A DNA stretch of 64,000 nucleotides, from assembly GCF_000516985.1 (NCBI RefSeq), contig NW_006917101.1, positions 1,356,834-1,420,833 of the forward strand, read 5' to 3'. This document shows, in pieces, positions 1 through 64,000 of this stretch. Below the pieces are notes generated by a model. It searched no databases, had not been told where the DNA came from, and saw only the letters and a program-made list of their open reading frames with translations. How positions within the stretch are numbered: position 1 is the first letter of the stretch; the number at the start of each line of letters is the position of its first letter. Source of the stretch: Pestalotiopsis fici W106-1. Its lineage: Eukaryota; Ascomycota; Sordariomycetes; Amphisphaeriales; Sporocadaceae. The position numbers and the translations under genes were made by a program.

Positions 1-297
1 ACTAATTTTGACAAGTAAGATAGTCCTCAACAAGCCGTCCATGGCGGTCCAGCGTTTCCTTTGTGACTCTCGAAATTCACTCAGTCATGGCGTTCATGGA
101 ACTGCTTTAATCACCATGAAGCGCGCACTCCAAAGAGTTAATAGCGCGCCACACAGTAGCACAAGTCCTTGTCGACAGGCCAAGATCCTCAGAGCTTCAT
201 CATATATTCTGCAACGATCTGTTGTGTCTGCCGATATGCCGAGGCGTTCGAGACAGAGCCTGCGCAATTGGCTTTGAAACTTGTCGGCATTGGCAGC
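1..297. other. 3' flank of SNF1, no gene seen
   Basis: This stretch lies downstream of the SNF1 stop codon, which is TAA on the minus strand at 298-300. An 89-codon open frame on the plus strand (8-277) has no recognisable domain and is most likely chance. The region probably holds the SNF1 3' UTR and intergenic DNA. Confidence 0.5.
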
Positions 298-2838
298 TTA
301 GTCTGCTTCTGCAAGCTGGATAATGAGCTTGGCTGCCATGTCTAAGAACGGGAAAGGACTCATGACGTCCTTTTCCTCGAGCATGGTCCCGTCAGGTCGC
401 TCGTAGCCGCTGCATTTGAAGTCAACTAGGTAGACCCCATATTCCATCTCGTAAATTTGAATCTCCATGTGCATATTGACAAAGTCCTGCTTGCGGTTGT
501 CAAGCACGGAAACAATATGGGCATTGTCATCGCCATCGGAGGGCATGTGCTTTTTCATATCTGTGGAATTTAGAATGTTGTTCAACAGAACGTCTCGCCT
601 GAATGACATACCTTGCTTAGTCCAACGACATACAATATGCCAAGGATCTGCCGGAAGCTTGTAGTATTTGGTAGGTTTGAACGTAGCTAGGTCGATGTCC
701 TCGGGCTTCATTCCTTCATATGGATTAGGTGCCTGTGCCCTTTTGGACCTCCTGAATAAATTAGCACCGTGTGATTAGGCAACATGAGAGGGATGGAACT
801 CACTGCTCATTTTCTGGACCATGGACCTCATCATAATCCTCGTTCACCACCCAAGTTGCGTTCAACTTGTGGAGTGCTTTGTAGATGCAGAGCAGCGCTT
901 CCCAGGGCGCATTTCTAGAGCGTATGCCGAATTGCCAACGCACAGGCTTATTCTTTTTCTGCACAACAGGAGTCATGGGAGCCGGGCGACTCTGACTATC
1001 ATCAAGTCTGACACTGCCTTTGGAGTGTGGCTTGAGTCGGCGGATTGCCTCCTGATGCTCAGCTGGGGTCCTTGGATGAGATGGAAGATCGGGAAGAGGC
1101 TGGTCCTCATGCGCCTCTTCATCACCGGCATTGTGGCGATCCAGGGCCTCCTTGTGCAAGGCTGGTAGACTAGTAGGTAGTATACCAATTTTACTGACAT
1201 ATCCACGTGGTGATGTGCTCGTAATAGTCGATGCATTCGACCGTGTCGAATCTGCAAGGGGACTGGCCGCAGAGTCAAATTCATTGTCTTTGAGGGATGC
1301 ATCTTGCATCGCTGAGTTCAGGCTGCCGGCATGTTCCTCGTGATTTGTAGTAGGCGGCGATGATGCGAAATATGGGTTGTCATTCCCAGTGCCATAGGCG
1401 GCTGTAGGCAATAATAATCTTAGCTTGAAGCCCAACCGTGTATAGTAAAAGCGCGAACATAGCAGCCAATGAATATATATGCGGAACTCTCGAGCACGTA
1501 TTCACGGGTAGAATAAGACGTCGCCACTATTTTCGGCAATTTCAAAACAAAAATAAAATCGCATCTCACAAACAAACTCCGCCTAGGATAACAATGGACT
1601 TGGCTTGACTTACGATTTACTTGCATAAGCTTGTTCTCGCGTACAATCATGTATGCGTCTTTAATCGCCGAGGGTTCGTCTGCACCGAGGGCTTCTTCAA
1701 CGTCTCGCTTGCCGTAGCCCATTGTCTTGCTGATCTTTTCAGTGACTTCATTGTGCAACTTCTCCTGGACCTTCTGAGGGGCATGCGGAGCAATATCACT
1801 TGGGTTGATGGCCTTGTTAGGGTCGACACCGGTGTTGAGGAATTCCTCAAGCGGGGGTGCTAGATACGACGGCAGCTCGTGTGCGAACCATGGATCTTGT
1901 CGAATCTCCTCAATGGTTGCTCTTGTCAGGGGGTTCACCACCAACATCTTTCTAATCATGTTGGCCGCTCCTACGGGACACCAGGACGGAATATTGAAAA
2001 CACCACGCTGGATCTTTGCGAAGAGACTGGGGATATGGTCATCATCGAATGGTAGCCGACCGATGAGCAGGACATAGAGGATGACACCGCAGCTCCAGAC
2101 ATCCACTTCCGGGCCTGCATACAGCTTTCCGCTGATGACTTCGGGGGCTGCATAGTTGGGGCTACCACAGCTTGTCTTGAGGAAGTTACCGTCTGTCATG
2201 ATGTTGCTGAGACCGAAATCGGCAATCTTAACGTTGAGGTTGTCATCCAGGAGTAGATTTTCAGGTTTCAAATCACGATGCACAACTTTGTGTCTGTGAC
2301 AATATTCAACAGCGCATATCATCTGTTGGAAGAATCGCCGGGCTTTGTCCTCTTGCATTCTCCCGTGGGAGACGATGTAGTCGAACAGCTCACCGCCTGC
2401 GTACTCGAGGACCATGATAATCTCAGCACTCGTCTTGATCACAGTGTAGAGCTTGATAATATGGGGATGTCTGAGCAACTGCAGATACTCGATCTCTCGT
2501 TCGACACGACCGACCATGTCTCGACTGATGAGCTTTTTGCGAGATATGATCTTGAGAGCAACTTGCTGCCCAGTGCTCCTGTGTACAGCGAGTTTGACCT
2601 TGCCAAAAGAACCCTCTCCAAGAGTGCGAATGATGTTGTACTGGCCGACACGCTGTTCCGTCCTTCCCTTCTCGCGATGGGTTGGGACGGCGGTGCTGGC
2701 ATGGTCGCTTGCTCGTTGTTTGCCATTGTTAGGATCGGATGTCGTCGGGGTGACGTTGATCTCGGGGACTCGACGTCGAATCTGTGAGGGCGACAGGGAG
2801 ATGGAGAGTTCCTCCTCGTCGTAGGGTCTGGTGGCCAT
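298..2838 (-). CDS. SNF1: SNF1/AMPK catalytic alpha subunit (Ser/Thr kinase)
   Basis: The catalytic subunit of the SNF1/AMPK complex phosphorylates targets on energy stress and relieves carbon catabolite repression. I read four exons: 1614-2838, 804-1401, 612-751 and 298-560. All junction phases agree and give 741 residues. The 51-nt last intron is itself a multiple of three and stop-free, so it looks like coding sequence if missed. Visible in the protein are the Gly loop GEGSFGKV (about 74-81), the ATP-binding Lys in VALK (96), HRDLKPEN (187-194), DFG (207-209) and the activation-loop Thr in LKTSCGSP (222), which matches the yeast site phosphorylated by upstream kinases. A UBA-like autoinhibitory region follows near 340-400, then a low-complexity linker. 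The C-terminal adenylate-sensor/beta-gamma-binding region (about 560-741) starts near VRWQFGIRSR. Conserved C-terminal sequence across three introns makes the exon calls firm. The start Met precedes a short acidic N-terminus with no upstream competitor noted. Confidence 0.96.
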
Positions 2839-4496
2839 GTCTGCTGAACAGTAAGCCAGGGCGGGCTGCGGCGTCGTAAACTGTACAAGCTGTCGCAGCG
2901 ACAGCCAGACGAAGCTTCTGAGCAGAGGTACGTATCAAGATTTGGATGTCGTGGGCGGTCTCTTCTTCGTCAAGGGAAGCTCCAGGTCCTGATGGAGCAA
3001 GCAGTCGGCGAGGGGCACGGCTGTTGCAGTGGACGGGCGACCAGGGCGGCTGATGGGTTAGGTAGGGGGGCAGGATTGGCTACAGTGAGTAAGATGTCGC
3101 CAGGCCTTTGGTACTGACCCCAGCAATAACGAACCCGCTGCCCGATGAATTGCTGCCCGCTTGTCTGGTCCAATCCACCCAGCACTCTCTCCGCAGTGTG
3201 TGGAGTGCAAAAAAGTTCGCTTGACTCGGGGCCTCGGGGCAGATTACCGAAATGGTAATCGAGGTTGAGCTACACTCCGTATCGCTGCAAAGAGAGCAGA
3301 TCACCAGATCCCAATACGGCGGAGCACCAAAAGGAGCTATAATGCTTTGCAGACTCAATGAAAAGGTCTGTGGAAAACTAATAGACGGACAGCACTGAGC
3401 ACTTCAGCTCGAGCTGCGTGGACGCCAAGGTACGTAATAGTCGCAGTCAATGTGGTTTTGGAGAAATTGGTGCCTTAGCTGAAAGTGTGATGGGATGTGG
3501 AGGGGCGCGAGATACCTAGATAACAGTAGTGGACAGCTTGATGACCGAGGTTCTAGGTTCGAGTGGTGAGCAGGAGCTTAATGTACTATTAGCTGGCAAT
3601 GGTCATGTAGCCACCGGAGGGTTGTATTACCACAAGCGCTGCCGAGCAAGCACTCACCTTGGCTACCTTGATGTACCTAGTGGACCAAAGTGAAGGTAAT
3701 TGGGACCTGCAATGGAACGCAACCAGTTCATGGGCTGCAAGGACGTTCTGTACTAAAAATTACACATCAGTGATCTCTAGACCAAAATACGCAACGATCT
3801 TGTACATAGTAGAAAGCAATTTGCAAATTGCTCATTAGCCGCCCTCCATCCTCATAATGGTGATATATCGCGAATACTGAATTCAATATTTGCACAGCGA
3901 GAAGGGGCAAGTATTGGAGTGCATCAGTTAATAAGCAGGTACATACTAATGTAGATACCTACTGTGAGCTGACGTGCTTTGTTCGCCCTGACTGACATAC
4001 CTGGCATCGCAAGCATTCGTGACTTCTGACTGAACACTGCGGTTATGGATATTATGCTCTTCTCTTCTCTAGCTGCCAGATGATGTAGGAACCTGCATGT
4101 TTGTGTACTTGAGAATAGATTTGCACGGCCAAATTGACACCGTGTCAGAAGCAAGTGAAACATGGATGCTCGTGTACGCAGATGGAGTATTACGAGACGC
4201 CACGAAATGGCAAATAAAATAATATGATACAATTGCCAAGTATTCCGTATAGACTGCACGAGTGCCTCGTGGCACCAATAAATATCACTAAACTGACCTT
4301 TGCCAACAGAACAGCCTTCTGCCGCGTCACAAAACATCATCCTATAGAAGATGTCTGCCATCTTGAAAACGTGATCCGCAGCGAGCGATGGTATTAGGCA
4401 ATTTACACACGGTAAGTAAATTCTTCGGAATATACAGGTGCAATATTACAAAGCACTGGCCGCAGGTAGCCTTCTCTAGTCGATATGCCAACCTAC
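2839..4496. other. Intergenic: SNF1 promoter/5' UTR and 3' flank of the next gene
   Basis: These 1.66 kb separate the SNF1 start codon from the stop codon of the gene at 4497-5493. Several open frames of 69-145 codons occur (for example minus strand 3924-4361), but none resembles a known domain or has convincing codon use. I expect the SNF1 promoter and an upstream leader here. I see no specific operator. Confidence 0.5.
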
Positions 4497-5493
4497 CTAG
4501 ATCTTCCTTTCTTCTTCCCTGAGTCGGTCAATGAGTTTATTTCTCAGAAAGTCACTAAGGCCAAGACTGATGATACGAATATGTCAGTGAGCTTCATCCA
4601 GCGTCCTTGTGTGGGTTTTGAGGTCAGAGCGGCCCTCACCCAGATATACTTACATGCCCTCGTTGGTTACAATCCGATAGGTTCCACTGGGTTCGAACTT
4701 TCCAACAATCTGCCCATGACCGTCTACTTCAATACTTCCCATGATGTCCTCGGGCCACTGTAAGTCTTCATGTTAATGTTCCGCTTGCTAGTACACGAGA
4801 GGCTTGGAGCGTTTGCTTTCGGGCTCTTGCCTTGGATCACGGTATCGGACCACGAAAGAGCCACTGATTGCGTGTCTGGACTATTCTCATATACAGATAT
4901 TTCAAAGAGGAGTATACTTACAGCTATCCTCCCAAAGTCTGGTGGATTTCGCAGGTCCGATAGATGCACGTAACCGCCCACTCCACCACCTCCGGCTCCC
5001 CCTTGGGCACTCGCGCCACCAGCGCCAGAATCGGCGGCATGTTTGCCTCGGGAGGAGCGTTTTGAAGTCTGTTGATGAAAGACTCCTCCACCGGCACCAA
5101 ATGTCATGCCGCCTGGGCCCGCGAACGCTTGCGCTTGGCTCTGGAGGAGAGGGTCTTGAGCGGCGTGCTCTGCAAGAACATCGTATAGAATCTTGAGGAA
5201 TTTGTGGTTTTCGGAGAATGACTGCGGCGTGGGCGGGTTTTCTGTCGACGTCCCTATCGCAAGATCTGTAGATGGTGGTTGAGCATCCAGGTAGGTAAGA
5301 ATATGACGGTTGTCCAAGGTAGCATTGGGAAAGACTTTCTGGACGTGGGTGAGAATTGCGATGCAAAGGCCTAGATCATTCAATCCATGGGCGTAATACT
5401 GACAATAAACGGGTTCTTTGACAATGTCGAAACAAGACGGTGACCATGAAGACTCCTCAGAGCCGGGGCTGCTCGAAGTCGTGTCAGCAACAT
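4497..5493 (-). CDS. Conserved fungal hypothetical protein with probable mitochondrial presequence
   Basis: Four exons (5404-5493, 4922-5338, 4654-4757, 4497-4566) join in phase to give 226 residues, ending at a TAG at 4497-4499. The N-terminus MLLTRLRAAPALRSLHGHR is rich in Arg, Leu and Ala with no acidic residue, which suggests a mitochondrial import sequence. The middle has a Gly/Ala/Ser-rich linker and then the block VHLSDLRNPPDFGRIA (about 154-169). This continues across an intron into WPEDIMGSIEVDG and the motif PSGTYRIVTNEG, closing with a charged amphipathic tail of the type GLSDFLRNKLIDRLR. The composite looks like an uncharacterised conserved fungal family that I recall only as 'hypothetical protein', so I assign no function. 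The first intron uses the less common donor GTCAGT and is the least certain junction. The start is the first Met that gives the presequence. A longer frame to 5761 is open but lacks such features. It is divergently arranged with DPB2. Confidence 0.75.
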
Positions 5494-5939
5494 TGCGGGA
5501 GCTGGTAGTAGTGACGACTGGGAAGCTCAAAAGCTGAAGCTGTCGCGCTGGAAGCTCTATCTTATCACTAAAAAGTCTCGAAGCGTGCCCTGACGTCGAT
5601 GAAGTGCCCCACTGGCTACATCGATATTTACAGTGGCATGTGTCGGTACAAGACGCTGCAAGGATCGGGGCTACAGCATCCAGGTAGCTGCTGACAAGGA
5701 TCCTGGCCCCAAAAAGGCCCTGTTGTGGTGGGGGATTTTCTAGCCAATTTACGCGCTGCATGTAAGAGTCGCGTCTTTTGCAACGCGTAATATTATTATT
5801 TCAAGTAAACTGTCAAAAGGTGACTTGCAACTCAGCAGTCACAGCATCACCAAAGCATTACTGCTTCGGATCCTAAACAATTGGCACTTGATGCTGTAGT
5901 TGAGGATAAAGGTCAAATAAACCAAAAATCGTCAACAAA
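5494..5939. promoter_or_regulatory. Shared divergent promoter between the mitochondrial-like gene and DPB2
   Basis: These 446 bp separate two divergent start codons (5493 minus, 5940 plus) and must hold both core promoters. The ACGCGN cluster described separately lies inside it. Confidence 0.7.
5751..5788. promoter_or_regulatory. Cluster of MCB-like (ACGCGN) motifs upstream of DPB2
   Basis: Three ACGCGN motifs lie within 38 bp: ACGCGC at 5751-5756, TCGCGT (reverse ACGCGA) at 5769-5774 and a perfect MluI cell-cycle box ACGCGT at 5783-5788. The last is about 150 bp before the DPB2 start. MBF in yeasts binds ACGCGT to drive G1/S transcription of replication genes, including DNA polymerase subunits. 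The location fits, but binding here is inference. Confidence 0.6.
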
Positions 5940-8318
5940 ATGCAGCCGCGAAAACCTCAGGCAGCGCCAATCTTCGCTGCAAGAACACCAAATCCCAAGG
6001 CCTCAAATCCGATACCCTCGTCGTCACCCGCATTTGCGACTCCCCAGGCAACATTAAAGCCTTTCTCCGCCGCACCCGCCAAGGCGACAATTCTACCCAT
6101 TCTTCTCCCTCCCGCGACTCTGAGACCGCTGGCTTTCAGGACTTTTACCAAGAAACATAGTCTTACATTGACGTCGTCCGCATTACAAGAACTAGCGACT
6201 TTCATAGGACGGCACTGCGGTTCAGGATGGCGCGAGGAGGGGCTGGCAGAGAAGGTGCTTGAAGAGGTAGCAAGATCCTGGAAGAACCGTAATGGCGGCG
6301 TCATCGTTGATGGCACCAGCAAGGAGCTCAAGGATATCCTAAAGACACTCGAGGGTAACATGAGCGGAGGCAGAATTACAACAGGCGGCGACCTGGCCCG
6401 GAAAAACAGTCTGACGATCGAGGCCCTCGATGAGGCCGACTTGTCCAACACAAGACTTGGCATACGCCCTGCCACCCTCGCACGGGATGACAGCAATCGA
6501 AGCTTTGGCATAAGCGCACTGGAGATGGAGCAGAACGAGAACGAGGATGAGGACGGACTGAACGACCCAAGAGACTGGACCAAGGTTATCAACGCATACG
6601 ATCAGCCTCGAATGGTTTACAATGTGTCCAAGAAGCACTTTGAGAGGGATCCAACAAAACCTTCATTAATGCCCTCGGCTTCCCACAAAACGGCTCTTTT
6701 CAGAAACAGATATAATGTTATTCACCAAAGACTCCTACGGAACGAATCCTTTCAGACTTCAGCCGTCGCAACGGCAAAGGCGGGTCCGCCCTCTTTGAAA
6801 CGCGCATCCTCATCTGTAGTCACAGCACAGCAAACATACAAGATCACACCAATCGCAAATCTTCTAGGTCGCCATGGTAGCCACCATATGCTGCTTGGGC
6901 TCTTGTCGGTATCCCCTACGGGCACGCTAACCATCAGCGACCTAACCGGAACAATATCTCTTGACCTTTCACAAGCACAATCCGTGCCTGAGGATTCTGC
7001 ATGGTTTACACCAGGGATGATTGTCCTAGTAGACGGCATCTACGAGGAAGAAGAAGAATCGATTGGTAAAGGCCTGGGTGCGAGCAATGGCATTGGTGGC
7101 ATCATTGGCGGCAGGTTTCAAGGATTCTTCATAGGCCAACCACCTTGTGAAAAGCGAAAAGTGACACTAGGTGTAAGTGGACCAGAAGGCGGCCTGGATC
7201 ATACAATCGGCGGTGGCTTTGGGTGGATCGATTTCCTCGGCGTGGGCAGTGAACGCGCAGTTGGTTCAAAAATGCGAAAGGTCCAACAACGGATTCTGCG
7301 ACACATATCGGAAGATCATGATTCCCCAAGTCGTGATCGGGTCGTCATTTTGGGCGAACTCAATCTTGACCAACCGCGTGCTTTGCAAGCGCTCCACAAG
7401 ATCTTGACGATATATGCATCGGAACCCGAGGGCACATCTCCCATGGCATTTGTCCTAACTGGAAACTTTACTCAACACGCTGTAATGGCCGGCGGCGGGA
7501 GCAGTGGCGGTAGTGTGGAATACAAGGAATATTTCGATTCCTTGGCGTCCGTACTATCGGACTTTCCTACTCTTCTACAAACGGCCAATTTCGTCTTCGT
7601 CCCGGGGGATAATGATGGCTGGGCTTCTTCATTCTCTGCGGGAGCTGCTGTGCCATTGCCGCGCAAGTCTGTTCCCGACATGTTCACTTCGCGCATTCGC
7701 AGGGCCTTTGTTGCGGCAAACGCGGAGGCAGGAGTCAAGAAAGGGGGAGAAGCCGTGTGGACTTCCAACCCAGCGAGGCTCACGGTCTTCGGGCCATCCC
7801 ACGAGCTTGTCATCTTCCGAGATGATATGTCTGCGCGTCTTCGTCGAACAGCGGTGCGCCTCAAGTCGTCCAAATCCAACTTTGAAGACCAGGAAAATGT
7901 AGCACCACCACAAGAGACAGCCGAAGATGTTGATATGACAAGTACACTGCAAGACCAGGAAACCGCCGTTGAGGCTATGGACATTGATGCAGCGCCCCAA
8001 TCTGCGAGGCCCGAGATAGCACACGACGTGCAAGCAGCACGGAAATTGGTCAAAACGCTTTTGGATCAAGGATATCTCACGCCATTCCGGCAGCAGATCC
8101 GGCCAGTGCATTGGGATTATGCATCTGCCCTTCACCTTTATCCATTACCCACGGCCATGATATTGGTGGATGCAACGGCACCACCGTTTTGTGTCACATA
8201 TGAAGGGTGTCATGTCATGAATCCAGGGACAGTACTTGTGGCTGGGCGTAGAGGCGTCGGACGATGGATCGAATATGAGCTCGGGGGCAAGGGAAAGGTC
8301 AGGGAATGTTTGTTCTAA
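5940..8318 (+). CDS. DPB2: DNA polymerase epsilon subunit B
   Basis: This intronless frame of 792 residues encodes the second-largest, essential non-catalytic subunit of the leading-strand replicase Pol epsilon, which links Pol2 to the CMG helicase. The N-terminal part has a helical region followed by a long linker. A conserved block WTKVINAYDQPRMVYNVSKK (about 213-232) and RNRYNVIHQRLLRNESF precede the OB-fold segment (about 300-380, near LLGRHGSHHMLLGLLS). The C-terminal half is the calcineurin-like phosphoesterase fold typical of B subunits, with VVILGELNLD, FVLTGNF and FVFVPGDND. The metal-binding residues of active phosphoesterases are degenerate, as expected for this inactive family. 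The start is the first ATG after the divergent promoter, in an AAAATG context. Length agrees with fungal orthologues. MCB-like sites upstream suggest G1/S regulation. Confidence 0.93.
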   Translation: MQPRKPQAAPIFAARTPNPKASNPIPSSSPAFATPQATLKPFSAAPAKATILPILLPPATLRPLAFRTFTKKHSLTLTSSALQELATFIGRHCGSGWREEGLAEKVLEEVARSWKNRNGGVIVDGTSKELKDILKTLEGNMSGGRITTGGDLARKNSLTIEALDEADLSNTRLGIRPATLARDDSNRSFGISALEMEQNENEDEDGLNDPRDWTKVINAYDQPRMVYNVSKKHFERDPTKPSLMPSASHKTALFRNRYNVIHQRLLRNESFQTSAVATAKAGPPSLKRASSSVVTAQQTYKITPIANLLGRHGSHHMLLGLLSVSPTGTLTISDLTGTISLDLSQAQSVPEDSAWFTPGMIVLVDGIYEEEEESIGKGLGASNGIGGIIGGRFQGFFIGQPPCEKRKVTLGVSGPEGGLDHTIGGGFGWIDFLGVGSERAVGSKMRKVQQRILRHISEDHDSPSRDRVVILGELNLDQPRALQALHKILTIYASEPEGTSPMAFVLTGNFTQHAVMAGGGSSGGSVEYKEYFDSLASVLSDFPTLLQTANFVFVPGDNDGWASSFSAGAAVPLPRKSVPDMFTSRIRRAFVAANAEAGVKKGGEAVWTSNPARLTVFGPSHELVIFRDDMSARLRRTAVRLKSSKSNFEDQENVAPPQETAEDVDMTSTLQDQETAVEAMDIDAAPQSARPEIAHDVQAARKLVKTLLDQGYLTPFRQQIRPVHWDYASALHLYPLPTAMILVDATAPPFCVTYEGCHVMNPGTVLVAGRRGVGRWIEYELGGKGKVRECLF

Positions 8319-9953
8319 TGAATGCATAGCGAGCGGTGTGTAAACTTGGACGCCTTGGTGTTGCAATATCAACTCAAAATACCCGTCTGATAATCAAAAT
8401 ATCGGTGAAGATTTTGTTGACTCGTGGAAATGTCAGCATTATTTTTCCTGTGAAACCCATCTGATAGGAACATGTGAGTAGCGTATTGGCCTATGGTGGA
8501 ATGGCATGTGCTGTTACTGTCTTTATTAATTCGTTGATTAGTAAACCTGTTTGTAAGAGCCTCACTCTTTGCTCGGTATTGACATACCATGACAACCGTC
8601 TTGGCACGCATGGACAGCACGGAACAACAAGTAATGCGGAATGGTTGCCGTTTTGGTGGCTCCATATGTCGAGGTAACAATCGGTTCCTTACCCAAGCTC
8701 GCGGTTGGTGTAGTTGGAGGCTAGAGACTACCTACAACCTTACCCAGACATACCTTGGACGCCCCAGTAACTGCGACATACAGCCGCTGCATGTCATGCA
8801 CGACTATTGGGAGGCCGACGGCCGGTCAGTGCCGGAGCCACCGTTAGCTGGCTTCCAAAGAAGAAAGAAAAAGCCTTCGAGGCTTGCCTATGAAAGCCGC
8901 GATCCGCCTAACTTCGGAGTCGGGCCAGGCCTGGTCGTGAGAAAAAAGGCTCCTCTCAATGCAGCCAGATGCACTGAGGTAATTGTATTTCTAAGCAGTA
9001 GCTCATTAGTCCCTAACAACAACGCGCCCTTGACCCCACACTTGGTGACCGTTGTAGGAGAAAAGAGAGTCCATAGGGCGGAGGGGGAAAAAAATTAAAT
9101 CAAGATGAAGCATCGTACTTCTTCATAGAGGGGTCATCAACACAAAAGTTCTCATCAGATATACTCACAGCTTAATAAGTCCTCGCAACCCGCGGGAGCA
9201 CAACCCAAACGTTGTAGATTATACGGCCAGCCGCGAGTATCCCGACCAGTCACGGACCCAGAACATTACGTGCTTTGGCGCGGAGGTGTTATCGCCAACC
9301 TAGAACCTACCTCAACCTGGTTTCTATTACTTGATTCGTGCGCACTGCACATGATTCTGGCCGTGCCTCAGCAGAGAACCAAGCTGCGCAACGTGGGGGC
9401 TCTCCAATTTGTGCGCTCGCCATCGTCAGGCTGGGGGTTACAGATCCATCATCGTTCATAACGAGGATCTGGCGAGTCTTAGAAGCTTGATAAGTCAGCG
9501 GGCCTGCGGACATTTCCTCCCCCATTGATAAAGCGAGGGAAAGCTGGATCGTGGATCTATCTTTTTTTTTTTTCCTTTAGCACCAAAGTGTCTATCGGGG
9601 AAAAAACTGGGAACGCCCGACTATCGAACCTCCGCAGTCATCCGGGTGACTCCGCGTCAGAGTTTTGTCATCAACCCCGTGGGTGGGCAATCGCCGTTAC
9701 ATAGCAACAGTTATAACCTTACTCTGTGCCAGGCGTTACGCTACCGGTAATATTGGCCGCAACTCTGGCGATTGACTTCTGTCAGGCAAAATTGTCGCAG
9801 ATTTAGCACAAAACCTCACGCCCGCACAAAACGCCAAGCCAGTCGCTTTATCACCGCAGCAAAAACGGGCAGCGGCTAGCCAAAGTTGTCAAGCCCTTAT
9901 AGACTCGAAATACAGGTATACTCGGAGCACCGTTCCGCTACGGAGAAATCACA
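8319..9953. other. Intergenic: DPB2 3' flank and GSH1 promoter
   Basis: These 1.6 kb lie between the tandem genes DPB2 and GSH1. A T-rich run is present near 9560-9575. A TTAGTAA heptamer resembling a Yap1 site occurs at 8538-8544, but it is 1.4 kb from GSH1 and weak evidence. A 169-codon open frame at 8589-9098 shows no recognisable domain. The TGACTC motif at 9647 is listed separately. Confidence 0.5.
9647..9652 (+). promoter_or_regulatory. TGACTC motif, possible GCN4/CPC1 or AP-1 half site upstream of GSH1
   Basis: TGACTC stands about 300 bp upstream of the GSH1 start codon. This hexamer is the core recognised by bZIP factors of the Gcn4/CPC1 type, and glutathione synthesis draws on sulfur amino-acid supply. 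A six-base match is expected by chance every few kilobases, so this is only a candidate. Confidence 0.25.
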
Positions 9954-12346
9954 ATGGGTTTGCTGTACGTCGCCAGCCATATGCGCTCCCCCCGACCCAC
10001 GAGCCTCAAGGTGACACAGATTTGCTAACACTGCGTGTATAGTGCGCTCGGCACGGCTCTGGATTGGCCAGACGCCAAAACACATGCGCATCAGGTCAGG
10101 GAATGGGGTATCAAGGTATGCGGCTGCAGCGTCATGATGTTCGCCAAATCGGATGAAGCTGATAATTAGGACAGCAATTGCTTGAGATCTGGAATAAGGC
10201 CAAGCACAAGGAGCGAGATGCCATGCTCTGGGGTGACGAGGTAAGAATAGACTGTGTGTTCGCCTGCTATTGTAGATTGTTCTCACATCCCTTCAGGTCG
10301 AATACCTGGTTGTGACATACGAAAAGGATGATCCAAAAGTCCTTCTCTCGCTCCGTCAAGCAGATATTTTGAAGGCATTGGCCGCCGACGAGGAACTGGC
10401 AGCAAAGGGTGGTGGTGTGCCAGCCATTCAAGACCAGAAACAACAGTAAGCTAACAACTGTTGGTCTCCATCGCATTGACGTCCCTGCTAAGTTTGACAA
10501 GGTCGAATCCTCTCCCGGTCTTCCACCCTGAGTTTGGTAGATTCATGCTCGAGGCCACACCGGGCAAGCCCTGGGGAATAGGATTCAAGGAACTGCTGGA
10601 CGTGGAGCCGGATATGAAGCTCAGGTATATATTATACCGCTTTTGTCCATTTGAGATTCCCTGCTGACCCCTTTTAGGAGGAGAATTGCAAAGGACCATA
10701 TGAAGTCTAACGAGTACCCAATCACGCTCACCACGTTCCCCCGGTTGGGTGTCCCGGGCGTGTTTACAGAGCCTCACTATCCCCCCTCAGGATCAAAGCT
10801 GCGTTCGCAATTTGTTCCGGATGAAATTGCCAATCCCCACATTCGATTCCCGACTTTGGCCGCCAATATCCGTTGGAGGCGAGGCAAAAAGGTTCAGGTA
10901 AATGTGCCAGTGTTCCATGACAAGAACACGTCAAACCCCTGGAAAGACCCAACCGTCAATTATGATTTGCACAACTGGCCAGAAGACGACGATGTTCGGA
11001 ATGGTGCCAGTCCAGACAACTTTATTCACATGGATGCTATGGCGTTCGGTATGGGAAGTTGCTGCTTGCAAATAACCTTCCAAGCCAAGAACATCACCGA
11101 AGGCCGGAAAATGTATGATCAGTTGAGCCCTCTTGGCCCAATCATGTTGGCTCTAACGGCTGCGACGCCTATATACAAGGGCTTTCTCGCCGACACTGAT
11201 GTCCGCTGGAATCAAATCAGTCGAGCCGTTGACGACCGCACAGAGGAGGAACTTGGAGAAAAGGTGTGTACACGTGTTTGCGACATGTTTGATCCAGATG
11301 ACTAACATAAGACGGTGTAGCCCCTGAAAGACAGTAGATGGAGGATACCAAAGTCGCGCTATGCGTCAAACTCGACGTATATCTCGACAGACAGTCGACT
11401 GAGACCAGAGTACATGGACCCCAATCTTGTCATCGACCACGATATCAAGCAACAACTCATGGATGGAGGCATGGATGATCGCCTGGCAACCCACTTTGCT
11501 CATCTCTTCATTCGTGATCCAATCGTTATTTTCAATGAGGACCTCAAGGAGTTGGATATGACCAAGGCCGATCACTTTGAGAACATTCAGTCCACCAACT
11601 GGCAACATATGCGTTTCAAGCCCCCACCGGCAGGCAGCGATATTGGCTGGCGTGTCGAGTTTAGACCGATGGAGATACAGATTACCGATTTCGAGAACGC
11701 AGCCTTTGCCGTTTTCATGGTCCTCATTACGCGGGCCATTCTCTCCTTTGATCTAAACTTTTATATCCCCATTGCCAAAGTCGATGAGGGCATGGAGACA
11801 GCTCACGCACGGGATGCCGTGCTAGAAAAGAAGTTCTATTTCCGCAAGAATCCCTTTCCTACCCGGCCGACGCGGAGCGCCATGGGCTCGGGGACGAGCA
11901 CGCCCATGATCAGCCGGCCGCCGACGCCTACGGGTCCCGTCGAGGACGAGTACGCCTTGATGACCATCAATGAGGTGATCAACGGCTCCACCTCGGACGA
12001 GCACGACTTCCCCGGTCTGATCCCCATTGTCGAGAGCTATCTGGACTCGGTCAACGTGGACGTGCAGACGCGGTGCGAGCTCGACACGTACTTGAACCTC
12101 ATCCGCCGGCGTGCCAGTGGCGAACTCTGGACGGCGGCGAAATGGATTCGGGACTTTGTGGACAAGCATCCTGCCTACAAGCACGACAGTGTCGTTGATG
12201 ATGAGATCAACAAGAGCCTCATTGAAGCTGTCATTGACATTAGTGACAGGGAGCAGGTCGGCAGAGGGTGGGATGGGCTAGATGTTCCTAATCTGGACCG
12301 ACTGCTGAACGGTTTCAGGGGAGGTTGTGGCGGTTCCAAGCGGTAG
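9954..12346 (+). CDS. GSH1: Glutamate--cysteine ligase (gamma-glutamylcysteine synthetase)
   Basis: This enzyme catalyses ATP-dependent ligation of L-glutamate and L-cysteine, the first and rate-limiting step of glutathione synthesis, in the cytosol. Seven exons (9954-9964, 10043-10115, 10175-10240, 10297-10445, 10502-10624, 10678-11263, 11321-12346) join in phase to 677 residues, the usual size for the eukaryotic GCL family (GCS, family 3). The start MGLLALGTALDWPDAK is characteristic. Family signatures include WGDEVEYLVV (about 46-55), PVFHPEFGRFMLEATPGKPW (about 105-124, substrate pocket), FGMGSCCLQITFQ (about 264-276) and WRVEFRPMEIQITDFENAAF in the C-terminal third. The first coding exon is only 11 nt long and ends two bases into the Leu codon. 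The small exons at the 5' end contrast with the large last exon. A low-complexity Thr/Pro/Ser stretch near 490-520 is a species-variable insert. Confidence 0.96.
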
Positions 12347-13834
12347 AGAGCAACTCGACATAGATATACAGAGACTATACAGCACATTTTGATATGATAA
12401 TTCGACTTGCTTTCATCACCTTCACCTGGCTCAACAGTCAACGCTATATTTCTCGATCTCGTTCCGTGGAACAGACAGCTATACTGTTGCGTTACGCAGT
12501 ACTGTTACCTCGACACACCAAGTCGCCTAGCTCTGTTACGCTTTCAGAATATACAGCTTTCAGAGAGCAATAGAGTACTTTGCGAGTACTTCCGCAACGC
12601 TAAGAGGGCTCGAGCCGTGTTGGCGATCTTTACTAGCGGCTGGTCTACCATCTCGGCTCGGTGCAGGAAGGGAACGGAGACATAGATCTCATCGCGCACA
12701 TATGTATCTTTCCCATTCGAGTTAAGAACAACCCCAGTTCCGCCTTTCCCCCCGATGATCGACTGGCTAATATTTTCCCCTCCCATAGCGCACTATTCCG
12801 CGATAGCTTCAACCTTGATATTGCTCTTAGCTTGGCCCAGGGCAAAGACAAAAAGATGGGCGCTACTATGCCCAGACTGCCTATTGCTTGCGATGTAGAA
12901 CAAGCCCAGGGACGCAATGGGACGGGGCAGGCAAACAAGCTGGAATTAATTAGATGAGATCCGCTGGGAGGGCTGCTGGTATGGCTCATTGTCAGCTCTT
13001 CTGTTGGGCCCCGCGTCAATGTCCCATCTATGCCCCATCTCCTCATCTTGTCTTTTGAGAGATCGCAGATCGCATCTTGCTAACTTGCACTCTCTCCATC
13101 CTTTGTGGTTGTTCTGGACTCTGAGATCTGCACTCAGTAAACCCGAGCAGTAGCCAATCAAAGTCAGTATAGCTTTTTGATCCCCCTCCGTCCTGCATTC
13201 CTTTTGCTGCTTGCTTTGTTGCTTTTTCCCATTACCCCCGAACAGGGCTGCTTCCTTTTCTTCTCGTAAAGACGACCTGGTATGAGTACGTATCACAAAA
13301 TGCGTGGCACTTTTTCGTTTGATCAGAAGTCACAACCACTACAAAATTTACAGATTCATTATCCTCTTTGGGATGGGGGATAATTAGTAGAAACATGACC
13401 AATATCGTAGTCAGCACGGCAACTCTCTTGCATCCTTCCAATAGCATTAACCTGACTTTGCCACATACGCTCTCCCCGCCAGCCGAAACAACATGGGTCG
13501 CTTTTTGCTTTTTCTCTTCTCTCATCCTTTCCCAAAGTCTATCTGCAGATGAGCTGCGATTGGACAATGTCCATGAGGCTGTTGCAGTTCTTTCCCACAA
13601 GGCGAAATGCAGTATTCAATATTCCACCCATGTTTCCTCTACCCATAGATTGACGACCCCTTTCACCATGGACCAAAAGAGGCTCTTGACTATGACTATC
13701 ATTCGCAATGTTTCCCAAAGCGGAAATGCCTCGGAGCACTAGATATGCACGACGAAGACAAGAGGCATAATAAGCAAAGTCTCTTCCAAGCCGGCTCGGA
13801 GTCTTTTTTCTTTTCTTTTTGGGGTGCACCTTCA

Positions 13835-13934
13835 NNNNNNNNNNNNNNNNNNNNNNNNNNNNNNNNNNNNNNNNNNNNNNNNNNNNNNNNNNNNNNNNNN
13901 NNNNNNNNNNNNNNNNNNNNNNNNNNNNNNNNNN
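13835..13934. other. Assembly gap (100 N)
   Basis: Exactly 100 unknown bases, the conventional placeholder for a scaffold gap of unknown length. It is flanked by pyrimidine-rich sequence on the left. True distances across it are therefore uncertain. Confidence 0.98.
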
Positions 13935-16900
13935 TAAATATCGCCTTATCCCCACGCCGTACCCTTGCGAGATACCATCGTACGAATCTCGTGCGCCCTG
14001 ATCTTCTCGGCCCACTCGAGCGCATGAGGGAGTACTCAGATCTGTACTCGGGTGTACAAAAACTCTGGTCGCAAAACCTTTTCTTTTTATTTTATTATTT
14101 TTTAAACCCATGAAAAAGTGTGAATAGTCGTGTTGGGACGCAAGCAAGCACGGATGGATCACTGCATCCTATCCTTTTTTTTTTTTTTACCTCGAATTTC
14201 TAAGAAACTAATTACACAAACATACGTTCCAAGTGTCACTATTTGTGAACTGGGGAATAAAAAAAAAAGGGTACTTGAGGCCCCAGCTCAACGGATAAAT
14301 AAAAGGGGTTAGAATTTGGGAAATTTCCATCTGACTTTGTACCGCGGCGCGGCGCTAGAGTTCGGTCAAAAGAAAGAATGGGAAAATATGTAGTACTACG
14401 CGACCGAGTATCAATTCCGCGGCACGCTGCCATGACTTGCCAACGGCTGGCTAAACAAGACGCGATCTTAGGCAGGGCTGGGGTGAAGACGATCGCAAGG
14501 AGACAAGAATATCAAAGGAGGACTTATTGCCCAGCCTTGCTATTCTTGCCAACGCTTCGACTATTTGGATATCAGATATATTGAATGGGGGATCATCATA
14601 TACATGAGTATCATTTGTCCAATTAGGTTAAAGCAAGCAAAAGAACGTGAATGCAGTAGATATATACGTACTGTGGAGTGATATACTTGGGACGCAAACA
14701 GACTGTGCTGCTACTAATAGATACTAGAAGAGGGCTAATGAATTGCTTTTTCCAGTACTCTGCGTGAGAGGGGCAATCTGGCTGAAATTCAATTTAGGGT
14801 TTACTGCCACATCATGTCAAACGTGGCGAGTTTTCCTAGGCGAAAATAATATGTACAATGCTTGCTGAGCTGCGCTGAATAAGAAAAATTGCAAAAAGCT
14901 GAACAAAGCCCAAAAAGCCCCCTAGAGTGTTCCCGCCCATGCATGTCTGACACCTTTTCCCTTTTCCCCCTCCTGTAAAAAGGTCCGTTTCTATGGCATA
15001 CTCTCACCTAGTAGGGCCCGGATGTTGGAACCTTTGGCCGTTGCCAACTTGATCGTTTATTATGCATCGACGTTTTCTTCATTGGTTTTTCTTTGCCTTT
15101 GCGAAATTCCCACCGGCGTAAAATCTCAAGTAGTCTACTACTAATAGTTCGCGCCCTCGCGCATCTCTTCGGGAGTAATGGCTCCGTGCGAGTTCAGTTA
15201 GTGGTGTCTGTTCTCCATTCCCCTTCTCTACTACACAGTACACGCAAGTACCCTCTGTGGACTTGGTCGCTCTCTGGCTTTAAGACGGTCATGATTGCTC
15301 GTAACCTTGGCAGGGCAGGGGGGAACCACAATGATACCACGTACAGATAAACTGCACCTTTTGTTGCTGCGCTTCATCGGACGAACCCAGATCTCGGATC
15401 GTCTGTGGCCTAGTGAACATCGATGGTGCTGTTTTACGTTCTACGGAGGACGTTCCGCGGTCGAATGAATGAGCAGTGGAGTCGGCTCGCACGGATTGGG
15501 CGGATTCTTGAGACATGGGGACGACTAGCATTGAGATAGGTCAAAACTAGATGACGATGGGGCCCGACCGAGATGCCGGGTCCGCGTGTAAGTGTTGCGC
15601 AAAAAGGACATTCGGCTCCGGGACAATTGAATTCTCGAGCTTGCGAGCTAACTACATGAATTAGCTACGTATATTCCAAGGAGACTTGAATCGTAGTAGT
15701 TCCAAAATCCGAATTGCTAGTCTGGGGGGCCATGCCTTGAGGCGGGGACGATTAGGAACAAAATAGTAAGTAGATCGATCGATATTTCACTAGCGGCTCG
15801 CAAGCAAAGCATGTGTCCTCCCGCTGTGAGATCTGCAGCATCCAGACCTGCTCAGGCCTTTCTTGCCGTCGAGGACGAGAAGGTTGGGCCGCGAAGGAGG
15901 GCAGTGACGTCGTAGGAGAGATGCCATCGGCCGGAGGCAAGTTGCGGCGAATGGGGACATAATAGGCTGATGTAGCACCAGCAACGGGCTGCGTTTGGTA
16001 TTGGAATAGTCTGACACCCTCAGGAAAGAACATCAACGGCCCAAAGGAAAACCCAGAAGCATGCCAGACACGACTCCAGTTAGCCAGTCCTCTGGTTCCG
16101 AGATGGCTCAGCCTAACATTCAGGGGAAAGAGGAAACATCCTAGACAAGATGAGATCACCTAGCAATTGTGGCCCTTGAACAGAGTTGGCATGAGTAATT
16201 CTTACCACCCAGGCAGAGTTATGGTAAGATGGTTTCCTTTGACTACGGGATGGCGGGTGGTGATTTAGTTGCCGTCTATGCCTCGTAGGGATAGCTAGAG
16301 GCTGCTACTAGAGGATCATCGTAGATCCGCGTTTCCATTTCAGCCCTCGAAAGGCGACGATCAGGCCAAAAGAATAAAATGACAACATACCATGGTACAA
16401 ATCCCGATCGTCTAACGCGGAATGTTCAGCCCACACTACTAGGCCAATGCCAGCAAGATGAATTTAGCAATTGAGCCAGCACCAGCAAACACCGAGCCGT
16501 TGTCTTTCTCACTTGCGAGCTGGATGGAGCCTGTAGACACCCCCCAATTCCATCCTTGTTGGAAGGTTTGGCTTGAATTGAGGCGGAATTATAGTACAGT
16601 CAGGCGGCAGTACGTACTCGAGTACCCGGCCAAGCTTGCTCAAGCCAGCTCGACTCAACCCCTGCGGCATTGGCTTGCCCACTACCACTTGACTATAGTA
16701 GTATTCAGCATAGTGTCGATTCGCGCAGATGCAATGGCGCAAACTCTATTTTGAAGCCAATCGCCATGCTGGGATGTCCCGGCCGCATCCACGCCCATGT
16801 CTGCAATCTACGGGATGCGGGTCTCTCGTCTGCCAAAGAAGAAGAAATCCCAGCCGCGGTTGGATGGTGCGCGCGTGTCAATTGTAGGTTGGACGGCTTG

Positions 16901-19900
16901 GGGGGCCGGTTCAATGAAAAGGGCAAATCGTGATCTGGGCTCAACCTACCTACTGCCAGTGAGCTTGATGTCAAGGACGCATTCGCGAGTCCTTGCCGGA
17001 TTGTTCATCCTTGAAGTGGTTGACCGCGTCATGCCCTGTCCTGTGTTTTCTCTATCTGACAGGCGCCGCCTCCAGTGCCGGGCATCATCATGGTTGCGCC
17101 CAAACATCGATAGTGAGAGACCGCGCACTGTTGGCCATACTAATATGGATGAGCCGGGAAGCCGGTCGCTTCTAGGGACGCCCAGGTTCGGGCCTCGTAT
17201 TGAGCGCGAGTGACGAAAAAGACATTCGTGAGTCGTCCTTTACTGCCGGAGGGATGGGGAATGACACCAAAGGGATAAGTGTCATCTCTCGCCTTCTTCC
17301 GCGATTACTCTCCACGTGGCGCGCGACATGGGCTGTATGTCTGCCACGCGAGCCTGCATCTCACTTCCCGCCATGATCGAGATACTGTTTAGTACGGATC
17401 CACAAGACGTCTTTTTTTTCTTCTTCTTTCCCTTCTGCTGTGTTGGACTGGCCCCGGACCTGTTCCATCTAAGACAATCAAGTGTGACGGCTTTAGCTCT
17501 TCGTTTTCCCAAATGGTAGTTGGCCGCGGACAATGACATTGGTTTGTCCTTCCACTCGCCTTGGAGCCGGTGCAACCACCCTCTCCAATCTTTTCCTCCC
17601 CAGCCACAAATTGGCCCTTGGGAAGCTTGAGACGAGGCGCCTAAGACATGCCTGACAGATCTAGCCATGCACATACCCTCCTCTCCATCCCATGCTCCCG
17701 TCATGTCAGCATCATTCTTTGCAACATGGCCCTTGTCTCTACATACAGGAAGTATATCTATTTCGTATTGTGCGTCAAGGAATCATCAAATAACATCACA
17801 AGCGTGGTATTTTGGGCAAATCTAATCCTCGCAAACAACCGGGTACCTGGCTACGTGTCGAAGAGGAGGAGGGCAACCCCGGGTTTGGCAAACTCAAAAA
17901 ATTGATTGAAACGCAGGGCCGCATCTACCCTTGTCCTGCCCTTCTTGTGCGTCTACTGTGTAAGTTGAGTCATCAGGATCGATCTCACGCTGTCTCAGAT
18001 ACGTGTAAGGGTCGTACAACGACCGACAGCTACCCTTCTTCTCGTGTCCTCCTCCCTCCTTTGACTCCTTAGCCCGAAGATTCTCAGACCCCGAAGCAGC
18101 CGAGGGGAAAGAGCATGACGTTGAGGGTAAAGTACACATTTGGACACTTTCTCAGACTGTCGGGCCATGTCCCGACTTGTACGATACCAAAAGAAGACGG
18201 CCGTTCCAGCCCCCAGGGTTGGAAGCAATGGGCTGAATAGAGTAGCTAGAATAGAGGACGTCACGCGCCATGACGTCCAAGTCGAAACTTGTTCGTCAAA
18301 GAAACAAAGTCAAGCAGATAGGGTCTGGTCTACAGTTCATACTAGTTGGTTGATTGGTAACACTCGAGGACGGTTTTTTTCCTCGCTCGCACCCCAAACG
18401 CACCAATGAGACCCTAGCGAGTCGCCGCAAGGCGAGAGCTTAAGATATGAAGAAAACGTGTGCCGCAATATAGTTCAACGTCGGGGCTGAACTTTGATTT
18501 GCATCCGATGGAACTCTAAACATTAAAGCTAGGCTCCCTTGGGGTCTTAGAGCTCTTCCCTTAGCACCTGATAGTCCCCTCCCAAATTTTCCGCAGCTTA
18601 CCTGCGTACTCTACCGATTTTGGTTTGGCTTATAGCATGGCCTCCGCCTCCGGTTCAATATGCAGGGCCAGACATGGGACGGGCAAAGGGCCCAGGTGTT
18701 ACGGATATTCAATCCGGTCTGATCACACCAGCCGCCTGGGGAAGAGCAATCACTGACTCGCAAGGAGCGGAAATGTTGATCATTTCAGTCAAACAGTCTC
18801 CCAAGGCTGACCGGTTGACGATATGTGCCAATATGTTTCGTGTGTCTAGACAATATATGAGTGGACTTTGCAGTTACAGTAGTGACATGCATGTCATGAA
18901 GCATGGTAAGCAGCAAAACAACATGTGTCAAGCCCCCCCATCCAGTAAGGAAGCTGGACTTGGGGACTGGGAGGGGGTAAGAAGGATCAAAAAGTGTCGG
19001 GACTTTTTGAGCCGCGCCTTATGTATGCAACTCGGCTTCGTGACACATGCAGCTGTGTATAGACCAATCCTTGTCCTGATTGTGGCCCCCCTCCTCCCAC
19101 CCCGTTAAGTATCACAGGCCAAACGGGGGGAGGAAGCTGAAGTATCTTCATGTGCAGGTATCATGGGAAGTTGATGGCCTTCAAAAAAGAAAACCCATCA
19201 AAAAGAAAGAAAAAAAACAAGAAGAAAACATCTTGTGCCTCGTGGCTTGTGTCAAATGAACGAGATTCCCCATATCCCGTAGGTACCCTCTTGACATGGG
19301 AAATAACCCTTTGGGCATTATGTACCCGTGTACTCTGTAGAGTGCAGACCAAGTACAAAATGAATGGCCCTGTTGAGGTCCCGGCAGGCTGCCGCTGGGG
19401 TGTTATCAAAATTGCAAGGAAGGCTTTCCCGATATCTTCAACAACGGAGGGCATGATTGGGTTTCGATATGGTTGCCTTTTTTTTTTCCCCCTCCCTCTC
19501 CGTCTTCTCGCATCTTGTCATGCCATCATCTCATTGTGTTTAAAGACGACGGATCTGCCGTGGTACGATTTGGCAGATTGGAGACTGTTGAGAGGAGGGG
19601 GATGAGATGTAGATCTGCCTGCTTGCATGCATATTATATCGAGATGAACCACATATAATGCAGAGCTTGCTGCTTGAGGGTGTGGCAGGTGTGACCATCA
19701 GGGTAGGGAGCGCTTGAAAGGAGGGACCCCTCCACGAAGAAGGGTCACAGAGTATGATGATCACGAGGACACTCAAAATTATAGGGAGGGGAGAGAGAGA
19801 AAACAACCAAAGGAAAAAAAACGGCACTGGTTTTCACTGTGGTTCCGAAAGTCCTGTCTCACTCCCCACATTCCTTTTCGCCGGCCGTGTGTGTCCCATT

Positions 19901-20818
19901 TGCCTCGTCCCGTTCCGAGATGGAACTGCGTTTCGCTTCCTTGCATATCGAAATCGGCCGTCTTGCCAGTCGCAATACCAAAGAAGTCGGTATTTTCGTA
20001 CGACTCTAATGAACCCCGCCTCTAGATGAGCAGATACACGATAATCGTAACAGATCTGATTTTGGGCCTTGTTTTTTCTTCTTCTTTCCAACCTTCCTAT
20101 GATGCGCTGATATTGTCTCATGTACCTATATACATATGGCCAATACGCAGCCAACAATAAACAAGGAAAGAAGTCAACAGGCTTGTCAATGCATTACCAA
20201 GGATGGCTGGCACGAGTGGCGCACGACATGGCTGCAGCAAGCAATCATCATGAAATGCCGTGAGCTGCAGCGGGTTGGTCAGAAATACTTGACTCGGCAT
20301 GAGTACCTGTAGGAAGCGGACGGGGGGTGCGAAGTTCAACACTGTATACATGATTGATTTTCTTTCTCCCTCCTAGAGTGAGTGGTCCGCCTCATTGAAT
20401 GCCAGAACAGCGAATAAGAGGTTACCGCGTGCCCCCTCGACTCCTCTACTTTTGTGGTTGGAGCTATTGTTACACCAAATCTGCTCCGAGGCCCTCCCGT
20501 CGCTGAGCGCTTATTTTCGTTGTAGCTTAGTTGAACAGCTATCAACTAAATCAAGTAAATCAAGAGCAACCATGGTGTGCTGAGACGAGGACAGAGACGG
20601 GGGATAGTGAGAGAGGGAGAGGGGACGCCACTCGAACCACAAAGGAGAAGCAGGGTGAATCTAGAGAAGAAAAAAAAAAAGCAAACCGAATCCGCAACTT
20701 GAGGCGAGTCAACACGTCAACCTACTTTATCGATTGAAGAAAGGACAAATTGGGCCAAAAGAAAATAACGAGATCTGACCAACAAACAACCCGCCGCAAC
20801 TAAGACACGTGCGTAGCA

Positions 20819-20839
20819 TTTTTTTTTTTTTTTTTTTTT
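20819..20839. repeat. Poly-T tract (21 nt)
   Basis: An uninterrupted run of 21 T, followed by a G-rich stretch. It is one of many homopolymers in the gene-poor DNA downstream of the GATA gene. Confidence 0.9.
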
Positions 20840-22337
20840 GGCCGAGGGGGGTGGGGGAAAGAGTTGATCAGCCTAGACCGGTTTGCCCTGATACATAGAT
20901 CCCAGATTCATTTATATATACTATATACACATGTATACGTTTTTGACTGCCTCGCAGGATAAGCAAAGAAAAACGTGTCACCTATTCATAGCAATCAAGA
21001 TATTGTGCATGGTCGTTTTTCTTCCTTTGCCTTTCTTCTCTAGTCTCTCTCTAATCTAAGCCCGCCTTCTTTTTCTTTTGCTTTGATTTCCCCCCAACGC
21101 TGCCACACATGTCATCGTGGAAACTGACGGATCAAGTCGCACGGCATCCAAGAGCAGGAGGAAAGGAGAGGAAAGGGGTGGTGAAGGAGAGGCACGTCCC
21201 GTTCTGCAGACCTGCCACGCGCACTCTTGTCTTTAGTGGTTTATTTATTATTAATTATTTTTATGATTTTACAACCCGCTTCCCCCCCTCCCCTCCCCTC
21301 CCCATGACAGCAAAAAAGACTTATATAAGAAAATCATGACGACGTTTTGAGGTCTGGGCTGGGGAAATTTCATGGTCGGGGTGGTGAGTGGTACGCACGT
21401 CCCGATCTACTGGTTCTAGGCCATCTTGCGTATAGCCGCCGCTTTCTTAGTGCTGCTCAAGTTCACGTAGGACAATATCTGTCATAATTGCTAGAAGGAT
21501 ATGAGATATGGAAAGAGTCGAAAGGGGGGAGCGGTGGAAAAGAAAAAAAAAAAAAAGAATATGAAGATGAACCAAGGAGGAGGGGAAAAAAGGTTAAGAA
21601 ACTTGCTGGCTTGCCATTTTTTCCCGCTCATCTGTTTCGTGACACGGTCCGTACCGCATCAGGGAATGAAGCCGGTAGGTCATGTCGATGCCGTCTTGCT
21701 GAACCGCCATGACACTGTCTTAGCTTGAGATTATTAGACGGATAGAGGAAAAAAAAAAAAAAAAGAGATGTCAACTGTCCAATCACGAATTTTGCATTGC
21801 AGGGAAACTCTCATGAAAAGGCCGTAGTAGGAAGAAGTGTGGTAATTTGGCAGTAACATAGATTTGAGATCAAAAGCCTAGTAGCTTCGCAGACTATAGT
21901 AGAAAATAACCCCAGATCCGAGTAGTAAAAGGGGGAAGTTCTTTTTGTGTTTGGGGCAGTTCGTTTGAGAACTGTTGCGGTACGTTATTTCCCTCAACAA
22001 CTGCCTTTCCATACACGCAGCACGGTTTCGCCTTTTCAGTAGTTTTCCTCCCATTTTGTCCGAAAGATGCCCGAAAAAAAATATCGGTTGGTGGCAACTT
22101 GAAGTGTTGATTCCTTCCCTTCTATGCTTGATGCATTCGTTTTTTTCTTCTTTTTCATCTTGCATGAAGCAGCCATGTTGCGAAAGGGTTCCGACCAAAC
22201 CCGGATATATGTTTGCCAATGCAATATTCCACCTCCCATACACTTGCGAGCCACAAGCATAAAACGCCAAAAACAATGCCAGTCCTGTGATGCCAAATTC
22301 TGTTGTCCCCAGGAACCAAGGGTATATACAAATAGGT

Positions 22338-22394
22338 TGTTGTAGTAGTAGTAGAGAGTTGTAGTAGTAGTAGTGGTGGTAGTAGTGGTAGTGA
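22338..22394. repeat. Imperfect GTA/GTG trinucleotide repeat
   Basis: About 57 bp of GTA units with GTG and GA interruptions, roughly 390 bp beyond the stop codon of the GATA gene. It may lie within its 3' UTR, where the transcript would read the complementary TAC/CAC repeats. Confidence 0.8.
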
Positions 22395-22783
22395 TGTGTT
22401 GCGGAGCAAGTCCGCTAAAATTTAAAAAAGGGTCGAGGCCAAGGAAAATTATGTCCATTCGGGTATATGATGATAACACGCTTCTGTGGCCGAGTGCATC
22501 GATTGTCGACCGGAAATCACGAAAACAGTAATATATAGCTCACGGTTCGTGTTCGTGTGGGCATGATTGTAGGTAAAAGTCAGTCAGTCCAGTGCAGTCT
22601 AGAATCCCGTCCAGTCTGTCTGTCTCTCTGGTTTGCCCCGGCAGAGATGCCTGGCTGACTGGGTTGGCTGGCTGGCGGGGGAGTGTTTGTTGATGTCATT
22701 TTCCTCATCGTCATTGTAGGATCGTGATGAGTGAGACTAGTAGCAGTTAGATGGGTAGTTGAAGGCCCCGTAGCGCCGGTTCA

Positions 22784-24421
22784 TTATTCGACGGCTTTAG
22801 TTCGCATGGATCTCTGCTCCATTTGCCTCTTCCGCTCCAATTTGGCATAGTGCAGCCCACAAGCGTTGCAGAGTGTTCTTGCGCCATCAGGTCCGCGGCG
22901 CCATTCGGGCGTGTCGATTCTGTTGCAGCTGTGGCATCGTCCAGGCGGAGCAGCACGCTATCATGACCTGTTAGTATGTTTTTCTTCATTTTTTTTTTCA
23001 TTACTTTCCCGAATAGCGTCGGGAATAAAACAACTGTCAAAATTTGGAATGAAATAAAAAAATACTTACTCCACGGCGCTTCTTGACTTCGCCAAGTCCA
23101 TAGTGCTGCTTGCTGCCGTCGCCGTACATTGACACATCGTCGTCGTCGTACGATCCCCTGTGCTTGCCTCCCTCGCGGGCCTTTTCGCTAGCAATGCTGT
23201 GGTGGACGTGTTCCCTGATACTGTCGAGAGTCTTTCTCACATAATCCGTGTTGTGCAACATCTCAGACACTTCCTTGTCCGTGGGCAAACGGTTAGGGTG
23301 TGGCTGCCCAGTTGGTTGCTCCGATGCGAGATTGGCATATGCTTCAGCAAAATTGTAGATTGTCCTCGAGGCCCACATGAGCTATAATATACCAAGTCAG
23401 TAAGAACGAACAGCTAGTGATAAATCTCGCCTCAAAGTTGGTCTTACCTTTTGTAGACAATCACCATAACCCCAAGCCTCAAATTGACGGTTCAATGGGT
23501 TAGGATCATATCTGCGCTGAATACAGTATTCCTCATCGGCGGGTACTGGTGGCCTTTGGTTCTCATACTGCGGTGCCATTGGTGGACCTGCATGACGTGG
23601 TGAAATCGGAGGGCCTCCCTGGGATGAGAGAGGGAGTTGGCCAGGAGGCAAAGGACTGGGGCCGGGATATGGGACCGGTGCCCCGTGAGAGCCAGAGAAG
23701 CTGTCATTGCGCTGGTGGTGGTGAGGAGGCTCTTGTGGCTTTTGGTAGTCGCGATGTTCGCCAAATTGATAAGCTGGTCCAGGACCAGTATTCTCCGGCC
23801 GTGAGAAGACTGCGGGTGGTGCCCGGTTGTCAACAGGCGGCTCTGGTCGTGGAGGGGCATTATTGCTATAGGCTGAGTGAGGAGGAGGAGGAGGCGGAGG
23901 CGGCGGGAGGCTCGTTGGGCCGGCCGTCGTCGTCGGTGTCGTCGGTGAATAGGTGGGTTTTGCACTGTTGAACATTTCTGATATCGAAGGTAGAGATTGC
24001 CTTTGTTGAGCTGGCTCCGAGTCTTTGGACGTCCTCCTGAGGGCGTCGGCCTGGTTGAGGATGCCCGGCATTGGAGCTGGAGAGTGATGCAGATATGTTG
24101 GTGGATATGCTGTGTTGTGCGGGTGATAGGCAGTAGCCGGGCTCATGAGTGCTGCCGCGGCCATGTTGGGCTGTCGTTCTGTTGCTCTGGGGTGTAAGTC
24201 GGCAGAGTCCCGTGAGTATCGGCTGAAGAGTTCTGGTCGACTGGTGGAGGTGAAACCACTATAATAAGAGGAAAAGTCTTAGTACTAGTCAACCAACCCG
24301 GGTGCATGTGTGTGCCATATGTCATGCTATAGATACTAGCCGCCTTGCCTTTGGGGGGCAGAAAAGAAGGAGAAAAGGCACCAACCTACCTTTGCCTGGT
24401 GCCAGATTCACCCGTGTCCAT
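22784..24421 (-). CDS. nsdD: GATA-type zinc finger transcription factor, NsdD/SUB-1/Csm1 type
   Basis: Four exons (24390-24421, 23448-24258, 23070-23381, 22784-22957) join in phase to 442 residues. The first exon is only 32 nt and encodes [10 protein letters not shown]. It splices to [21 protein letters not shown] long Pro/Ser/His-rich region follows, with a run of nine Pro near 121-129 by the second-exon frame. A conserved helical block with [20 protein letters not shown] and the next exon ([12 protein letters not shown]) leads to the zinc finger at the extreme C-terminus. Cys 393, 396, 415 and 418 form C-X2-C-X18-C-X2-C, with [20 protein letters not shown]. The finger context [13 protein letters not shown] marks the NsdD class, not AreA/AreB. 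In Aspergillus NsdD is required for sexual development and represses conidiation. Neurospora SUB-1 and Fusarium Csm1 act in light response, development and secondary metabolism. The unusually long non-coding flanks on both sides suggest extended UTRs or complex control. Confidence 0.93.
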
Positions 24422-27400
24422 AGCGGAACGGACTACTGCCAATAACGGTGCCCAAAAAAAGTATTCCCCAGCCGGCTCGACTAGAGCGATTCATGCATCT
24501 GGGTCGTTGAACACTAATAAATGGAGGTCGTCGATCGCCTTGGGACAGAGATGCACCGGTGCCAAACTCTGTCGCCTTTGCTGACTGCGCCGGGTTCGTC
24601 GTCTACTAGAGCAGTATCTCTCTCTCTCTTCTCGCTCCCTTTCGTGAACTGCTTGGTCAACCAATCCAATCTACCCACTCAAGCGCTGGTGTCGACTCTA
24701 GTAGCGGGACCAGGAGTAGTGAGCGGGGCCCTTTTAGACGAGGCAGATGGAATGATTAGGTACGACAGGCAGGTCAGGTCAGGTCAGGTAGGTAGGTAGA
24801 TAGACAGGTACTGGGCGTGCTACTAAGATCAGAAATCTGTAGTGTAGAGGCCGTCCGACGTAACGGCGCGCAGCCCAGGTGGTACGAGTAGTCGTGGGTT
24901 TTTGGGGAGGAGAAAGCGGCGGCGGTAGGTGGTCCTTTTTTTCTTTCCTTCTTCCTCTATGGCCTTGTCCTAAGGAGGGTACGTATATAGGCAGCTCGTC
25001 GTTTTTGTTTGGTTATACCTTCAAAAATAAAATCCAGAATGATTAGAATAAGCCCACGAGACGGAAAAAGCTGTTGTGGCGGGCGGGAAGGCCCAGCGCC
25101 GATGCGCAAGCCAAGTTTCGTTTTTCTTTTTTCCTTCTGCTTCTTGTTTCTTTTTTTCCTCTTCTCGCTGTTGTCTTCGTTTTTTTTTTCTGATACCCGG
25201 CTCCGGGCACTTGCTCCGTGCTCAATTTTTCAACCTTGACCGTTGCGAGGAAGGGAAATAGAAGAGTAGGAAAAAGGAATAAATTCAGAAAAAGAATATA
25301 GCACCACCACAATTGTGCTTTTTGGTGTATTTTCTTTATTTTTTATGAGACATTCAGATCTCACCTTTTTTTCTTTCTTTCCCTTTCTTGCTCTCTCTAA
25401 GGTTGCCCCAAGTGGGTCTGGAACAAATCCGCGAGAACGGATTATGGGATCTTGCTTTTTGGTGAGGGGGTCGAGTGTCTAGTGTGTAGACTGGCAACTA
25501 ACTAGCCTGAGCGAGGACCTAGCAGATGCAGTTGATTGCAACGCTGCCAAACCCGTCCTGGGAGGGAGTCGGTCAAGGGAGGGGACTTGAGTAGGTGAGT
25601 AGGTAGTAGGTGGTGGTGGTGTTGGTCGGTTGGCGTGGTCCAAGGTTCCTCTAAGCCGCGGCAAAGTCAGGGAAAAAAAGTGGTAGAGTTCAAGTGTGTG
25701 TGTTGCTGCTGGTGGTTCGATTTTTCCGCATGTATACAATTGGTATAGTCGGGTTATAATAGTAGTGTTGGTTATCTGCTAGATCGATCGAGCACAGGCG
25801 GGCGGAAAGGTGGGTGAACGAAACCAAAAGGCAGGCGGATCAGAAATAGGAACGAGGTCCGTGGCCGTTGTTCTAATGCAGCTGCAGATTGTCCCGTTTG
25901 GCCCGTATATTAGACATCAAAAGAAGGGAGAGAGTGTGGCGAGCTTGGTTGATTGCCAGAGGCAGGACGGAGGTTTTTGCTTTCGTAAAGGAAAGGTCAA
26001 AAGAAAAGAAAAAGAAAAAGAGACCAAAATTGACAAAAAACCACCGAGGCCCAAGGGAAACGCGGGCGGTGCTGGAATCACAATCTTTTATGAAAAGGAA
26101 CCCGAGAAAACTAGAGCGGCAAGAAAGAGGTGATGAGCGATCGTACTATGTACTATGGTTGGGGTGTATGCAACTGTGTAGTATGTATTGGAATGCCACT
26201 ACCTGGAAATGAGCGAAGCTGAGTGGGCACGACGAGATCTCAACTGCAACCCCTGCAAAGAGACGCTCATCCCTGTCAGACCCAAGTACGGGTGGGGGAA
26301 CCAGGGCCAGGGAAGATGGGCTAAGATGACCGGGGGCCAAGGACGATGGCGGTCGGCGGTCACTGGACGAGCTGTGGAAGGGGGGGTGGTCGGGAAGGAT
26401 CTGTGTGGATGTGCTGCAACACTGATGGATGGATGGGATGGATGGGGGATGCGATGCGATGGGGGGGAAGAGGTAATAGTCAGGTAGTGCTACTGTAGAA
26501 AGGTAACCAGAGTAGAGTACCTGTTCCGCCTGTGTTATTAGTTTGGTTACCTGTTCAGTAGGCAGCAAGTATTTCAGTTTATTACCTAGGTAACGTTTGT
26601 AGTAGCAAGTAGTAGTTAGTATGCAAAGTCTCGTGCGCAGGACAGAAAGACAATAGGACGTTGTTATTACAAAGACAATCAATATAAGGTATAGGAAAGA
26701 AAAAATAGAAAGGTGGTGAGACTACGCAAACGTACACGCGCATACTCACATGAATTACATAGGCACATGCATACAGAGACATACACCATTAGATAAATAC
26801 ACACACACACACGTTTTTCTTTGACCCTCTGTTCATGCCCTACCTACTCCCAACCCATCCAGTCTCCTCCAGTCTCCGACTATGTGTTGGCGCTCCTTGT
26901 CTAGCTGCTGCTGCAGTCACATTACATACATAGACATTTAATCAATTGTAAGTCTCTGTTGGCCAGGGGTTAGATCGGGATCTGGGCGCCCTAGCGAGGG
27001 CTGCAGCCCAGCAGCCGTGGCATCATCAACGGCCTTGCCTGGCACTGCGTTGCAGTCGTTTCCTGCTGGTGGCCTGGCCTTTTTGGCTTCTCTCGATGGC
27101 GATCAGCGCTTGCGAGACCTGGTTACCGAAAGTGGCTATTGGCGATCATCGAAAGAAGCCCAATGTAGGGCCGCGTATCTACGAATACAGAAGTGCTCCC
27201 TGTCTGCAAGGCGGCATCATCGGTGTAAAGTTGCAAAAGACTTGGGTAACCTGTCACTGAATCTATTGTGATTGGGGTTTCCTTTTGTTGTCCACTATGT
27301 TCTAGTTGTCGTCTCGGATTCTTCTCTCCGGTAAGGTTGCAGAGATCGTGGAGACTTGTAAGAGTAATAAGTCGAGGAAGCAAGAGTCCGAATATAGAAA

Positions 27401-30400
27401 CTTTGCTGGCTTTGCGCATATAGTGGCCGCCCGCACGCGCAATGTGGAAAGCCGGCACATTGCTCTGCGCTCTCTCTCTCTGGGTGTGATTTGCGATTTG
27501 CAGTCGATCTCTCACTTTGTTACGGTTTCTGTCGCGAAACATGCCCAGGCCCCAAATTCTTGCTGATCTTCCAGAAGTGGTGTCCGAATGACGACACTTT
27601 TTTTTATATACCTTCTCAAAGACATGCTGGTTTGTAATATTGCAAACATGGGCTAAATCCGTAATGTAATGTAACTTCAACACACATTGCAACTTGCGCG
27701 ACATCGCTGCAAAAACACGAGGCCAATTATTTTCGTCAGGGATAAGCAATGCTCTAGAACGAGGAGGCAAGATCAGTCAATACCTGCTGCTTGTATTGAC
27801 CGTGGCTTGACAGAAATGGGTACATCGGCAGTGTACACTCCAGTAATTTACTGATGGAGCTCGTCAGTCGTTACCCACGGCTCACCAAAGTCTCCCAACT
27901 TTTTTTTTTTTTTATCTCCGTCTTTCCCATTCAAAGTGGGCTTTTGCTCCCTGTAAGATTCGATCAAAGATTTCAACTTGATGTGGGCTCTGGACGACAG
28001 GGGTTAAAGTAGCTGGGTACATCAAAGAAAGGCAATGGTTGAGCTGGCCGCTGAAGGGAGGGGAAATGTACGAAGTAATCTGTACCTGACCTAGATGTCT
28101 GCTGTGTGCTCGGCATTCCTATCTCCATACATATATCGAGGACCTTATATTCGTACTCACAGATATAATCGTTGGTGTCATGATAAACGCGACTATATAT
28201 GTATCTTTGATGCATTTTGTTGGCATGCCTTGAGGGCACTTTCACGGCGCGCAATATGCGTACCCGCTTGCGCAGATAATGACACGGGGCCGCAGTGAAC
28301 ATTTTGCTTTCTGCACAGTGGAAGAAAGAATTATAAGGGCTCAATATTCGTTCGAGAGCCAGAATGGTATGTATGTCTGATATGGAGAAGGGGGGGAAGA
28401 GGGCGCCAAGGTCATGGCTGCAAGCCAACTTGCGTGAGCGAGACTTTTTCCCATCAGCCCATATTCCCTTGCTGTATACGTCAGTGCTGGGCGGTATGTA
28501 GCCTAGCTCGTGGGGGAAAGGAGACTCACGTTCACTCAACAGGCAGGGTACTGAGTGAGAGAAAAGCAGATGGGTAACAAGACTAATGTAAAAGGCTCCG
28601 GGACCCTGCAAAGTATACCTAGTAGTACCTAGCGCGTGTACTCGATAGATACCGCTGCTCTCTTTTGCTGGCTGGCTGGCTGGCTTGCTTGCCCAGCTTG
28701 CCCAGCTTGCTCAGCGACCCTGCCCTGTCCATGGAAACTCGTGAGAGGGGCGAGCTCCTCAGGGCTCCAGCGACCAACAGCCAGCGGCAGGCATCCCCCC
28801 CTGATCAGGACCTTACGAGTGGGTAGAAGTGAATCTCACATGCCAAGAAATTCCGGGACTAAAACTCTTCAAGCTACTATTGATCGATCCTGGTGTCCAA
28901 GATGTTTAAGATGCGGCCCACTCCCGGCTGTCAAACGGTTTGTTACCCGTCCACGTCAGGACAGGACAGCAAGGACCCCGTCCTGCTCCATAAGCCTGGG
29001 TACTGCTAGTCACCTAGTGTGTAGCGCGGCGGTCACTGAGCGAATCCATCTCATCTGTTTTTTTTTTTTTTTTTCCTTCCTGCCCACCAGACGCACCGCT
29101 CATTGGGCGGAGGCGGGTGCGGCCTTTGCTCCTCATCCCCCTTGTCTTCCAGAAGCCTGCAAGAGAGATTCGCGTAGGAATCCTTCATAACAGGATCGAT
29201 ATAGTAGCACTTCGGGGATGAGGAGGACCACAAATGGCCCATTGACAACTTGCCCAGGACCAAGAACAGGGGACCACCGCCCCAGAGGCGAAAAGAGGCG
29301 CTAGGTAAAAAAGCGCCAATTCGGGCACGGCCATGGTTCCAACATGGCATGGCTTGGGTTTTGCTTCGCTTTTCTGGATGACCTTTCGCTGTTGCGTGTC
29401 TGGAAGAAAATGAAACAGACTTGGAGGGCTAAAGAGGGTCCCCGTATGCAATGATATCAACATAACCTGTGTACTCGCTTGTATGTGTGTAGGTATCTAT
29501 GGGACAGTCAATTAAGTGAGTTTTTTTTCTTTCCTTCTTTCATCAAGTTCATGGGACAGTCACAGGTCACTTTGTACCCTAATACTATGAAATGTTTTTT
29601 TTAATCTTACTTCATTTTGATTTAAAAATAATAATTATCAATTTTGTGTCTATACCATAGTACTTTTACAAAAGTCCTCCTCCACATGGAAAGCTATACT
29701 AGCTTAGCTGCCAACTCATTCTGTCTTCACGGACCTAGACCCTTACGCAGAAAGTCCAGAATACCTAGCTCAGCCGATACATGGCCTTGTGTACGGGCAG
29801 CAGCGAAAGTAGGTAGTACCAGACCAATAACGGAGACCAGATAGAGTTCAATCGTGGGCGCCACCCGTGAAGGGAATCCGTTGCGATTCGATCGGATCTG
29901 GCACTATTGTCAGATGCTAGCGATAAGGTTTGTCTTGCCTCTGCATACGTTTGACGCTCAGCTGCAACGGAGCGAATAATAATAGTACCAGACGTGTCAA
30001 GGTTGCTGATTGAACGACCCTCCCTTGCCCTACTCGCATCGATCCTGTCTTGTGTCCAAGGTATATTATATTATGGCCACGCATTCTACGTGGTACATAT
30101 ATGACATGCAGCAAATGCCCTCGTCGTCGTCGACCTGTTTCCCCCTTCGTTGCTTTCTTTGTTTTCGTCACCACATTACCCTCGTATACAACGCATGCGT
30201 TTTGATAGGGCAGAATCGGCCAGGTCGTGACATGACATGCACGCTATTCATGGCAGTTGCCAATTGGCAACGTCGAAATCGGGGCGACATTTGCCTGTGA
30301 TGGCGTCTATCTCCCCCACGGCTGCATTGCGATTATTTCTGTTGTTTCTCTCCCGTACCTGAAAACGCCATATTATACTACATGCAGTACGTAGGCTGGT

Positions 30401-31792
30401 AGAAGATGTACCTAGGTTGGCACATGGTTGGCCACGCAGCGAGAGCTCGTAGTTGATGGGATACCTGCAGCCGAACGCCTGTACGGCATTGCTGTCACTA
30501 CGGGACGCCATCGCTAAATCCTGCCTTCCGGGCGCTGGTTAGGTCTCCCCACCACCCCCCAGGTTACCTACTATCCCCGTCCATTGAAGCCCTTTGGCCC
30601 GCCCACAAGAGATCTCATCTCCTGCTGCTGCTACTAATGGCATCTGGAACCTCGAGGTCTGCCTGGTTGAGATACGCATTCTACATACACATATACATAT
30701 ACGCTACCACACGCTCGATTTGGATCCTCCATGCATTCATTGACCAAGCACGTGAAGAGCTCTTTCCGTAACGTAGAATGAGTCGCGATGATCAATACTA
30801 GGAATGTACGGCAGCAAATAGCCTGGGCTAGCAGGTGCTTGTATACTAGGTAGGTAGGTATGTATTCTGCACGTGCCGACATGACTTCACTCGAGCAGAC
30901 TTTTGTTTTCTCTTCAACGATCCAGCACTCACTTGCATAGTCTCCTTCCATCTATCTACGTATCTGCACTATATACACAGCATTTGCCTTACACAACGCT
31001 AGTTTGCACTTTTTCATCCGACGATTCTCGCCGTCGTCTACGAAACGTACAATACCTATGTAGGTATGTATGTATGTATGCTACGTGTAGTTTGCTGACG
31101 ATGTACCTAGATAGGTCTCTACCTGTACATGGGGGATGGATGGATGGATGGATGAATGAATGAATGAAGGATGTAGTGCACTTCAACCCACCTAATCACA
31201 ACACTCAAAATCCATGGCTGCCGTTGTCCGTGCCGCTCACTCGCGCGCCGCGGTGGCCTGACTACCTTGCACTCGGGATTTGCTTTGCTGCTTGTCTGTC
31301 TTCTCAGTCTGGAGCAAAGGAGCCAAAAAGCCCCCCCCCAACAGCCAAAGCTTATCACTACGTCACGCTGTACCTTGCAAATCAGATTCGTTTCCCAATT
31401 CCGTACCCTCCGTACCCAAGGGAATGGAAACATGTCCGCCCCGATGCTCGATACGCGATCCTACTAAGCTTAGCCTGGATCCTCCTTACCACAGTACTGC
31501 TACACTACACCACATCCCAATTCGCGAGGTACCGCAAGTAGACTGATGTAGTTCATACGTATACACAAACTGCCCAGGGGCCCAAGGTAAGCAAAGCACT
31601 CGACCGGTGAATCCTTTTACTGGGTGGTCGCCGTCCAGAATCCACTCAGATCAGATCACACACCACATGGCCTGGCCGCCAAGCATCTACACTCGCAATA
31701 TATACACGACTACCGAGATGCACTGCTACTACAAGCCTCCCTGCAGTGCCTATCCATACCAATCCTGGGAGCAACAAAAGTCCTCCTCAATA
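24422..31792. other. Gene-poor upstream region of the GATA gene (proximal part)
   Basis: This is the first part of a 20.3 kb stretch with no supportable gene. It must contain the promoter and probably a long leader of the divergent-facing GATA gene. I see low-complexity DNA (GGTCA and GGTA repeats near 24768-24811, GGAT repeats near 26420-26450, a CA repeat at 26799-26812, CTGG repeats near 28670-28690) and many T or A runs. The longest frame (minus 27123-27770, 215 codons) has no family resemblance and a composition like random sequence. Confidence 0.5.
31134..31165. repeat. Tetranucleotide microsatellite GGAT x5 then GAAT x3
   Basis: Five perfect GGAT units run directly into three perfect GAAT units, a compound tetranucleotide repeat in the non-coding region. 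Confidence 0.9.
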
Positions 31793-32053
31793 CACCTCCT
31801 CATGGATTATAAACGTTAGATTGGTACAAGCCCCATATTTCTTTGCTTTGATCTGCCTGGTATCTTCCCATATCTGTTCTATGGTGCTATACGGCTCATA
31901 GAAATTTCTAGCACCTAGTGTGGGTACCAGACGAAGAACCTCAGTAACAGCCAGTACTGGCCAGCACAAATATTATGACAGAGTACGCAGCAGATCGCTG
32001 GATTCAATTACGGGGCTTGTAACGATCTAACGTTTATAATCCATGAGGAGGTG
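31793..32053. mobile_element. MITE-like element with 42-bp terminal inverted repeats and TA target duplication
   Basis: The sequence starting CACCTCCTCATGGATTATAA at 31793-31834 recurs inverted at 32012-32053. The two arms match at 40 of 42 positions (mismatches at 30 and 32), with the first 29 bases identical. TA flanks the element on both sides (31791-31792 and 32054-32055), as for Tc1/mariner/pogo-type transposition. The 261-bp interior has no coding potential, so this is a non-autonomous element needing a transposase from elsewhere. High arm identity suggests fairly recent insertion or structural conservation. The family is not identified. Confidence 0.8.
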
Positions 32054-35000
32054 TAGTGTTGCTGTGTATGAGTCAGTAGCTTTTTACAGGAGATGCTAAC
32101 CAGGCTGAAGGAGAAAGAGTCCAAGTGTCGGTACAGGTATCCGGTTATCGGAAACATTGTCGTGTCCCGTTCGCCGAAACAACCCGTCCGCTCCACCAAC
32201 AAGGGCGGCACAGAAGGGTGAAACCTCCCGAAGGTGCCCACGAAGCCAGATCCAGTCGCATTGCAACGATTGCTTTGCAGTAAGCACGTCGATTTGCGAC
32301 AGCTCGTGGCACCAACGACCTTTCTACCAAGACTCGCAAGCGTTTTGGCGTTGCATGGGCATTCTCAGATCTTGGGTCGCCTTACATGATCTGTCTTATA
32401 TTGGCTTTACTACTACTCTGCCAGTCTCACGAGATGCCCGAAAAGCGTAGCATTTCGCGATTGAACAAATCAAGTCAAACTGCTTGTCGTGTCACTACTA
32501 TAGTCTGACCAATGGTGGAAGAGCCAAACCACTTTTCTTGAATTAATAACAATGCCAGTCCCAAATCCTCATGCTGTGGTCCGAGTCCGAGTACGTACAT
32601 TCGGCCCCCAAAATCGCATGGCAAGGAGCGCGTCACTCTGACGGACACAAACGCTCAGGTTAGTGTCGCAGAATGCTATACACACGTCAGCTATCCCTTC
32701 GTCGTGGAGCCCTTTTCCTACGGAGTAGTTGGGTCATTTGCCACGGGCGGGAGCATGAAAGTCTGCAGAGTCAATATATCGTGGCATTGTACGATACGTA
32801 CCTGCGATCTGCCGATGCTGTCCCACCGCGGGCTTGTCCATTAATAATATCATTCCGAGGACAGCTGCAACAAGCAACCATGGGGGCTTGCGTCCGGCAT
32901 GAGAGTTCTGTCATCTGACAACCGGAGGAAACATCAGACCGCGATACTCCGGCAGGCCCCATCAGAGTATGGTTCCTTTTCTTTTTTTTTTTTTTTACCA
33001 CGTCCTTCTGCGAATCCCTACAAGTATACACCGCCTATGCTGGAACTTTTGGGAAATTCTTGCACATTGTAGCGGATCAAGAGAATCATTCATGCTTGCC
33101 TATCCTAGCCTGAGCTAGGACTTTGAGGCATGAGGTAGCTATTCCTTCATTAAAATCAATGGGCCTACATAGCAATACCTTGTATGTCCTCCAAATTGAA
33201 GTGGATGTAATGAAGTCATCACTCACGATACTATACGCAGCGAATCTTGCTTGCTACGTATCACTGTGGATGAGTACTACAAATAAGAATACACGTGTGT
33301 GATATGTTGGACAGGGAATCCAAGAGCAAGGAGAGCTTGACCGGGAATTCGGAAAAAAGAAAAACAAAGAAATATAAAACCGAAAAGGGAAAGAAGAAAC
33401 AGCGAATACTTCTTCACCCCTGTTGGATCATAGAAGGACGATCTTTCACAACTTCAGCATGTCCCATCCCATTGGCATAGAATATGCTTGCTTGTGCTGG
33501 CAACAGATTCGACCAATCAAGCAATCATAACGCCGTCCGACGAGCTGCATTCCGTTGTTGGTCAGAAGATTTCGTGTTGCGTCTCACTGAATGAGATCCG
33601 ATCCCACTTTTCCCCGTGGACCTTTTTCTATCTCTCTGAAACTGCACATGTTCTTCTGGGTATGCAGGCAAACACAAGAGTGGCCATTGTTCAGCACTCG
33701 GACACTATTGTACGCAAGTAATATCGACGTGGGAAACCCCCCAAGGGAGAGAATTCACCGTGGAGCTGGTCCAACACAACTCTCCATCGATCGACACATG
33801 GCCTTGTACCTGGTGAATTCGGTGACACACAAGACAGTTCCGACCGTGGACAAGGAGTGCATGTCGAGGTGGCAGTACGTACGTCGTGCGGGTTATTGAA
33901 TAAAAGACGGAAGTCGTGCAATGGATGTGGTATCTGAAAGTAGAAAGGAGGCGCCGAGATGCGAATCGGACAGCCCAGGGGCCCACTCCTCAGGCTGTCA
34001 TCTAACGGCTATCGTAAAACAAGATCTTTGATCGATTGAGATGGTGAGAAACCAGGGATTACTGGGTGATATGTGACATGCATATCGGAGGATTAATTGG
34101 ACGGATGTGTCACAACCTCTATATCGACGGATCACACACAAGTAAAAACAGAAGAAAAAAAAAGAGAGAACCAGCAGGGAACTCCTCTTTCTCTCTCCCT
34201 TTCTTCCTTTGCAATAATATTCTGCGACGGTACCTTTGCGTGATATTGAGAGGGAAATCGTGCTCAGGATTCAAGATTACCTGACATTTGATCCACGCGC
34301 TGGAGTTGATTAGTGCTTTTTTACAATGGGCATGGATTCCTCTTCTTTTTTCGCGCTGACCGATGACTGTTAAGCAGCGAGCTATTAGTTCGGGGCAAGG
34401 AGAGAGGGGGGGTTAAATCGCAGACCCGTTTTCCCTGTGCCGCAAATGTCTTTCAAGGGGATCCCCGTGGGACCCTGCGACTATGGAGAGATTGCGACGA
34501 AGGAAGACCGCACATCTGCATCTCGCGCATGGCTGCTCCATCTGCTTAAGGTTTGGTTTTTTTTTTCTTGTATTGACAGAGAAAAGGAAAGTAAACTGAC
34601 AGGAAACGTCAACAAAAGAGGTGGCCAATGCTGGTCCGTTATATCCGGCCGGCATTTGATTGAATATCCTTACCCATCCTGCACTACCGGCCCCTATCTA
34701 TCTATTTACCTAGACTCTATTCTGTAGCCCCCTCGGGACCGACTATAGAAAAACACGGGGTTGTGTTGGTCTTGCGCCCTGAGACTAGACTACATGTGTT
34801 CTCGTTCGCATCCTTCTCTTCATGGCCTTCACCGTTGAGGCTAGCATTTTTATTTTCAACGGTCTCTAGCTCGAGAGCCAGTCTCCATTGTGGGTCACTG
34901 AAGCGCCTCATTTTCTCTAAAACGCCAAGACCCAGGGACGACGATAATTCCCTTTTGACCTCTTTTTCTACTGTGTAATCGTTTCTCTGACTACTACTGA

Positions 35001-38000
35001 GTGCGGTCAGGCGGCCGACTGGCTGCTGCCCCCCTCCAACCAACGGTCCACCGACAGCTCACGGGCCCAGGATTGATCTGAGTAGGTAGGTTATCCCTTC
35101 AAGACGCCAAAAAGGACAAGAGAGGGACAAGGAAGAAAGGTGTGTGGACTCCTCTCATCACGTGTTAAACGGTCGTCCCACCACACCCTTCGACCACAGC
35201 GCAACCAATGACGATGTTACTCCATCCCTGATCGGCAAGTGTTCGCATGCGTTGACTACCTCTGCCATGGATCAGCTGGCGAACACCTCCTGCTGCTCTT
35301 TCTGCACACAGTAAAGGAAATATCGACACTGCCCACGTACGTACTAGGTCTCCAGCATTCGACGCGTCCTTCAGGTACGGCATGTTGGGGCGGTCTGGCG
35401 TGTCGAAGGTTACTCTTTTACCATTATTGCAAACTATTACTGCGCCGCCGACCGGCAGGATCGCCGATTGAGAAAGTGGTTCGATTCTTTTACACTTATT
35501 TTGACATCCTCGTTGAGCTTGGCCCTCGGTTCTCGATGGCCTGGTTCTGGGCTGGGGTAAAGGAGAGGAGGTAAATGGAAAGATTTACCTGACCCCCCCT
35601 TCCCTTTCTCTCGCTCAGCGTTGGCTGGCTTGAACAGGGCTGGTACGTATTCACACAGTACTTTGTATGTGCCCTTGTTACAAATCATGAACAGATCGCT
35701 GGAAGCCTCGGAGCTCTTATGACCCTACCGAGCCTACCCATCTGTGTGTCGGGGCGTTTGATAAGGTAACATCGCTCCCGCGTCTTCTATTGGCATCCCC
35801 CAAGCTAATCTTGCTTGACCGGCTCAATGCTAGATCAGAGATCTGCCAGGATCTTTTTTCTCCCTCTTTACTTGTTTCCACTGCCACTAACAGTAGAGAT
35901 TGCTAAGCCAAGTTCCAATTTGTGTGTTGGTGTGTACCGATGTAGGTAGACCACATGGTTCTGCGGCGGTCAGCTTACGCGGTACGCCCCGGCAATCGTA
36001 CACTACCCAGCGGGTCAAGGCTATTGTTGCTTGTCATCTCAACATGTCCCAAGGATCTAGGTTGTATGTCAATACCCAGTCCACCAATACATACGTGTCT
36101 CTACACTGTCTATACTGAGGACTGCTAGAGTCAGTGCACGCACACTGGTTCGGCAGGCAAGCAAAGTACAAACATGGTCGTATTACTACCCACATGCCAT
36201 ATACACTATACCAAGCCAGCTGATGAGATATATGAACTTCCATCGACGATACCATACGACAAAATCCCCGAATGGGAGGGTTGAGGTGGTAGAGGTCCGT
36301 CACAATCGAACGTGTGGATCGACAAGTGAGGGAGCGAGATGAAGAACAGGGTACCATCGAGATTCCCTTTCCCAAGAATAACGTGCCCCAGATAAGCGGG
36401 CATATGGCCGATTCTGGTAACCATCTCCTGGAAGGTTAGCTCGAATCGTAGCGATCTTCCATCCACTCGCTCAATTTCGTTGGACCACGTCCGAACGGGA
36501 TCCGGGACAGCAGACGCAATCAATCACATCTCAACCCTTCCGCTGGGACGTGGACCGGGGCCAGGGGTGTCGGCCGGGGTCACCGCACGAATGCAATGTA
36601 CCTCCCATGTATCACAATCGTATCTTGGATTGACAGGGCTGCTGCGGGTGCTTGCTACCACTGCTCCTACTTCTCTCTTCTCGAGCAACCTACTACCAAC
36701 TGAACCACCTCTTGTTGGAGCAGAAGCTTTGGTCGAGATGCATCCTATGTAACCACAAAACGGCTTTGTCAGGCTTATGCGAATATAATCTCTGACCATG
36801 GAGGCGCACATTGAGGCACACTCCAGTGTGCAGATGTCTCGGATCGACTTGCTCAGATCCCCTGGCGAATCACTTGACATTTTTGTTTTATTTTGACAAC
36901 CCCAGGAATAATATGCGATCAGCCTCCTCGCTTCCTCGGTCGCCATGCCGTAAGTCCTTCCTTGACCATCCATGGAACTCTCTCTCCCTGGGGCGCGACA
37001 AGGGTTACTTCTTTTCTCACACGCAGGTTTTCCGAATTGTGAAAGGACAAAAAGTCTGGAGCTATTTTCAGCCTACATTGTATACTACCTGTCGACTTAT
37101 TACGCTTCTGCACTACGCGCCGAATCGAAGTCTTCTGCATGAAATATCTGCATCCTGAGATTTCGTTTTGGGGGTTTTGGGGGGATCACCTGTCAAACCT
37201 GCAGCTTCACACGCACCCACACACGGTACACCCACATCAAAGACTGGCCCTTTTGATCAAGCCACTCAAGGCTGATTTGGGCATGAGTTCTTGGAGGGGT
37301 TGTGGCCCGTTGAACTTTTTGGATACACTGCATGTTGCGTTGTCAGAAAAGATGTCCAGTCCTGCCTGCCCCGTTCGTCTGGCTCTCGCATCGCCGGCGG
37401 GCTCGGTGATGGTCGCGTTTGCTACCTACCTCACGAGCCCCTATCTACTTCTATTACTCTCGAGTAACACACACCAGAATACGACCGCTGAAACCTCGGG
37501 GTAATGATGAATGATGGTTGTGTGGGTGTGATTGCCAGATTGAGTTATTCCCGCATGATTCATGGAGTCCGGCAGTCGCTCTCTGCGGAGCATTCTCTTT
37601 TGAAATGCATCATCGGAACCCACCTGACTTTTTGAGTGATCCAACTTTTGTTTTGTTTTTTTTCCTTCTCTCCCCCTCATTTCCGTACTCGTACCTCTTC
37701 ATGTTTAGACTTGCAGCCGGTGGATAGCATTCCACACGGATATCGGGCTATGCCGCTGCCATTGTTGTTTTCCAACAGTATGACAAGAAACTTAAATAAA
37801 CGGAGCAATTTATAGCGACATTGACTGACATACCACGAGGCCTTTTGGTGAGATACACAACCGACCGCTGTACAATCTCTTGGACCTAACGACTCCCATC
37901 GCCATGTCTGTCTGGGTAACATTGGACGGGATGCTCGCAGACGGTAGTCGCTGGGATTCATTCCTCTCCTGGATACCTTTGGATACTGCGCTACTCACAA

Positions 38001-41000
38001 CGAACATGATCCGAGATTGGATTTTTTGTTACATGGAGTGAGGCTAAGGCAGTCCTGCAGTCCAATCTATTCTCGTGTCGAGAATGGCCTGCGCCACGTC
38101 GAATGCATATATATCTCAAATGGTTGGTTCGTTCGCCCGCCTGTTCCCCGGTGGCCTCCCTGAACGAATCGATCTGGGCTTATGCCAGATCGCAAACCAA
38201 TTCGGGGTCCGATGCTCATTCGCTTCAGAGTGTCATCCGATCTGATCCCAAACCCATCTGCCAAGAGGTCAGCATTTCACTAGGCACTTAATCTATGTCT
38301 CTTGTCACATTGGATGGTACACATTCGACCAAAACAAAAGATCCTTGTTCGTTTGGTTTCTGACCAACACGTTTTGAAAGGATTCCCAACATCTTACCGA
38401 TCGAGCTCAGCCTAATTCAAACCCTAGGCCAATCAAAGAGCCGCAAGTATCTATACATATGTCCTAATGGTTGCGAAAATAATGGTCAAGGAAATCCTAC
38501 CGAATGTCAAGTGGCACGATGATGTGAGAGGTCTAATAATGCCCGGGGCAAAGCATTGGTTGGTACTCGAAGCCATCCGAGCCACCATGCAATTCTACTG
38601 TTCCACACGCGCAACTCTGTGCGAACTCTTTTCATGTGATACCATGAAATGAAAACGCCTGACGGCAGGCTGCTGGAGGAGGAGTCGTTACCCTGACTAA
38701 ACACAACGTCCAACAGGGAATTGCATAGTACCAAAAAATAAAAAATAAAAGGATAATAGTACATGTAACAACACCATGACGGCAAGGTCAAGAAAGAAAG
38801 AAAAACAATTTTGCAGCACCTCTTTCTTTCTTTCTCGCTCTCACCCTCTCTTTTTTTCCGTGCAACGTTCGGAGATTTCTGACTTGCCCGTGTCATGTCG
38901 TGACCAGGCAGCACAAACTTCTTGGGGCGGATGCAGACAATGATGATGACGATTGCCCTTTGGTGTATAATTCTGATATATATTTATCTCTACCTATGTA
39001 AGCGGGCAAAAGGACCGGGACGGAACGATTTTGCCTTCTCCTCTTACCACTTCATTGGCTAGCAGCATCCTCAAAACCCCCCACATATCCGGACGTTCTA
39101 CATGCGTCGTTCTGGTTGCCGTGCCCGTCCTCCCTCGGCGCTGCGGGTAGCCCGCTTGCTCTTCTGGTCGCCTGACCTTGAGGGGGGCAACGCAACGAAC
39201 GGCCTTTGGAGGTTTTGGATGATTGCCTTGCGAATACAATCCAATGATTTTGTTGGCCAGTTACTGACTTTTTTCTTCTTCCTTCCCTACCCTTCATTCA
39301 ACTCATGTCGTGTGAGCGCAGCCCAAAGAAAAAAAAAAACAAACCGTGGCCATGGTGTGCGTCACAGCTTCTTTTTTTTTTTTTTTTAGGCCACTACTTT
39401 TTCTTTCCCACTGTTTACGTCAAACAGCTGCACTACAACGCCAGAGAAGAAACCCCTCCAAAATATGACAAGTCATATCGGGCAAGAGAAACGAAGAGAC
39501 TGAAGCGGCTACTGCTGCTTTTGGCTCTTGTTTCTGGACTTGACTGCACACTTGCTTGCTTTTCCCTTCCCTTTGAAAAAAAAAAAAAAAGATTTCTTGG
39601 CCCGTGGCGGTTGGTCATTGGATTTAATCGCTAATCACGGATTTTGAAGACCTACCGGGGACAACCTTTGCAGGCGCGATATACAATACTCATGACAATC
39701 TGGGCTACGCTTCGGGTGGTTCGGATATGAGAGTTATAGACATCAACAGGCTTTGCTCCTGAACAATAGTCGGGGTGCCATGCTGGGCACAAAAAAAAAG
39801 GTATCAAGACTGCACCTCTGGCTTGTATTTTCGTTCAACGCTTTCGGGGTTTTCATGTGCAGTGCGTCTCCCGTACATACATGAATGCATTACATACACG
39901 TGTATAAATGCACATGCATCGATATCGGGCTGAGATTATCACCGGAACCGGGGGTGGGAGACCCAGGAAATAAAAATGTCATAGCAAAAGGAAACCCATA
40001 ACCATATACACGGTGAATCCCTGGAGACAACACTATCCATCCGCGAATCGGGTTATTCTTTTTCGCCTTGTCTATTACCACGTAGGTGCAAGCATATTGC
40101 AGGATCTTGAGTACGAAGAGAGAGGGAGAGAGGAAAGCAATGCGCTTTGCCATGATACTCTGTACGTCAGACGAAAGGAAGAGAGCAAACAGCCAAGTTT
40201 CCGGGCCAAAATACAGATCCCGCCGCTGTGGACCAAGAGTCTGCCGGCGAGACAATGTTGAACGCTTTTTCTTCCTCACGTCGGGAGGGCACAGCCGGAC
40301 GGTCGAATAATTTCAAATGATCTTTCTCGGAGCAGCGGCAACACAAGAGACGCCGTGTCACTCTCTTGTCATTCCCGGATCTCGTCGATCATCAAACGAG
40401 CGAGAGGGAGGGGCCATGATTGCACACCAAAAAACAAAAAAGTCACAACGACAGGCAGCATCTTGTGCTGAGTGAGACTTCCTGCTCCTCCATCTCTTTG
40501 GCCTGCTCCCCCAAGTCGGCACGTCACCTGCGTACGTCAAAAGGTCAACACGGTGAGTATGTCAGCATGACCAATTCATACATCTTCATCCCTTGCCAGC
40601 CCCCTATTGCACATCCCTAGTCGTTTGTGGCTGCTTCTTGACCGTTGGCTATTTTAGACTTTAGAGCCGCATGCCAATTCGGACTAATTGCGAGAATAAA
40701 AACTGTCTCCCTCGCATCGACTTGCCCATGGAAAGATATCGTGGATACCATTTTGTACACCGAGTTAACTCATTCGGAAGCCTGATAGTCTTGTGACAAT
40801 GAACAGCACAGCTGCGGCAGCACTAGGACTTTTGGTCATTGTCACTAGCATGATGAAGATAGTCCTCTTCTTCTACCTCAAATGAGTATTGATCGACACG
40901 AAAAAGAGAATAACTTCATGAATAAGTGTTCCATGCAATAAATGTAATACCATGGTTCTTGTTTGCTCGTTGTGCCGCACCAGCCAAACTCTATTTGCCA

Positions 41001-44000
41001 CGCGGTTCTTTGCCCACTCGGACATCTTTCCGACCCGGTCAAGTTATTCATCTTGTATACATTATAGTTTGTTTCTCCAGTCTTGTTGTAGACAAATGAC
41101 TCGAACAAACAAACGAACAAACAAATAACCAAGAAGTATCTTGATTCAAATCATGCAAGGCATGTACCTACTGAAAACTTTGTTTCTTGTCACGAAGCAG
41201 GCTTGATTCGGGCCTGGCAGTTGCTCCGTATCCGTTGTTGGGCTACCGGATCTCATGATTGCACCGACTGCGCGGCGTGGCGACGATCGACTTGCCTTTT
41301 TATTCATTGAGTACCTAGTCACCTGGAGTGAAAAGACCCATATTTTGAGACCATTGAAAAATTGAGAAAAAAAAGACGTTTGTTGCTGAAAGTGTGTTTG
41401 ATTGCTTTTTCTTAAAATATCATTGCTCGCATCTTTTTATGTGGACCTGCTCCGGGTGGATCCCCGGTCTGTATAATTGCTTTTTTTCATATCTCTCTCA
41501 GTTGGAAAAGGTTTTTTTTCTTGGCGCTTGGCTCTCTTTTTACTTCTTTACCCCTCCCTCTGCTGCTTGCATGCGTCTGAGCCCAGATCGTCGTTGAACT
41601 CTGTTAGATTGCATCTGTGCCTGGAACCAAGGAGGAGCACAGATGAGGATACGACCAGCACAAGGCGACGAGTAATAGGCGAGCTGTCACTGTCGAGAGA
41701 TTGAGCAAGGATCCAGGGAGTAGAGAATCCAGGCCAGAAAAGCATGGATCATCCCATGGTTGACGACTTCTGATTTTGCATATTGTTTTCTTTTTTTTAT
41801 CCCCTTCTCTCCTCCCGGTGTACCTGTCATGAGCGCTTTACCGAAGGCAAGGGGGAACGGTGCCTGCAAAGTGGGATGGCGCAGGGTTGCTAGACAAAAT
41901 GGGGAGGGGAGATGGAGTCGGCATTGTGATTTCGAAAATGATGTATAATTTATAAAAGAGATCCATCATCTCAAATCCAACGTCATGAGACAAGCCGCCC
42001 TGGCAACGGACAAACAGATAGGCAAAGATTCTGTGGTCTTCTGTTTTAGCTCCCTTATCTTTTCCTACCCTTTTCGAGGTATGCGTAGCACTTAAGCGCA
42101 CACTTCTCTTTTGGCAGGACAGGAAAGCAATGCTGGGCTGCAACGGAAGAGGCGCAACCCGAATCAATGTTGGCAGCCGCCCGCCGCAACCCAAAACCTT
42201 AGATTCTTTAGGCGACCGTTCAAACCGTTGACGGCGGCTTACGCAGCCCGCATATCAAGTCCAGACTCTATATGAGAAGAGAAAAACGAATGTGGGGTTT
42301 TCCCTCCTCGTAGGCTATTCCGGGGTAACACGAGATCTTGTTTCGCCGTTCAGGGCTGCTTTTCTCCCTGCCGATCACTTGAGTGGCAGATATGTACATG
42401 TATGAAAAACAGAAGTTGTAAGAGAAGGCTCTCCTTACAGCGGGCTTGTTTTTTTNTTTTTTTTTTTTTACCCTCGGGGACCTTTTGGTGTTGTTTTGTT
42501 TCTTTTGTTTCCCTTTTCATGTTGCCCTATATCCAACCCCCCCCGCTCCGGCTGTCTGTGCCCACTTCACGGCACGAGAACCTTGTTCCGGGACTTCAGG
42601 TATAGTAATGACTTATATTCTCACACACGTTCAACATCGAGGAAGAAAAGAAATAATTCAGCCGCCTACAAAACGGTATCTACCGTAGGCAAGTGCGGAT
42701 CTCAGTACCCAAAAAGGTAAACGGTGTGGCAACGCAACGTGGGTTCTCAAGAAAACAACATGTTTAGCCGCCCGAGTCTGTGTGTATTTTTTTGCTTTTT
42801 TCACTTCCTCCCCTCCAAAGTAGCCAGGTTGTGATTCCCTCACCCTTCCCCCAAAGTGCAAAAAGGGCTCCATGCCCAACCCACCGGGAAGAGCTAAGAG
42901 TGGGAGCTTTGACGGACCCCTTATCTTTATATGGCCAGAATGACGCAATGTTTTGTGACAATTCACTTTTTTACTCAAATAGACAGACTTTAGAGTGTGT
43001 CCCTTCGGCTGTCAGGCTCTGCGGTAGGGAAGGGGAGGGGAGGGGAGGGGGAAAAGCGGATATCAGCTGCAAAGCCTGTGCATATTCTCGTCACCTTTTT
43101 ATAGTAACTTCACGGTAACTATATTATTATCTGGCGAACAGACTCGGGGTCACGGCAGTGTATCCTTGTCTAGCCCGCGGCTCTCCGGGGAGGGTGCAAA
43201 AGGGAGGGAGAAAAAACGGGACTTGCCGAAAAGGCATCGGAGGTTCATGCATACATTCGTTTGCTTTCAACATATCTGAGGCAAGAACCACGGTCTTTTT
43301 GTATTGTGGTTCAAGACTGTTTCTCCCATATGATCATGGGATTTCTTTTTGGTTCTCCCACCGGATGCTTCGATCATGATTTTCGTATTTCGGAGCTTCA
43401 TTTCTACTCTTGGTTCAATCATTTTTGTTCCTTGTTACGAAAGGAAGGCAATCGGAGCCCCGGCCGCCTGCAGCTCCCCAATAACAGAATGCTGATACCC
43501 GTCACTGCTGTTCCCCGGTAGCAACGAATTAGCGGGGCGTCACTGTTGCAGAGCGCTAGCTCCCCGATTTGCCCCTAGAGGGCGTTGCAGGCGGTTCGCC
43601 GATCATGTAGTGTAGCTGAGTACTATGTAGCTAAGTAGAGTGCGGTCTGACACCTCACACCATGGGAATTGCATCATCGAATGAATGGAGGGAGGCTTCA
43701 AGGGGCAATGAACACATGACTGACCGAGTCCTGTGGGCCGGATGCAGTGCACCTGAATGCGGAGGCTGTGCGGCCTACGACACGATAAATGGCACATTCA
43801 TTTCTCGCGGAGAGGCAAAAACCAACCTCACGCGTGTCACTGTACACCTATGATATCGTCCTGTCTCATCCAATCGCCGACTGACTGCATGTACATCCTT
43901 GGCTGCCCCCGTGCATTAGGTGACAGCGCTTACCATGCCGACCGGAAGTATGATGTTGTGCATTGCAATATGAATTATTCCAGTCAAGACCGGAAGCAGA

Positions 44001-44741
44001 TGTCATCTACTTCTCCGAAGAGAATCACCACCTTCATGATTGCGAAGTTGCTAGTCTTCCACGCCTACATGGCCAAGGCAGACCTGCAGGAATTTCGGCT
44101 TGAGGTGAGGCTGGACACGGGTAGATGCGCGCGTCTCCAGATCTCCTCCGACATACCAATAGTAATAATTATCAATACCGATGCAGATGAAAACGCTCGG
44201 TACAGCCGCTGTCGCCGCTCTATTCATGCCAGATCCCATAGTGAAGAAAACACTGCCGCGGCTCGATATTATGATGCTGATGAACTATCTCCACAGTGTC
44301 GAAACCCCCACGGGCTACCTCTCTACATCCCGACCAGTAATCGATATATGGAACCTAATAACAATTTGGAGGCGCACAAGTCATAACATATATTGAATCA
44401 TGCTTGAATTAGTAGTCATGCTCCGGTAGGAATATGACACCTGTCACAGTCGATCACCACGATTATTGGCGTGTCTTCTACAATTCCTCGGGCGAAGTGC
44501 ATGATTTGAGGATCTGATTTGCTGCCTTGTTCAAATTAGTAATGATAGGACAATTTGAGCCTCTATTTGTTTCATTGGTTTCCATAGTGACCTAAGAGGA
44601 ATGGTTCTCGCATGATTCTGTTGGGATATGAATCTGAGACCACAAATATCAATGTATTATGTGCATCAATCTATGAAGAGACCTTCAATGGAAGTTTCGA
44701 AGCATCAAGTTTCCTGACTGCTGTATCCCCAGTCTTGTTTC
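32054..44741. other. Gene-poor region, distal part, up to the MFS gene
   Basis: About 12.7 kb in which I find no frame with a domain, no tRNA and no exon chain. The longest frame is plus 43757-44386 (209 codons), which looks like chance. T and A homopolymers recur (near 39370, 39577-39590 and 42450-42470). One isolated unknown base at 42456 interrupts a T run and reflects base-call uncertainty. The 3' end of the MFS gene faces this stretch. Confidence 0.5.
42456..42456. other. Single ambiguous base (N)
   Basis: One N stands inside a long T run, most likely unresolved homopolymer length or base. Confidence 0.95.
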
Positions 44742-47700
44742 TCAAGTGTCGTGATGATCTTGGCGCTCATCGTTGGGCCGTGTGATCAAAATGGGCGAGA
44801 TATGCGAACGATGTATGACAGTCGTGCCATTTCCGTGGTCACCAGGGCGATGATCAACACCGGTGAGGTTCTGATTCTGAAATCCGTCATTGCTCGCATC
44901 AGTCATTGCGTACATGGGGGAACGGTGCCTCACGGGGATACGGTTTTCTGACCCAGTACCCCCATCTGCAGACGATTGATTCTCTTCTTCGAGTACTGCC
45001 TGACCCACGAAGCAGTCTCGCTCCACAAATGGGGTACCTGGCCTGCTTGAGTGATTTCGAACATGTCCAGTCGGAGTACATGCCTCGCGAGGTGGTAAAC
45101 CTGATGCTTCCCACTCCACTGAAGAAGCCTCACTGTTCTTGCTGCGCATACTTCTCTTGCTGGCTTTGCGTACCAGATCCGTCATCATGACACTACCGCG
45201 GTAGATATCATCAAGGACTTCCTGGCTTCTGTGTCCGAGCTCTTCGCGAGCGATCTCAAGAGCACGACGATTGAGATGTGAATGCGCACCCTGATCTACC
45301 AAGCGATTTGCCTTGCGAATCTCGGTCCAGCGTGTCAGTGCTCCGAGTTCCAGAATGTTGACACGGCGATGCTTTTCTAGAGGGTTACCAATGATCAATG
45401 GCCTCTAACCAATGTCGAATTCGGGAATACTGCTGAGGTCTCTCCGGCCAGCAGCTTTTGCATCGGCAATCACCGTTGCCCGTCTGCGAAATGTCTCATT
45501 TCGTTCAGCAATCCACCTGTCCATCTCCAGGGTCTTTGACCTCGGGATGATTTCAACTTGTTTGAATCTCGTAAGGACGCAAAGAAGAAGGAATGTAAGT
45601 GCGAGCAGAATGGAGGCAACAACAGCAGTTGCAGTCCGTTGGCCCAGATTTCGTTGCGCCATGCCGCCAACCACTGTTGCTACCGCCGCAAGGATGAAAC
45701 CTAGACTATGGATGACAGCAAATCCTGCTTGAACCCGAGGAAATGAAGAGTAGTTGATCCTCTTACCGGAATCTTTCTTGTTCCTGTAGTGGCCGGTAGT
45801 TCCCGGTTGCAAATCAGAGCAATCCCAAGTCTCCATGAGTATACCATTGCATTCTGCGATTGCGAGGCATGAAAGAAACCCCACCATGGCGGTAAACAGA
45901 CACGGGAAGGCGACATGCACAGGAGGACCAAAGGAGAGAACTGTATACATGACGCCTGCAAATGGTAGCGTAATCGTGAAAATGGCACGGCGAACCAAAT
46001 GAGACGTCCACGTCACCTTGCGATCGATTGTTGAGGCGTTGGATTTCGAGGGCTGGTATCTGGCGCGCGAGAACAGATTGGCTTTCTGGAAGGGAACAGC
46101 TGCAAGTGCGCCGATGGAGATGGACGAAACAGCAGTGCCTACAAACGTAGATCTGAAACGGTAGTATCTCGACGTAAGTGAACCAAGAAGCTAGCCGTGA
46201 TTAGTGGGATGTGCGAGCATAAGGGCAAATCATCTGTACTCACCACAATCATCAGAATGACTTGGGCATAGATCCAAGCACAATACAATGCCATGATGGC
46301 GAATCCAGGTTGGCGAAGCATCTCTAAACAGAGAAGCACGCCATGCCAAACTTCTTGGCCCCACCATTTTGGCCCATCCTTCACTCGATGCATCATGACT
46401 TCACCCCTTGCGACTCGTCTGGAGATTCGATTACCAGTTCGGACCTCGGCCAAAGATCGTCGCCAGGCGGAGCGGCGAACCTCTGGAATCAAGACCGCCA
46501 GTAACAGGGCAACGGCAACCAGTATGATACTGACGTAAAAGCCCCAGGCAGGAGACGCTCGATCAATCACAGCCGCACCAACCAAGAAGCCGACACCAAG
46601 TGACCCAATGAAGCACCAGGTCCAAATACCGAGCCAAACACCAAGACCACCCCCATGTCTCCTCACATCGTCATGATCGGCCAGTTCTTGATGCGGGTTG
46701 CTACACATCAGTGAGGCACCGAACAGATCGGTCAGTGTCGCTTGAAAATTCATGTTCGCAAACCCCAAAGAGACACCCATTAAGCCTCGGGGTAGAAGCA
46801 GTGCCCAATTCCAGACGCTGGTCTGTGACGAGCGATGCATACTCACCGTTATTGCTTGCGGGAAAAGGAGTGGCATTGCCAAAGTTAGACCAAACAGTAT
46901 GTACTGTCGGCGTCCGTGAAGTAGCGGAAGTGGCCAGCAGAAGAATGTTGGCAAGGCCATACCAAGATACATGCCCACGTTACCGAGAATGGCAATGTGA
47001 TTGTCGTCGGCAATGTAATACTGGACAGCAGGAACAATACCGGCATAGATGCCGATGAGCAACCCGATGACGGCCGTTCCAAAGCAAGAGACCATTGCGA
47101 CAAACCTCTTCCTCGCTAGTGACTAGTCGCGGGCGATTGGCTGTCGACGATGTGACTTCGTCAAACTGAAATTGGCATTTTGAATACTAATATGAGACCG
47201 TCCATTAAGGCTAATATTGTGCAAGGTCTCTGAGCGTTTTGACTTGGATGAGATGCGAGCTTCTGCGGGAACTTTTGTAACGCCGTGAGTTTTCAAGTGT
47301 CTGGCGAAACCGTTACGTTTCCTCGGTGCTGAGCTTTCTTGGACGTGTTGAGTTGGAGGCGAGAAATCGGCAATGTCGTCAGACCCACCATCTAAGCTAT
47401 ACATCTCCGTTGACCTTCGTCTGGCAGCTATATCATCCCGAACAGCGCAAGTGGTTGCTATAACTTGCGGGAAAGTGTGGTTCTGTATACCTTGTGACCC
47501 CACACGCGGTGTGATGGGCGGCGAGTGGAAGATGCGTATGTATTCCCGGACTTCACGACTGTTTGGCACCGCCCCTTTTCGATGGCGAGTGATTGTTCCT
47601 GAATCATCCTCATCGTATGCAAGCCTAGAGGAATTTTTGCAATCCCTTTTCAAGTCTCGGTCGGGCGGTGGGAGAGGTAACGATGGGTCTTCGCAGGACG

Positions 47701-49213
47701 TTTTGTTTTGTCGTGTCAGACTTGATGGTTTTGATGAGAGTACAGGGCCTCGAACGTTGCCGCTGTGTGCATACAGCCTTGAAGGAATATCGTCAGCTGA
47801 TGAGTGCTGGGGAAGGCTTTCATGAACACTCGAGGCCTGAGAGTCCTCTGCAATGGGTGATTCGGGGATAGGAGGCTCGAGAAAACTATCATCAAGATGC
47901 GCATGGTCGTGCTCAGCTACTTCGTTGGCGAGTTCAAGTGCCTCGCTTAGAAGACGCTCGAGGTTCTCCATGGCCTGTTCCATGGCGTCTGCATCTGCAG
48001 CATTTTGATCAGAGAATGTAGTCACTCTGCTCATTGGCGAACCTCTGCCATGATATGGATAATCATGATGAGACTGTTGAAGAGGATGGTGTTTCTTTGG
48101 AGATTGGGTTAGCGCCGTGCTGGATCTTCTCGACTTGAGGAGATCACGAATCCATTCTGTGGTGCGTTTTGGATCCCAGGCCTGAGGGTGCGATCGATGC
48201 TCAGAATCCTCTAATAGTTGGGTTGTCAGCGATCGTGTGAGGCTTTCGTGAGTCCTACTGCGCTGTGGTAGATTCACACTGTTGGTTGGGTGTGGCTCCT
48301 GCATATCAACAGAGTCTAGTTGAGCGCCGGGCTCGACAAAGGAGACTGACGAAGCCTGATGCAACTTTCCCCTTTGTGGACTATCTTTCGGGGTTTCCGT
48401 GACTCCAGGCAGGAATCCCTAATATGAAGTAGCTTGAGATTGTCCCACCTCTGCCTGTGAGTCATCCTCTGTGATCTCGGAAAATGCAAGATGAGGAATC
48501 GATTGCAGTCTCTTGCTAACCACCGGTCTCGATGACGCATTGTGGAAAGACTGAACCTTCCCAACCCAGCTATGACCGCCATGGGCATCCCCGTGGCCGA
48601 GAATTGAATCGTCCGATGAGAGAATAGTCTCGTCAGACAATGCACGAACTTTTGATTCATACTGAGGGCGCCCATAACGACTAGGTCTCGTGTCAAAGGA
48701 AGGCATTATTGAGCGAACACTGGGTGTGCCTAGGGAGTTCTCTTGTTCAACGATATCCGCGGGACGGACCTTGGAGGCCCCCTTGTATCCGTTTTGGTTC
48801 TCAGAAAGGGTATTGTGGTGGTTTTTATTGATGTTTGGCACTTCAGGAGGCTCCATGGCGGCCGGTCGGACTTTGGATGCACCGTAGTAGCCTTGATCAG
48901 CATCAATATCTGCAGCACGAACTTTTGATGCCCTATGGTGCTCAATGTGATCATCCTTCTTCAAGGCCATTGGAGTAATTGTATCTGTCGAGTTCATTCG
49001 AGTGAGGATAGGCGGTACAGGCATATCAGAGGAGTCCAAGCGAGCTTTCCCACCTTCCAGCAAAGAGTGTCTAACAGATCCGGTTCGGGCCCTGTCAGAG
49101 TGGTATGATGGCGTGCGATTGCTGACAACTCTAAGGGAAGGGTTGGACTCTCTTGAGTAGAGGCTCGGCCGCGAGGAAGAGAAGACCTCTTGTGCCAGAT
49201 CTGATTGCTGCAT
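44742..49213 (-). CDS. Large MFS-type transporter with in-frame TAG codons, probable A-to-I editing substrate
   Basis: A long cytosolic N-terminal region (Ser/Pro/His-rich, repeated GASKVRPA-type motifs) precedes 12 hydrophobic segments. TM1 starts near ARKRFVAMVSCFGTAVIGLL, and TM12 is near ATAVVASILLALTFLLL. A cytosolic tail follows, with TRWTEIRKANRLV. It resembles a fungal MFS family usually called polyamine/multidrug transporter-like; the substrate is unknown. One clear intron is 46191-46243 (donor GTGAGT). The exons 46244-49213 and 44742-46190 share phase and give 1,472 residues if three TAG codons (48419, 47123, 45405) are read as an amino acid. A weak 93-nt intron at 48356-48448 would remove the first TAG and give 1,441 residues. 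No TAA, TGA or frameshift is present, so simple decay is unlikely. Ordinary genes here end in TAG, so the code is not changed. It may correspond to Fusarium AMD1, an MFS-domain gene needed for ascus maturation whose TAG is edited to TGG, but I could not align them. Confidence 0.8.
45396..45414 (-). other. Predicted RNA hairpin holding the third in-frame TAG in its loop
   Basis: In the transcript this reads CAUUGG, loop UUAGAGG, CCAUUG. The arms pair at five of six positions with one U-U mismatch, and the UAG (45405-45407) lies in the 7-nt loop. The codon follows FDIG and precedes RPLIIGNPLEKHRRVN, just after TM12 in the cytosolic tail. A-to-I sites in Fusarium are reported as enriched in UAG context and hairpin loops. 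Folding was done by eye. Confidence 0.55.
47123..47125 (-). other. Second in-frame TAG, immediately before TM1 of the MFS gene
   Basis: The codon sits between PIARD and SLARKRFVAMV, with coding sequence continuing in the same frame on both sides. In relatives as I recall them the motif is PIARDW-S-x-ARKRFVA, so TAG stands at a Trp position. No phase-0 donor of normal quality lies close enough upstream to splice it out. CGC at 47129-47131 and GCG at 47114-47116 (transcript sense) can pair to place the UAG in a 12-nt loop. Confidence 0.75.
48419..48421 (-). other. First in-frame TAG, N-terminal region of the MFS gene
   Basis: The codon follows QSQATSY and is followed in the same frame by GFLPGVTETPKDSPQRGK, which looks like ordinary coding sequence. 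An alternative is a 93-nt intron (48356-48448) with donor GTGGGA and acceptor CATCAG. That donor is poor and I see no CTNAC-like branch site. Of the three TAGs this is the one most open to a splicing explanation. Confidence 0.5.
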
Positions 49214-51616
49214 TGTGAAATTTGACTCACCGAGGTATGGCCTCAGTGCATAGAGAGATGTAAAGAATATTTCATCGGTAGGGTTTAGGGATGAAGAGGT
49301 AGGGAATGTGTGATAATGAGGATGGTGAAAAAAGACAGAAGCCAGTTGAGGATATGAGTTTTGTTAAGAGGTTGTATCTTCTAGAGTCATTACTGATTTT
49401 ACCAAAGAAGTTCCACGGCCGTCCTTGCCATTCATGTGTTCAAGGACTGTGTTGTTGTCATTGTCGACATGCCTCGTAGTTTCCTGCTTATGCGTAGGCC
49501 GAACTCTAGAGCGAAATCGTCTTGTCAGTCATGTCGACGATGCGCTTGCCGCAATGATGGTAGATTTAATTATTCCTTGACACAAGAAACAAGACCTAGT
49601 ATATGACGACTCAATATCCCGTTGATGCCGTCCATCTTCTACCGAACCCACAAAAACAGGTTCGCAATAATACCTAATGCATCAGCCTTTGCACAAGTAC
49701 ATTGCCATCGCTGAAATCGTAGGCAGGGCATATCTACTGCAAGTATACAGGTAGATAGTGATTCAGTCACATACGTATCAGCCATACATTACATACCCAC
49801 CTAGGTAGGTGTTCAGGTGTTTAGGTGTAATAATTGTGTTGGGGCATTTAGACCTGATTGACCTGGTGGGAGAGCTCATGTGGGGGTACTCGGCGGCTCG
49901 GGTAGCGGGCCTGTGCTCAGTCTTTATTCAGTGGAACCCAGCTTTGCACACTCATCTATTGATTGAGCAAACAAGCAAGGAACTTTGCATTCAAAAGGTG
50001 TTTTCACTCGCCCTATTTCATGAACTGTCTTACCGTGCGCCCGAGGTTCTTGAAGTCTGGGTTTCTAAGCAAAACAAACGAGCTTTATTTTGTTTCTGCC
50101 ATGGTCAGGAACATGTCGCATTCCCAACATTGAACTATGCTGGGTATTCAGGTGGTTTAGCTAGTTTACTGCACTGGCCAAGTGGGCAGTTTCCCACAGT
50201 CCCGATTGGGAAAGAGATGACGACATAAACACCAACTCGATGCCCAGCCAGCAGGGTTCAACGCAGTCAAAGAAGCACCGAGACATGAATAGAAGTCGAA
50301 CCAAGGCCCGGCGACCATCGAGACAAACCATTCAAGTGGGACTGGGACAAGGCACATGTTTGTTTGCGACCCATACGGCATTTCCCTGGTTTTCAATGTT
50401 ACTCTCACTGTCCCATGTGTGATCGTGGTCAAGCACGCTGCGCAACCGCCAGGATTGTCGCCGGGCCTAGTCATCCAGTTCGTAGCCTGTCAGCAGCCCC
50501 GGCCTTGGGGGCAGCCATCTGACTGTTCTATTCCGCCAATTATGCAAGCCAGTACCGCAGATGACCTACGGACTACCTCCCAACCAGCCAGCAGCTTCGC
50601 GAAAGAGCCAGAGTCTTTTGTTTAAAATCAGCTTTCTGGACTTCTCACCGTATTGGGGGCTTAGACTAGGCAGCTGTCAGAATCAAATAGAAGAAAGAGT
50701 AGGTCAGGTAGGCAGGATAGCGTGTGGGCGCTCCCGTCCACCCCGTCGGGTTTTGACTCCAAGACTACAACGGGAAGTGTGTGAAAGCTGCGCCACGCGT
50801 AACAAGACCGCCAATATTATTAGTTTTGTTGCTGGGCATGAATGGATTCTTCCCCATGAACATCAGAGATGAAATACAGCTAGGCGATAATTAGAACCTT
50901 TGGCATAAGTAGTAGTGATGGGGACCGTGGACTCCCTCACCTGTTTCAGACCGGTTCCTGCTGATAGCGAGGCTGGATTGCCTGTTGTATCCTGTGTAAA
51001 TTAAACATGGCGCGGCAGTCGCCCATACAATTGAGGAGGAGGAGGAGGAGGAGGAGGAGGAGTGGGGGATTACCTGATGTATTGCGCCCCGTCCGTTAGG
51101 AAGATGGTGACCTGGTAGTAGATGGTAGAGCCCACGCACCGTTTGTATCACCAGTATCACTGCACACTGCCCTCGCTGGTCGATGAGAAAGAGATTCGTT
51201 TGATGTGAAATGAATTCCTATGCTCTTTTCCATAAATGGTTTATATCCTCACCCAAGGCACACATGGCTTCTTAAGTTTCATGAGCCATGCTCACGCCCA
51301 TGCCCAACCGAGCCCCGCTGATGAAGGCCAAAAAGATGCATGCATGACATCCCCCCCCCCTCCAAAATGCCCCGCCCTGCCGCATGCCGCCGTCGTTCCC
51401 ATGCTAGCATCAGTCACTCACTCACTGCGCTGCTCTGCCAGCCTTCCCAGATATAATCCTGCATTCCCAGTACAACTTTTGCAGCCCGGTTCTTGTTCCT
51501 TGCTGTCATTCTGCTTAGTACTGTCCCCTCGCTTTTCCTGCCTGTTTTTGCCGCGCAAATCGTTTGGTTTTGTTTCGGTGCAACAAGTTTCCCCCCGACG
51601 GCGGGAGTAGCGCATC
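49214..51616. other. Divergent intergenic region between the MFS gene and the DUF3824 gene
   Basis: These 2.4 kb hold the promoters of two divergent genes. The MFS start codon has a good CACAATG context. Open frames such as plus 49809-50228 (139 codons) show no domain. A pyrimidine-rich stretch precedes the DUF3824 start. A GAG repeat lies at 51033-51062. Confidence 0.5.
51033..51062. repeat. GAG trinucleotide repeat (10 units)
   Basis: Ten perfect GAG units, 30 bp, about 550 bp before the start codon of the DUF3824 gene. It is likely length-polymorphic between strains. Confidence 0.92.
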
Positions 51617-54600
51617 ATGGCCTACTACGAGAAAGAATACCGGTCCACCCGGTATAAAGAAGACGATTCCGATGACGACAAGTACAAGAGCACAACGGTC
51701 CGCCGATACAAGGTGGGCGGCAACGGCGGAGGCGCTTCCACCACCACCACTAGAGTCGACCGTGTCAAGCGATATGACGACTTTGACGATGATCGCAGAT
51801 CTACCTTTTCATACCGAGACGATTATCGAGACTCCCACTCGCACGTTGGTCGTCCCGCTGCGGAAGTCGTAGAGGTTGACAAGCGAGTGGAGAAGACTTA
51901 CCTTCCCGAGCGCCCCAGATCGGCCTTTGACCCTCCTGTGCAGCGCACCGTTGTGGAGAAGAGGGTTATTGAACGCGACGGATCCGATTTCCGGGACCGT
52001 GATCGCGATCGCGACGACCGGTACCGCTATGAAGAGAGGGATGTTGAATACTCTCGTGGAGTTGCGGAACGCCGCGAACGTGATATAGTCATTGAGAGGG
52101 AGCGTGAGCCTGAGCGCCGCGATAGAGTCGTTCGCGAGACTCGAGAGACGGTGACTGAACAGCGGGACACACCTTTGTCCCCACGAGAGAGAGATTGGGA
52201 CCGTCGCTCGCGCATGCCCTGGGAAGATGACCGCGACGATGTCCGTGTGGAAAAACGAGTCGAGCACAGAACCGAGGAGCACGGCGACCACGTCGACGAC
52301 GTCCGTGTCGAAAAACGGGTCGAGCGTAGATCTGATGACCACGTCGACGACGTCAAGGTCGAAAAGCGTATTGAGCGCTACCACGAGGACAACCACGATC
52401 ACCACCACCATCATCATGGCGGGGACATTGAGCGCTATCGCAAGGAGGTGGAATATTATGCTCCGGCTGATCCACCGCCTCAACCAATTGTCATTCGCCA
52501 GAAGGCTCCCGAACCCCAGCAAATCATTGTCCAGGAGGCACCAGCACCACCTCCTGTCATCATTGACAGACAGGCAGAACCTGGATACGTTGTGCTGAGG
52601 GAAAACAATCGTGAGATCGCTCGCCGTGATCCACGAGATGAGGAGTACTATTACCGCAGAGAGGAGCGGCGCAACGATGACTATGCCATGGAAAGGTATG
52701 ATCGCCGTCGCCGCGACTATCCATCAGAAGACGAGGATGTCTACGTTAAAAGGACCATCATCCGGCGAGAGCGCAGCACAAGCTCTGATCACCACAGAAA
52801 GAGACATCTAGCCGAAGGCGCTCTCGCAGGAGCCGGAATCTCTGCCTTGGTCTCCAGTCGACGTGGTCGCGAGGGTGACCTCCAAGACAATCGTGGCAAG
52901 AAGGTTCTTGCTGGTGCTGCACTCGGTGCTCTGGGTACTGAAGTGATTAGAAGGGCTCGCAGCGCCTACGAGGAGCATTATGACGACCGATACTACGATG
53001 ACGACGATTATCACCGTCGTCACAGAAGTCGCTCAAAGTCGCGGTCCAGATTAACCACTGGTCTGGCTATTGTAAGGCCTCCTGAATACCCAAATTCCGA
53101 TCTATCACTAACCCAGGATATGTGTAGGGCGCTGCCGCACTCGCTGTTGCTGGTGGACTCAAGTACATGCAGAGCAACAAAATCGAAAAGGAGGAAGCGA
53201 CAAGAGGCCGCAGCAGAGGGCGACGGTATTCTGGAGATTATTCGGTTTCCCGAAGTCGTTCTGGCGGCCGATCCCGCAGCAGAGCAAGTATGGCCAAGGC
53301 GGCCGCTGCAACTGGGTGAGTCTTTTGTTCTTACACACTCAAAATCTGTGTGCTGTAATTTGCGTTGCAAACATTTTATGCCTTGGTCAGGAGCGTCTAC
53401 AGATGTGTAAGGTGCTTAAAAAGTTGTGCAGATCAGCTAATTCTCTCGTGACAGCGCCATTGCCGGGCTTGTACAGCATTATCGTAGCAAATCCCGGAAA
53501 GGCTCCCGAAGCAAGTCTAGGATCAGAACTGGTGCGTAAAGCCTGCGGCAACTCTGAAATACAACTTCCACTGATATGATCCAGGAGCTGAAATTGCGGC
53601 GGCTAGTCTGACTGGAGCAGCAGCCAGCAAGCTGTGGGAGCGTCACAAGGAGAAGAAAGATCAAGCACGCGACCACGATAGAGACATCGACGATGAGTAC
53701 TATTCCGACAGAAGCCAAAGATACGGTCGCTCGCGTAGCCGTAGCCACAGCCGCAGCAGGTCGAGGGCACGAAGCTTCACCTCACGAGATGCCGCTAATC
53801 CAGAGTTAGGCCTCGTTGAATACGGCGCCACTCCTCTTCCACCCTCGCATTATGAAGACCCACCACGAGAGCGACGCCATCGTCACCGTCACCGCTCAGC
53901 ATCAGTGAGTCCGGAGAGGGATGTGAAACAAAAGAGGAGTAAAAGCCGCCTTCGTGAAGCTGCGGCTGGGGTTCTTGGTGCCGGCGCTGCAGCAATTGGC
54001 ATCAAGAAGTATAACGACGTCAAGAAAGAGCGCGAGAGATCTCGTGACCGATCACGGGATCGGCCCAGAGACCAGTCTCGAGATAGATCCCGAGACAGAT
54101 CGATTGAGAGGAGAGAGTCGGAGGAAAGGAGAGCTGAGCGTAAACGCAACAGAAAGTCCAGAGAACGTGACCGACGGCGTAAGTCTCCGACGCAGGAAAG
54201 TCATGGAGGAGGAAGATACTAACCGACGTCTCAGGTTATGATGAAGAGTCTGCTGTTGGTGGCTATTATTCGGGAGGCGAATACGATCCTCAAGCGCCTC
54301 CTTCACCACCAACCGCATCCGGAGGGGCATATTACCCACAGGAACCTCCCACAGCCGCTGGTCCTAGTGGGTTCACTCAACACGGGAACAACTCCTCCAT
54401 GAACGTCAACGCCTACCCACCCCCACCGGGGCAATACAACCCTCAAGATTATGCCAACATGCCTCCTCATCCATCTCATTATAATCCACAGGACTTCACC
54501 AACATGCCACCGCCGCCTGCTGGCCCACCACCAAACATTGGACCAACAGGGCGCCCGATAAACCCCTACCCTCCCACCGGGCCAGAGAATGTGAGTCGTC

Positions 54601-55544
54601 AGCCGCCTGCGGATGATATTCCAACTTCCATTCCCCACGATGACCCGAGTATGAGGGGCGCTAGTGCACAAGGTGCGTAGTACCAGTACCTCAGAGAAGG
54701 AGTCTATTGTTTTAGTTTCCTTCGTTTGGTCGTCTTTATCCCCGCAAGTTAATGCTAACGAAACATGGCAGATGGTGTAAGAAGGTCTCGAGATCGACAT
54801 CATGTCCCTAGGCGTTCTTCGTCCCGTTCATCATCTATCAGCACCACTGTCGAGAACCCCACTCCATCTACCACAAAGTCTGTTTGCTTTATTCCGCTCT
54901 CTCCCCAATCAAGCCGCACTCTGAGAAAGCACCACGCCGACCATGAGGAACGAGCCGCCACGCCAAATAATGAGAACCAACATGACTCTGACTCGGAGAC
55001 CCAAACAATTCGACCTAGACGGCCAGGCATGCACAGACGACGATCGGGCTCGGACCCCTCGTCCGACCGACCATTGGTGCAACGTCGCCGTCGCAGCGGC
55101 CGGGATGGCTCGCCACTGTCTGACGAGGACGACGTCGAGGTTCTCCCAGACCGCTTCGACTCGGCCGGGCGCCCCGTCGACGCCAACAACCCCCGGCGCT
55201 GGCACTCCCGGACTGGCGACTTTGAGTATCGCCCGCGCACCCGCGACGGTCCGCACGTGCAAGGCGCTTGGGGCGTCCACGGTACCGATCCCGAAATGGT
55301 CAATAGGATGGCACAGGGTGTCGGCAGTCTACTGCAAGGCCGACAAGGATGGATGGGCATGATTGGTAATCTACTTACAAGCTTGCCATCTTCCTCGGGC
55401 GGGGATGGCGGGGATGGCGGCGGCGGGCACGGGCACGGGCACGGGATGATTGAGGATCGGGACCATGTCAATGATGACGGCGATGCACGACGGCGGAGGC
55501 GTCAACAGCAACGGAGACATAGGAGGGATGATGAGGAATATTGA
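51617..55544 (+). CDS. DUF3824-type Arg/Ser/Asp-rich protein with Ala/Gly-rich helical segments
   Basis: Six exons (51617-53071, 53128-53315, 53455-53531, 53585-54178, 54235-54672, 54772-55544) join in phase to 1,174 residues. The N-terminal third is highly charged (Arg, Asp, Glu) with three copies of DDVRVEKRVE-like units (207-216, 227-236, 244-253) and six His in a row (262-267). Six short Ala/Gly-rich hydrophobic segments follow, at about 399-413, 429-444, 480-495, 543-554, 574-588 and 696-712. Each is followed by a basic or RS-rich stretch. A Pro/Tyr/Asn-rich region (NPQDYANMPPHP, then NPQDFTNMPPPP) and a C-terminal block with MVNRMAQGVGSLLQGRQGW complete it. This architecture matches fungal proteins annotated with DUF3824, whose function is unknown. 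RS repeats recall splicing factors, but there is no RNA-recognition motif, so I infer no such role. The start is the first ATG in frame (AYYEKEYRSTRY). Confidence 0.87.
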
Positions 55545-56217
55545 TCATGTTTTTGCTTGTTACGATTATGTGATGGAGGGAAACTGGACGTGACATTTTT
55601 GTTTCATGGGTACGAACGATGACGGTTTTCAGAGACGAAGTAACGATTTTTCACGATTCAATGATCTCCTTGGTTGGGCTTATGTATAGAAAGATTTTGG
55701 ATCCTAATTTTACGATATGAAAGCGGCAATGGACGATCTATTTTCTTCACATGTCAGGAGAAGTTGATGACAGAAATTTCTAATAGCAATTACATATCAT
55801 GATTATCCTTGCACGGTGCTTGCACGTGACATAAGCCATTTGCTTTGCTTAGAGTAAACTGTGGGGTGCATTTTTCAAGAATGACAACAGGAATGGCCAG
55901 GATCAAAGAATTAATATGTTCTTATCAAAATGTATTTTTTAATTCCAGGACGAGATGTACAAATCCTGCCTCTATCACCTCATTATGTATGTCGCCTAAA
56001 TCCATGGCACGACACTGCATGCCAGCCGCAGCTTATCCATTACGACTATGATGATGTTTTTTTTATCATCTTGGTGGACTTCCTGTCCTACCAAGTTCAC
56101 CTGAGGAGAATGCACCTCATTCATGAGACCTCGCCTTGAGACCTGAATCGAAAGCTTGCTGAATATCATTTACCCAAACGCCCACTGTGCCAGATTGAAT
56201 CTAATGTCTCTCGCTCC
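55545..56217. other. Convergent intergenic region, 3' flanks only
   Basis: These 673 bp lie between the 3' ends of the convergent DUF3824 and GH72 genes. The content is AT-rich 3' UTR-like sequence. I see no gene in it. Confidence 0.55.
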
Positions 56218-57635
56218 TTACAGCAGCAGAGTACCGACCAGGGTAAACATACCCACAACACCAGTCACAGCAAAGAAGCTGAGGTCCATGGGCGGTGCCG
56301 GACGACCACCGTCGCTCTTACCCGATGAGGTGGCAGACACGGAGCCGGAACCGGCCTCTGCAGTACCTGTCGACGTAGAACCAGCGTTTTGCGATCCATC
56401 GCCAGACAGGCCGGGACCATCACCAGCACCGTTGGTCATGTACTAGGGCAATCAGTTAGCAAACCAGTTCGAAGGACATCTGTTATGCTTTGGAGGTTTT
56501 CACTTACGTCCTTGGCCTCGTCAGGAATAGCGGGGAGCGCATCCGAATCAACCTGCCAGTCATCGTCGGTAGATGGGCAAGTGGCGGCAGAGGTGCTTGA
56601 CACGGCACCACCGCTACCAGTAGGAGCAGGGTACTTGGACAGAGCAGACTTGAGGTTATCGTACTCGTCCGTCTCGGTCACGTCGCTGTCGTCGCCATTA
56701 AGTTCGACAATACCGTAGCCGTTACCCTCCTTGCTGTACTCGTAGACAAGACCACCAGAGTAGACGGCCGTCATGTCATCACTCATGAGAGAACCAAGCT
56801 CCTCGAATGAACGGGGAGGGTTGGCGATACAACCCCACTCGGACAGGAAGATGGGAAGACCGTAATCAGTGAAGTTCTTAACCTTCTGATCCCAGCCAGA
56901 TGTTGTAAAGCTCGAGGGAGAGCACCACGAGTAGTCGTTGAATGCGAAGAAGTCGCTGCGGGCGTCGTCAGAGCCGCAGTTGAAGTAGTCGGCAGTCTGG
57001 GCACGGTTTGACGAGACATCGGCAGCAGAGTATCCGACAGGAATGGCACGAAGACCGCGAGAGCCAAGGTACTGCTTGATGTCTCGGGTTGTGGCCTTGA
57101 CGTATGGGGCGGCAAGGGTTGAGTTGGCCTGCTCGTTGATAACCTCGTTTCCGGAGAAGAAAGCCAGAGTGTTGTCGTACTTGGCAAACTCCTCGACGGT
57201 GGCGAAGACGCTCTGAAGGTAGACGGCGTTGTATGAGGCGGCGGGTTCATAACGGTTGATCGAGTACTTGGGGTTGTTGACATCGAGAACAAGGTAGATG
57301 CCAGCATCGGACAGCTCTTGCATACACTCGTCGTGGCTCTGGGAGTTGTCGATCATGTAGACACGGATGGTGTTGACACCAAGATCCTTGAACTTGGCAA
57401 TATCACGCTTGCAAGTGGTAGTATCAGCGAGAGGATCCGAGTTTCCAGAGGAACCACCGGGCTGGTAGTCAATTCCTCGCATGTAGAAACGATCACTGCC
57501 AGTCCAAAAAGCCTTGCCCGACGCAGTGACAGTAGGAAGAGAGTCGGCGCGCTTTGGAAGCTCCTTCTCGGTGCGTGTGGGTGTGGCGCTGACGATGCTG
57601 GCAGCTGCCAGAGTAAGAAGAGCGAACGACTTCAT
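56218..57635 (-). CDS. gel1: 1,3-beta-glucanosyltransferase, GH72, GPI-anchored (Gel1/Gas type)
   Basis: This cell-wall enzyme cleaves beta-1,3-glucan internally and transfers the new reducing end to another chain, elongating glucan at the outer face of the plasma membrane. Two exons (56508-57635, 56218-56442) join in phase 0 to 450 residues, close to Aspergillus Gel1. A signal peptide covers about residues 1-17. The GH72 domain runs from about 32 to 340, with catalytic Glu 164 in SGNEVIN (acid/base) and Glu 265 in FLSEWGC (nucleophile). Typical motifs are FYMRGIDYQPGG and NTIRVYMID. The C-terminal exon is Ser/Gly/Thr-rich and ends in a hydrophobic segment (MDLSFFAVTGVVGMF onward), the GPI-attachment signal. 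No X8/CBM43 cysteine-rich module is present, which places it in the Gel1-like subgroup. The intron separates the catalytic part from the GPI-signal exon. Confidence 0.95.
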
Positions 57636-60600
57636 TGTGAATAGATTCGAAAGCCTCTCGAATGCGTAGAAAGTTTAATTGGTTCGAGGTTTCAATTGGT
57701 ACCACAAGACGTAGGAGATACGATATGTGCGAAGCTCGAGTATCGACAACGAATGGATGGTAGTGGCAATTAAAAGGCGTCTTGATTCTATGATGAAATG
57801 AAGAAGGAAAAAAAGGCAACAAAGCGAGAGAGTTGCCGTGTGAGAAATCACCAAAAGTGAAGAAAGTGATTGTATGGTGGAGAGAGCGAGATCAATGAGA
57901 AGAAAGAGAAAGAGTGTCGAGAAGTTGAGAACCCGAATATTTTAGGTTTTCTAGAAAGAAAGGCCAGGAGCGATGCACTCGGGACAAGTGCCAAGAGCAA
58001 GCAAGCATGAATTTTGGCACAGTTCAATGTCTACACACCCCCCATCATCACCTCCGTCCCCTCTCTGGATCGCCTGATTGGCAGCAATGGTGTGTGTGCT
58101 AAAAGTATGAGGTAGGTACCGTATGCAACCAAACTTGGATCTCCATGGGTTTAGTGGAGTGTAAAAGATGGTGGTGACCGTAATGACGGAGGGGTGTGTC
58201 CACCATTCAAGCCTATTGCTAAGGTTATTCCTTAGCTGCCAAGCACAGAGCTGGATTCAAGATTGGGCGTGCGGATACGAAACACTGGAGCAAAAAGCCA
58301 GACCTGAGCGCGTCGTTCTGTGATATGCCAACTCCGGCCGTGTCAATCGACTTTGGACAAATCTCCCCTTGCATATAAACATCGGGTCATTCCCAAAGGA
58401 ACGATCAAAAATAATTTGGTAGTATTATAAGAGGTCAAGCAAGGCTATTGTGGGCCGACTGTGAGGGACTGGAAATGAATTTGCAACAGTATCAGGTCAT
58501 GACACACACAGTTGGCCATGCCATTGCCGTGGGCGCGGCTCACAGTACGAACATGGTCATCATTTACCCCATTGCTGGGATTGTGCCTAGTGGAGGGTAG
58601 CAGGGGGGTGGCCCCGGGGGAAGCGAGCGATTCTCCCGCATCCTGTTCCCAAGCGCCAAGGCAAAAATATGCGTGCTTGGGCTTGCTTGGGTGGGCGCTA
58701 TGGCGGCAGGGTGCGGATATCAGGCAAGGAGGAAACTTGGAATTTTTTCTAGCATTTCTAGCAGACAACCATCGCGCCCATGGTGGGCTGCTGATCCAGC
58801 CACTAAATCTCTGCTATGCACAATTCAGGGATGAGGCGAGCAAACGACTGGAAATCATCATCTCCCCTTCATCTAATCAAGGCCGGGAAGACGTCCCAGC
58901 TCTTCTTGGCTTACAACACTGCCTCAGTCTACCTGTTTCAACTCGTATACCACACACACTACTACTGAGCTCCGCAAGGCGTGTGTCTATGTGTGGGATT
59001 CTTCGGAATCTTGGAAACGAACACTTTTTGTTTACTCCGCTATGCAAAACATGTTGTCAGGTTCCAGACGAGGGGGATGAGTGGTGCCAGAGATCAATGA
59101 GATGTGGGCTTTTGTCGCTTGTCGTGGTCCCATGTGATTCGAACAGACTACGTACTACTGGTCTACGATAATGCCAATGCAAGATGCGCGCGGGTATGTA
59201 ATGTAGTGTAGTGTAATGTGTTGTAGACATTTTTTTTGCACTGCCTCCTTGACTGCCAAATAACCAACCACTGCACTCACACATACATGCCTACCAACAG
59301 CGTCATTAACCGGCCGAGCAACTTTCATTCTCTCACAGTGTTTCAATATAACATTCCTGCCGATCTTCCCATTGACTCGTGCCGAGTTCGTCTCAAGAAA
59401 AGATTGGAAACAACCAGCCGTCCTTCCGAATCAGCTGGCCATGTCCGTGATGAAGTCATAATGGATACCGGAGGACCCAACTTCCCCATCGGCAAAACTG
59501 CTGCCAAGCAACCGAAGCAGAGCCCTGGTCAAGCTTGCACGGCTTCCAAATCCCCAGTGCTTCCCCTGGGCGGGTGTGCAAGATGCAGTCAATGCACTCC
59601 AGCATGCCCTTTTCTTTGATTGAGACTTGTCGCCGCCATCTCCGATGCTGACTGACCTCATCAGTATTCGTTTCTTACAGGCAACGTTGATTTCTTGAAA
59701 ATTGTTTTCATGCAAATGTTCAATGTTGTGGTGCTGAAAACTCCATTCATTTACACCAGGGTAACGCCCAGAACATTCCAACCGGCCCTGAGGGGAGAGG
59801 GTTGGAGGGGCTTCTGGCCCAGGCCTAGACCAGCAATATTCAATGGATTTCCCCTGGATTCACTGCTAAAATTGCCCGAGCCTCTCCCCGCTGTCAGGGC
59901 CTAGTGTGCCCTTTTTGGGCGCGCTAAAGTGGAAGCGAAATTCAATCCCGGTCGATCTCGGCGCGGATCTGAGCTGTTGGGAAGCGTTGGAATCGTTGAA
60001 GAAAACACGCCTGCAAGATCTGATCCTCCAAATGAATCATCCCGTCCAAAGTCCCACTACGCTTCTGACCCTTGGAAGTTGGAACCGATGCCGTATTGAG
60101 AAACAACACGCCGCATATCAACATGTATGTTTTCCAGGTGAAGTGCGGCTCTTCAGAAGCACTCCTTGAAAAAGTACGCAAAGGAGCTGCTGCACTTTGA
60201 TTAGCTAGTCGCTGATCGTCATGTGGCCTGGCACAACCTCCAGTCACGTCTCGCATTTAGTAATCTTTCGACTTGGACGATCCCCAGATCGTTTGGTGCT
60301 GATCCAGATATGTACCACGGAAGCACTCTCAAAAATAACCGGTATGGAAATAACACGGCAGCCGAACCTTACTTGCTCAGAGGATACATCCTGCGTTTAT
60401 TTTTATGCAATGTAGGTAGAAGTGCATCTTCAATGTGTTTCAGCGGCGGACATAAACATAATAAGTCTGGCGTGCATGGGATATAGCAATCAGATGTACG
60501 TGGAAACCTTTGGCGTCATCTTTATTCTACTCTATTTGGGTATCAAACAATACTCGGATGAAATGAAGCGTCAATCGCAAATCACTTCGAACTCTATCAA

Positions 60601-61027
60601 AACTCTAACATGAACGAACACCCCACCCCCAAAAGGCTAAACGTGAATCCTACCTCTATCGCAAACAAATATCTTTCCTGTTAGCACACGACCAGGCTGC
60701 CAAGCTATGGTCCAGACGAGGCCAACAATCGTGCAAATCTTCAACGACTTTTATGCTATTCTTGGAGTACAGAGTACGGATAGGATGAGCGTACGTTGTT
60801 GAGGATCGCTCGTCAAAGGCGACTCTCGAGGCTTTATTGGTGGACATCTCTTCACGTTAGGATATCCTGCTTCTGAAACTCCTCACAAATTTCCAGGCTG
60901 TTGTTGCTTCCGGTCGTGCTGCTGACATGAGCCCCCGATCGTGTATGGGCTATGCTCGACACAGGTGGGTGCTGGCTATGTATATATGCGATTTGCTCAA
61001 TGGCGATCTGTTTTTGCCGCGAGCGTC
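57636..61027. other. 3.4 kb intergenic, GH72 promoter and no further gene seen
   Basis: The first few hundred bases upstream of GH72 are GA-rich on the plus strand (57790-57960), meaning CT-rich in the gene's sense, as is common before strongly expressed fungal genes. The largest open frame, plus 58512-59171 (219 codons), has no domain and no relatives that I recognise. Frames near 59236-60613 are likewise unconvincing. Confidence 0.5.
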
Positions 61028-61954
61028 TCATTGCTGGAGTTGATAGCCTCCCTCCGTTCCGGCCTCCAGCGACTTTCGACTACTAGTTGAAATGATCTTG
61101 CTGGGATGCCATACGTTCAACAAAAGCATGGCAATGAACATCAGCGTCGCATCAAAGCCGTACAGCCAGCCCTCGGAGTGCTGCAGGGACCCGCCAAAGC
61201 CCTGACCGTACTCAATGGCACGGAAGAGGGACCGCACGAGGATGAGGGCCGAGACGGCGTACAGGACGAACATGAACCGCTGCCAGGGCACCGCCACGGT
61301 GCTGGACGCGGCCGTCGGGTGTCGCACTGTCCGCACGTGGAAGATGGACGCGACAATGACAAAGACGGAGAAGCCAATGAGCTGGACGGCCAGACCGCCG
61401 ATGATGACGTTTTCGCCCGTCTGGAGGCCAGATGAGTCTTTGGCAGCTGAGAGCAGACCACCTCCACTGATAATCGACACTATTAGCTATACGTTTTCCT
61501 CCAACTTGGGGTTTAGGAATGGCAAGAAAGAGACATACGCTCCCTGCATCAAGAACGAAATCACGTCCACCGTGACAAATATCTTCGTGAGCCATCGGAT
61601 TGGGATGATCGAGTTGCGTGCACCGTCCACGAGCCGGACGATGCGACCAAGGATCATATACACCGAGGCTGCGAACAGTGCTGGGGCGACTAGCAGGAGA
61701 AGCGTCTGTACGATGTATGGGCTGAGTGTCCAGTTAGGCGTCTGGAGAGCCGATCCTATGCGACCGCCGTATCCTATCGTCTCGAAAATGCCGCCGATAA
61801 CAAACGGTATGAAATACCATGTCCGTGCTCGTGTCAATTGAAAGAGGTGCAACAAAGTTGAAATGGCGAACAAGGTCACGAATACTGCCGCGGCTGCCTT
61901 TGAAGGATCGTAATAATAGTACCTGAATTCGTCGATGTGCCGCGACTCGAGCAT
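61028..61954 (-). CDS. RTA1-like seven-transmembrane lipid-translocating exporter family protein
   Basis: Two exons (61539-61954 and 61028-61466) join through a GTATGT-donor intron to 284 residues, normal for the fungal RTA1-like family (RTA1, RSB1, RTM1). About seven hydrophobic segments are visible. Family-typical stretches are FIPFVIGGIFETIGYGGR, LVAPALFAASVYMILGRI, FVTVDVISFLMQGAGGG (across the splice) and SEGWLYGFDATLMFIAMLLL. Members sit in the plasma membrane or endomembranes. Yeast relatives confer resistance to 7-aminocholesterol or export sphingoid bases, but the substrate of this one cannot be read from sequence. It stands alone next to a HET-domain gene. Confidence 0.92.
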
Positions 61955-63018
61955 TGTTGCGTTTGGAATATTGGGTTAAAGAAGGAGTCGTTGGGAAATC
62001 TACGATAATTCCAATGTCGGTTACGTCTTCGATCGTGGTGAATATCGGGTTTGCGAGCTTGCAGTGATGTTATTGATTTCGAGAGCCATGATGGAATCCG
62101 GAATATCGTCAGCTTATATCAAATTTGGGATATTTGAAAATTGGTAACCGAGTTCAGAGTTTCTCTGGCCCAATACGCGTATGGGGCGTATTCGCAAACA
62201 GAGCATTTTAGTAGCGGAATATATGGCGGCTATGCCCGATCCACAATATACGAAGGCAATGCGAGAAAAATGCGAAGTGTACGAGGAGGATCCAACAGCT
62301 TGGGAGGATCCCGCCGTTGATGCTAAGCCAATCTGGGCCCAATGGTCAGCAAACGCCGCGCGGCTGAAGACATATATCTACGGGGTCTCGGATCTTTACA
62401 CCTTGCGGCACTGCCACCACATCTCACCTCTATTTCCCCCCTGGGTTCCAACATGCATATGCAACTTGAATATCGCAGCAGGCAGCAGAATTAATCAGGC
62501 TCAGAAAAAGTCCTAGTCAAGGACGCTAATTGCGCAAAAACTGTGGCTTTGTCAGATAAGATCAATCCGCTCGGGCATAATGTCCGAATTTGCTCGGAGC
62601 GGCTGCCATGACAAGCGCAAAGGCTTTACGAACCTATACTATTGTCCGAGACCCAGGCCATATATGATAAATGTATTTGTCACCGCAGGCGGTTGTGATC
62701 CTATAAAAGAATCGTGCACGTTCATTCGGAACGTGCCTGGCCCGTAACCAAAAGGATTACCTAGTCACGACTTGTCTTCACAGCCATATCGGGTCCTGTT
62801 CATTCGTATTGTTACGAGAACTGAGAATACTTGTACATGACCTCTGTTGACTGCAAGCATAAGCGGAGATCGATATTTCCCTCACCTCAGTCCAAATGCA
62901 GCCAGTAAAGGGACATCGTAAAGGCCCAGTGTCATAGTACCAAAACACGTATCATGACAAAGATCCAGGATAAAACAGCGGTACCTTTAGAGTTGTTCGG
63001 AATAACGACATGGTTGTG
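61955..63018. other. 1.1 kb intergenic between the RTA1-like gene and the HET gene
   Basis: The RTA1-like promoter must lie in the left part and the 3' flank of the HET gene in the right part. The only notable frame is plus 62181-62516, listed separately. Confidence 0.5.
62181..62516 (+). CDS. Possible small ORF of unknown function
   Basis: A 111-codon frame starts MGRIRKQSILVAEYMAAMPD. Its first 70 codons have a protein-like composition (for example EVYEEDPTAWEDPAVDAK), but I recognise no family and the last 40 codons look random. It could be a fragment of a decayed gene. It overlaps the expected RTA1-like promoter area, which speaks against it. Confidence 0.15.
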   Translation: MGRIRKQSILVAEYMAAMPDPQYTKAMREKCEVYEEDPTAWEDPAVDAKPIWAQWSANAARLKTYIYGVSDLYTLRHCHHISPLFPPWVPTCICNLNIAAGSRINQAQKKS

Positions 63019-64000
63019 TCATTGAATATGAACAGTGTACACCAGGTCCTTCATATCCGTGCGATTCAGATCCATTTCCCAACGGACTCTCTCAGCACGC
63101 TGCTCTCGTGTCTTCATGTACCCATGGGCCCCCGCGAATGCAAATTCCGTTCCTGGATTTTGGATTACCTCTGTACAGCGTGGTAGGCCTTGACGGGCTG
63201 CTATATGTTGCATGAGAGGCGTTCTAGAGGTGGTATGGCGCCCAGGCATGCCTGCAAACGTTAAGGTACCCAACCTAACATGGGCCACATGCCCCTGAGC
63301 CGAGGGTACCTGCCAAAGGATGAGGCCATGAATCTCCTCCGTCACGAGGCTCATGTTCACCATAAAGAAGCAGAGCTCCCGGGGCTGTGCAGCGTCTCCT
63401 GGCCACTCTGACACGTTCCAGTCAAAAGTGCCCCCCAGGGAAAACAGCGGTTCGAGTCCCGGAGATTCCAAGGGACGAGATAACAGGACCTTGTCCTCGT
63501 ATCGACCCGAGCCAAAGGGATCGTGATTTTGAAGAGTCCCAAAGAGCGCAATGCCTGTGAGACTTAAAGGACCGTCGGTTGTCGTGATTATGCCGTCATC
63601 TTCAGCTTGAACCCATGGTATCCGATACTTACCCCACGGGTTGTTGTAGGCATCGTCTTGCTGCACTTTTCCGTCAAGGTTCAGCCAAGACCATGTCGGG
63701 GCAATGGACCTATCCAATTGTTTTGGCTTGGATTCGGAAAAGTGACTGGTCCAACAGAGCTGCCGGTGAAAATCGCGACTCCAAAGACCCTGGACATACA
63801 AGTTACCGGTATGGTGCCTTGTCCGTTGGAGGTGATCAGCGAGGCCCGACAGAGCAATGACCTTGTCCGTCTTCTTGGTGAGCGCGCACCCCGAATATTG
63901 TTCCACGATATTAGACCAAATGCGCCTAAAGTCTTCCTCACTCGTAGGAACCAGCCTCTTCCTCCACATAGAGAGAGATTGCTGCCTCGTCCAGAGATTG
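63019..64000 (-). CDS. HET-domain protein, C-terminal part (runs off the window)
   Basis: The frame stays open to the right edge and lacks its N-terminal coding sequence, so the true start lies beyond 64000. The visible 326 residues end at a TGA at 63019-63021. The stretch RRIWSNIVEQYSGCALTKKTDKVIALSGLADHL, given here only as a position (about 63837-63933), matches the region just after the HET domain in large fungal HET proteins. GNLYVQGLWSRDFHRQLCW and APTWSWLNLDGKV follow, both typical of the family. HET proteins take part in heterokaryon incompatibility and related allorecognition cell death. Most family members are uncharacterised, and nothing here shows which role this one has. Confidence 0.85.
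   Translation of the reverse strand, partial: NLWTRQQSLSMWRKRLVPTSEEDFRRIWSNIVEQYSGCALTKKTDKVIALSGLADHLQRTRHHTGNLYVQGLWSRDFHRQLCWTSHFSESKPKQLDRSIAPTWSWLNLDGKVQQDDAYNNPWGKYRIPWVQAEDDGIITTTDGPLSLTGIALFGTLQNHDPFGSGRYEDKVLLSRPLESPGLEPLFSLGGTFDWNVSEWPGDAAQPRELCFFMVNMSLVTEEIHGLILWQVPSAQGHVAHVRLGTLTFAGMPGRHTTSRTPLMQHIAARQGLPRCTEVIQNPGTEFAFAGAHGYMKTREQRAERVRWEMDLNRTDMKDLVYTVHIQ

Follow-up and report, generated by a model that had tools for sequence, protein, structure and literature searches.

A gene in the analysed window, a stretch of 64,000 nucleotides from the endophyte Pestalotiopsis fici W106-1, is very probably an orthologue of AMD1 that requires A-to-I editing of its mRNA at three separate sites. 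The gene occupies 49213-44742 on the minus strand, and its spliced frame of 1,472 codons is formed by joining 49213-46244 to 46190-44742, with a terminal TGA at 44744-44742 (Table 1). Three in-frame stops precede the TGA, all of them TAG (codons 265, 697 and 1252, here sites 1, 2 and 3), and the 1,472 codons contain neither a frameshift nor any further stop; read in its remaining two frames, the spliced sequence has 50 and 68 stops. The intron (46243-46191, minus strand) reads GTGAGT...CTAATCACGGCTAG, and the exon junction is crossed without a break in relatives, e.g. P0123 (MIVLLGSL). An earlier note on this DNA had claimed one frame of about 1,470 codons with a single intron and three stops, all TAG, which recomputation reproduced, and the positions that it gave for the A of each TAG were also correct: 48420 (codon 265), 47124 (codon 697) and 45406 (codon 1252). 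In a codon-usage scan of the 64 kb, this gene was the only case of two coding-like open stretches, each of at least 60 codons and in one frame, split by a single stop, with stop 1 alone qualifying; the scan is weak, because both membrane-domain pieces scored below zero. Neither a tRNA nor an Rfam scan of the window gave a hit.

Table 1. Features of the AMD1-like gene in the window
Feature	Positions	Strand	Supporting evidence
Exon 1, codons 1-990, with TAG 1 and TAG 2	46244..49213	-	aligned relatives
Sole intron, 53 nt, GTGAGT donor, CTAAT branch-like motif, TAG acceptor	46191..46243	-	
Exon 2, with TAG 3 and terminal TGA	44742..46190	-	
Pfam MFS_1 (PF07690) match	46250..47086	-	E 4.9e-9, residues 13-291 of piece 47122-46139
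TAG 1, codon 265, within SY-*-GFLP	48419..48421	-	Trp in Xylariomycetidae
TAG 2, codon 697, within PIARD-*-S, just ahead of first membrane helix	47123..47125	-	
TAG 3, codon 1252, within IG-*-RPLIIGNP, past last membrane helix	45405..45407	-	

The mRNA is very probably edited to encode the full protein, because each stop sits where relatives have Trp. Site 1 is surrounded by the SY-W-GFLP motif of Xylariomycetidae, and W is present there in 44 of the 87 relatives with a residue at this position; 43 of these 44 are Xylariomycetidae, the only other one in the alignment being a single Sordariales row. The corresponding counts are 156 of 157 relatives at site 2 and 178 of 185 at site 3, and reading UAG as UGG restores the family residue W at all three sites. 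Single-step changes that turn a sense codon of this frame into a stop number 492, among them 20 from TGG to TAG. Once the three that actually occurred are included, three stops arising at random would all be of the TGG-to-TAG kind with a probability of 9e-5, or of 6e-3 when the count is confined to transitions. The family-like sequence noted earlier on both sides of stops 2 and 3 is indeed there, and stop 1 is likewise embedded in it, within SY-W-GFLP. The pieces past the stops have 93% and 80% identity to the near relative P0122 and, judged from protein identity per piece together with branch length, selection appears to be maintained downstream of the stops.

The assignment to AMD1 follows several lines. 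The Fusarium pseudograminearum protein P0100, taken as AMD1 by species, size and domain, has the present gene as its only match in the P. fici genome. A long N-terminal part is followed by an MFS domain, as in AMD1 (MFS_1 match, E 4.9e-9, in the third piece), and a structure model of the T. angustata orthologue predicts an MFS fold. A sequence comparison of P0121, the public P. fici model, with the PDB returned no match, and neither P0121 nor P0002 matched NCBIfam. The ascription of the gene to a Sordariomycete and to the AMD1-like MFS family, made earlier from the letters, held up in the comparison with relatives, the organism being Pestalotiopsis fici and not a Fusarium.

The AMD1 of F. graminearum (FGRRES_10094, 1,386 residues) resembles the P. 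fici gene in being an MFS-domain protein of similar size, in its long N-terminal part ahead of the MFS domain, in a premature UAG within a frame otherwise open, and in a wrong intron put in by automated annotation (PMC5496914). Its expression is perithecium-specific, and the protein is located at the ascus membrane and has a role in discharge (PMC5496914). The earlier note's appeal to AMD1 as a precedent stands in so far as the UAG is edited and function depends on the editing, but F. graminearum AMD1 is reported with a single premature UAG (nt 631-633, codon 211) and not three as in P. fici (PMC5496914). Editing has been shown for the F. graminearum gene, whereas for P. fici we infer it, together with the enzyme involved, the timing in the sexual stage and the role in the ascus. 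Codon 211 may or may not correspond to site 1: a WxFxP motif at W183 of P0100 suggested that it does, but judged by its distance from the MFS domain this motif does not fall at codon 211.

Stops in relatives, as read from their protein records, appear to occupy two of the codons affected in P. fici, sites 2 and 3, which lends further support to the earlier suggestion of UAG-to-UGG editing, as do the Trp residues at the three sites and the conservation past the stops. P0232, a piece from one relative with 72% identity in the sequence before site 2, ends exactly at that site. At site 3, the annotated proteins of 31 of the 230 relatives end one residue ahead of the Trp, and besides these, residues 700-1287 hold no protein end in 229 relatives, the set used for end and gap counts, from which P0121 is excluded. 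A further 12 models jump site 3 and resume in the conserved tail. In the tree, the stop-or-skip state at site 3 fills most of one Xylariales clade, with W-bearing species nested within it. Public models of P. fici and of relatives splice across such stop sites, and in some relatives the gaps end exactly at W866 and W1112. The 229 relatives contain 127 gaps of at least 6 residues; in 85 of them the sequence picks up again inside the variable linker (residues 1233-1250). With these excluded, 42 gaps are left, and 18 of the 42 end on a Trp column. Of the 18, four, from three Colletotrichum and P0144, are placed at W801/803 within a variable loop and may be real deletions.

The gene could alternatively be a recent pseudogene, decaying, perhaps via RIP, in a fungus that no longer needs spore discharge, a reading that is very improbable. 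A change from TGG to TAG is of the RIP type (such changes make up 20 of the 77 ways in which RIP could create a stop in the frame), the repeats of the P. fici genome are reported with heavy RIP, and the word "sexual" is absent from the available portion of the genome paper (PMC4320822). Decay is nevertheless at odds with 1,472 codons that lack a frameshift or additional stop, with an end branch in the tree (0.037) not longer than that of the sister (0.038), and with a site-2 stop common to P0232. RIP indices have cut-offs of about 0.89 for TpA/ApT and about 1.03 for (CpA+TpG)/(ApC+GpT); those of the gene, 0.478 and 1.37, give no RIP signature, and none of the 57 Gln codons in the frame has turned into a stop. 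Sequencing or assembly errors can hardly be credited as the source of the stops. The published draft was assembled from 454 and Illumina reads at 24.5-fold depth (PMC4320822), but three separate G-to-A errors, all giving TAG at Trp codons in a frame otherwise clean, are improbable, and the record of one relative ends at the site-2 codon while those of other species end at site 3.

It is also very improbable that the stops are real and used but bypassed by read-through, a suppressor tRNA or splicing, or that the protein of Xylariales simply ends at site 3. Splicing would find support in the public models that splice across such sites and in FgBUD14 of F. graminearum, which is described as showing editing and also splicing of a stop-bearing intron (PMC11156358), yet conserved residues would go along with the Trp. 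An end at site 3 disagrees with the conserved tail kept in the models that jump this site. The glutamate-cysteine ligase gene ends on UAG (12344-12346), and UAG is therefore a working stop in P. fici. A leaky stop context has CUA after the stop, whereas the bases 3' of the three stops are GGA, TCA and AGG, and three read-through events in series would leave very little product. Neither splicing nor read-through explains why the stops always fall on Trp.

Under the preferred reading, A-to-I editing, the unedited P. fici mRNA would yield only a 264-residue N-terminal peptide. In sexual development, the Tad2-Tad3 deaminase with its activator Ame1 would convert the A of the three UAGs to inosine, and, with inosine read as G, each UAG would be decoded as Trp, giving a protein of 1,472 residues. 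The editing level reported for AMD1 is 97.6% per site, and the genome average is 14.8%; by simple arithmetic for three independent sites, these levels would leave 93% and 0.3% of the mRNA full-length, respectively, so that efficient editing would be essential. The need for all three UAGs to be edited on one transcript was counted against the editing reading.

The sequence context differs among the sites. Site 1 has all six preferred neighbour bases, alone among the 1,067 A's of the coding sequence, and lies in a predicted hairpin loop. Sites 2 and 3 match 4/6 and 5/6 of these bases and lie in predicted stems, not hairpin loops; such scores are common when all 33 TAG triplets of the gene, whatever their frame, are considered. 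A deaminase family search of the P. fici genome gave five matches, and three loci encode DUF726, the family of Ame1, but none could be firmly assigned to Tad2, Tad3 or Ame1; the copy on C6 looks divergent, and its residues gave no firm correspondence with the published MV500-501. Kinase, DNA methylase and SPO22 searches showed no second edited gene in the genome. Among 133 kinase matches, the 12 with TAG as sole inner stop were read by eye for a PUK1-like edited kinase and rejected, each TAG being a match edge or likely intron end. No stop fell within any of the 7 matches to the DNA methylase family or the 1 match to the SPO22 family, and none of these was assigned to RID.

According to one paper, A-to-I mRNA editing is common to the Sordariomycetes as a class (PMC11087585). 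PUK1 and other genes with premature-stop correction (PMC4817773, PMC11156358) share with the P. fici gene the change of UAG to UGG, and their set of sites varies by species, some having a genomic G. PUK1 belongs to a different gene family and has two tandem sites, whereas P. fici would have three, 432 and 555 codons apart. The premature stop of CHE1 in Fusarium is conserved across related species, and the annotation failures described for it, an early end, a downstream start and a phantom intron, were all three met here too; CHE1, however, is edited in hyphae and encodes a zinc-finger protein, unlike the P. fici gene (PMC11169179). In the OLD-ZAO antiviral module of Neurospora crassa, A-to-I editing corrects a premature UAG at times when the product is required, but the module is virus-induced and involves another deaminase and another gene family (PMC12754623).

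It seems somewhat likely that in the AMD1 of Xylariomycetidae, Trp codons flip between TGG and TAG (697, 866, 1112, 1252 and, for P. fici, also 265) with stops in different lineages, the flipping outside P. fici being deduced from protein records; that the stop at 1252 arose early in one Xylariales clade, was followed by several reversions and is taken as the normal end in 31 records; and that P. fici, needing three edits per transcript, betrays through this gene a functioning sexual cycle that uses RNA editing, one on which the available text of this endophyte's genome paper is silent. If so, premature-stop correction would extend into Amphisphaeriales and Xylariales, for which no editing reports were found in the literature searched, and three dispersed edited stops would be possible in one gene. 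Edited stops would appear and disappear at fixed codons, with implications for the question whether such editing is adaptive or a neutral ratchet. The database records of 31 of 230 relatives would be truncated at an edited codon, and conserved stop-bearing AMD1 genes could help to recognise hidden sex from genome sequences.

The AMD1-like gene of Pestalotiopsis fici W106-1, a fungus that NCBI places in Sordariomycetes, Xylariomycetidae, Amphisphaeriales and Sporocadaceae, is contained in a reading frame of 1,472 codons with one 53-nt intron and a TGA end, interrupted by three in-frame stops, every one of them TAG, at codons 265, 697 and 1252 (sites 1, 2 and 3); in the two alternative frames of the spliced sequence, 50 and 68 stops occur. 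Re-derivation of the frame reproduced the coordinates and counts that the earlier note had given for it and for its three TAGs. The piece downstream of TAG 2 matches the MFS domain. The public model, PFICI_13403, starts at the first Met past TAG 2 and omits 11 residues over TAG 3, and thus covers just 755 of the 1,472 residues, all of which are identical to the window gene (544/544 and 211/211).

A UAG codon edited from A to I is read as UGG, i.e. as Trp. Relatives were collected using two queries, the gene with X at each stop (best 120 of 714 proteins) and the piece between TAG 2 and TAG 3 (best 120 of 387), and the 230 proteins that these two sets of 120 comprise were aligned. Trp occupies site 2 in 156 of the 157 relatives with a residue there (6 are gapped and 67 begin later), the lone exception being a Tyr bordering a gap, and site 3 in 178 of 185 (31 end earlier, 14 gapped). 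At site 1 it is found in 44 of 87 (39 gapped, 104 beginning later); these carriers, most of which have the motif YWGFLP in common, comprise 43 Xylariomycetidae and one Diplogelasinospora, and outside these groups, where the alignment is unsure, other orders carry other residues. The probability that random single changes in the frame would all three be of the type TGG to TAG is 9e-5, or 6e-3 for transitions alone.

Frequent names among the listed relatives are MFS or polyamine transport proteins. The AMD1-like protein of F. pseudograminearum, P0100, was taken for the presumed orthologue of F. graminearum AMD1. Searched against the complete P. fici sequence (20 contigs, 51.7 Mb), it matches the present gene alone, in two pieces, so that no close paralogue is seen there. 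AMD1 of F. graminearum is described as an MFS protein of 1,386 residues in the ascus membrane, with a single UAG at nt 631-633 that 97.6% of the transcripts from perithecia carry in edited form; deleting the gene blocks the discharge of ascospores, and the same account reports orthologues from ascocarp-forming ascomycetes only (PMC5496914).

Judged from its sequence, the gene is not decaying. Identity to the near relative P0122 is 93% in the membrane-domain piece and 80% in the tail, and the part between TAG 1 and TAG 2 is 72% identical to the relative P0232, with 6 gap positions in 399. The end branches of P. fici and its sister in the tree are equal (0.037 versus 0.038), and the gene bears no RIP signature (TpA/ApT 0.478, (CpA+TpG)/(ApC+GpT) 1.37).

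Traces of the same stops appear in the relatives' protein models. P0232 starts at the Met of the window's own open frame past TAG 1 and terminates in PIARD, one residue short of the site-2 Trp; P0232 and P0122 are probably adjoining parts of a single gene. Both P0122 and P0123 keep Trp at site 3, and TAG 3 of P. fici therefore looks recent. Among more distant relatives, 31 of the 230 proteins stop exactly one residue ahead of the site-3 Trp; each of the 31 has Gly as its last residue and bears a name that we take to be that of a member of Xylariales. Among the 229 relatives other than PFICI_13403, which are proteins of limited length, a fact that affects which ends are visible, no protein ends within residues 700-1287 besides those at site 3, and the remaining 11 ends up to residue 1306 all lie at 1288 or beyond. 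Twelve further models jump site 3 by gaps of various sizes and then continue in the conserved tail. Annotation is described as failing in three ways at edited stops, by early ends, downstream starts and phantom introns (PMC11169179; see also PMC4817773).

Should the species ending at site 3 have lost the tail, editing would not be required in them. The tree was built from 69 hand-chosen rows (the window, 64 relatives in or near Xylariomycetidae and 4 outgroups) over columns 698-1240, which exclude the stop sites, and the relatives' states were read not from DNA but from protein records, in which the kind of stop codon is not visible. Of the rows in one clade with an SH-aLRT support of 94, 43 bear the stop, 6 have Trp and 1 is unclear; the P. 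fici stop lies outside it, and at least 7 changes at site 3 are needed, two unclear rows not being counted. Five of the 6 Trp rows branch from within groups of stop-bearing rows, a pattern that suggests reversions; for these the tail would have had to stay useful while the stop was present.

Gaps in the Xylariomycetidae models often resume directly after a Trp column, as is expected if a gene finder takes the AG of TAG as a splice acceptor. Outside the variable linker (residues 1233-1250), 14 of 30 gaps, in 26 proteins, end at such a column (four each at W1112 and W1252, three at W697, two at W866 and one at W917), where Trp columns make up 18 of 601 (nominal p 4e-14, shared ancestry ignored); a Trp column lies within 27 of the 30 gaps, the other 3 having none. 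The public models of P0004, P0036, P0064 and P0093 at residue 1112, and of P0040 and P0162 at residue 866, numbered on the window protein, have gaps ending right after the family Trp, as if a TAG were present there too. In the Colletotrichum proteins P0059, P0098 and P0105, a 12-residue gap in a variable loop ends at the Trp column of residue 801, being either a real deletion or a further stop at Trp.

The preferred neighbours of edited adenosines are given as U at -1, C or U at -2, A or G at +1, +3 and +4 and G at +2, with hairpin loops at more than 62% of sites (PMC9600606). Site 1 lies in a predicted loop and has 6/6 preferred bases, as no other of the 1,067 coding-sequence A's does; the counts for sites 2 and 3 are 4/6 and 5/6, each in a predicted stem. 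The context thus speaks for editing at site 1, and for the other two sites it is neutral to weakly unfavourable. In hyphae, unedited mRNA would yield a 264-residue peptide at most, while in asci the deaminase Tad2-Tad3 with its activator Ame1 would edit all three sites (cf. PMC11087585), and the full MFS protein would arrive at the ascus membrane. The structure predicted for the T. angustata orthologue (mean pLDDT 69, pTM 0.73) has the MFS fold, its first Foldseek matches being SV2A, YajR and VMAT2 at 11-13% identity; in this model the site-2 Trp lies directly ahead of membrane helix 1, and the Trp of site 3 follows the domain's last long helix. The genome has three DUF726 genes, of which the C6 copy is divergent (GYGAG versus GYSLG in the other two) and is, by its sequence, a candidate for Ame1.

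Edited premature stops and AMD1 are already known, and editing is described as a common feature of Sordariomycetes (PMC11087585). As far as the literature search goes, three dispersed stops in one gene, stops in Amphisphaeriales and one stop shared through a Xylariales clade are new. A search for A-to-I RNA editing with Xylariales gave one match, which uses the order just for transcription-factor orthologues; RNA editing with Pestalotiopsis and perithecia was not found in the literature searched, and Xylaria was absent among the matches listed for a looser search. Such a gene may already stand on a supplementary list of edited genes. The published P. fici genome (52 Mb, 118 scaffolds) is credited with 494 pseudogenes (PMC4320822), part of which may likewise be genes with edited stops. 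The surroundings of the gene are listed below.

Positions of the AMD1-like gene, its neighbours in the window and the DUF726 genes of the P. fici contigs
Feature	Position	Strand	Remark
AMD1-like gene	49213-44742	minus	
Open coding-like frame, 599 codons	51611-53410	plus	no Pfam match; adjoins AMD1-like gene
Glucanosyltransferase gene (GH72, cell-wall glucan)	56439-57674	minus	~7 kb from AMD1-like gene
Glutamate-cysteine ligase	11321-12346	plus	TAG end
DNA polymerase alpha/epsilon subunit B	5910-8318	plus	
Protein kinase with UBA_2 domain	1420-2934	minus	
DUF726 gene L016	C1:1685226-1686281		
DUF726 gene L017	C4:861440-862483		
DUF726 gene L018	C6:3066274-3067335
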